DNA of 46,763 bases from contig JAKSYS010000507.1 in the NCBI GenBank assembly GCA_022925895.1, forward strand, positions 1 to 46,763. The letters run 5' to 3'. Numbering within the stretch: the stretch's first letter is position 1; every line of letters starts with the position of its first letter. This document shows positions 1-46,763 of the stretch, piece by piece. A model generated the notes under the pieces. The model saw nothing but the letters and a program-made list of their open reading frames with translations, searched no databases and had not been told where the DNA came from. Both the position numbers and the translations under genes were made by a program. The DNA is from Fragilaria crotonensis (taxonomy: Eukaryota > Bacillariophyta > Fragilariophyceae > Fragilariales > Fragilariaceae).

Positions 1-1991
1 TGCATTGAAATGACGTCACTTGCCCATTCGTTCGGGTAGAAGTCTCTGATAGACTACCAGTACAAGCGTACTGTAACAAGTAATCGTTTACATGATGTAT
101 GAGGACATCCATTGATGGGATTAACAACGCATCGAGTACCAGTATCGTACTCGGGTACTCGGAGTACTTGTTGTACTACTTCGAATAACTCAGTACGTCG
201 ACGCTAGTATTACCTGGTCTCGTATTTTATTTCGAGAAGAAGGCCAACTGACACCTGCAGGGGTTCAAGACAAGGCAGCAGGCAATCTGATATCCAAGAT
301 TGTCAGGGGAGTTTTACACTGATACAATATTTTCTCTGATGACACCATTTTGTGGATTTACATGCGTGTGCCCCAAGTCTGATGAGCTGTACTCTTTGAA
401 GTTGAAGGCAGAGGATGCCTCCCAGGGCTCTTGCGATTCATCCAAGAGTCAGGTGTCCTGGGATGCCTGATTTCATAACAGATAGTGCTTTGGAGCAGAC
501 GAGAAGGAGGCAGCATAGACATGAAGTTGTTGTAGAATATCAGATCTGCTGAAAGATGCAAACTCAGAATTACAGCCCAGCATGCCAGAACAACTAGCAA
601 TCAAACATGGGATTTCATGATTCATCCTGCAATCAGAGGGATTTCCAAAGAGTTCTTGGTGCTTCTGGGACAAACAATCTGCTGGGACAAGAAAGCTGAT
701 GGCATAAAACACTCCAATCTGCAATGGCCAAGTTCCGACTGCAGAAAGGCAGGCTTGAGATGGCAACAAGTCTGAGATCATGAGGTATGGCCAGATCAGT
801 TGGCATTTACAGGTACACTGCATGCTGGACCACAACAGCGAGACAATGCTTGGGTACAGTGAAGTGAATCAGAAGTGGCAACTACCATTGGACACGAGTG
901 CTGTCGATCTCTTGTCTCCCATTTGTGAGTTCAACGCTCTTTCTGGTTGGTAACGAGATCAAAAACACTCAGCACATAATCAAGGTACTACTAAAGCACT
1001 TTGTTGACAAGCAAGAAGAAGTAGTGGAGAAGAACAAAATTGGCGAAAGCAAGCGTTAGACAGAAGTCAAACTGCTGACTTGTGAGGATGGATATCAGGT
1101 TAAGTCAGATAGTAGTAGATATCATGCCAACTTGGTGGGAAAAGGTGATCCAGAATCTTTGGCCTTTTGTGAGGTACAGCATGAAAGAACTGGCCCCAAA
1201 GGAACCATTTGTAAGCCATTGAGGAAGAGAATCCATCCTCCAGCATATCATCAATGTCCTTCACAACAACCAAGTAACAGGAATTGGCCAAATTCTTGTT
1301 CCATAACCTACCTTGTTCCTATTGCCAACAACATCCTCAAATCCAATGACCTCCTGGAGCCCATGGTCCATGCCATTGAGACGTTGTGCAGCAACGTCGA
1401 CATCAGCCATGTTTCTGTGATGGTAGTATTCATCATTTTTTAGTACAGTGCATCATGCCAGTACTGCAGTATTCAATCAGTACATACTAGCTGCTGGGAG
1501 ATGAAAACAAATTAATCCCGGTTCACTCGTCGGCCAATCCAGTAAGGCCTTTCTCCAGTACTCGTACCTGTAGAAAGTACCATTGTTCTCGACTATGATA
1601 TGTCATGATGTCATGTGCTTGCTGGCTATTGCGGCTATATGGAGTCGCTATGGAGTATGATGTACAGTATATGGAATGCAGCATATGTTCCTTGTAGTGA
1701 CACGTGCAAGTACTACAGTACTCGAGTACGGGTATGGCGCATATATTCAAAGTCTGAAGGGCAGGGCAACTCTATGATACCAATACACAGTATTACGTGT
1801 AGGTGCTAGTATAGTCGTAATTTGTATGTCGTTGACTGGGTACAAGTACTCGTAGCTCGTAGCAGAACATGGGGGAGTCTCGGGATATGCATGCAAGATA
1901 AATCCCAGATTTTAGTAGAGAACCATCAACTGCTCAAAACTCGGCGATCACGAAACTAGAATCAACAAAGTCATCAGGAGCATAAGAACAA
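1..1991. other. Gene-poor region, nothing recognised
   Basis: I see no supported gene here. Several short open frames exist on both strands, the longest about 120 codons, but none has a recognisable domain, a plausible start context or compositional signs of coding. The stretch around 1130-1440 is open for about 100 codons on the plus strand and could be an old gene remnant, but nothing in it identifies a family. Clusters of GTAC-containing words occur near 125-180 and 1715-1860, as in other intergenic parts of the window. Confidence 0.5.
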
Positions 1992-2500
1992 ATGACGCCG
2001 ATGATGAAGAATCTTTCCTTTCGCATGTTGAGACGTGCGCCTCCGCTTTCGGTGAGTTCGGTTTCGACGGGGTCAAATGTAGTCACTGTGTTTGTATCAT
2101 GCGTTTTGTGATTGTCGTCGTCATCATGCCCTCTGACGGTGGATCTATAAACAAACATGCGCCATCTCTGATCCTTGCAAAATGGTGCCCCGCTCTCACT
2201 CTCTCACGCATTATAATTTCATTTCCTTGTTACTGCAACAAAATCAAGTTTGGTCGTCGATTCCATTCCCCTTTTGACTCTTCCAATAAGCGAGTCGTTG
2301 TTGAGAAACCCAGTATCGTCTCATTCGTCATTCCAATCGCTGCAGCTACAACAGCTACAACAGGAATGACGATTCTGTTGTTGCAATACAAGGTTTCTGA
2401 AACCATCGAACTGTACATCCAACTCGTGCGAGTCTTGATCATTCAACAAAAGCTATTGGAGGAGAGGATAAAGAAGTTGGAGGAGGAGCAAAAGAGTTAG
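1992..2500 (+). CDS. Small mitochondrial-type membrane/coiled-coil protein, two exons
   Basis: I predict exon 1 at 1992-2051, an intron at 2052-2248 (GTGAGT donor, CAAG acceptor, phase 0) and exon 2 at 2249-2500, giving 103 residues. The first 35 or so residues (MTPMMKNLSFRMLRRAPPLS, then FGRRFHSPF) are basic, hydroxylated and free of acids, as in a mitochondrial presequence. A short hydrophobic segment follows (about 43-65, including IVSFVIPIAAA and MTILLLQY), then an amphipathic, heptad-like tail rich in L, E and K ending LEEERIKKLEEEQKS. I do not recognise the family. A diverged second copy of exon 2 lies at 9390-9683, and most differences in the coiled-coil part are conservative (E/D, I/V, K/R-type). 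The gene ends tail-to-tail with a bL20m fragment. The exon 1 assignment is inference from splice signals and reading frame; transcript data would settle it. Confidence 0.55.
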
Positions 2501-2993
2501 TCTCGTAACTACGTTTGGTGCTTGGTTTATGGTCAAGGCGTAATGACATTTTGTGAGACCCTTCCTCATCCAACATGCCATTGTGTGCTCTAGCAGCGCT
2601 GTCGGAGCCATGATAGTATCTTGTCAGGTGAATAGCAAAAAGTTGGAGAAACTGTGACACGTGTGTGTGCAGGGAGAACGCTAGCAAAAAAAGAGGCTGG
2701 ACTTGATAAACAAGGAGACATTAACATTCGTTTCCTCATTATAATCTTGTTACCCACTATATATAGTTCTACCAGCAGGTGTTCTTCATCGCTTTTTCCA
2801 ACTAGAATAATAGTATCCATCCTCGACCTCTCCATCTTCCAGAATTTGCTCATTTTGACTTACATCTTCATCACTTGCTGCTGTTGCTGTTGTTGCATCT
2901 TGACAACATCGACAACTGCCTTGAACGAAAATGGTTCATTCGCTGCCAACTCCGACAAGACTTTACGATTCAACGTAATGTTGGCATCCTTCA
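2160..2993. repeat. Duplicated block, copy A (partner 9285-10093)
   Basis: This segment is a diverged direct copy of 9285-10093. It carries intron 1 and exon 2 of the small mitochondrial gene and the 3' end of the bL20m gene in the opposite direction. Similarity starts around GCGCCATCTC and stops abruptly after TTGGCATCCTTCA, where copy A runs into unrelated sequence and copy B continues into the rest of bL20m. Small indels and substitutions are spread along it, so the duplication is not recent. Confidence 0.85.
2860..2993 (-). pseudogene. 3' fragment of bL20m gene
   Basis: Read on the minus strand this encodes only the last 44 or so residues of mitochondrial ribosomal protein bL20 (KDANITLNRKVLSELAANEP and the poly-Q tail), matching the intact gene at 9963-10744 apart from a longer CAA/CAG run. 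The upstream part, including the RNA-binding core and the presequence exon, is absent because the duplication ended inside exon 2. It cannot make a functional protein. It sits tail-to-tail with the small gene at 1992-2500. Confidence 0.8.
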
Positions 2994-3408
2994 ATTGCTG
3001 GAGCTGGTGTGTTGATGACCGAGGCAACAATGGAACAACTTATGACTAAGCTGTGTTTTGGCGATGGCAACAATGATGATACAATCTGCTATGATGATCA
3101 GTTCCTATATGGTGTTAACCGCTACCAAGGCTTGCTTGTTTCTTCGTCAGGAGTACCACCATCGGCATCAGCTGCTGTCAATTCACCATTAGGCACCAGT
3201 ACTGTCGACGCTGCTCCTATGCTTGAATTGTCGATTCCACCGATGCTCCATCGACAGGGCAAAATGCATATTTATGTGGGAAGCAAAGGGATCAATTGAC
3301 AAAGCACTCTTGTGCAGAAAGGCGCCTGCCAACAACGAGACTCCTATTTCCGGAAGGACGTTGCTGAGACTAGCAAAGGAAGTCTTGTGCAACTGCAAGA
3401 AGTTATAG
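2994..3408. other. Unassigned stretch after the duplication breakpoint
   Basis: The sequence departs from the duplicated block at about 2994. An open frame on the plus strand runs 3009-3299 (96 codons, acidic then S/P/A-rich) but has no recognisable domain and no second copy in the window. I treat it as unassigned rather than as a gene. Confidence 0.35.
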
Positions 3409-3532
3409 CACGAATCGTAGATTGTTTCCTGACGCCCCTGGTTTCCGTGCGCCAATGATATTCGCAAATCGGGTTATCCAGACTAATTTATGTTTTGGGT
3501 CGAAAAATGGCATGTTGCACAATAGTCTGGAC

Positions 3533-4303
3533 TATGGGTGGACTCTACTATAAATGGGGGACTCGTCCAGGCCTACGGACTATTCTCTTGGACGGCGTCC
3601 GGGGGTGGTTCAACAGTCCTGAACCTGCGCTGTATCAGCTGGAAACGGCAATTTATGACGACGAGTATGAACGCCTTATCGTCCAACAAAACAGGATCGG
3701 GTGGAAACATATCTTCCTTGGAAGATTCAGCTGTGAGTGGGCTGATTTGCAGGATGCTCATTATGTCACGAGGCCGAACTACAACTCCAAGAAAAGTCGA
3801 AAAGGGGCCAAGTGGCAAGTTGCTATCATTGGGCGTTTGTGGGATGATTGGTATCTATTGTGGGAGAGTCGGAATAATGATTTACATGGCGCGAATGCGC
3901 AGCAGCATGCAGTGTTGGAGCGTCAGAGAGCTGTACAAACGCTACGAGAGTTGTATGCATTACGAAACCACTATGAGCCGTCTGTTCAGGAACTATTGAT
4001 GGACGACGTCCGAGAGCATGAGGCGAAGTCCACGTGGCACATCAAAACCTGGTTACAGCTCAACGAATCAGTTCTGAGGACAAGTATGCAGCGGGCGACG
4101 AGACGGGCTATAGCGGGAATGAAGACGATTAAGTCGTATTGGAATATGCATTAAGGCAGAAGGATCACCTCTATGGATGTGCGGTCTAGCTTACTACCAG
4201 GCTACGGTCGCACCGTGTGAGTCGTGTGTTCATATATCCAGGACATAACGGCAGCACGTTAAATTAGATTTGGTGTTTTTTTTTTTTATGGGTGGACTCT
4301 ACT
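3533..4303 (+). mobile_element. 5'-truncated LINE insertion with 17-bp target duplication
   Basis: A perfect 17-bp direct repeat, TATGGGTGGACTCTACT, occurs at 3533-3549 and 4287-4303 and brackets the insert 3550-4286. The insert ends in a T-rich run (GTG then twelve Ts) just before the right copy of the repeat. The body encodes only the extreme C-terminal part of a non-LTR retrotransposon protein, with similarity to the last third of the element at 34433-36652. Long target duplication plus 5' truncation is the signature of target-primed reverse transcription. The insertion lies inside the left arm of the foldback element. Confidence 0.8.
3550..4154 (+). pseudogene. LINE ORF, C-terminal remnant
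   Basis: The frame is open from the left edge of the LINE insert to the stop at 4154. It encodes about 200 residues. The segment QQNRIGWKHIFLGRFSCEW matches, in spacing and residues, the segment with QHRIGW and SCHW in the larger LINE at 35392-36510. After it comes a WxxLWxxRNxxLH pattern, paralleled there by IWTARNEVLH. No reverse transcriptase, RNase H or zinc motif is present because the element is 5'-truncated. It is not an independent gene; any in-frame methionine upstream of 3550 belongs to the host foldback element. Confidence 0.7.
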
Positions 4304-4390
4304 CTAGACTAAATACTGTACCAGGTGTACTCTATTTGGGTGAAAAAAATTTCGCCTACCCCCGAGCTACGCGGGTGGAGCAGAGTCCCA

Positions 4391-4857
4391 GTGTAGCTAC
4401 CAGTGCATGACATCTGAGATAAAAACGATACCCGAACCCGCAGCCGGCCGATTTTTCGCAGAGGCTTATGGCCGCAGCCGGCCGTATGCCGATACGTTGG
4501 CCCGGCCGTACCCGTCCGCAGTCCGACAGTCCCTGCCCGCGCTGGGCCGCTGCAGGACTGTCACTGCCCGTACCCGTACCCGGCCGCAGTCGCACGGAAG
4601 TACAGTACGTAGTAGAAACCTAGTACACAGTACTTTACTAACAGTACGTAATCACCAACCACCGTAACCGTGAAAAAATGACAGGTGATCTGCCCTTGAC
4701 CCGCGATGGGCCGAACAGTGATAGGAATCGACCGGAGCCGGCCGGAACCGGCCGGGACCTAAATACACGGACCGCAGCCGCCCGAAATCACGGCCGGCCC
4801 ACGGTTTCCGGCCGGCTGCGGCTAACGGGCCCCGATGTCATGCACTGGTAGCTACAC
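4391..4857. repeat. GC-rich core with perfect 24-bp inverted termini
   Basis: The 24 bases at 4391-4414 (GTGTAGCTACCAGTGCATGA, then CATC) are the exact reverse complement of 4834-4857. Between them lies a core rich in CCGGCCG and GCAGCCGGCCG words in both orientations, which makes the base composition unlike the AT-richer surroundings. Open frames through the core are by-products of high GC and have no coding features. This is the inner part of the foldback-like element. Confidence 0.7.
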
Positions 4858-5278
4858 CGGGTACAGTATTTAGTCTGGTCCAGACTATTGTGCAACACTC
4901 CATTTTTTGACCCCAAACATAAATTAGTCTGGATCGGCCAATTTGCGAATATTGGCGCACGGATACCAGGGACGTCAGGAAACACATCTATGATTCGTAC
5001 TATTAGCGATTCAGAAGCCAAATGAAAAAAACCGACTTTTTATGATGCCCTTATGGCGAAAATTAGTTTCAAACATATATTAGTCTGGACCACAGTATTT
5101 AGGAATCCAGGCTATTTGCCCATCCAGACTAAATACTGTACCCGGTGTACTTGCTCAAGGGGCCCCAGGCCCAGTATGATACTCCTGTATGATAGTCATA
5201 GTGCGTGACTACAATTACCAGCTCGGAAAAAGACCGTGATGAGCTAAGAGCATGAACACCGGTAGCGCTATTTTCTGA

Positions 5279-5300
5279 TTTCGGTCAGATCTGACCGAAA
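5279..5300. repeat. Perfect 22-bp palindrome
   Basis: The 22 bases are self-complementary around the centre AGATCT, with half-site TTTCGGTCAGA. It lies just inside the 5247-5274 terminal motif. About 70 bp downstream, 5369-5390 and 5401-5422 form a second imperfect hairpin (TGACCAAATGCTATTCCAAT against ACGTTGGAATAGCGTTTGGT). Both are probably structural parts of the surrounding element. Confidence 0.6.
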
Positions 5301-5686
5301 AATCGTAAAATTATAACCACCGGTTGGGCATGATACGCTACATTGTAACTTTTGCGACGCAATTTTTCTGACCAAATGCTATTCCAATGTCCACATGTAG
5401 ACGTTGGAATAGCGTTTGGTCACCAAATGTCAGATTGTATCTTGTCGAAATATGTCCTATTCGACTAGTTCGATTGCAGCATTTCCTCTATTTGATCACT
5501 TCAATTGACTTGCTTTCATCAATCGTGCGATCGTGCGCCGTATGTCATATCTTGGGAAGGATGCAAAAAACGAAAACCGACACCAATCAACATGTGGATG
5601 TTCTTTTCCTCCCCTGTTAGACGACAATGTCTTCAGCCCTGAAGTTTGGCATACATTTTGCACGCCAACCAGGTACCCCATCGACG

Positions 5687-6032
5687 ATGGGGTGCTTAAC
5701 TTAGGCGATCTGGCCAAAGCGCCTACCAGCGCCTAAAAAAGTTAAATTTAGGCGCTTTGTCGAAGTCTTATTTAGGCGCTGGGGTTAGGGGTTAGGGTTA
5801 CGGTACAGTGCCCTATGCCAGTACTACTCTGAGTACTAACAAGCAAGCCCACAGTAGTTCCTTATTGTGCTACTGGTACCGACTACTGGTTATAGTACTA
5901 GTGTCTACTGTATATAAAAATATAAACAGCATAAATACCTTTATCTTCGTTTAATTTTGGCGCTTTGCCGAAGTCCAATTTAGGCGATTATGCTCGTAAC
6001 GGTAGGCGCGCGCCTAACTTTTAGCACCCCTG
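5687..6032. mobile_element. MITE with AGGCGC motifs and telomere-like repeat
   Basis: The ends are imperfect inverted repeats: GGGGTGCTTAACTTAGGCG on the left and CGCCTAACTTTTAGCACCCC on the right. Internally it has repeated AGGCGCTTTG..GAAGT motifs and, at about 5780-5801, a stretch reading GGGGTTAGGGGTTAGGGTTA. The same architecture, in the opposite orientation, occurs in the better preserved element at 31405-31976, so both belong to one family. I found no clean target duplication for this copy. It carries no gene. Confidence 0.6.
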
Positions 6033-6062
6033 CCCATCGTCCATCGTCTTCTGCTCCTGTAG

Positions 6063-7289
6063 TGTCTAGCCTCCCGACGGGGTTAATTAACCCCGTATTT
6101 GCACATCACAAAAATCGTTCGCTACTACGTGCAAATCTGCCGTTCGAATGGAAACTTGGTCAGTGGCTCAAGGACCCCATGATTGTGCATGCCGTCAAAG
6201 CCCAGTATCTGTATATTGTTTTTCATCGAGAAACAAGAGTTTTTCTGAATCGATTTTCTTGATCCTCTGATTTTTTCCTGTCATTTCTGATTTAGACTAG
6301 CAGTAGAAATAATACCCGATTCTACGTAAAACTCACTATTCTGACACTCCTTTTGGCCTGCGGTTTGTTTACGCTCATGTCGAATTCAACCAAAAGTAAG
6401 GTGACTATTGTGTGTCAAATACATTGAAGTATTGCATCTAAACATGAAACTTGTCGGGCGGTCAATATTTAAGCGACAGCAATCAATTAGAGAACGACAT
6501 CAAACCAGAAAAAAAAATGCAGAAGAATCGTGTAGAAAAAATACCAAAGTCTACGAAGGAGTAGGTGGTTTCGAATCCCCAGGTTTTACATAGTTCTCAT
6601 CTACATATAGAAAAAGCTGAAGTGATCATCATCTTCAGTATACCTTCAATGGTGATGAAGTACTCAGGACATTTGACCAGCTTGAAGAATTCACAAGTAT
6701 AGGTTGATCGGAAAAAGGAACCCCAACGGACAATTTCCACGCAGAAATCGTGTAGAATTTGTACCAAGCGTTGGAAAAAAATTCTCTACTTTGACAGATT
6801 TTGAATTAAGAGTCAGAAGATGATTTCGAAGCGCTCGGCTTAAGGAGTGAGGATGCCAGATACTTCGAAAAGTTGTCGGTCACCGGTCACGCAGTACTGT
6901 TTTTCCAACGTCTCAATTTGGCTTTGCAGAGTTGAATGAATTTGGACTTCAAAAAAAAAACTGTTTTGAAGTTACGTAGAACCTCTACCACACTCTACGC
7001 ACGTTTGCATACCTTTAGTCAGAAACTGATCGGGGATGAAAGGACGAAGTATCGCGCTTTTCTTTCACATCAGTGACTTCCACTGAAAACAAAGAAAAGG
7101 AATATGGATCAAATGGATGCACTTAAGTATCGTCATCTTGCAACATAGATGACTGCAATTGGAGCACTTTTTTCTGTGGCCCGTGGTATTAAATGTACAG
7201 AAAAGCGTCTTGCACACGTACGAAAATGACGGGGTTAATTAAGGCAATTGACGGGGTTAATTAACCCCAAGGCTCCGGGAGGCTAGACA
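6063..7289. mobile_element. Non-autonomous DNA transposon, 14-bp inverted termini
   Basis: The terminus TGTCTAGCCTCCCG at 6063-6076 is exactly reverse-complemented at 7276-7289. Just inside each end is the palindrome GGGGTTAATTAACCCC (6079-6094 and 7253-7268), with an extra GACGGGGTTAATTAA at about 7229. GTAG flanks the left end and reappears after the right end once the nested MITE (7291-7611 and its target duplication) is removed. The 1.1-kb interior is AT-rich and has only short open frames (for example 6408-6593) with no known domain. It is a transposon without a recognisable transposase. Confidence 0.65.
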
Positions 7290-7290
7290 G

Positions 7291-7611
7291 CAGAGACGGG
7301 AATTTCAAACCCAGCCCACCCAAACCCACGGCCCACCCAAACCCATTGGGTTAAGGGTGGGTTTTGGGTGAGCTCAGGATTTCATGGGTGGGTCTGGGTG
7401 GGCCGGCAAATCATAGCAAAAAATGACAGTAGATGTTTGCTACCGGTAGTAGTAGAACCATGTACTCCAGTACTCCCTACTGGGTTTGGGTGGGTTTGGG
7501 TAGGTCTTGGTAGATCGTATGGGTTCTGGGTGGGTTTGGGCTGGTACTTCCGTGAACGTAGCTTTACGTGGGTACCCATGGGTTTGATGTTTTCAGAAAT
7601 TCCCGTCTCTG
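7291..7611. mobile_element. hAT-type MITE, 321 bp, 8-bp target duplication
   Basis: The ends CAGAGACGGGAATTTC (7291-7306) and GAAATTCCCGTCTCTG (7596-7611) are perfect inverted repeats. The 8-bp duplication CTAGACAG directly abuts both sides (7283-7290 and 7612-7619). CAGNG termini with an 8-bp duplication are the hallmark of hAT transposons. The interior is built from GGGTTTGGGTGGG-like words in opposite orientations in the two halves. The target is the right terminus of the element at 6063-7289, so this insertion is the younger of the two. Confidence 0.85.
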
Positions 7612-7619
7612 CTAGACAG

Positions 7620-8167
7620 TAGTGGTACTCGTACCAGGTACAATACTTGTACTCATGATAACTTCGAGACAAGATACTCGTACGACGAGAGACGACAGTG
7701 CCCACAAACGACGGAGTGAAGTAGGGATCATATTTCGGGTACTTGTACTGGTATTGTAATTAGGCGCGCGTCCGACCTTAGTATTTTTGGGCACGGGTCC
7801 GCGCCAGTTTTTGAATCTGACCAAAAAATAGCGTTACGGGTGTGGGATAGGACCCACATAGGACACTTCCGAAATATCCAAAATATAGGTTTCTAAAGAC
7901 ACCTTAAGTTTCTAAAGACCCTACAAAATAGCGCTACCGGTGTGCATGCTCTAAAACCCTGCTCACATTACGAGTTGCGACTACGTAGTACAAGTACTCT
8001 ACATACGCATCATACACTTTGTACTTTGTATACTACTCTATTTGTAAAAATAGGACATGGGACTGGTCACGAGGTGTACGACCAGCAACTCAACTGGATG
8101 ATATTTGTCCAACACGGTGTTGGTTCATCAGCGCTCTGAAACAAAGCCTGAAACAAAGCCTGCCAGC
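7620..8167. other. Intergenic sequence upstream of the methyltransferase
   Basis: No gene is recognised. The stretch holds GTAC-rich words (7620-7760), the right-hand 28-bp transposon terminus at 7925-7952 and the presumed promoter and 5' leader of the methyltransferase gene. No clear TATA element or Inr can be assigned from sequence alone. Confidence 0.4.
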
Positions 8168-9079
8168 ATGAGACTGCGCGCTGCGCTGCTTTCCCTCCTC
8201 CTCATGGTGCTGGTCAGTCTTTACCAAGGAGAATGGAGCTTGTCTTTGACATCGCAATGCTCGAAAGAACCGATGGAGGATGACTTCCGATTGGCCTTGA
8301 GGGAGAGCTTGGGATTCTTTAATGACATTCGTGCGGATCAGTGGCAAGCACTAAAGGCAATCACCAAGGGGCGGATTCATCATTCCAAGGGCCACTCTGC
8401 AGGCACCCCAGTTGAGGCCACTTTTTATCAAATGAACTGGGATCCTGATTTCTCGTGTCTGTTGGAAAATAGTGTTGGTCAAGTTGGTTCTGACGGGCAC
8501 AAGTGGGTTTGTGACCCTCATCGCCTCAGGGGCAAGACGGATTGTTTGGTCTACAGCGTCGGTAGCAATGGAAATTTCGATTTTGAAGTGGATCTGCAAA
8601 GCATTGCACCCAATTGTGAGATTCATGTCTTTGACCCATCCGATCACACGCAAGGGATGATACGCGCGGGACTCAACGGGACCAACTACCATGCATGGGG
8701 CATCAAGTCTAGCTACGACAAAGACAAAAATCTGTCGAGAACTGAGTATTCAGATGAGATGGACAGAGCGCTCGCAAGTCTGGCCTTTAAGACCCTTGCA
8801 GAGACTGTGGAGAATCTAGGTCATCAAAGTCGTAGGATTGATATCTTCAAGATTGATTGCGAGGGCTGCGAATGGTCGACCTATAAGGATTTCCTGAAGC
8901 AGGACCTTAGACAGATACTGGTTGAAGTGCACAGCGTAAGCCAAGTCACACCTCAGTTCTTTGATGATTTGCACAATGAGGGCTACGTGATTTTTCACAA
9001 GGAACCAAACATCCAATGGTCGGGTGGAAAATGCACCGAGTTTTCGTTTCTCAAGTTGGCACATGAGTACTTCCAGTGA
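8168..9079 (+). CDS. Membrane-anchored methyltransferase-like protein (METTL24 / Methyltransf_22 type)
   Basis: The protein has 303 residues. The chosen start is the ATG at 8168; the frame extends further upstream only through a TTG, which is unlikely in a nuclear gene. Residues 1-20 (MRLRAALLSLLLMVLVSLYQ) form a basic-then-hydrophobic signal anchor, so a type II Golgi/ER membrane protein is likely. The core shows the SAM-binding start LVYSVGSNGNFDFEV (GSNG at 132-135), an acidic segment CEIHVFDPSD after strand 2, and the signature FKIDCEGCEW with D230 and E232. This combination is typical of the Methyltransf_22 family (METTL24-like), whose substrates are mostly unknown. No intron is needed. 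Neighbours are unrelated: transposon debris upstream and the duplicated bL20m block downstream. The fold assignment is fairly sure; the substrate is not known. Confidence 0.8.
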   Translation: MRLRAALLSLLLMVLVSLYQGEWSLSLTSQCSKEPMEDDFRLALRESLGFFNDIRADQWQALKAITKGRIHHSKGHSAGTPVEATFYQMNWDPDFSCLLENSVGQVGSDGHKWVCDPHRLRGKTDCLVYSVGSNGNFDFEVDLQSIAPNCEIHVFDPSDHTQGMIRAGLNGTNYHAWGIKSSYDKDKNLSRTEYSDEMDRALASLAFKTLAETVENLGHQSRRIDIFKIDCEGCEWSTYKDFLKQDLRQILVEVHSVSQVTPQFFDDLHNEGYVIFHKEPNIQWSGGKCTEFSFLKLAHEYFQ

Positions 9080-9284
9080 AGGACGTCATCTCCAGCGTAC
9101 ATTATGGGTTTCTAATGATTGTGGTGTTTGCTCCTCCCGCACTGCGTGCTTGCAATACATTTGCCGTGCGATGAATGCCGATAGCATTACAGTAAAAGTA
9201 GTTGTTACCACGTTTCACATACGTTTGACATTACCTTTCACCAGGTGGTCTGCCATATTATTGTTCCTCCACAGGTACAAAATT

Positions 9285-10093
9285 GCGCCATCTCATCCTT
9301 GCAAAATGGTGACCCACTCTCACTCCCACACACACATTGTGAATTCATTTCCTTGTTACTACTACTCGTACAACAACAACAACAACTAGTTTGGTCGTCG
9401 ATTCCATTCCCCTTTTGACTCGTCAAAGCGAGTTGTTGTTGAGAAACCCAGTATCGTCTCGTTCCTCGTTCCAATCGCTGCAGCTGCTACAGGAATGACG
9501 ATTCTGTTGTTTCAATACAAGGTTTCTCAAAGCGTCGGACTGTGCATCGAAGTCATAAAAGTCTTGACCATTAATCAGAAGCTATTGGACGAGAGGATAA
9601 CAAAGTTGGAGGAGGAGCTAAAGAATGAGTCTCCAAAGTTTGTGTTGGTGTTGGTTCATTGTCAAGGCGTAATGATGTTGTGAGACCTTCCCTCATCCAA
9701 CATTCAACATGGCATTGTGCTCCAACGCTCTCGGAGCTCAATAGTATACTGCCAGGTAACAAAGCAAAAAGATTGGAGAGAACACACGCATAAAGAGACA
9801 GGACTTGGTAAACAAGGAGGCATATAACGTTTATTTCCTCATTATAATCTTGTTGCCCACTATATGTAGTTCTATGAGCAGGTGTTCTTCATCGCCTTTT
9901 CCAACTAGATTAATAATATCCATCCTCGATCTCTCCAACTTCCAGAATTCGCTCACTTTGCCTTACATCTTCATAACTTGCTGCTGTTGTTGTTGCATCT
10001 TGACAACATCCACAACTGCCTTGAACGAAAATGGTTCATTCGCTGCCAATTCGGACAAGACTTTACGATTCAATGTAATATTGGCATCCTTCA
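9285..10093. repeat. Duplicated block, copy B (partner 2160-2993)
   Basis: This is the second copy of the block at 2160-2993, in the same orientation. It includes the exon 2 homologue of the small mitochondrial gene (plus strand) and the 3' end of the intact bL20m gene (minus strand). Upstream of 9285 the sequence has no counterpart to exon 1 of the small gene, whereas downstream bL20m continues to full length. Copy A shows the reverse arrangement. Confidence 0.85.
9390..9683 (+). pseudogene. Exon 2 copy of the small mitochondrial-type gene, no exon 1
   Basis: The frame starts FGRRFHSPFDSSKRVVVEKP and continues through MTILLFQYKVSQ to the coiled-coil tail LDERITKLEEELKN, matching exon 2 of the gene at 2249-2500. 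An in-frame TAG (9387-9389) precedes it directly, and I see no exon 1 homologue with a presequence upstream, since the duplication begins inside the intron. The stop codon used by the intact gene is changed, so the frame runs on to 9683. I call it a truncated copy. It could still be expressed if a different upstream exon were recruited, using CTAG as acceptor. Confidence 0.6.
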
Positions 10094-10744
10094 TGGCCGG
10101 AACGAATGTACTGTACCGGACTCCATATTGTCGCACACCAGCATTGAGACGGGTAATCCACAATTTACGCCAATTCCGTTTCTGGACCTTGCGATCACGA
10201 TACATGTATTGCCATGATTTTTGTAAACGACGAATGGCAATGGTAAAACAATTCTTGGCACGACCACGAAATCCCTTGGTTTGACGAAGTACTGTCTTGT
10301 GCTGTATTTATGAATATGGTGTTGTTTTGGGGGAGATGTTTGTAATTATATATACGCGCGCGGAGTGTGTTGTGAGAAATTGTGAGAATAGTGTGTTTGC
10401 ATATGATAAACACAATGTAGGGAACAACAAGAAAGGAGGGGACCACAGATGCAATCCCAATTTCATATCCATGATGTCATACACTTCTACATCAGGGCGA
10501 CAAGGAACGAAGTAACAGTAACAACAATAACAAAGATTAGACGTACCCTTTTCGAGGCAAAGGTTCGAATCGTTGTCAACTGAGACCACGACGGTGAGAG
10601 TGGTTGTTGGAAATGGGACATGGGAGTCGGCATTTGCATAGTCATTCCTCCTCCTCTTGCTCTTGCTTGTTGGTTCATCACAAGAGCTGGACGAATGCGA
10701 TTCCAAAGAGACATGGATGTGATGGATATGGATCGTAGTGACAT
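9963..10744 (-). CDS. MRPL20: Mitochondrial ribosomal protein bL20m, two exons
   Basis: On the minus strand, exon 1 is 10744-10547 (66 codons) and exon 2 is 10301-9963, separated by a 245-bp intron (10546-10302, GTACGT donor, TACAG acceptor, phase 0). The joined protein has 178 residues. Exon 1 is a basic, S/T/R-rich mitochondrial presequence starting MSLRSISITSMSLWNRIRPA and ending TTIRTFASKR. Across the junction the family core appears as RHKTVLRQTKGFRGRAKNC, then the RDRKVQKRNWRKLWITRLNA motif and the C-terminal LNRKVLSELAANEP segment. bL20 is an early-assembly protein of the large ribosomal subunit that binds 23S-type rRNA. The tail adds a short poly-Q run absent from bacterial bL20. The ATG at 10744 was chosen because the frame upstream begins only with TTG. 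The plastid bL20 is normally plastid-encoded in diatoms, which supports a mitochondrial role. Confidence 0.9.
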
Positions 10745-11715
10745 GATGAGTTTTCGACGGATGGATGGATGGAAAGGGAATGTGAACTCTACTGTTGTAT
10801 CGGCGCTGTTGTATTCATACAATCAGTAATGCACAACAACTGTCGAATCGTCAATGCAAACTGTGATGATCAACTGGAGACGGAGCGCTGATTACAAGGG
10901 TACAACTACTTTCTGTTGCTTGTAGTGGTTCAGCTCTTGTACAAGTGTCTGATGTATTTGGCTTTGATGGAGGGTCGGAAGGGAGCAACGGTGGTGTGAT
11001 CGGTGTTGCTGACAGTCTGACAGAATATGTATTCCAAGCCTCGAAGCGCCAAGTATTCGGAGTACTGTGTAAAGTTACCCATGGTTCACTGTTACGCATC
11101 AGTACAAATCAAGATATCAATCCAGTTATGAGCCAACGGCGGTGAGAGATCAGAGATTTGAAGGTTCTACAATACTGGAGTACAAAGGAGTACAGAGCTG
11201 CGAGTAAATATCGTGCTACCTGCTAATTGGTACGGTACTGTATGCAAGGCAGGTGTCTCGATTCGAGAACTTGAGTGGTTCCGGCAGGAAGAAAGAACAC
11301 ATGCAGCTTTCTCGGAAAATGACCAAAAATCTCAACCATCTGTGTGGGAACTGTGGAACCAGAACAACCAATCCAGTTTACGAGAAAATATCAAATGTGT
11401 GGCGACCACATGTCAACTGTCGCCTCGAGTGCTGCTGTTTGACGTTCCTTTCGCTTTCCTTTCGACTTTTTTATCTGCTTTCATCTGAACCACACCGTGA
11501 CCCTTTCGTTGGAGGATACGATCAGTGTCATTGTTGGAGGAAAAAGTACTCACTCTGTACATGATCATACCGAAGGTGTCAAGTACAGTAGTCAAGGTTA
11601 TCACTGTCTACTGAGTACCAGGATACACGTGCACTGGTATTGACATCAGAATCAGCAATCTGCAAAAGCTTGTCAACCATTTCGGTGTTGAGAGATCTAC
11701 CATCCAATTGTCAAT
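10745..11715. other. Intergenic region between divergent bL20m and metX genes
   Basis: This stretch separates two genes transcribed away from each other and should contain both promoters. Short open frames on both strands (for example 11213-11488) show no domain or conserved motif. No RNA gene was recognised. Confidence 0.45.
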
Positions 11716-13285
11716 ATGCGAGTTGGTGTTTGCCCAGTACCAATGTTACGATCAACACTGGGTGTATCAGCATCATTGGTGCGGCACAGTCACAGTCAAA
11801 CGCACAATCGACCCTTTACTGTCGCATGTTCTCGATTGCCGGCGAATGCCAACAAGCCGTCGTCGTCGAGATTTTCATCCCACCGCTCGGCATGTGCATA
11901 CCTGGAATCGTCGTCGTCGACATGGTCAAGTATTAAGCCAACCAACCAAAGAGTCAACCCTCTCGTTAACGTGGGCGTTCGATTCATGTCGTCGTCCACC
12001 AATATCGACAACAATACAACCACAACCATTATTGATACACCTCCCTCCACGACAGGAACTGCCATGGCGGACGAATACGGTGAAATGACTGCTGATGGTG
12101 AAACTCACGTCGAACCAAACTTTGTCTTGGAGGATGGGACAATCCTACCTCAAGCCCAATTGCGATACCAAACGTATGGATCCATCAATGCCGATCGTAC
12201 CAATGTCTTGGTGGTGTGTCATGCCCTTACCGGGAATGCATCTCTCCACTCGTGGTGGGGAGAATTGCTTGGACCCGGGAAAGCATTCGATACGTCCAAA
12301 TATATGGTGGTGTGTTGCAACATTTTAGGAAGTTGCTATGGTAGTACGTCTCCGAGAGACATGAATCCGGCAACGGGCAAACCTTATAGTAAGGATTTTC
12401 CAGATGTGTCGGTGAAAGATACGGTGCGATTGCAGTTATTGTTGTTAAAGGCCTTGAATGTCAAATCAATCAAGGCAGTCATTGGTGGATCCTTTGGTGG
12501 TATGCAAGCCATGGAATTTGCTGTTCAAGCGGGCAGTTCACAGGGAGACTTTTTCGATGACAATGGTACGTTCGTGAACTTGTCGTTGTTTTGCATCGCA
12601 ATCCAATTATCCTCCTCCTTTTTCTCACACACACGCATTATACTCTACAGGTTCACCCTATTTGAAATCCGTTATTCCCATTGCTTGTGGAGCTGCCCAT
12701 ACAGCATGGCAAATTGCGGTCTCGGAAGTCCAACGGCAAGCCATTTATGCCGATCCTCATTGGAATACAGATGAACCAGAAAAGGCCACGGCAGGATTGT
12801 CTGTGGCTCGTCAGATGGGAATGGTATCCTATCGTACAGCACAGGCATACCAAGACAAGTTTGGACGTGACTTGCACCGTCCAAATCCTAAAGTATCACC
12901 TCCCGTTGCAGCTACCTTTGGAAAACCCTACGGCAGTTCCGCTCTCTTTGACGCACAGTCCTATTTGCACTATCAGGGCAAAAAGTTCTTATCACGCTTC
13001 GATCCTGTCACATATGTGAAAATGACGGAACAGATGGATTCTCACGACATTTCTCGTGGTCGGAATGGTACTCTCGAACAAGTCTTGGCACGAATCGAAA
13101 TTCCAGCACTGGTCATGGGCATTGATTCTGACGTACTGTACCCCCTTCCGGAACAAGAATTCTTGGCCCAACACTTGCCTCGTGGAGAATTGAAAGTCAT
13201 TCACAGTCCCGATGGACATGATGGATTCTTGTTGGAACAAGACCAAGTGGGAAACAATATAGCCCAGTTTCTAAATGAGAATTAG
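11716..13285 (+). CDS. metX: Homoserine O-acetyltransferase (MetX/Met2), two exons
   Basis: Exon 1 is 11716-12565 and exon 2 is 12651-13285, with an 85-bp intron (GTACGT donor, CTACAG acceptor) splitting a glycine codon. The 494-residue product is an alpha/beta hydrolase that transfers acetyl from acetyl-CoA to homoserine in methionine synthesis. The catalytic core is clear: nucleophile Ser259 in GGSFGGMQAMEFA, the oxyanion-side ALTGN and GSCYGSTSP motifs, Asp444 in GIDSDVLYP and His473 in DGHDGFL. Residues 1 to about 115 precede the enzyme domain and are rich in S, T, R and N (start MRVGVCPVPMLRSTLGVSAS), consistent with organelle import, although the exact compartment cannot be read from sequence. 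The intron was placed because the exon 1 frame loses similarity exactly at the donor and regains it at SPYLKSVIPIACGAAHTAW. Homoserine O-succinyltransferase is excluded by the fold motifs. Confidence 0.93.
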
Positions 13286-14499
13286 AAAATGAATTTATCG
13301 AGAGACATCCGGGTGTATGTGTGTGCATGTGGAGATCATTATGTGTCTCGTCCACAATATAATTGGACGTCGACTTCTGACACCAACACGCCCTCTTCAT
13401 CTTTGACCTCGCGGTCAATCACCGCGAGGTTAGAGAATTGATTAAGCCAAGCTTGATGCCATCAAATCATTGCTCAAGGTTGTCCGTTGTGCCTTCTGTT
13501 CAAATCGCGAGTGAACTTGCTGATTTAAAGGTTTGGAGCTATGATAGTACCGCATCGCCTTAATAAGGCGCGTTTTTCGGACTAAAACCAATCACGAGTG
13601 ATATTACAGGATATAGATTTGTACGACACCATCTTTATCCAACGTGATTCGAAATGCGTTGACGGTGTGTATAGTGTGTGGTACATGATCGCGATTTTTA
13701 ATCCCACCTCGATTTTACCCAAGAAGTTTTGATGAGAGTCACGAAGTCACAACATTTTGTTCCATCAACGTTGTGAAAAAAACTAGCAATAGTATTGTAC
13801 TCGAGTCTAGCTATAGCTAAGGAAGAAGATCACTTTGCTGATACTCGAAGTGGTTACGTACCTTACATGAAATTCGAGAACAAAGCTGTCTCGTGTTTAA
13901 CCGTGCCATTTTGAATGAAGTCACAAAGTCACAGCCCAGTGTGAAACAACTTCGCGCTATTTCAGCTCTCAATTGTACTACAAGTCCTTGGACCCGGGTG
14001 CAAAAATATAAAGGAACACGCACTCCTGTACATGAAGTGTGCAGTGCGCACCCAACTATGCAACGTAAAACGGAAGGGTCCTTAGTAGACTCAACTAAAG
14101 TAACTTGCTGTGCACATAACAAAAAATCGGTCGAGCTCGGTCAGATATCATATAAGTGCACCTCCATACAACATCCGGAAAACACACAGCATTTATGCCT
14201 AGCTTAGCGTTCACACTTGAAGTTGGAACAACTAAAAGGGTACCTCCAGTACATTTCATTCTGAGCGCGAGTGGGAAAGCTAAGGAAGTCTGTCTTACGA
14301 TACAAAACTAGTAGCATACATCAGGAACAAATTTTGCTTGAGAACGGACAGTTCATCGAAGCGTGGCCTTAAAAGCATTTGAATAAAGGACAGGAAAGCC
14401 TAATACCACTCGTGAATCTAATGGAGACGACGAAATGAGGGCATCAATCATTCTGGATCTGCAAAACAAATACAGATTACACAAATCACAAAAATCAAA
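13286..14499. other. Intergenic region downstream of metX
   Basis: No gene is supported. A 9-bp perfect inverted repeat, CCTCGCGGT and ACCGCGAGG with a 5-base loop, lies at 13407-13429, about 120 bp after the metX stop; it could be a 3'-end hairpin but nothing shows a function. An open frame at 13893-14207 has no recognisable features. Confidence 0.4.
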
Positions 14500-16366
14500 A
14501 TGAACCGAATAGCTGCCTTCCTACTCATCATACTAATTATCGGATCACCAGTTGCTGCAACTCGCAATCTACAAGATGCGAACCAACCCGATCAAACTCA
14601 AGAGCGTATTGGAAGTTTGAGCGCACTCACCACAATTCCAACACAAGCGAACATTGCAGCACCCTTAACCGACAAAAACATACAAATCACCGACGACACT
14701 GTTGGAGAATGCGTTGGAGCCAGATGTCCCACGTCCCCTACAAGTTCCTCAACCCACCCATCACCATCTCCATTGTCATCTGAGCCAACCAAAGTTCCGA
14801 CATCCGCACCAACGAACACGCCAACAGCTCCTCCGACGCCAGCTCCGACTTGTGATCCGCCGACCTCGCAACCAACAATCACACCAACGAAAACACCGAC
14901 GGCTGATCCCACCTTGTCACCAACTGCGCCTCCCACTCCAAGACCCACTTGCAAACTTACGGTGCCACCGACCGAAACCCCCACCAGAACACCAACCAAT
15001 TTGCCAACTCAGTCTCCAACGCAGATACCGACGCATCCGCCGTCTCAACCCGACCAAGGTGCCAACATATTCACCAACCACCTCGCCAACAATACAAACA
15101 ACCTCAGGTTCTGCAATACAACCGACGACTCTACCGACGAGAGTGCCTACGGTTCTGATTTCGAACCCACCCACCGCGCTATCGACTAAGTCACCCACGA
15201 CAGCTCCACCAACCCCTCGGCCATCTGGTCAACCCTCTGTGGCTCCCACATCACCTCCAACTCCAAGGCCAACAAGCCAACCAACTGCCCCTCCTACATA
15301 TATTCCAACAAGACTACCAACAGGCCCACCAACGAAGGTTCCAACTTTGTCCCCCACTGTAACGCCGACGACTCTACCGACGAGAATGCCTACGGTTCTG
15401 ATTTCGAACCCACCCACGGCGCTACCGACTAAGTCACCCACGACAGCTTTTCCAACCCCAAGGCCATCCGGTCAACCCACTGTGGCTCCCACATCTCCTC
15501 CAACCCCAGGGCCAACTAGCCAACAAACTGCGCCTCCTACATATATTCCAACAAGACTACCAACTCGTCCACCAACGAAGGTTCCAACTTTGCCCCCCAC
15601 CGTAACGCCGACGACTCTACCGACAAGAGTGCCTACGGTTCTGGTTTCGAACCCACCCACGGCGCTACCGACTAAGTCACCCACGACAGCTTCTCCAACC
15701 CCAAGGCCATCCGGTCAACCCACTGTGGCTCCCACATCTCCGCCAACACTATTGACGCCTCCTCCAACCCCAAGGCCAACTAGCCAACAACCTGCGCCTC
15801 CTACTTATCTCCCAACAAGACTGCCAACTCGCCCACCAACGAAGGTTCCAACTTTGCCCCCCACCGTAACGCCGACGACTCTACCGACAAGAGTGCCTAC
15901 AGTTCGTCTTTCTAGGCAACCCACGGTTCGTCCAAGCCCAAGACCTTCTGGTCAACCGACTGCGTTTTCCACCTTATCCCCAACAGTACAACCAACTGTG
16001 TCAGGATCTTCGCTTCCAATACCCAAAGCTCCACCGAGCCCTCAATCGCCTTTGCCTACTTCAATCGCACCTGCGCCACCGACGATTCTTCCAACGCCTT
16101 TTCCCACGAATCGCAAAGATTCATCAACGCCTCCTCCGATCCCGACACGCTCACCAACACGAAAGCCTGCTGGCCCACCAACGATCAAACCAGTTTGTAC
16201 TTACTTCCCTGGCTCCCAAAAACCTACTCGCCGTCCAACAGTTGCACCAATTTCCGTTCCATCGAAATGGCCATCCTTTTATCGTGACAAAGTTCCATCC
16301 AAGCCGCCATCTTCAAAATCAATGAAATTCCCTTCAATTTATGGCAAGGGAAAGCCTCACCACTAA
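14500..16366 (+). pseudogene. Secreted PT-rich repeat protein gene with one frameshift
   Basis: The gene opens with a signal peptide (MNRIAAFLLIILIIGSPVAA) and then turns into a long threonine- and proline-rich domain of PTxxPT-type spacing. The first frame ends at a TAA at 15187-15189, while the same PT repeat continues without interruption in the +1 frame from about 15040 to the stop at 16366. A single-base indel near 15035-15050 would join them into about 620 residues; no GT-AG intron of suitable length and phase fits. Between about 15060 and 15900 the DNA contains roughly three tandem copies of a 243-bp (81-residue) unit. The basic C-terminus ends YGKGKPHH. Diatoms have many such PT-rich extracellular proteins, thought to be cell-wall or adhesive glycoproteins; the role here is inference. 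The break may be real or a sequencing error. Confidence 0.7.
15060..15900. repeat. Tandem 243-bp coding repeat, about three copies
   Basis: Landmarks such as CCTACGGTTCTGATTTCGAA recur at spacings of 243 bp (about 15148, 15391 and, with one change, 15634). Each unit encodes 81 residues including the segments NPPTALPTKSPTTA, PRPSGQPTVAPTSPPTP and PPTKVPTLPPTVTPTTLPT. The third unit carries a small in-frame insertion and its end drifts. Because the length is a multiple of three, copy number can change without breaking the frame. Confidence 0.85.
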
Positions 16367-17075
16367 CATCTCGCCTTGACGAATGTTATGTATTGGAATT
16401 CATTTAATCTTGCACGTCATTTTTACACACAGATACAGAGCATACTCCGACCGTAACTACCGTAAAATAGCATAGACTCTGTGAACCAGTTTTCATCATA
16501 GCACGCTTTGTGGATCAAGTCCAGGACCATGTTGGACAGGGATAGGACAGGCCTCAACTCATTCTAGTATTGGGACTCAAATCTTCGGCGCACTTATAAT
16601 GAATATTGTTGATTGTTATGAGTACCAGGCGGACGCGCATCTGGTCAGACGTGGGCAATCTACTGGTTGTCTATGCCACCTGTTGCATCGACGCCAGTTG
16701 GGAGATATTCGAGGCCCCTCGTGTCAGGCAAGGAGGGCGCATCGTTCTTGTGCTTTGTGCGATGTCATGAGTGGTTGACATTGGCGAAGGTTGTTGAAAG
16801 AGTCATTTGGGGGATTTCATTTTTGTGCATGGGGACCGTCACGCGTCGGAGAAACTGGGACCGCCTCTTGTTTTAGGGTTGCATGAAAATCATTAGGTTA
16901 AATCTTGAAGTGCCAAGAGAAGTGAGAAGCATAGAAATAGGGATGTACGAATACTCACGATCACTCATAATTACCATTCACCGCACGGTCAAAGGACGGT
17001 ATCCATCTCAACGTTTGAGTGAGTACACTCGGATGCACCTACCAGGTAACAACAAGCCCCGCCCTGTGCACCCAA
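16367..17075. other. Intergenic region, nothing recognised
   Basis: Only short frames occur (for example 16667-16876 on the plus strand), none with a recognisable domain. It separates the PT-rich gene from the decayed glycosyltransferase gene that ends at 17076 on the minus strand. Confidence 0.4.
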
Positions 17076-17971
17076 TCATATACGAGAGATCGATTGACAA
17101 GCAACACCTGGAATGTAGAATTCTCCTTCCTGCAGGTCAATCATGTACGTGCAGCCACAACATCGAGAATCCATCACGTTCGTTCGGAGCTCATTCAGCA
17201 GACGAGACCAATTGGAGATGGTCGTCAGCACAAAGAAATTAGCTTTCATGGCTCCCAACAAAGACCCCAATGCCCAAAGTCCAGGCTTTCCACTCAGATC
17301 CTCCGTAATGTAGGAATGAGCACCGTAGATTTGTGTCCGGTTCATTCGACAGGGAAGATACTCCGTGTAAAGGTGGTCCATATAAATATTCCACGACGGG
17401 TGTGCCGCAAGTCGAAATTCTTCCTCGGCGATGGGATCTTCGGTACAAAACAAATTGTAAACTTCGTCAAGCTTTCCTTTACAATTGTCTCGATAGCAAC
17501 GACGAAATCCAAAACGACGGTAGTAGCACCCTCTGCTATCTTGTCGTCCCATCGTATGTGCATGGCAATAAGATTTGGCGGGTCTCCTGTATCACCATAG
17601 ACTGGTTGAAGCTGTCGTTCAGCTTCGTGAATGCAACAACTGAGACACGGACGAAAACAGGAATTCCGTGGCACCTCCATGAAATTCAGTAACCATTGCT
17701 GGATTCCGCATTCTCACGAGGAACTACTTGTATGATACCACTCCACACTTCAATTTGAGACGTGGGAAAATCCCAATCCATTTTCAGGTGGTAGTATTCC
17801 CAGATATACGTGATGATATATAATATATACTGTAATTTTCTTCTCCTACAGTATAAAATCTCTGGAGGTTCCGGAATATCGTCTTAACTGTCTAATAACG
17901 GAATATTGAACATGAGATCAATCTTCCATTGGCAGTCATTCCGAATTCCATCGCAAAAGAAACCACTCCGA
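17076..17971 (-). pseudogene. Decayed glycosyltransferase gene (fucosyltransferase-like)
   Basis: Read on the minus strand, coding sequence runs from about 17971 to a stop at 17076 but changes frame. An N-terminal piece (FCDGIRNDCQWKIDLMFN) contains an in-frame stop, followed by YIWEYYHLKMDWDFPTSQIE. The frame then shifts near 17715 to QQWLLNFMEVPRNS, PPNLIAMHIRWDDKIAEGA, and shifts again near 17500 to LDEVYNLFCTEDPIAEEEF and NFFVLTTISNWSRLLNELR. The pairing of a MHxRxxDK motif with a later SNWSRLxxEL motif resembles the donor-binding region of GT23-like fucosyltransferases (FUT8/NodZ type). That assignment is by motif memory, not alignment. At least three lesions suggest a pseudogene; residual sequencing indels could explain the two shifts but not the stop. 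Plus-strand frames here are shadows. Confidence 0.45.
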
Positions 17972-18228
17972 GTACGAGTACTGTAATACCGTACAGTACT
18001 CGAGTACTCCTCCGCTTAGGAAATCTCAAAAACACTTTCGTTAGACGATATCACTTCGTACTTAATGATACCAAAAGGTAGATTGCTACTATATAACATT
18101 TAACGTGTCTCTGACATTTCGCGTGGAAGCATGCTCAGATATCTTATTATAGTTTCTGGATTGGTCACGATCCGAACATAGACTTCAAAAATCTTCACGG
18201 ATTGCTTCATGGAAAACATATAGATACT

Positions 18229-18632
18229 CCTTTGCGTACCCCAAGGTCAAGAGGGATGACAGTTAAATAGTAACGGACTCGGCTTGGTAACTATCAGGAA
18301 ATCTTTCTCTTCTTCCGCCGTTTACTGTTACTGACTCGAATGTTACCGTTGACAGATGCTGTTCATCCATTTTGAATTCACGAATGAATTCATCACAATC
18401 GACAAGGAAGAACATTCGAGTTTACCTGTTGGGCACAGACCGCTTTCAACAGGTTGACTACTGGTCACCACCAGATACTCGAACACTCAAGAGCCATGTT
18501 CGGATTTGGGTTTACTCCCAAACCGGTTACTCAGCGAGGTTCGTTTGGACTGATTACTTCAGTCACTCTTCGAAGAATCATCGATTGTCATCCTCGGACC
18601 GTACATCCAGGGCCTGACGTCGTTTATTGTTC
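18229..18632 (+). repeat. Split direct repeat A1
   Basis: This 404-bp segment is repeated almost identically at 24307-24710 (A2) and 25272-25669 (A3). It begins CCTTTGCGTACCCCAAGG and ends TTTATTGTTC, where A1 runs into coding sequence and A2/A3 run into a short C- and T-rich spacer. It contains an open frame from the ATG at 18384 to a TGA at 18615-18617, in the same frame as the downstream RT frame. Confidence 0.85.
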
Positions 18633-18695
18633 ACTTTTGCGTTTGTGGAAGCCAAGTTGGCAACAGTCTCGTCTGATGCGGTGATCCGGTCCGAC

Positions 18696-21600
18696 ATGAT
18701 CGGAACAGTAAGCGTATGGTTTGTGAGCGGGTCTCGTTCGTTTCTCGACTTGTTTGAGGGTCCGAAAGGCACTCCCTTGGTGCTGTGGATGGAGAAGAGC
18801 GGGCGTCGAAAGCCGAAAAATTCCCCATCGAGAGAGTGGTTTGGCGTATCTCATGAAACAGTGGGAGGATTGACCACCGCGAGAGGAGTCTTTGGCCGCG
18901 AGGGACTGGATGATCTAGACGTCCCAATTGATCCGTTACGTCGCGGAATTTCTCACATACTGAAATACTCGATTCGACCGAGGCCGTGCTCCCTCCCGTA
19001 TGCTGGCGATCATTACCTGGTCAACGAACGACTGTCAGTGCGTCATTTGGACAAACCCGTGGTGTACGAGACAAGGTTCTCTAGATCCGGCTGGGGAGTG
19101 CGGAGTATAAATGACGTCGAACTGGCACAGGCTTTTGATTTGCCTCCGTATCTGGAGTGGAACCCAAGGTTTCAGGCGAATCTCGTGCCGATACAGATGT
19201 TTCGCGTGGTGATTGACTCGGTTTTGTCGGAAATTGGTCCAGCCGAACAACCAGTAGGTGGACGGTTGAAGATGACGACCCATACGAACGTCGACACCGA
19301 GAGGAGCTCTACGGCGATTCTGCGCGACCAGGTCTGGCTGACGACACTCCAACGCTGGATGCCGGGTTCGTGGACAAACGTAGTAATCGCCGATAGAGCG
19401 GCCAAGGACGATGACGCCGCTGTAGATCATTATCCGTGGAATCAACGCATTTCGCTGGTGTTGACGGCGGCTACCCAGGAGTCCATTATCGGATTCGAGT
19501 TATTAGGCCTTCGGCGATGGCGGTGCCAACTGCGAAGATCGTTTCTCAGCTACTTGACTCGGATCTATGGCGACGGATGGGCTCTCGTATACGCACGATT
19601 CTCGCGCGAACGGAGGAAGCGGGAGGCGGTTGTGATACCACCCATCGGTGCTCCAGCGAAGCGTCAGCGTACGTCTGGGAGGAGTAGGGTGATTTTACAT
19701 CACGATGAGGGGGGTAAAGGCGTGATCAGCTCAGAATTAGGACGCCAACTGGTGATTGACGTCAAGTGTGGATTTCGCATCCTGGCCCAGGTCATGCAGA
19801 GTTCGTGGTGGGATTGGTCTTTCGGGTCCAGCCTGTTTTTCTGGCGGTGGAACGGAAGGGAGCAGGTTCATGCGGCGAGGGACGGAATACCAGTGTTCGT
19901 GTCGTCGGCTTTGCCGAAGAAGCGACGACAGCAGGGACCGCGGATGACTGCGGATCAGCAGGTTCTGGTAGCGGAAAAACTGGACGGCATGGTACGACGA
20001 GCTTACCTGGAGGAAGGTTACGTGTCCAACACAGTGCATTTCTTTGCTGTGCCGAAAGGCGACTCAGATATCCGAGTGGTGTTCGACGGAACGTCAAGCG
20101 GCCTGAATGAGACTCTTTGGGCTCCAAATTTTTATCTCCCATCGGCAAAGTCAGCTGCGATGTCGATGGGTTTTTCCACGTGGATGGCTGACATGGATTT
20201 TGGAGAAATGTTCCACAACTTTCAAATGGACCCAAGGATTTGGCCGTTCTCGGGGGTCGAATTGGGCACGTTGGCCGCAAGAATGGCGACTGTGGAGTCG
20301 GGGCGATCTCGACCCACACTGCTGCGGTGGACTCGACTGTTCATGGGGATGCGTCCCAGCCCATACAACGCTGTAAGACATTACTACTGGGGTGAGGAGT
20401 TCGCTCGGGGAAATCCCTCTAGAACCGGCAATCCAATGGGATACGACCGTGTCAGGTTGAATCTCCCGGGGATGAACGAATATGACCCCTCACTTCCGAA
20501 AGTCATAAAGTGGAGAGACGAAGGACCAAACGGGCTCAAGGGTCAGGTGGCAGGCGATGTTGTCACATTCGTCGATGACGTCCGGGTCACAGGATATTCC
20601 AAGGAAAACTGTTGGGATGTCTACCGCCAGTTTGCGAGTCGGGTCCAGTTCTTAGGGATGCAAAACGCCCCTCGTAAGTTTCGACCCCCGTCACAGACGG
20701 ATGCAGGAGCGTGGACGGGTACCATTTTTAAGGTTGGAAGTGACTTCATCACAAAATCGGTCGCTCAGGAAAAATGGGACAAGGGAAAGGGCTTGGTGAC
20801 AGCCGCGCGGGCCAAGATTCAAGCTGCGGAGAATGGCCGACCTTGGCTTGATCGTCGTGCGCTGGAAAAGGAAGTCGGCTTCCTCAATCACCTGTCCATG
20901 ACATTTGAAACAATGATTCCCTTCTTGAAGGGTTTCTATTTGACTTTGAACTCGTGGCGCGATGGCCGCGATGACCAGGACTGGAAGGTCTCTCCAAAAC
21001 GCTGGAGATCCATTCTCTTCGAGCGAGTGGCCAACGGGCTGTTGTCGGAATCCGAGCTAGACTTGGCATTGGATTCTAGCACCCCCGCCGATGCGCCCGT
21101 GAGGGTGAAGGCGAGCCCAGGTCTCAAGGAGGACGTGGAAGCACTACATTTCATGTTCGAACCGGCAGCAGTCCCGGAAGTTAGCATTCGATCCAATTCC
21201 ATCTGGACAATCGTGTACGGGTTCGGCGACGCCTCGGGATCCGGGTTGGGAGCAACGTTCACCTGCGGAGGCGGGTTCAACTTTCGGATCGGGGTTTGGG
21301 GTTCTGCGGAGGACCCCGAGTCGTCAAACTGGAAGGAATTCACAAACATAGTTGAGTCCTTAGAGGACGAAGCTCACGCCGGGAATTTGTCCAACGCCGA
21401 GGTATACATGTTCACCGATAACTCGACGGTGGAGTCTTGCGCCTCGCGAGGATCTTCCTCCTCAAAGAAGCTGCTGAACTTGATCATTCGGCTACACGGT
21501 CTCATGACTCGCAGCGGGATCAAGATTCACATTTTTCATGTAGCGGGCACGAGAATGATAGCTCAAGGGACCGATGGTGTGTCAAGAGGATATCTGGGCC

Positions 21601-22244
21601 AGGGAGTGATGGCGGGGGAGTCTATGGTAGCCCACATCCCGGTCCACCTTTCGGCGGTTGAACGTTCTCCACTGAATCTTGTGCCCTGGATTCGGAGCTG
21701 GAGTGGGGATGACGCCTGCCTTCTCGACGAAGGAGGGTGGTTCGAAGCAGGGCACGACATCGAGGGTTGGCGGATGGACGACGACGGTTTTGAGAGACCA
21801 TTACTGACAGGCGTTCGGCGAACGTTCATTTGGTCCCCACCTCCGTTGGCAGCAGAAGTGGCCATCGCCGAACTAAGAAAGGCTCGAATCAAGCGGCAGA
21901 GTTCATGTCATGTTTTTGTGTGTCCGAGGCTGTGCACCACTCAATGGGCGAAACAGCTTTATCGAGCCGCCGACTTCGTGTTTGAGGTTCCCGTAGGATT
22001 CTCGTGCTGGCCGACCACAATGCATGAACCTTTGCTAATCGGTGTTCTCTTCCCTTTCCTCAGCGTCCGACCTTGGCAAATCAAAGGGACAGCCAAGATG
22101 TTCGCAGTGGGAAGGGAGTTGCGTGGCCTGCTCAAAGACAACGAGGTGGAGTCGGGGCGTGTTCTGCGCAAACTTTGGAAACTCAGTGTCGACGCCCAAT
22201 CCATGCCAGAGCACATGGTGCGGCAGTTGTTATGCTTCGGATGA
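18696..22244 (+). CDS. Retroelement polyprotein: reverse transcriptase and RNase H
   Basis: The open frame extends from just after the TGA at 18617 to the stop at 22244; the first ATG is at 18696, giving about 1180 residues. Numbered from 18627, the RT domain spans about 450-700, with VHFFAVPKGDSDIRVVFDG as early RT motifs, MDFGEMFHNFQM for the first catalytic aspartate, LFMGMRPSPYNA, and the FVDD box at 648-651 in place of YxDD. RNase H follows with D868 (YGFGDASGSG), a glutamate in the WKEFTNIVESLEDE segment, D931 (MFTDNS) and D983 (GTDGVSR). The first 400 or so residues are unassigned and could include a Gag-like part. The last 200 nt overlap the recombinase frame in a different register. 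The reading frame is intact, suggesting a fairly young copy. Confidence 0.85.
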   Translation: MIGTVSVWFVSGSRSFLDLFEGPKGTPLVLWMEKSGRRKPKNSPSREWFGVSHETVGGLTTARGVFGREGLDDLDVPIDPLRRGISHILKYSIRPRPCSLPYAGDHYLVNERLSVRHLDKPVVYETRFSRSGWGVRSINDVELAQAFDLPPYLEWNPRFQANLVPIQMFRVVIDSVLSEIGPAEQPVGGRLKMTTHTNVDTERSSTAILRDQVWLTTLQRWMPGSWTNVVIADRAAKDDDAAVDHYPWNQRISLVLTAATQESIIGFELLGLRRWRCQLRRSFLSYLTRIYGDGWALVYARFSRERRKREAVVIPPIGAPAKRQRTSGRSRVILHHDEGGKGVISSELGRQLVIDVKCGFRILAQVMQSSWWDWSFGSSLFFWRWNGREQVHAARDGIPVFVSSALPKKRRQQGPRMTADQQVLVAEKLDGMVRRAYLEEGYVSNTVHFFAVPKGDSDIRVVFDGTSSGLNETLWAPNFYLPSAKSAAMSMGFSTWMADMDFGEMFHNFQMDPRIWPFSGVELGTLAARMATVESGRSRPTLLRWTRLFMGMRPSPYNAVRHYYWGEEFARGNPSRTGNPMGYDRVRLNLPGMNEYDPSLPKVIKWRDEGPNGLKGQVAGDVVTFVDDVRVTGYSKENCWDVYRQFASRVQFLGMQNAPRKFRPPSQTDAGAWTGTIFKVGSDFITKSVAQEKWDKGKGLVTAARAKIQAAENGRPWLDRRALEKEVGFLNHLSMTFETMIPFLKGFYLTLNSWRDGRDDQDWKVSPKRWRSILFERVANGLLSESELDLALDSSTPADAPVRVKASPGLKEDVEALHFMFEPAAVPEVSIRSNSIWTIVYGFGDASGSGLGATFTCGGGFNFRIGVWGSAEDPESSNWKEFTNIVESLEDEAHAGNLSNAEVYMFTDNSTVESCASRGSSSSKKLLNLIIRLHGLMTRSGIKIHIFHVAGTRMIAQGTDGVSRGYLGQGVMAGESMVAHIPVHLSAVERSPLNLVPWIRSWSGDDACLLDEGGWFEAGHDIEGWRMDDDGFERPLLTGVRRTFIWSPPPLAAEVAIAELRKARIKRQSSCHVFVCPRLCTTQWAKQLYRAADFVFEVPVGFSCWPTTMHEPLLIGVLFPFLSVRPWQIKGTAKMFAVGRELRGLLKDNEVESGRVLRKLWKLSVDAQSMPEHMVRQLLCFG

Positions 22245-23613
22245 CTCCATAGACTTCTTCATTGCGACGGGAGACTTGCCACGGGTGGCGGAGGACGATG
22301 AGGACAGGTTGCTGTCTGGTTGGATCCCAAGACGAACGGACGTCGGAAGGTTTACGACGGCTAGGGACGGAGACGATCTGATGGTGTCTTTCGAGTGCGA
22401 CTTTTGCGTCTTCGGAAAGCTTTTTCATCGCGCCCCTGAGGAAGGAGAAGAGAAGGATTTGTTTGCGTTAAGGTGCATTCGGAGGATCAACCTCGACGCG
22501 TTCTGGAGTAGGGCAAGGTCCACGGTGGAGGCAAACTCGGCCAAGGTCCGGGAGGGACTGAAGATCTCCAACAGATTGGGTCTTACCGGGCCTTATCTGA
22601 GTCCCGGACCCCTTCCTCGCCATGATCATTGCGGTTATGAGGTCGCGCTTCAGATTGTGGTTTCGTCTCTCGAACCGGGGCGTTACTCCAACAGTCATAA
22701 ACAATGGGACACAGTCCGCCGGTTTCGGTCTTGTTTCTCAAACCAAGTAAGATCGGCACGTGATGCAAACTTCACTCCCCTTGTCTTGGCAGACAGCAAG
22801 GGATCAGGTTTTCAGCGGTTAGCTGTTGACCCTTGCGGTTCGTTATGGTTCCAGCGTTTCATGTTAGGGTGCAGCAAGAGAATGGGGCAGGATTGGAGGC
22901 CAAACCAGGCCATTGGGATCCGGATCATGCACCTCTTGCTCGAGCGTGTCGAGGAAAGAGCCCGGCTGGCTGATGAAGTCGAGGATCGTCATAAATGGGT
23001 AATGGCCGGGGCATATTTCTGCGTCTGTTTTGTGCTTTCGTTGCGGAGCCCAGAAGGTCTCATGGCCGACCTTGAGGGACTTCTCCATCATTATGACCCC
23101 GAGTCAAACGAAGTAATCGTTCCTCTTCTGGGAAGGTTCAAGGGAGAACATCATGCAAAGCAACATCTCCTCATCTCGTGTGCGACAACGGGCTCGGGTA
23201 TCCGTGTTAAGATATGGATAGCTCGAGCTATCGCGGTTCATAAGGCTTGCGGGCGATCTGTGGGACCAGTGTTTGTGAATTCAAAGGGATATCAATCCAC
23301 GACGTCCGACATGAACGACTTGTTCCTCGATGTGTTGGTGGAGATCCACGAGGAGGATCCAAGATTGTTTGGACCCGACATCGAGGGCGCCGGCGATATA
23401 CCAGATAAGTTCAACGTGTTTAGGTCTTTCCGACGGGGTTCGGAATCAAGAGCTGTGGCTATGAGGGTGGCCGAGGCAGACCGCTACGTGGTGAATCGCT
23501 GGAAAAGAAAGGAGTCGGCTGGAACAGGGAGGGTAGCTCATGCCATAGACCAACACTACGTTGATGTGAACATGGTGAAGGAGTCCTTCCTGAGATACAC
23601 GAGTGCGATGTGA
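22042..23613 (+). CDS. Retroelement tyrosine recombinase
   Basis: This frame is +1 relative to the RT frame and overlaps its last 203 nt, so the true start is unclear: the portion before about 22245 may be overlap only, and the first clear in-frame ATG after the overlap is at 22381. A frameshift or a spliced or re-initiated product is possible. The C-terminal third has the tyrosine recombinase pattern: Arg335 in LSLRSPEGL, the box II segment FRSFRRGSESRA (Arg464/Arg465) and a terminal Tyr506 in IDQHYVDVN. The family box II is usually HSxRRG; here the histidine place reads Arg461. In DIRS-order elements this enzyme recombines the circular cDNA into the genome. It is followed after about 200 bp by repeat B1. 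RT plus recombinase plus split repeats makes the assignment firm. Confidence 0.8.
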   Translation: MFSSLSSASDLGKSKGQPRCSQWEGSCVACSKTTRWSRGVFCANFGNSVSTPNPCQSTWCGSCYASDDSIDFFIATGDLPRVAEDDEDRLLSGWIPRRTDVGRFTTARDGDDLMVSFECDFCVFGKLFHRAPEEGEEKDLFALRCIRRINLDAFWSRARSTVEANSAKVREGLKISNRLGLTGPYLSPGPLPRHDHCGYEVALQIVVSSLEPGRYSNSHKQWDTVRRFRSCFSNQVRSARDANFTPLVLADSKGSGFQRLAVDPCGSLWFQRFMLGCSKRMGQDWRPNQAIGIRIMHLLLERVEERARLADEVEDRHKWVMAGAYFCVCFVLSLRSPEGLMADLEGLLHHYDPESNEVIVPLLGRFKGEHHAKQHLLISCATTGSGIRVKIWIARAIAVHKACGRSVGPVFVNSKGYQSTTSDMNDLFLDVLVEIHEEDPRLFGPDIEGAGDIPDKFNVFRSFRRGSESRAVAMRVAEADRYVVNRWKRKESAGTGRVAHAIDQHYVDVNMVKESFLRYTSAM

Positions 23614-23810
23614 TACGAACGACAAGAGAGATGATGAATGAATCAAGCGCCGATGCTCGTTTCGTTCATTGCTTGCCGGAAGAATCGGGTAACCTCCTTC
23701 ACATTCTGGAGAAAGAACAATTGAAGGAATGTTTCGGGATGTCGATCACTGAGCATGTATCAAAGGCAATTCCTCGCAGCAATGCGAGGTCAGGGTGGAT
23801 CTCTGTGGTG

Positions 23811-24308
23811 GGGGGTTAGACTTCAAGAAGAAGGACAGAACGAAGGCTCGTTAAGTCCCGCTTCTGAATCGTGTCAATCTTTTCGAGATCGATCCAGGGA
23901 ATTCCGAGATGAAGGAATTGCACCTCGAACAGGCATATCTTCTCTGTCGCTTCCGTCTCGTTGCTCGATGACTTTGCTCCGACAAAGGAACGGAATCGCC
24001 AGACTAAAGAAGAACAGCCCTTTCAAGATCTGAATGACCCGAGTCGCGAAGCCATGCAAAGATGCATGACCTGAGGAGGTTTGGTACCGTACACTGGCAG
24101 TTGTGTACTGTTCCCCCATTACGCGGGCATCTTCACACTACCTATGTGGTGATGCTTGTGAGACATCCTATGACACTCGAGGTGTTTTCGTTGTCAGGCC
24201 CAGTCTGAACATGAGAATTGCCGAGAGCAGTTTAGTTTCAATTAAATTCCGGAAGACTAGAAAGTTAACTGTGTTTCGAAAACGTGTCCTGCATTTTAAC
24301 GGTAATCC
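23811..24308 (+). repeat. Split direct repeat B1
   Basis: About 498 bp, beginning GGGGGTTAGACTTCAAGAAG and ending TTTTAACGGTAATCC. It recurs at 24776-25273 (B2) and 25733-26227 (B3). Open frames on its minus strand appear three times only because the DNA is repeated; they have no recognisable features. Confidence 0.85.
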
Positions 24309-25273
24309 TTTGCGTACCCCAAGGTCAAGAGGGATGACAGTTAAATAGTAACGGACTCGGCTTGGTAACTATCAGGAAATCTTTCTCTTCTTCCGCCGTT
24401 TACTGTTACTGACTCGAATGTTACCGTTGACAGATGCTGTTCATCCATTTTGAATTCACGAATGAATTCATCACAATCGACAAGGAAGAACATTCGAGTT
24501 TACCTGTTGGGCACAGACCGCTTTCAACAGGTTGACTACTGGTCACCACCAGATACTCGAACACTCAAGAGCCATGTTCGGATTTGGGTTTACTCCCAAA
24601 CCGGTTACTCAGCGAGGTTCGTTTGGACTGATTACTTCAGTCACTCTTCGAAGAATCATCGATTGTCATCCTCGGACCGTACATCCAGGGCCTGACGTCG
24701 TTTATTGTTCCAAGCAGTTTCTTTTTCCCCACCCACCATCCCTTTTCTTTCCCGGGTCGTTATTTCTCACTTCCCGGGGGGTTAGACTTCAAGAAGAAGG
24801 ACAGAACGAAGGCTCGTTAAGTCCCGCTTCTGAATCGTGTCAATCTTTTCGAGATCGATCCAGGGAATTCCGAGATGAAGGAATTGCACCTCGAACAGGC
24901 ATATCTTCTCTGTCGCTTCCGTCTCGTTGCTCGATGACTTTGCTCCGACAAAGGAACGGAATCGCCAGACTAAAGAAGAACAGCCCTTTCAAGATCTGAA
25001 TGACCCGAGTCGCGAAGCCATGCAAAGATGCATGACCTGAGGAGGTTTGGTACCGTACACTGGCAGTTGTGTACTGTTCCCCCATTACGCGGGCATCTTC
25101 ACACTACCTATGTGGTGATGCTTGTGAGACATCCTATGACACTCGAGGTGTTTTCGTTGTCAGGCCCAGTCTGAACATGAGAATTGCCGAGAGCAGTTTA
25201 GTTTCAATTAAATTCGGAAGACTAGAAAGTTAACTGTGTTTCGAAAACGTGTCCTGCATTTTAACGGTAATCC
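24307..25273 (+). repeat. A2-spacer-B2 unit
   Basis: A2 (24307-24710) is joined to B2 (24776-25273) by a 65-bp spacer rich in C and T (CCCCACCCACCATCCCTTTT) that is absent between A1 and the coding region and before B1. Together with B1 upstream, this completes the B1-A2-B2 end of a split-repeat element. Confidence 0.85.
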
Positions 25274-26227
25274 TTTGCGTACCCAAGGTCAAGAGGATGA
25301 CAGTTAAATAGTAACGGACTTCGGCTTGTAACTATCAGGAATCTTTCTTCTTCCGCCGTTTACTGTTACTGACTCGAATGTTACCGTTGACAGATGCTGT
25401 TCATCCATTTTGAATTCACGAATGAATTCATCACAATCGACAAGGAAGAACATTCGAGTTTACCTGTTGGGCACAGACCGCTTTCAACAGGTTGACTACT
25501 GGTCACCACCAGATACTCGAACACTCAAGAGCCATGTTCGGATTTGGGTTTACTCCCAAACCGGTTACTCAGCGAGGTTCGTTTGGACTGATTACTTCAG
25601 TCACTCTTCGAAGAATCATCGATTGTCATCCTCGACCGTACATCCAGGGCCTGACGTCGTTTATTGTTCCAAGCAGTTTCTTTTTCCCACCCACCATCCC
25701 TTTTCTTTCCGGGTCGTTATTTCTCACTTCCCGGGGTTAGACTTCAAGAAGAAGGACAGAACGAAGGCTCGTTAAGTCCCGCTTCTGAATCGTGTCAATC
25801 TTTCGAGATCGATCCAGGGAATTCCGAGATGAAGGAATTGCACCTCGAACAGCATATCTTCTCTGTCGCTTCCGTCTCGTTGCTCGATGACTTTGCTCCG
25901 ACAAAGGAACGGAATCGCCAGACTAAAGAAGAACAGCCCTTTCAAGATCTGAATGACCCGAGTCGCGAAGCCATGCAAAGATGCATGACCTGAGGAGGTT
26001 TGGTACCGTACACTGGCAGTTGTGTACTGTTCCCCCATTACGCGGGCATCTTCACACTACCTATGTGGTGATGCTTGTGAGACATCCTATGACACTCGAG
26101 GTGTTTTCGTTGTCAGGCCCAGTCTGAACATGAGAATTGCCGAGAGCAGTTTAGTTTCAATTAAATTCCGGAAGACTAGAAAGTTAACTGTGTTTCGAAA
26201 ACGTGTCCTGCATTTTAACGGTAATCC
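25272..26227 (+). repeat. Extra A3-spacer-B3 unit
   Basis: This is a second tandem copy of the A-spacer-B unit, not expected in a canonical element. It differs from the previous unit almost only by one-base losses or gains in short homopolymers (for example ACCCC to ACCC, GAGGGA to GAGGA, GGTAAC to GTAAC, AACAGG to AACAG). The right boundary, TAATCC then GAAATTTTC, marks the end of the whole element. Confidence 0.8.
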
Positions 26228-26276
26228 GAAATTTTCAATGGAATCTTTGATATCGATTCTGATTTTTTCCTTGGAC

Positions 26277-26536
26277 CTTCTTAAATCTTCTTAAGTAATT
26301 TCCGACCTTCTTAAACTTTCTTAAGATATTTTCGATCTTCTTAATTCTTCTTAAACTTTCTTAAGATATTTTCCATCTTCTTAATTCTTCTTAAACTTTC
26401 TTAAGATATTTTTGATCTTCTTAATTCTTCTTAAACTTTCTTAAGACATTTTCAGTCTTCTTAATTCTTCTTAAACTTTCTTAAGACATTTTCAGTCTTC
26501 TTAATTCTACTTAAACGTTCTCAAGACATTTTCAGT
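26277..26536. repeat. Minisatellite, 40-bp unit of CTTCTTAA words
   Basis: Two 30-bp and five 40-bp units run head to tail. The 40-bp unit consists of four 10-bp phrases, CTTCTTAATT, CTTCTTAAAC, TTTCTTAAGA and a variable TATTTTCGAT. Units near the right end carry more changes. It begins about 50 bp after the retrotransposon ends. Confidence 0.9.
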
Positions 26537-29500
26537 CTTGATATCTCCCATGGCATTTGTCAATCTCCTGAAATCTTCAGTGACACAACCGGTTCGCAGT
26601 TTGCAAGGTAGAAAAGGCTGGAACGAACCGTACGTACGCCCTTTCTGTGACTGACTGCACAGTACCAGCAATCTTCATCCTCATCGCGTATGGAACAGTA
26701 CAAGAGTGTTCACAATTCATACAGGAGCACGGCGTTACGCCAGTGCTTTGTAGGCAAAGCACGACATTTATTACCTACACGAAGCGCAAGTACAGCAGTG
26801 CGTGTTTTTATGTACTGTACAGAGTGGGTTGGAGAATATGGTCCTACTTACACGTGTACTGCAGCACGTAGTGCTTGCACTTTTTCTCATTCTCACTTTT
26901 GATACCACTTAAAATACCACCCCGTGCGTAGAGTGTGGTGAATTTTAAAACTACGCGTGTGCGCAAGTACTATGAAACTGCTAGTTAGTACTCCCCTCTA
27001 CTACTAGTAGTAGCTATGATACTAGAGTCGTAGCCGCAATTACTCCTATTAGAATAGTTCTTTATTTACCCCTCCTTTTAACTCGATGCCCTTCCTCAGC
27101 TTTTTGCAGGATTATGAATTATTTGTTTATTTACATTACATTCTAAGTCATAATCAATCAAAGGTGAGAGCCAGTTAAGCATTTCACTTAAGATAACAAG
27201 AATTTCCCTGCACATTCCACACAATACATTTAATTGTTAAGACACTACCCTATTATGCTTTCCTGGTAGACCTCACACCACTATGGTCTTCATTTTTCAC
27301 ATACCTGAGAAATCTAACACCAATCTGGTGTTTATGTTTCATACATGTTTTCAAAGCTCAATCATGTTTGAGGCAACCTCCTGCCTACCAAGAACCAGCC
27401 AGTGTTCAAACAAAAGAGGATTCCAGAATCATCATACTTACCAGCAGATATTCTCTTGAAAATGACTGTTTTGATGAGGGTTTCCTTTATGGTAATTTCA
27501 CCTGCAGCCCTCCACCCATCTCCTGCTGATTTGTTCTGTGTGAAAATATCACCTGATCCTATTAAGTTCTGTCGATTGTGTGCCTGCTCCTTCTCAATTA
27601 GGTGTGTGGATACTTTCAGATTTTTAGATTTTTTTAATGTGTTTCTCTGAGACTAATGCAAATGTCAGTGAGCCATTCCTGTGGTGCATTGATTTGGAGC
27701 CATGCTACAGCAATTCACCATAACAACATGCAAATCATGTTGGCTCAGGTACATTGCTGGTCCCACCAGTACCTAAAAAACATGTTATTGTGTGCCTCCT
27801 GCTCTCTGTTGAATTGCAGCACCAGCGGATATACGCTTATGAAATATTTGGTTGTATTGTCATCAGTGCCTCTGAGTTCCATCAATAGCCTCACCACTTT
27901 CACACAACCTTTGTGAATCCAGCATCTTGAGCCTAATAATCATGATTTCCACACATAACCCCTTAAAACAATCCTTGATGCTGTGTGTTGCTTGCTGGCA
28001 TACAGATACTGGTCCGACTACCTAAAAACTATTTTGTACTTGTATGTTCTCTCTGTTAAGGAGCAGGGGATATGTGCTCCTAAAACATATGGTTGCAGTA
28101 TAAGTGTCTCTGAGTTGCCTTTGTTAATCCAGCCACCATATGGGTGTATGAAATTCATGCCTTCCACATGTTTTACCAAAAGAGTAGTCCTTCTTGTTTG
28201 TGACAAGTCCAGACATAATCATAGTTGATTTTTAATGCAAAAGGCCATGCAGGTTTGAAGTTGGAAGTACCTGGTAGTTAGTTTTGAAGTGTAGTAGACA
28301 TGATAGCTGACAGTGAGATCAGGAAAATTCTCTGGAGTACTGAATACTACTTGCAAGCGGTATTGGAGTATTGTGGAGTGGGCACTGAAGTACTCACTAC
28401 TACTAGAGCACCTGGTAAAGGAGAACTCATGAAGAAGAGGGATCATCCTTGTGGAAGTGGTAGAGTGGTGGTGTTTTGATATAAGGTAGTAAATGACGGG
28501 AAAATACCACCACTTTTGGTACCACCAAGTGGTATAGAATATCTAAAAAAACCACATCAAATTGATGATAGTCACTAACTTTACAACCTTCCTTATAGCT
28601 AGTCCTTAGTTAATCGATACCACTACGGTGTTATTTCGTGAATAATTCTTTTATTTAGTAATGAATCTCATCGTATTAAACTTCTTGTCATTGAATGGAA
28701 CTTCAGTACTGAAGTACTTATTTAGCAGCAGGCACTCCAATACAAAGGCTTCACAAAACCACTTGTCACCCAAGAAGAAGTTCCAGGTTTAACAACCAGG
28801 TGATATAATTGAAAAAGCACTTGAAAAACCAGTGAAAATGCCAGTTGGATTGACTACCGGCAGCCAGTATGAAACATCAGTGTGGTTGTCAAGTACTGAA
28901 AACCCCTTAAATAGTTTCGTGTTTGTTCGTTTCACTACTCTGAAACTACTAGGGGAAGGGACTAGAAGATTGACAAAGAAATATGATGCCAAGGATACAA
29001 AATACTTTAATAGATCCAGCATTGCCTTGTTGCTCTTTTGGGCTTAATTGCAACAGTTCAAGTTCCTTGTTCACCATGTTTCCAGAAAAATGATGGTTGA
29101 AAAGGTAAAGATAGTTGAACACAAGCTGTAAACTGAGTGAAATGAGCAATCTTAAACTGCAGTTGCAGTTTGCTATGATGTATCTGATCATCACATAGTA
29201 GTACCGGTTCAGCGGCAGCTCAACGTACTTGAAATAATTGTGTGAGCTTGCAAGCGCCGATAACCAAAAAGCACCCCTCAGTTGAATGAAGCATTCATTT
29301 TCAGACACAAATTTGGTTCATTATGAGCAACATAATCTCCAGGGTCTCTTGCATCCAATGTGAACTCCAAACTGCAAATCAGACATGAGCCATTCACTTG
29401 CTTGTCATGCAAGTGGTGAAGTCATGGGACAGCATATTTGTCAATTTTGGTGTTGTTGTTAAATGTGAACTGTTTGACAAGATATAAGAATTGTACATAT

Positions 29501-30498
29501 AAATAACCTATATCTTGAACTTTCATTGGCAGAACTGTGTTCGAGTACAGCAGCAGCTGTAGTAGTACATAGCCTCCATTGTTTCCTGGTTTTCATGTTG
29601 CTATCTTTTAAACACATTAAAAAATTCATGATGCCTAGCATTCTTCAGCAATAGGCAATTGCAAAAATACTCAATCAGTGCTCCAAATACGGTCCCCAGT
29701 AAATGCAAAAGGGTGTTCCTTGTAAGGTACTATTAATAAGACTTGATTTCTCTTCCAACTGAAGTTTGTGCAGCAGCAATATAACCTTAGTATCCTTCAC
29801 ATCCCAAATCCTTCTAGGTACCATGGCTATGGTACCTTAGAGACCCTGCTGCCATGGTTTCCAGTCTTGGTCTTCTTTCCCATTGTAGTCCATCCAAGGT
29901 CACTTTTAGCCATGCCACTACTAACCTGCCGTGTATTGGACACCATGCTACTGTGGTACAGTCACTGGAACTCCGAATACCGTGTTGCCTTCTGCAGTAG
30001 TCACAGTCTACCGGGGTACAAGTACAAGGTAGTACCAGGTACTTGTACTGCAACAGCCGACAAACCTACAGTACTGCAGCACTACTCGTAGTACTGGAGT
30101 ACTACTTGTACATAACAAGTGCTTGGACTACTGTATGCATATTCATAGTCCAGCACCCAGCACACCCGCTCCGTATGCTCCGTAGGAGGTATGCATAGAT
30201 ATATGCATAAATGCGTGCTGTTGAAGTGTTGAGTGTGGAGTGCGATAGAACCTAATCCTTACTGATCCTATCGTGATTAAATCGATAATCCACTGACTCT
30301 TGAATGGTGTATGAAAAATGTTTTGTCAATTCTAGGTGAAATGTCACCAACTACTAAGCTACGACCGGTATTTAGGTAGTAGAATGCCCTTTTCTTCCAT
30401 GGAAGAAAACGAGCCTGGTACACCTGTACACATAATTCTACGCACAGAACTCTTTCTGATCGGACATCCCTAAAACTACTTATGACATGCTTATCAGT
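26537..30498. other. Four-kilobase region without recognisable genes
   Basis: No protein domain or RNA gene could be recognised on either strand; frames are short and AT-rich. Within it, about 27690-27920 and 27935-28180 look like diverged direct copies (shared order of words such as TACCTAAAAA, TGTTCTCTCTGTT or GCTCTCTGTT, GGATAT and GTGCCTCTGAGTT or GTGTCTCTGAGTT). GTAC-rich words cluster at 30000-30110. The region is bounded on both sides by related 40-bp minisatellites. Confidence 0.45.
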
Positions 30499-30737
30499 CT
30501 TCTTAATTCTTCTTAATATATATAGGGTCTTCTTAATTCTTCTGAATTCTTCTTAATAAATTTCGGGTCTTCTTAATTCTTCTTAAATCTTCTTAATTAA
30601 TTTTGGGTCTTCTTAATTCTTCTTAAATCTTCTTAATTAATTTTGGGTCTTCTTAATTCTTCTTAAATCTTCTTAATTAAATTCCGGTCTTCTTAATTCT
30701 TCTTAATAAATTCTGGGTCTTCTTAATTCTTCTTAAT
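30499..30737. repeat. Second 40-bp minisatellite of TCTTCTTAA words
   Basis: The better preserved units read, in 10-bp phrases, GGGTCTTCTT, AATTCTTCTT, AAATCTTCTT, AATTAATTTT. Flanking units are shortened. Period, orientation and the TTCTTAA core match the array at 26277-26536, but the fourth phrase differs, so the two arrays are relatives rather than simple copies. Confidence 0.9.
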
Positions 30738-31404
30738 CATCTTTGAAAAACTTAAAGAAACTGAATGTCAAGATTCCTATCGCTGACGCATATTCACGAT
30801 TCATTTATATCATTTCGATAGTTTCCCCGTAAGTAGGATTTGTTCTAAGTAGGAATGTTACTTTAATGAAGAACACGAAGAACGATCAAATAAATTCTGT
30901 CGGATCAACAGGCGGGCATCTAATCAAAACAGTTGACCGAAATTCGTACGAATCAGAATATGTCCATTCCACGGTCCACAGAATCAACACCTATGTGGCT
31001 TACTGTCCTGAGGTCTCTACTACGGTAGCTAGTATAGGGTTTTCGTGTCAAAAGACCTTTGATTTCCGTAAGTCCGTGGTCCGATGGTTTACAATCGCAC
31101 CGTTACTGCTGAACGGAACTGCAAAAAAGCAGTTAAGACGATATTCCGGAACCTCCTGGTTAAAAAGTATGATCTCACAATTTTTTGACTCTCGCACGAG
31201 GTAGGTCTACGTGTTGGCAAAAAGGCAGTGTAATAAGGGGCGTTTACGGCGGATGGACTGGAAATATTAGTAGTCCCGCATCAAGTACTACCGGTATGGT
31301 ACCTGGTACTGGTAGAACGAGGGACGCCCTGGTAGTCAACTACGCATGCCAGTACAAGTACCAGGTACTAGTACATACAACGAGTTCATTTCATTGGATA
31401 TACT
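30738..31404. other. Intergenic region, nothing certain
   Basis: A frame of 112 codons (30866-31204, plus) has no recognisable domain. GTAC-rich words occur at about 31280-31380. The 8-bp duplication GATATACT at 31397-31404 marks the left edge of the MITE that follows. Confidence 0.35.
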
Positions 31405-31976
31405 CAGGGGTGTCCTATTTAAGGCGGGCGCCTTAATTTTGGGGCCAATCGCCTTTTTGAAGCCTTGAAAAAGCGCCTTAAATAAGGTCCTGTAGATTCT
31501 ACGCTACAAACATACCATCGCGTAGAATTGTACGTGTAAGTTTGTACGGAGCACTCTCGTAGCATAGTACGACAGTACTCCAGTAGATTATAAACAACAT
31601 ACAGTAAAAACATGGATACAGTACCATATTGTACAGTACTCCAGTATATCCGTAGCCAGTAGCCAGATGCTTAATTTGGACTTGGAACTCAACTGTTGCA
31701 GTGAAAAAAGCTGAAACAATTGAAGTTACATCCATGATTGTTCATGGTGAGCTGTGAGGTCTGTTGGCAGTTTCATTTTCTTGATGGACTGAAGTGGGGA
31801 TGAGCGTTGCAGCTGCACTGTACAGTCATAAACCTTAACTCTAAATCCCCAAAACCCTAACCCCTAACCCCCACCGCCTTACACCGCCTTTTTGAAGGTC
31901 CAAAAAAGCGCCTATATTAACTAATTAAGGCGCTGCTAGGCGCGCCGGCCCGGTCGCCTTAAATAGGACACCCCTT
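31405..31976. mobile_element. hAT-like MITE with telomere-like internal repeat
   Basis: The 21-bp terminal repeat (31406-31426, reverse-complemented at 31955-31975) is perfect and begins AGGGGTGTCCTATTTAAGGC. GATATACT lies directly outside on both sides (31397-31404 and 31977-31984), an 8-bp target duplication; the CAGGGG start fits hAT elements. Internally, about 31851-31873 reads ACCCTAACCCCTAACCCCC, and AAGGCG/CGCCTT words recur. It is the intact relative of the element at 5687-6032, in opposite orientation. It has no transposase. Confidence 0.85.
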
Positions 31977-32067
31977 GATATACTGTACTGCGACTTCCGG
32001 CATCTGCGTACGATTTAACGCGTCATTTTACCAAGAGTAGCACATACTACAGTACCTGGAATGCTCT

Positions 32068-33258
32068 ATGTATACTCTACTAGTCGTATACTCTATTATA
32101 CTGATTTGTGCTCTCTCTTCAAGTAATAAAATAGCCTCTGCTGTGATCACAAATCTGAAATCCACCCTGGTGGCGGTTACATTTCTCTTATGCTACTTCA
32201 TTCGTTTGTCAAACACCAACCCGATTGCTTCATCGGTCTACATTCCCCTGCAAGATGACGACTTCGTCTTCCTCGACTCTGACGTCCACTCTTCACCAAT
32301 AGTTATCGAGAGCCACAAGCTCATCTTCTTTCCGGTTCCCAAAGTTGCTGAGTTCATGTGGTTGATGCTTCTTCGACGAATGATGGGATTCGAAAATTGG
32401 AAGACACTCAATGTGGATCCTCGTGATGACAGACTTGTCCGTCTCTCCGATTATTCCATCGAGCAGGCCACTAAAATGATGACTTCTCCCGAGTACACCC
32501 GAGCCACCTTTCTTCGCGACCCAAAGGATCGCTTCCTTTCCATCTACCTTGACCTTGTGTTGAATCGCAATGTCTCAATCGAACAATCATGCTGTCGCAA
32601 GAACAATCATTGTCTCCACAAGTACGCCACCCTACGTGACTTTGCAACAACATTGATTTGGAACTGTCATGATAAGCACTGGATTCCCATGAGTCGTTGG
32701 ATCGATCCAAGGTTCATCCCCACGTTGAACTTTGTGGGACATCTAGAGACGGTTCAAGCCGATGCAAGAGCATTGCTCGAACACGTTGGTGCCTGGGAGG
32801 AATTCGGAGCATCGGGTTGGGGACCGCGTGGCGATGAGGCCATGTTTGAGAGCATGGATCCGTTGGCCGACTTGACTGCTAGTGATTATGCGGGTTCGTG
32901 GTATCTCATGTCCAAGCTCTTCACTCCCAGCATTGAATCGATTCTGGAACTGTACTATCGAGAGGACTACAACACCCATGAGTTTGGCTTGCCACTCATA
33001 AAGATCCCATTCCCAACAGAGATAGCCAGTGCGGACGTTCACATTATCATGTTTGAAAGAGATGGTAGTGCGGAACACGAAAAGAACTCTTCCCTGGCTG
33101 AAATCGAGACATGTGACATTGATTTGAATCGAACCAACAAAAACGCGGAAGACATGGATTTTGGCCTTCCAGTCGGTAGCATGGCTGGGAGGTTATTCGA
33201 TGAAGGGCATGTGCTGGGCTTGTTGGTGCATTTGCATGTCGGATTGGCATGGATGTGA
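32068..33258 (+). CDS. Golgi-type sulfotransferase (Sulfotransfer_2-like)
   Basis: The 396-residue protein has an N-terminal hydrophobic segment (about 30-46, LKSTLVAVTFLLCYFI) fitting a type II Golgi membrane enzyme. PAPS-binding motifs are visible: the 5' phosphosulfate loop as IFFPVPKVAEFMW (86-98) and the 3' phosphate-binding motif as FLRDPKDRFLSIY (Arg150, Ser158). The spacing fits carbohydrate sulfotransferases. The protein would sulfate a glycan or glycoprotein in the secretory pathway; the acceptor is unknown. A Cys cluster (SCCRKNNHC) may form disulfides. Two in-frame ATGs lie close together (32061 is in another register; 32068 is used here), and a later start would remove the anchor. 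A damaged copy lies 6.3 kb downstream at 38380-39263. No intron is required. Confidence 0.75.
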   Translation: MYTLLVVYSIILICALSSSNKIASAVITNLKSTLVAVTFLLCYFIRLSNTNPIASSVYIPLQDDDFVFLDSDVHSSPIVIESHKLIFFPVPKVAEFMWLMLLRRMMGFENWKTLNVDPRDDRLVRLSDYSIEQATKMMTSPEYTRATFLRDPKDRFLSIYLDLVLNRNVSIEQSCCRKNNHCLHKYATLRDFATTLIWNCHDKHWIPMSRWIDPRFIPTLNFVGHLETVQADARALLEHVGAWEEFGASGWGPRGDEAMFESMDPLADLTASDYAGSWYLMSKLFTPSIESILELYYREDYNTHEFGLPLIKIPFPTEIASADVHIIMFERDGSAEHEKNSSLAEIETCDIDLNRTNKNAEDMDFGLPVGSMAGRLFDEGHVLGLLVHLHVGLAWM

Positions 33259-34413
33259 AGTTTCCACACTTTAATTTGCTGATCTTCGAATGATCGAATG
33301 CAGCTGATGTAAAATTAATCGGATTGATTGTTAGTTTCCCAGCCACCATAGCGAACTTGTGCCTGCTCGGTTCTACTCGCGTCGTTGGCTGTGCGGAACA
33401 ATGTCAGTATGTGATCACGAGCACAGGAATTGGATTGGTACGATCATGTACCCATGTACTCTACATGGGATCTCTCGTCGGCACTTGCAACATTGTGATT
33501 GGTTGGAAAGATGCGCTTAAGTGATGCATGAGTTCGCTCTACCGGTTGTAGCCCTTCCCTCGTGTCCTGGTTCGACGATTGTGGTTCAGCGTAAAATTGT
33601 GGCAAGCGAGGTTTTGGAAAAGCTGCTCTTAAAATGGCAGGTGCCTGTTTGGTGCAACTTCTGGACAGACAAGTGGATCGCTTTTCTGGTCCATGGCGAT
33701 TGTCGGGAGATGCATGACAAATGACAACCGCATTGGTTGCGTACACATCGACAAGCTCTGTCGTCGACATGTCTATGTGCATGTTTATCAAGTTGCGTGG
33801 CAGTGACTGATGGTGGCATCATATCAGTTCATATAGTCACAGGAGATGAAAGTGTTTCCTCATCATCTGCATCTTCACATCTGTATCTTCATCATCGTGG
33901 TCGTCAACAACATCATTCATGCTCACTCTGTGCACACTTCCGAATTTGCTGTTACGTTAAAGCGGATTCTGATCGGGCGCAAGGCGCAACGGCGCAACCT
34001 GTTCTTCTGGACGTCTGGTGTGACGGCCAGATGTTGGGTACGACGTATAGCGTATAGCGTATAGCGTATAGCACACAAAACCGGACCAGTTGCTTTGGGG
34101 AACCTTTATGTCGAATAGGACGGCCAACCGAGCAATGAGTAGGAATCTCTGTTTTCGCTAACCGTGAACATATTAATACCTACCGCATAACTTTCTGCAC
34201 GTACAAAAACAACTCAACAACAATGTATGACTGCCTAAGTGCCTAGGACTTCTTCACAGGACATCCTGACAATAAAAACCACACACGAAGTCCTCCGCAT
34301 TATCATTCTTAGAGAAATACCAAGGATTGGTACCGAGTGCACTCAGGTACACCTATAAAATTCTTTCTAAATCCCCACTCGCCACTTGCCACGAGATAGT
34401 TAGCTTCTAGAGG
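33259..34413. other. Sulfotransferase 3' flank and intergenic DNA
   Basis: Segments around 33590-33860 recur in diverged form after the sulfotransferase pseudogene (about 39660-39880) and after the receptor gene (about 42430-42670), for example GGACAGA..AG..GATCGCTTT..TGGTCCATGG and TGGTGGCATCATATCA. A 7-bp microsatellite, GTATAGC repeated four times, lies at 34045-34072. An open frame at 33846-34064 has no recognisable feature. Confidence 0.5.
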
Positions 34414-36671
34414 TATAACTTGAGGATTTCCCATGTCGGAGTAAGATAAGGAATGTGTAGGGATGGATATTCGAGCAAAGGGGTTCCAACGCCTGATTCC
34501 AGTTGGGAATATTGTAGATTGATTCGTCTATGTTCCAACCCTTCGATCGACATCAGATGCATTTATTATGCAACCGATGCACTTAGCAAGATACTCTGTC
34601 AGTCAACAACGCGACATCAACCTGGTCCGACTTTATCTACAAGCGACGACACTCGCAGACTTAACTAATCCCGAGAATCCATCCTCCATCTCTCTCTCTG
34701 CTCTTGATGGCAAGCGACAGGACCACTGGGTTAATAATCCCCTTTGGCCTCGACAAGAAACTCCCAGTTCTTCTCAACGTCGGTTATGGAAGCGCTTCCT
34801 TCGCTCCTCGTATCTTCGATACGTACCTTACTGGAAGTCTCCTCCGCTCCCTCGACCGTTGCCATCCGAACCGGTCGGAGTATCACGCCCGCCTCCTCTC
34901 GAGTCAATCCATGATTACGTTCGAACTTTGCCGACAACCCAACGGCGACTGTTGGCCGATCTTCACCAACAACAAGCATCTGATGTTCACGTCTGGCGTG
35001 CTTTTAGATCAAAAGCCAGGCTGTACATTGCCTCTGATGGTGGGCTGCATGGGAATAAAGGGACGCACGGTTGGGTCTTATCATCAAAGACGCAGGTTTT
35101 GTTTCATTGTCCTGGACCAGTAGACGGATTTGTCTCTACGGAGTCTTCTACCAGGAGCGAATTAGCTGGTTGTGCATCCTCCTTGTTATTAGTGGTCGCC
35201 ATTTCCAAGATGTGGGGGCTCCAACATCGGAGTTCTTTTTGTTGGATCACAGACAGCAAGTTGGCCATATCCCGTGTAAAAAATATGCGTTACGAGATCG
35301 TCACACTAGTAAGATGCCTGATGATGCAGATCTTCTCTCCCTAATATCAGAATCTATTCGGGAACTTTGACGACCATTCCGGCTGGCGTGGGTGAAAGGG
35401 CATCAAGATTCTCTGAAGTTGTATGCAACTTTGCCATTTAAGGCCCGATTAAATATCGACGCGGATTTTCTGGCAACCAGGTATCGACTTCGTGGACGAC
35501 TCAAATCATCATCCCGAGTGGATCATCAACCAGGTCAAGGTGTTTCAATCCTTATAAACGGCAAGCGATTGACTAGCAAGTATGACTCCTGCATTCGATA
35601 TCATATTAACGGATATCATCTACGACGATATATGCAGGACAAACACTTGTGGTCAGATCAAACTTGGGATGAGGTTGATTTCTGTCTCTTTGGTCAGCAC
35701 TTCCGCCGCCTCCGACCTCATCACCAGGTTACACACATGAAACGAGTACACGGACAGTTGCCTATTGGGAAACGCAGATATGATCAGGCGCGGCTTCAGG
35801 ATCCAAGCTTGAAATTGTGTCCATGCTGTAAAACAACCGACGAGACCTCTGATCATCTACTCCAATGTGATGCAAACCCGGCATTTCTCTCTAGTTTACG
35901 GCAACTCCGACGAGATCTGATTACTGGCGATACACATCCGATTCGTTACTTGCTGGCGGACGGGATTGAGCATTGGATCAAATCATCTAGGAAGTTCTCG
36001 CCTGTTCTGTCTCAATATCCATCTCACCTACGAGGAAAAATGGAGGAGGCCTTGGAATCCCAACACCGAATCGGATGGAATGAGGCCACATCGGGTTTGT
36101 TGAGCTGTCATTGGTCATCCTTATCATGCTGTGCTATGCATGATTCCGGAAAAATAGAAGTGAACGCTGGAGCACAAAGGATGCGAACATGCATCTCAGC
36201 TATCCACGATCACGTCACGAGGATTTGGACCGCTCGGAACGAAGTCCTTCATTCTGCAGACGATGACGACCAACAAATAAATATCCGGTCCACAGAAATT
36301 GCGGAAATCAAGGCACTGTACCGACAACCTCACTTACTTCGAGTATGTGATCGTCACTATTGTGAAAGGCCCATGGATAGTATCATTAACGGATCTTCTT
36401 CCATTCGTCGCCGTTGGTTACGAAGCGTTCGGAAATCGATCAAGGAGAATGAACAGGATGGCGGACGACAAGCTCTTATTACAACTTATTTTGCACCAAA
36501 AATGGGGTAACGATGTGGCTACATGCAGACGGAGAAATCTACATATTTAGATGTAACTCTCGCGGGTAACACCGCCGGGGTGGGGTACGCATTCTGGGCC
36601 TAAGAACGGTCTGGACGAGGCGATAACCCGATAATTAGTTTACGTTTTGTTTTATAACTTGAGGATTTCCC
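34414..36671 (+). mobile_element. 5'-truncated LINE with 19-bp target duplication
   Basis: The 19-bp repeat TATAACTTGAGGATTTCCC is present at 34414-34432 and 36653-36671 and encloses the insert 34433-36652. The insert encodes the C-terminal part of a non-LTR retrotransposon (RNase H, then a zinc motif) and lacks a reverse transcriptase, so it is 5'-truncated. Its 3' end is T-rich (TTTACGTTTTGTTT) rather than a poly(A) tract. Confidence 0.85.
34433..36510 (+). pseudogene. LINE RNase H and zinc-motif region, frameshifted
   Basis: The first part encodes an RNase H domain with its acidic residues in YIASDGG (codon at 35036), STRSELAG (35159) and ITDSK (35252). Near the six-A run at 35276-35282 the frame shifts, continuing as KYALRDRHTSKMPDDADLL. 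A TGA then interrupts at about 35368-35370 before WVKGHQDS and the final RNase H aspartate in ARLNIDADFLA. Further on comes a zinc motif, CPCCKTTDETSDHLLQC (about 35818-35868), and then QHRIGW/SCHW and IWTARNEVLH segments shared with the fragment at 3550-4154. The protein runs to 36510. The shift and stop show a dead copy, though the shift at a homopolymer could be a sequencing error. Confidence 0.75.
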
Positions 36672-38379
36672 CCATAAGCCCAACAGGGCTAATTGCCAGT
36701 GGAGATTTCCAATGCTTGGCTATCGCTTTGTGATTCTATTGGGGAGTGACAAAGGAGATGCTGTAACAAATCTCCACAAATGATACGAGTCTGTGTTTGC
36801 AACTGAGGGCAAGGCAAGGGCATCATCCTGTTGGAGTAGATTTTCCCCATCCCTGACTGCTGATAAATCTGAATAACTATGGTCGTTGTTCCTGGAAATC
36901 AAGATACGAATCAACCACATCATATTCAATTCAGTTTGGTGGGAAATAATGTTGAGTGAATTCCCCATCCATCCTAAAAGTTGCATAGCAATACAGCATG
37001 CCAAGTTCTCGAAACTCAACTATTGAAACTGCCACTATTCTTGTGTGTTGTGAGCGTGAAACAAGTTTGCAAAATCACTTCCTCTAAAACTTACAAGCCT
37101 ATGAGATACTACTATGTATGGAAGTGTCTCCAAATCAGACGAACCTGAATTTGAGTTGTCTTGATCCATCACAGCCAATCTTGGATACTCCATTTATAAG
37201 ATAAACTACGACTTCAAAGATCAGCTATCAAATCAATCTGATGAAGATCCTTTTGTTCTCATCCAAACATCTTCCATGATGTTCAAAGTTATCCACCAAT
37301 GGAGTGGTGACCTCCATGAATGCCACCAATTCTCATCAAGAAAATACTGTTGCAATACTTGGAAGGGATTTGTGTATAGTATAGTTTGACAAAATCTTGA
37401 GTTGAGGTACTATCATTTTGGGTGAGGCTGTGGGTTCAAGTCCTGCAGAAAAGTCAAAAACCAATGAATTCATGAACCTACAGTATGGTGCTATCCACTA
37501 TAGGGTAGTATCATACTGTGTTGGTTGAGTCCTCCTAATCATGAGCACAGTGGCAGTTTGTTAAGAAATACTAGATCTGGAATTTTTTTGTTGCCATGCT
37601 AAAAGGTAAACTAGTGTATCACTGCAACCATTGACATGATCCGTGTTCTACTGCTATCATTAAGCCATGTCATTGTCTTTTTTTAATCCTGAACAACATC
37701 ATAACCGAAGTGACGAGGAGTACTAGTTGCTTGTCGCCAAATGAACAACCAAATTCAATTGATGAACTTGCTCGTCTGCTTCAAACTCCAGACACGACAA
37801 GGTAAGGTGGCCGTGTCATTTCAAAAATGAGACACCACATCACCTTGACATCAGCCAGGCATGTTTGATGCTCCATCAATGTTCATACAAAGAAGCAACT
37901 TCTTTATCAGCAGGTTGTTGCTTCATGATCATTCAAGCGTGTGAATTGGAGGGTCAATGAGAAGTAGATTGCAAAATTGAGTTTCCACACAAGAGCCAAT
38001 GAGAACATCAACAATGGGTTGCTCAAATGCATTGTTCCCACCATTGTCAGCAAATGAAAAAGCTCACACGTGATCTGTCAGCAGCCAGTAGACTCAATCG
38101 TGTATTAAAACTCATTGCTCATAAATGCCAGACATATGTTATAACCTTTCCTTTGCTGACAACCTTGCCAAAAGTACATTCAACATTCCCGGTGACTTCT
38201 ATTGTCTTTGAGACAATCTGAAATCTGAACCCATTTAGAGTCTTAGGGTCTAGGTTCTAGGGTCACAGTGTGTGGGAAGTCATTCGCTGCAACCTGGAAT
38301 ACGCTCTAACGCATCAATTCTTGCTGGATATCGACAATGTCAGATCTTTATTCGTATATAGTCATAGAGATCATCCAAA
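36672..38379. other. Gene-free region
   Basis: No gene recognised on either strand; the longest frames are under 100 codons without domains. A tRNA-like B-box word (GGGTTCAAGTCCTGC near 37432) occurs without a convincing cloverleaf. Confidence 0.45.
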
Positions 38380-39263
38380 ACCTGAAATCCACCTTCGCGG
38401 CCGTCGCAATGCTCTAATGCTACTCGATTTGTTTCTCAAACATCAACTCGATTGCTTCATCGGTCTACATTCCCCTTCAAGATGACGTCTTCACCTTTCG
38501 TGACATTGACGTCCAATCTTCACCGATAGTAATCGATAGTCAGAAGCTCACCTTCTGATGCTTCTTCGACGTATGATGGGATTCGAAAATTGGAAGACAC
38601 TCAATGTGGATCCTCATCATTACGGACTTGTCCGTCTCATCAATTATTCCATCGAGCAGGCCACAAAAACGATGAACTCTCCCGCATACACCCGAACCAC
38701 CTTTCTTCGCGACCCAAAGGATCGCATCCTTGCCACCTACCTTGATCTTGTGCTCGATCCAAGGTTCATCCCCACGTTGAATTTTGTGGGACATCTAGAG
38801 ACGGCGAAAGTAGCTGCTTGAGCATTGCTCGAACGCGTTGGTGCCTGGGAGGAATTTGGAGCATCGGGTTGGGGACCGCATGGCGATGAGGCCATGTTTG
38901 AGGGCGTGGATGCATCAACCGACTTGACCGCTATTGATTATGCATGCGCGTTCGTGGCATCTCTTGTCCAAGCTCTTCACTCCCAGCATTGAATCGATTT
39001 TGGAACTGTTATATGGAGATGACTATAACGTCCATAAGCTTGGCTTGCCTCACATAAGGATCCAATTCCCAGTTGAGATCGCCAGTACAGACATTCACGT
39101 TATCATGTTTGAGACGGATGGTATTGTTCAGCACCAAGTGAACTCTTCGCTGGCTGAAATCGAAACTTGTGACGTTGATTTGAATCGCACCAACAAGACC
39201 ACGGAAGACATCAAGTATGGCCTACCCAATAGTAGGTGGCTTGGCTGGGAGGTAGTTCGATGA
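38380..39263 (+). pseudogene. Sulfotransferase pseudogene
   Basis: This is a damaged copy of the gene at 32068-33258. Shared segments include RRMMGFENWKTLNVDP, TTFLRDPKDR, FIPTLNFVGHLET, LLSKLFTPSIESILEL and SSLAEIETCD. A 34-bp deletion near 38555 removes the 5' phosphosulfate-binding motif and shifts the frame. A second deletion of about 143 bp near 38754 removes the Cys cluster and the segment after the 3' phosphate-binding motif. A TGA follows near 38819 and further shifts come after it. The similarity also extends into the 3' flank, so the unit copied was larger than the coding region. Confidence 0.85.
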
Positions 39264-40821
39264 AGGGCACGTGTTGGGATTGCTGGTGCACTTGTTGCAT
39301 GTCGGATTGGCGTTGATGGGAAGTTGCCACACTTCAATACGCCGACATTCGAATGCCGCTGATGTAAATCATGTGTTTCTTCTTGTATAGCGTGCCCCCA
39401 ACGATTAACCCGTAGGGCACTGATGGTACGGTTGCTGAGCAGCCACTATTGCGACATCGTGCCTGCTCAGTTCTGCATGTGTCTTTGGAGATGAGGAGGG
39501 AAGCAGGCGGAACCGTGTGAGCGAGCATGAGAATTGGATTGGTAAGATCATGTACCACGGGACCTCGTGTCGTCACTTACCATGATGAGATTGGTTTCAA
39601 GGATGCACTTTAGCTTCAGCATCAGATTCGCTCGTGCACATCCCCCAACACCCTGGTTCGAAGATGTAGTTTACGCATAAACCGCGGCAAGTGAATCGCA
39701 AGGGCCTTTTTGACGCATTTGGACAGAGAGCTCATCGCTTTGCTGGTCCATGGCATCGATGCGATGCGACGTTGCACCAACGCCCGTTCATTTTCATTTG
39801 GTGATGAGAGGAAAACGTGAGATCAACTGGTGGCATCATATCAATTTAAACAGTCCAAGAAGATGATCCTTTCTTCTCATCATCTGTATCCTCGATGTCG
39901 TCATCGCCTACATCATTGGTGAGTTGATGCTTATCATAGCAATGCACGATCTTTCGGAATGGGAGCGCCTTTACGTGTATACAGTACAGTATATGGTACC
40001 AGGTACGCATATCTTTTTTTTGCACCCAGCTATAAAGCAGGTACTACCTGGCTACCTGGTGCTTGTACCGTCTACGGTATTTCTATCCACAGAGTCACAA
40101 GGAGGATACGTATTCGTATACTAACCACGCTACTACTAGTAGTACATACAGTAGTACTTAGTGAGTCATTTACAAAAGGAACAATGACCCTCTCATTGGG
40201 GGACATAACCTGGCTCCCAAATGACGTTTTGAAGGACAAAAGATGCCAGCATTTTCAGAGTATGCCGGAAACACTATCCCCTCTACGGTAGAACACAATG
40301 CAAGCAAAAGTACTCGAGTACTCGAGTACTCCAGTACCCGAGACTCGGGTACTCTCGAATACTCGGGTCCCGAGTATTCGATAGGCGCACGGATACCTCG
40401 AAAATGCGTTTCAAGATATGTTGAACACTAAACACTCGGGGTGATAGTGAGTTACAACTGCCCTTGAGGACAATTGTTTGGGGTCAACATGATGTGTTCG
40501 GAAACGTCCTCTTCCTCGTATTTAGTAGTATGACTCAAGGTCTAACAAGCTTAGTGCCCTCTTCGTTCGTTCACGGAAAAGTGATGCCGTTTAGGAGTCC
40601 ACCCAAGGAGGGCTTTGAACGACGTATTTCGCTTTCGCGTATGTATTTTGACTCAAGGTCAAACAAAGCAAACCCTTGTCGTTCATGTAAAATTGATCCC
40701 GTGAAGAGTCCACCAAGGAGTGCACTGCACATGGAAGATAGACAAAATAATCTTTTTAATTTTTGTCACCCGCATCAGTCCATAAAACGCTGTACTGTGG
40801 CAAATTAAGAATAAGCTCACG
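39264..40821. other. Intergenic region upstream of the receptor gene
   Basis: Contains the duplicated sulfotransferase 3' flank (about 39520-39880), GTAC-rich words (39980-40150), a dense cluster of TACTCGAGTACT-like words (40308-40385) and, just before the receptor gene, an imperfect tandem duplication (about 40519-40609 and 40639-40720) sharing GACTCAAGGTC, TCGTTC and AGTCCACC.AAGGAG. No gene is recognised. Confidence 0.5.
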
Positions 40822-42033
40822 ATGGCCGTCGACTTCTACACCATACCTCAACAAATCACGTTGGTATTCACCTCGCTGTTTTCAGGATTGGTGTCTCTTC
40901 TTGGGTCACTCACAATCATCTACATCATATGGAGAGATCGCAACAAGAAACTCAAATGTGTCTATCATCGCATTTTGTTCGCCTTGTCCCTTATAGACTG
41001 CATCGCATCATTGAACTTTGCCTTTGGCTTCCTTCTTGTTCCTAAAGGCAACTTCTGGGGTGCTCAGGGCAATACCGCTTCATGCGAGGCGAGTGGTTTC
41101 TTGAATACCTTCTTCGTATCTCAAAATCTCTACAATTTCGGTCTGGCAGTTTACTACCTTCTCATCATCCGATATAGGAAGTCCCAGGAGTTTGTTGCAC
41201 GCAACGTCGAACCATACATACACGTTCTTGCACTCAGTATGCCGATGGGAGTCACATTCTGGGCACTCTTCACAAGTTCATTGAACCCGTTGCCCTTTTT
41301 AGGCGGATGGTGCTCAATTGCAAAGTATCCAACCCTATGCAACGTCGACGAGGGCGAATGCTCTCGAGGTTTAATGGATAAGACCATCGCATTCGTAATG
41401 TATGGCCTTGTACTGCTTCCTTCTTTTTTTGGGATTGTAATCATCATGGTCATGATCATTTGTCACGTTCGTGGTCGCATTGCCGCTGTCGTACGATACA
41501 GAACGCGGCCTCGACTGGATGAAACAGCACGACAAACTGTCGTCCAATCGATGCTGTACATCATGGCAAGTCTTTTGCCGAATGGTATTCTCGTCTTGAA
41601 CCATTCGTTCAACTACGTGTTCCCAACTCATCAAAATTCCGTCAGATTTGTTTTTGCGTGCTTTGCTAAGGTGATAGTCCCACTCCAAGGCCTGTTCAAC
41701 CTTATCATCTACATTCGACCGCGGTACATCGCGTTGCGACGTCAAAGGGGAGAAAGCAGTTCCTTCCTCTTCTTAATGTCAGAAATCGTGGTCGGAGTAC
41801 AATCTCGACCTCTTGAGGCAGATGAAGATCAAGGTGTTGATGACTACGCTCCAGAGCTCGCCATCCCAGACATCAGTGACAAATTTGATGGCGGCACAAG
41901 CGAGAGCATCTCAGGCGGTGTTGACGAAGATCATCGTCCATCCTCCATGCAGGATGTGGAGGAGAATGTTTATCCCGATACGGAGAATGGCAATAATAAT
42001 GTGGTGGAATTTCGCGCTAGAGATTTCACCTAA
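40822..42033 (+). CDS. Seven-transmembrane G-protein-coupled-receptor-like protein
   Basis: The 403-residue single-exon protein shows seven hydrophobic helices at about 14-37, 49-73, 91-116, 131-152, 187-214, 240-264 and 275-298. A cysteine at the start of helix 3 (Cys88) and cysteines in the second extracellular loop (Cys164 or Cys173) could form the usual disulfide. Helix 7 ends NLIIYIRPRY, comparable with NPxxY in rhodopsin-like and cAMP-receptor-like GPCRs, followed by a basic stretch and an acidic cytosolic tail of about 95 residues. The general look is that of the cAMP-receptor-like (Dicty_CAR) or rhodopsin-related receptors found in protists. The ligand is unknown. The ATG at 40822 is the first in frame and gives a short extracellular N-terminus. 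The 3' flank shares sequence with the two sulfotransferase loci. Confidence 0.8.
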   Translation: MAVDFYTIPQQITLVFTSLFSGLVSLLGSLTIIYIIWRDRNKKLKCVYHRILFALSLIDCIASLNFAFGFLLVPKGNFWGAQGNTASCEASGFLNTFFVSQNLYNFGLAVYYLLIIRYRKSQEFVARNVEPYIHVLALSMPMGVTFWALFTSSLNPLPFLGGWCSIAKYPTLCNVDEGECSRGLMDKTIAFVMYGLVLLPSFFGIVIIMVMIICHVRGRIAAVVRYRTRPRLDETARQTVVQSMLYIMASLLPNGILVLNHSFNYVFPTHQNSVRFVFACFAKVIVPLQGLFNLIIYIRPRYIALRRQRGESSSFLFLMSEIVVGVQSRPLEADEDQGVDDYAPELAIPDISDKFDGGTSESISGGVDEDHRPSSMQDVEENVYPDTENGNNNVVEFRARDFT

Positions 42034-42792
42034 AGACCGCAATGCATGGCGATTGGAAGATTATGTTTCTGCCAGCAACCTCTCGAACCCACAACTCGGT
42101 GCCACAATCATATGACCACGCAAATCTCCAATGTTTCCGTTTTCGTTTGTTTAAACAAAAGGCAAGAATTTGCAGTGTACAGACAAATGTGCGACTACAG
42201 GTTATTAGCGCGTTCTCCGATAATCGCCGGGGCGCAATGTGTGATGATGTTTAAAGGTATAATCAATGTTAAATTGTGCTGCCGTGGTACTCGGCGATAC
42301 CTGGTACAAGTACACACCAGTCGATTCGCATCCAAATGATGAACTTTCCTGTTGTCACGAGAACTGGCCTGGTTTGGCGGCATCCATGATCCATGCTACT
42401 GTCCCGCTGGATCGAATATGGGAGTGTGCGCGTAAAATTGTGGCACGCGACGTTGGTCTTGAAAATAAATGTACCTTTATGACGCAGCTACTGGACAGAG
42501 AGCAGATCGCTTTGCTGGTCCATGGTGTTTGTCAGGCAATCCATGGCGCAGCCGAAATGTAGGGTAGCGTACGTAGCTATCGACAAGGTCCGACGTTGAC
42601 AGGTCGTTAATTTCATTACATGGACTGGTGCCATCATATAAATTCAAATAGTCAAAGAAGGAGCCTTCGTCTTCATCATCTTTATGTTGCAAATAGCTAC
42701 TGCGTCCACAATATATTAGAGCCTTCGACTCGTTATTGCTTCGTTTCGGACGATATAGATAATGTTGATAGCAGTCGGAAGTCAATCAAACT
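42034..42792. other. Receptor 3' flank
   Basis: No gene recognised. About 42430-42670 is related to the 3' flanks of the sulfotransferase gene and its pseudogene (GCGTAAAATTGTGGCA, CTGGACAGA, ATCGCTTTGCTGGTCCATGG, CATCATATAAATTCAAATAG). The relation suggests these flanks are remains of one dispersed or duplicated sequence. Confidence 0.5.
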
Positions 42793-42844
42793 TCGGTCCT
42801 AGCTAACGGGATTGTTGCGAGAAAGTGCGCTCGCAACGAATCCT

Positions 42845-43735
42845 TTAGTTTCTTTTCCTAGTAGTAGTGCGCTTCGTCTCGCTCCACGCACGGATCCTCT
42901 TAACGTCTGCCCACGTGTGTTCACGTGCTGCATTCTTACCTTTTACTTGTCCTTCCTTCGTTTCGTTTGCACCCGGAGGTGCGGTGTCGCGCGTATTCGG
43001 TTGCTCTTCTTCAACACGCTCCTCGACCGGGACGGCGGGATCGCGTCGGAGGGTGTCGATATGGCTGTATCCTAAAATGACATCGCGGAATCGGCGGAAC
43101 AAATTCCCTTGCAACGGTTTGGTAAAAAAATCTGCTAACATCTCGAGGGTTGGACAGTGTTGGATGGCCACGCCGCTCGCTTGCACTCGATCTTTAATCC
43201 AGAAGTATCTTATGTCGATGTGCCTGGATTTCTGTCCTGCCGACATCCGACCGTTCTTCTCTAATTTGATGGCACTTTCGTTGTCCTGTTGTAGCGTACT
43301 CTCTTTCACCTCGTACCCTTGACCTTTGAGAAAATTGTGCACCCACATTAGATTCGGCAGGTAGTCGCTGGCCCCGACCAGCTCGGCCTCGGTGGAACTC
43401 TTGGTATTCAGTTTCTGTTTCCCGGACTTACAAACAAGGCCGCCTGTCCCGAACGACAACAATCCGCCAGTATGGCTTTTCATGTCGGGGTGAACTGCAT
43501 ACGAGGCGTCGACCCATGTCCTTATCTTTCCCATCTCATCCGCTCCCAGCGTGTACTTGTATTGTAAAGTACCTTTTAGGTACTCCAACACCCGTTTCAA
43601 CTTCGCCTGGTCTTGCACCGTACACTTGGATACCCGCGTGCATAGAAAAATGACAGGCAGTAGGATGTCCATGCGTGCACGTATGGCCACATACAGGAGT
43701 TTCATCAGAAGGTGCCAGATGCGACGCCTATACTT
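42845..43735 (-). pseudogene. Ty1/Copia retrotransposon Pol, C-terminal fragment
   Basis: Read on the minus strand, the frame begins within the end of the reverse transcriptase (KLLYVAIRARMDILLPVIFL) and continues into a Copia-type RNase H: the aspartate in TWVDASYAVHPDMKSHTGG, the glutamate in SSTEAELVGASDYL and the aspartate in QQDNESAI, then KSRHIDIRYFWIKD and LADFFTKPLQG. The C-terminal tail is basic and acidic in turns and ends at 42845. Integrase, Gag and protease are missing, and I could not find LTRs, so this is a 5'-truncated remnant. A hairpin at about 42807-42828 (TTGCGAG and CTCGCAA) lies just beyond the stop and might be part of a former LTR. The family fits the CoDi Copia lineages of diatoms. 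Confidence 0.8.
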
Positions 43736-44304
43736 ACACTGTACAAATATAGCACAGTATAGTACAAATTTGTAATATCTATGTATACAAACTCATTCAC
43801 CATTTTTCTTTGTAACATTTTATTCATTTTGTGCAATTTTCATTCCCTGTTGTGTCAGCTTGGAATTTTTGTACAAAATTTCAAATTGGGTTGTAACACG
43901 ATGTGCTTCCTGTGACGTGGTGTTGCAGGCGCTCCATGATGATACATTTCATTGATCAAACCCTTCATTCCACCATATCAAATTTGTTGAACACCCGTTT
44001 CGCACACGACACCATCAATTCGTCAGGGCGCTTTCTTTACATTACGTCGACATTAATCCCACAACAAAGACCTCAATTAATCATGTCACCATATCACATG
44101 TTCATGATAACTTTGTTGATCACAAATATTTCACTTGACAACAACGCCATCAATTGGCATTTTGTTTTCTGGTGTTGTCATCCCGACGACAGCGTAATCA
44201 ACATTGCTGAGTCCTCTAATTATCTAGAAAGCAATTTCATAAGATTTCTTTCACCACCGCTGCCTAGCTGTTTTCGACCGAACACACTCGGCAACTCTCA
44301 CACA

Positions 44305-46763
44305 ATGGCACGTTCTTGTCAAAGTGTGGCAAGAAAGGGAAAGAAAACCCCATCCAAATGGGAAATTTGTTATGGATGTGGAAACCGATGCAAAGGTACT
44401 CGTGGTTTGAAAATTCACTATCTGCATAGTCCCACCTGCCTCAATTCTAATGCTCCTGTCGATAGTAACAATGCATTATTGGAATCCTTATCCATACAAC
44501 CCCCGTCACCACATGTGGAGCGCATTCGTCAAAGCGCTCCCGCAGAATTTTTCAACAGATCAGCAGTTGGAACCAGTTGTGCAGTTGAGGACAGCAAGAA
44601 TGGTGATGACAATCTTGATTTTGGTTCCGTCTCCAATGATCACGATGACAACGACGTAATTCAGCAACCCCACCTTGACGTACCCGATCCGTCCATCGAG
44701 GACGCGGAGGAAATTGGTGACGGCAACGCAACCTTCCCCGACAGCACCATAATGGATGCCTTTGAAGAACATAGGAAGTCAGGAAAAGCGTTTGACGTTT
44801 CCTTATTTTCAGATGAAGAACGCGTGTTGATTGATCTTCTTCATACACTAAAGAAGCTGCGAACCCCACTCAAAGCATACAGTGAAATCTTAAAATGGGC
44901 CGTTCGCTCCACCAGCTCTGGTTATTCCTTTCGAGAAGGACCTCAGACATCACGAAAGTTCATTCTGAGCAAAATGCAATCACGTATGTACCAGGACAAA
45001 TTCACACCACACGAGCACACACTCTATCTTCCCTATTCTCAAGCCCATGTAAATGTGGTTTACTTTGATGCAAAAGAAGTTCTGCATTCACTTCTAACTT
45101 GTCCCATGCTTAACAAGGATGAGAATTACATGTTCCACGACACTCAGCACCCTGACACCTGCAACCCATTTGCAAAGCCCGGAGGGAGAATCCTATCCGA
45201 CATCAATACTGGGCGTTCCTACCTCAAGACCTATGACAAGCTTATCAAGGATCCATCCAAAGACATGCTATTGCCTTGTATTCTTGCAATAGACAAGACG
45301 CATTGTGACTCTGGTGGCAGTCGATTGCAAATGGAACCTTTAACAATCTCTCATGGATTGCTCAGGCACAATATCCGCAAGGAACCCGCCGCTGTGCGCA
45401 TTCTTGGCTACATCAACCTATCACCTCTTCACAAATCAGATGATCCGCCCACTGCCAGTCCTCCGTCATCCCACACCAGCGGGGAGCATCTTCCAAAATT
45501 GAATGGAGTCAGTACTGCTGCCTATTCATTGAATGAGTATCACCTCCAGCTTTGTTGCATTTTGGAAAAGTCAGGCTTCCTATCCCTCCAGGATCGTGGT
45601 TTCACCTGGAAGTTGGAGTATCGTGGAGAATTGATCCCTGTTGTTTTTCATCCCTATGTTCCCTTCATAATCGGAGATACAGAAGGGCACGACCGTTTAT
45701 GTGGTCATTACACATCCCGTGGGAAAGGTGTTCTCCAGCTGTGCCGTGTCTGCGAGTGTCCTGCCGAATTGTCAGGTGACTCAAAGGCCAGGGACTACAG
45801 GAAACGAACACCGATGGTTGTCAACCGAATGGTGCGACACAAACATTTAGACTCCCTCTCCTCGTCATCTCAGCAATATCTGAAAAATGCTTTTGACGAC
45901 GTTCGTTTTGGTTTCCACAATCGTCGCGGCATCTTTGGCGCTTGTCCTGGCGAAATTCTGCACATGGTGTTACTTGGCTGGTTCAAGTATGCAATTGAGT
46001 CCTTCTTTGTCCAAGCTGGTTCTCAAACCGGTGAAACTGTGAAATCTTACAATACACTGTGCAACAATATTGGGCGCCAGCTACAACGACACAGTGATCG
46101 CAACGTTCCTCGGACCATGTTCCGAAAAGGTTTCTCTTCCACCGCCAATCTGAAGGGTCACGAGTATCGTGGTTGTTTGTTAGTGATTCTTATATCACTG
46201 TACACCTCGCGTTATCAAGAAATCTTTTCACTTTCGTTTCTTGTCGTGGCAGCAACAGCAGTTACCGCTAGAAGCGCATCAAATTGAGCGTCTTGAAGTT
46301 GTCCTGATGGACGAAAGGGTTAAGGAACTCCTTGTTCACCACTGCCTTCCCCATGTTGCGTCATCCCGATTGCACTGTTTCACCGAATTTGTGCCCCGTC
46401 ATCACGCATCCTACGACAGTCCAGCAGACGCCGGACAATTGTATCGCGCAAACCCAAACTACCAAGGAAAGCCATGGTATGACCACGCCATGGTTCGGTG
46501 GGATGGTTTCAAATTGCCCCTTCCCGCTAGAATCCACACCTTCATCAACCTTGAACACTTGAAGCCAAACGCAAGCATATCGTTTCCCGGGTCTGATCAA
46601 GGAAGCGAACCAACAATACCCGGGATGTACGCTGTGATTGAATCTTTTGAAAGGATGTACGAATTTGACACCTTACTAAACAAAATGGAGTGTGAGCAAA
46701 CTGACATCGACAACCCCTCCATATTCCGTTTGTTTAAACTGACAATTGGCAAAGAAGCCGGAC
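44305..46763 (+). CDS. Putative DNA-transposon transposase (CMC/Plavaka-like), partial
   Basis: The frame is open from 43903, but the ATG at 44305 (MARSCQSVARKGKKTPSKWE) is the better start because a C2HC-type zinc motif, CYGCGNRCKG to HSPTC, follows directly. An acidic linker precedes the core. Candidate catalytic acids are D330 (LAIDKTHCD), D458 (IGDTEGHDRLCG) and E550 (CPGEILHM), counted from 44305, in the order and context of CMC-type transposases. A C-rich segment (CRVCECP) lies between the last two. The first frame ends at 46287, but clear continuation (QLPLEAHQIERLEVVLMDER to PWYDHAMVRWDGFKLPLPA) runs in the +1 frame to the window end. Either a one-base shift near 46230-46250 or a 70-bp intron (46183-46252, phase 0) would join them. 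The element's termini are outside or unseen. Confidence 0.55.

What the first reader, a model, noticed from the sequence alone, without database searches (positions are those of the whole stretch)
18229..26227. Split-repeat tyrosine-recombinase retrotransposon with an extra A-B unit
The order A1-ORFs-B1-A2-B2-A3-B3 adds one complete A-spacer-B unit to the Ngaro/PAT layout. Known elements have A1-ORFs-B1-A2-B2. The extra unit could come from recombinase-mediated insertion of a second circle, from unequal exchange, or from an assembly duplication. The CC at every junction is a candidate crossover core.
Basis: partly seen in the sequence, partly recalled or inferred. Interest (0 to 1): 0.75.

Follow-up and report, generated by a model that had tools for sequence, protein, structure and literature searches.

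The report
Truncated diatom retrotransposon, probable assembly duplicate
A crippled copy of a known kind of jumping gene sits inside another jumping gene of a diatom, and the extra repeat unit at its end, which made it look unusual, carries the marks of an error in genome assembly.

Summary
The order A1-ORFs-B1-A2-B2-A3-B3 is really in the assembled sequence. The element has 27 related recombinase loci in this diatom genome. I read 20 of their 3' ends; all 14 readable past a second B have one A-spacer-B unit, while this copy has two. The extra unit differs by 15 gap openings and no substitution in 1466 columns, resolving to 13 events, all in 25215-25852: sequence of raw-Nanopore look. The genome matches the published Fragilaria crotonensis assembly in size (Nanopore, Canu, Pilon). 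I favour an assembly mis-registration (0.6) over a biological extra unit (0.33). Only reads can settle it.

Family-wide, C at -1 is invariant (14 of 14) and CC only preferred (9 of 14).

New: this copy has lost ORF1 and the start of the RT ORF (about 2.8 kb), it is nested in a TIR repeat, and solo A-spacer-B units exist. ORF1 loss and solo units have precedents in Cafeteria Ngaro elements (PMC8547959).

The parts
18229..18632 (+). A1, 5' split repeat, begins with CC; breaks off about 17 bp short of the A/spacer divergence point of C67 and C204
18627..22244 (+). reverse transcriptase / RNase H ORF lacking its N-terminal part; joined to the end of A1 by an internal deletion that removed ORF1
   Evidence: (RVT_1 below cut-off in 4 of 4 relatives)
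22042..23613 (+). tyrosine-recombinase-like ORF (invariant R335, K367, RSxRRG at 461-466, W487, Y506)
   Evidence: no curated family match
23810..24308 (+). B1 repeat, starts with a G-run, ends AATCC
24307..24710 (+). A2 repeat, identical to A1
24711..24775 (+). pyrimidine-rich spacer of unit 2
24776..25273 (+). B2 repeat
25272..25669 (+). A3 repeat (the surplus unit), seven short indel events against A2
25670..25732 (+). spacer of unit 3
25733..26227 (+). B3 repeat, ends AATCC
25215..25852 (.). block holding all 13 differences between the repeat units; short gaps only, no substitution: probable unpolished or mis-registered assembly stretch
17864..31156 (.). host repeat in which the element is nested; 27-bp perfect inverted ends 17864-17890 and 31130-31156

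Best explanation
The element is an internally deleted copy of a Ngaro-like (split direct repeat) tyrosine-recombinase retrotransposon family of a diatom. A circular DNA copy made by reverse transcription was joined into the genome by the recombinase, by exchange at a CC shared by the B/A junction of the circle and the target, so no staggered target duplication was made. The target was a copy of a repeat with inverted ends. (Shown: one CC in the empty site, two in the filled one. Inferred: the circle and the enzyme.) The copy lost ORF1 and the N-terminus of the RT ORF, so it is probably defective on its own. The third A-spacer-B unit is most likely not biological. A one-period mis-registration in the repeats during Nanopore assembly would insert one extra unit and leave a stretch that few reads cover and that polishing misses.
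For: Empty sites: 7 of 8 fetched host-repeat copies read ACT-CC at the site, 5 of them followed by GAAG. A second empty site, in a tandem duplicate beside the C383 element, reads GGTAAACC-TATC. Relatives: 14 of 14 3' ends readable past a second B have one unit (20 of 27 related loci fetched). Signature: 15 gap openings and 0 mismatches in 1466 columns, 13 events in a 638-bp block. Under uniform placement that clustering has a scan bound of about 7e-4, worked out after the fact (one search gave 1.5e-4 with 15 openings, which counts one site twice). The density (13 events in 638 bp, about 2%) is like that at the extreme end of contig C643 (12 gap openings and 1 mismatch in 505 columns). Source: 62.11 Mb in 881 contigs against 61.85 Mb in 879 contigs for F. 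crotonensis, assembled from Nanopore R9.4.1 reads with Canu and polished by Pilon with 350-bp-insert Illumina reads. The error-free last 375 bp of B3 are within about the reach of pairs anchored in the unique right flank. Deletion: in 9 of 9 relatives compared (of 12 5' ends fetched) the matching start of RT lies 2774-2848 bp further from A1.
Against: Short-read polishing could also skip a real third copy, because reads would go to the cleaner copies; the signature shows poor support, not absence. Indel-only differences occur between B1 and B2 of ordinary elements too (C58 5, C33 3, C478 2, C353 2, C383 1 gap openings with 0 mismatches). Nanopore reads with N50 17.8 kb should span the whole array. 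The species is inferred from assembly size and diatom genes, not proved. No read was examined. One of eight empty copies (C370) lacks the CC, and the C109 right end keeps only one C.
Confidence: 0.6

Rival explanations
1. The extra unit is real and arose after insertion by unequal homologous exchange or replication slippage between the identical A/B repeats.
For: A1=A2 exactly and all copies are free of substitutions, so exchange would be easy and would leave no trace. Solo A-spacer-B units, which A1 x A2 recombination would give, exist at C10/C98/C360 and C596, so such recombination may well happen in this genome.
Against: 0 of 14 readable relatives show a gained unit. The differences sit in the surplus unit and the last 60 bp of B2.
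Confidence: 0.2
2. The extra unit is real and was put in by the recombinase: the circle A-ORFs-B-A-spacer-B holds two identical B/A junctions, can resolve into a large circle and a 0.96-kb A-spacer-B circle, and the small circle joined an existing B/A junction.
For: The unit boundaries coincide exactly with the B/A core. Solo units flanked by the same kind of junction exist.
Against: Solo units are equally explained by recombination of the 5' and 3' repeats, as proposed for Cafeteria (PMC8547959, passages read). There is no array in 14 of 14 readable relatives, and no second pair of A starts under 1.5 kb apart among 46 motif hits with at most one mismatch, although that scan missed the indel-bearing A3 itself.
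Confidence: 0.13
3. It is an LTR or other integrase-type element, not a recombinase element.
For: No curated profile recognises the recombinase ORF; the RT matches only below the cut-off.
Against: The repeats are split (A at 5', B-A-B at 3'), not two equal LTRs. Empty sites show no staggered duplication. The ORF keeps an R...K...RxxR...W...Y pattern.
Confidence: 0.02

Closest known systems
Ngaro retrotransposons of Cafeteria burkhardae (PMC8547959; passages read)
   Same: A1-[ORFs]-B1A2B2 layout; in relatives the same order of a first ORF, RT/RNase H and YR; isolated AB repeats; variants with about 2 kb deletions covering ORF1; nesting in other mobile DNA
   Different: Here a spacer separates A2 from B2 (not checked for Cafeteria); the recombinase motif is RxxR instead of HxxR and PF00589 is not matched; in the assembly one more unit is present
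PAT-group elements of the DIRS order (PMC4157794; passages read)
   Same: split direct repeats A1-B1-A2-B2
   Different: DIRS-group elements including PAT are defined there by a methyltransferase domain; none was detected here, with weak sensitivity
VIPER/TATE of kinetoplastids (PMC6681497; passages read)
   Same: A1 at 5', B1-A2-B2 at 3'; the authors saw more complex repeat patterns in some copies and suspected wrong assembly or chimeric natural sequences
   Different: host lineage; no sequence comparison made here
DIRS1-like elements (PMC3266345; passages read)
   Same: integration model of recombination at a 3-bp motif shared with the genome, without target duplication; start and end triplets of some listed elements differ by one base
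   Different: DIRS1-like elements have inverted terminal repeats and internal complementary regions; here the repeats are direct

Membership tests
Ngaro-like YR retrotransposon | split direct repeats A1-ORFs-B1-A2-B2 with the internal repeats downstream of YR | tested here: met
   window; family (15 of 20 3' ends show a repeated B, 5 do not; A1 matched to A2 in 12 of 12)
Ngaro-like YR retrotransposon | reverse transcriptase and RNase H | tested here: inconclusive
   leaning met: PF00078 below its cut-off but at the same place in 4 of 4 relatives (E 0.0024-0.03), not in the window protein itself; FVDD-like and GDASG/TDN motifs conserved in 5 of 5 (meaning recalled); no PDB match
Ngaro-like YR retrotransposon | tyrosine recombinase domain (PF00589, HxxR and Tyr) | tested here: inconclusive
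   no PF00589 match in 8 of 8; first residue of the box is Arg, not His; R, K, RxxR, W and Y invariant in 8 of 8; hhalign with PF00589-like genes of the same genome aligns only the RxxR-W stretch, E 0.12 and probability 0.5%; single-sequence fold uninformative, pLDDT 36
Ngaro-like YR retrotransposon | Gag-like ORF1 | tested here: not met
   absent from this copy. 10 of 12 relatives' 5' ends have an open frame of 753-970 codons there; that it is Gag-like is inferred from position only
Ngaro-like YR retrotransposon | no staggered target duplication; short shared core | tested here: met
   by inference
Ngaro-like YR retrotransposon | no methyltransferase domain (separates it from PAT/DIRS) | tested here: inconclusive
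   no Pfam match, but Pfam barely sees the RT either
Ngaro-like YR retrotransposon | RT/YR phylogeny inside Ngaro | not testable with these tools
   I had no reference DIRS/Ngaro proteins at hand
LTR retrotransposon | two LTRs and a 4-6 bp target duplication | tested here: not met

The most novel reading that the evidence does not exclude
The third unit is real. Because the circle of a split-repeat element carries two identical B/A junctions, the recombinase can release and insert a small A-spacer-B circle, so these elements can grow 3' arrays and seed solo units. The window would then hold a captured product of that side reaction in an ORF1-less copy.
Probability: 0.13. Interest if true: 0.5.

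Novelty: new member of a known kind. Interest (0 to 1): 0.25.

Why it matters
If the extra unit is an artefact, the lesson is practical: unusual repeat orders in split-repeat elements of Nanopore drafts need read support. The positive result is a diatom family of Ngaro-like elements with long open-frame, deleted and solo forms. Paralogous empty sites there show directly how the element joins its target, at C with a preference for CC. That gives a concrete recombination site to test for this enzyme class.

Tried and rejected
Allelic copy of this insertion: the left flank (window 14000-17860) has no near-identical second contig, only partial matches of 70-81% identity, so no second haplotype of the filled site could be compared.

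A second copy of the same subfamily: outside C456 the best DNA matches to A are 75-85% identical, so the extra unit could not be checked in a sister copy. The closest recombinase by identity, C533 (90% over 320 aa), ends at the contig end (41,025 bases) and showed no B repeat in the 4 kb read.

Structure route: a single-sequence fold of window 22282-23610 gave mean pLDDT 36, so no fold search was run. PDB sequence searches with one sequence and two profiles gave nothing. A plasmid search gave nothing.

Idea that the error block proves an artefact: rejected as too strong, because a real third copy can escape short-read polishing in the same way.

Idea of a strict CC core: weakened. 5 of 14 left ends have T, A, G, G or T at -2, and the presumed downstream duplicate of the C64 target reads TC where the filled right end reads CC (its left flank lies off the contig). 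The C109 right end reads AATC-A. Some of these could be run-length errors (CC read as C). One of eight empty copies (C370, L022) lacks the CC altogether.

Motif scan of A starts: with up to 2 mismatches the reversed-pattern control gave more hits (67+61) than the pattern (43+46), so only the 46 hits with 0-1 mismatch were used; the control is not split by mismatch number.

Full report
The observation. Self-comparison of the window finds three B copies (23810-24308, 24776-25273, 25733-26227) and three A copies (18229-18632, 24307-24710, 25272-25669). The order is A1-ORFs-B1-A2-spacer-B2-A3-spacer-B3. A1 and A2 are identical over 404 bp. B1-A2-B2 against B2-A3-B3 shows 15 gap openings and no mismatch in 1466 columns. 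By my count they are 13 events (one site is counted twice and one or two are split), all in 25215-25852: run-length changes, plus one lost TC and one doubled T. So the described layout is in the assembly.

Host. The genome searched as G000 has 62,107,879 bases in 881 contigs and 19 matches to the silicon-transporter family, including one open frame with three domains. Of the 14 control genomes one rang, below the cut-off. It is therefore a diatom. Size and contig number match Fragilaria crotonensis SAG 28.96: 61.85 Mb, 879 contigs, Nanopore R9.4.1 reads, Canu, then Pilon with 350-bp-insert Illumina reads (PMC9476933, first of two parts of the text read). The species is an inference.

The family. 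The recombinase ORF gave 61 match rows. From these I read 28 loci with long matches, the window among them, and about nine fragments. I fetched 20 of the 27 related 3' ends. Fifteen show a repeated B. In 14 the sequence beyond the second B is readable (C643 stops at its contig end), and all 14 have one A-spacer-B unit; in C760 the second B is only partly matched. Five show no B repeat (C223, C30, C533, C255, C218). The 14 are not all independent: C33 and C478 share 2.19 kb of right flank at 99% identity but not their left flanks. A motif scan of A starts found 46 hits with at most one mismatch. Twelve pairs lie 8.74-8.97 kb apart, the window pair 6.08 kb and the C643 pair 5.47 kb, and no pair lies under 1.5 kb. 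The scan missed the indel-bearing A3, and its control is high at two mismatches, so it is weaker evidence.

What this copy lacks. In 10 of 12 relatives' 5' ends a long open frame (753-970 codons, stop to stop) follows A1, and then the RT ORF; in C760 and C33 that frame is broken. In the window A1 runs straight into RT. In 9 of 9 relatives compared (C33, C478 and C760 were left out) the matching RT start lies 2774-2848 bp further from A1, and the C67 ORF1 has no meaningful match in the window (best E 0.35). A1 breaks 17 bp before the point where A1 and A2 diverge in C67 and C204. The copy is therefore an ORF1-less deletion form. Cafeteria Ngaro elements have such forms (about 2 kb deletions covering ORF1) and isolated AB repeats (PMC8547959, passages read). 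Solo A-spacer-B units occur here too: one locus seen in three contigs (C10, C98, C360; truncated in C360) and a second at C596.

Insertion site. The element lies in a dispersed repeat with 27-bp inverted ends (17864-17890, 31130-31156). I fetched eight other copies of that repeat that lack it. Seven read ACT-CC at the site (five then GAAG, one GACG, one AAAG), while the filled site has CC at both ends; the eighth (C370) lacks the CC. A tandem duplicate beside the C383 element is a second empty site with a single CC. The shared bases are TCC in the first case and CCT in the second, so the common core is CC. Over 14 left ends (12, plus C643 and the window) the base at -1 is always C, and -2 is C in 9 (chance about 0.0012). 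At C64 a presumed duplicate of the target reads TC where the filled end reads CC. At C109 the right end keeps one C. So a single C seems obligatory and CC is preferred. In DIRS1 elements integration at a shared 3-bp motif without target duplication is the published model (PMC3266345, passages read).

Proteins. The RT ORF is recognised only below the cut-off by PF00078, in 4 of 4 relatives and always at the same place, and not in the window copy. The recombinase ORF matches no curated family. It keeps invariant R, K, RSxRRG, W and Y residues in 8 of 8 aligned members; reading these as catalytic residues is from recall. The usual HxxR begins with Arg here. Profile comparison with PF00589-like genes of the same genome (themselves just under the family cut-off) aligned only that box, at E 0.12 and probability 0.5%. 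So the recombinase assignment rests on the motif, the repeats and the junctions together, and membership in Ngaro proper is not proved.

Is the third unit real? For an artefact: it is unique among 14 readable relatives; the differences are of one technical kind; they are packed into 638 bp; their density (about 2%) is like that at a contig end (C643); and the clean last 375 bp of B3 are about what 350-bp-insert reads anchored in the unique flank could polish. A stitch shifted by one repeat period would produce this (inference). Against: a real third copy could stay unpolished as well, other B pairs differ by indels only, and long reads should have spanned the array. Complex repeat orders in TATE copies raised the same doubt (PMC6681497, passages read). 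I give 0.6 to artefact, 0.33 to a real unit by either route named, and the rest to other readings.

Novelty. The element is a new member of a known kind. A search for papers with both 'diatom' and 'Ngaro' gave 10 papers (listing only, though passages of PMC4157794 and PMC3212892 were read for other points). None of the listed titles or abstract starts describes such a family in Fragilaria; papers outside that library were not searched.

Noticed in passing
window 17864-31156: Dispersed repeat with 27-bp perfect inverted ends, about 5.3 kb without the insert; eight other copies fetched, 82-100% identical over the left 0.36 kb; no ORF of 120 aa or more overlaps 26228-31200 of this copy.
   Followed up: partly
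window 26267-26579: Tandem array of about 40-bp units (CTTCTTAA-rich) just right of the insertion; similar arrays lie at the matching place of other host-repeat copies.
   Followed up: no
L003 and L019 (C478, C33), L037 and L038: Two copies share 2.19 kb of right flank (99%) but have left flanks without similarity: a misjoin through the element or a real exchange between copies.
   Followed up: no
L034 277-787 and L006 right flank; L014 right flank: Two insertions sit in a local tandem duplication (280-bp period at C383, 157 bp at C64) that keeps an empty copy of the target.
   Followed up: partly
L022 (C370): One host-repeat copy lacks exactly the CC of the target; run-length error or excision scar not distinguished.
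   Followed up: no
L002 and L031 (C204): The two flanks of the C204 element carry inverted copies of one sequence, as if it entered near the centre of a hairpin-like repeat.
   Followed up: no
G000 C97:29749-33762: Three silicon-transporter domains in one open frame of 1456 codons, as reported for Synedra (PMC6114903, passages read).
   Followed up: no
L066, L067 (C549, C547): A second, distant recombinase lineage (32% identity) in the same genome.
   Followed up: no
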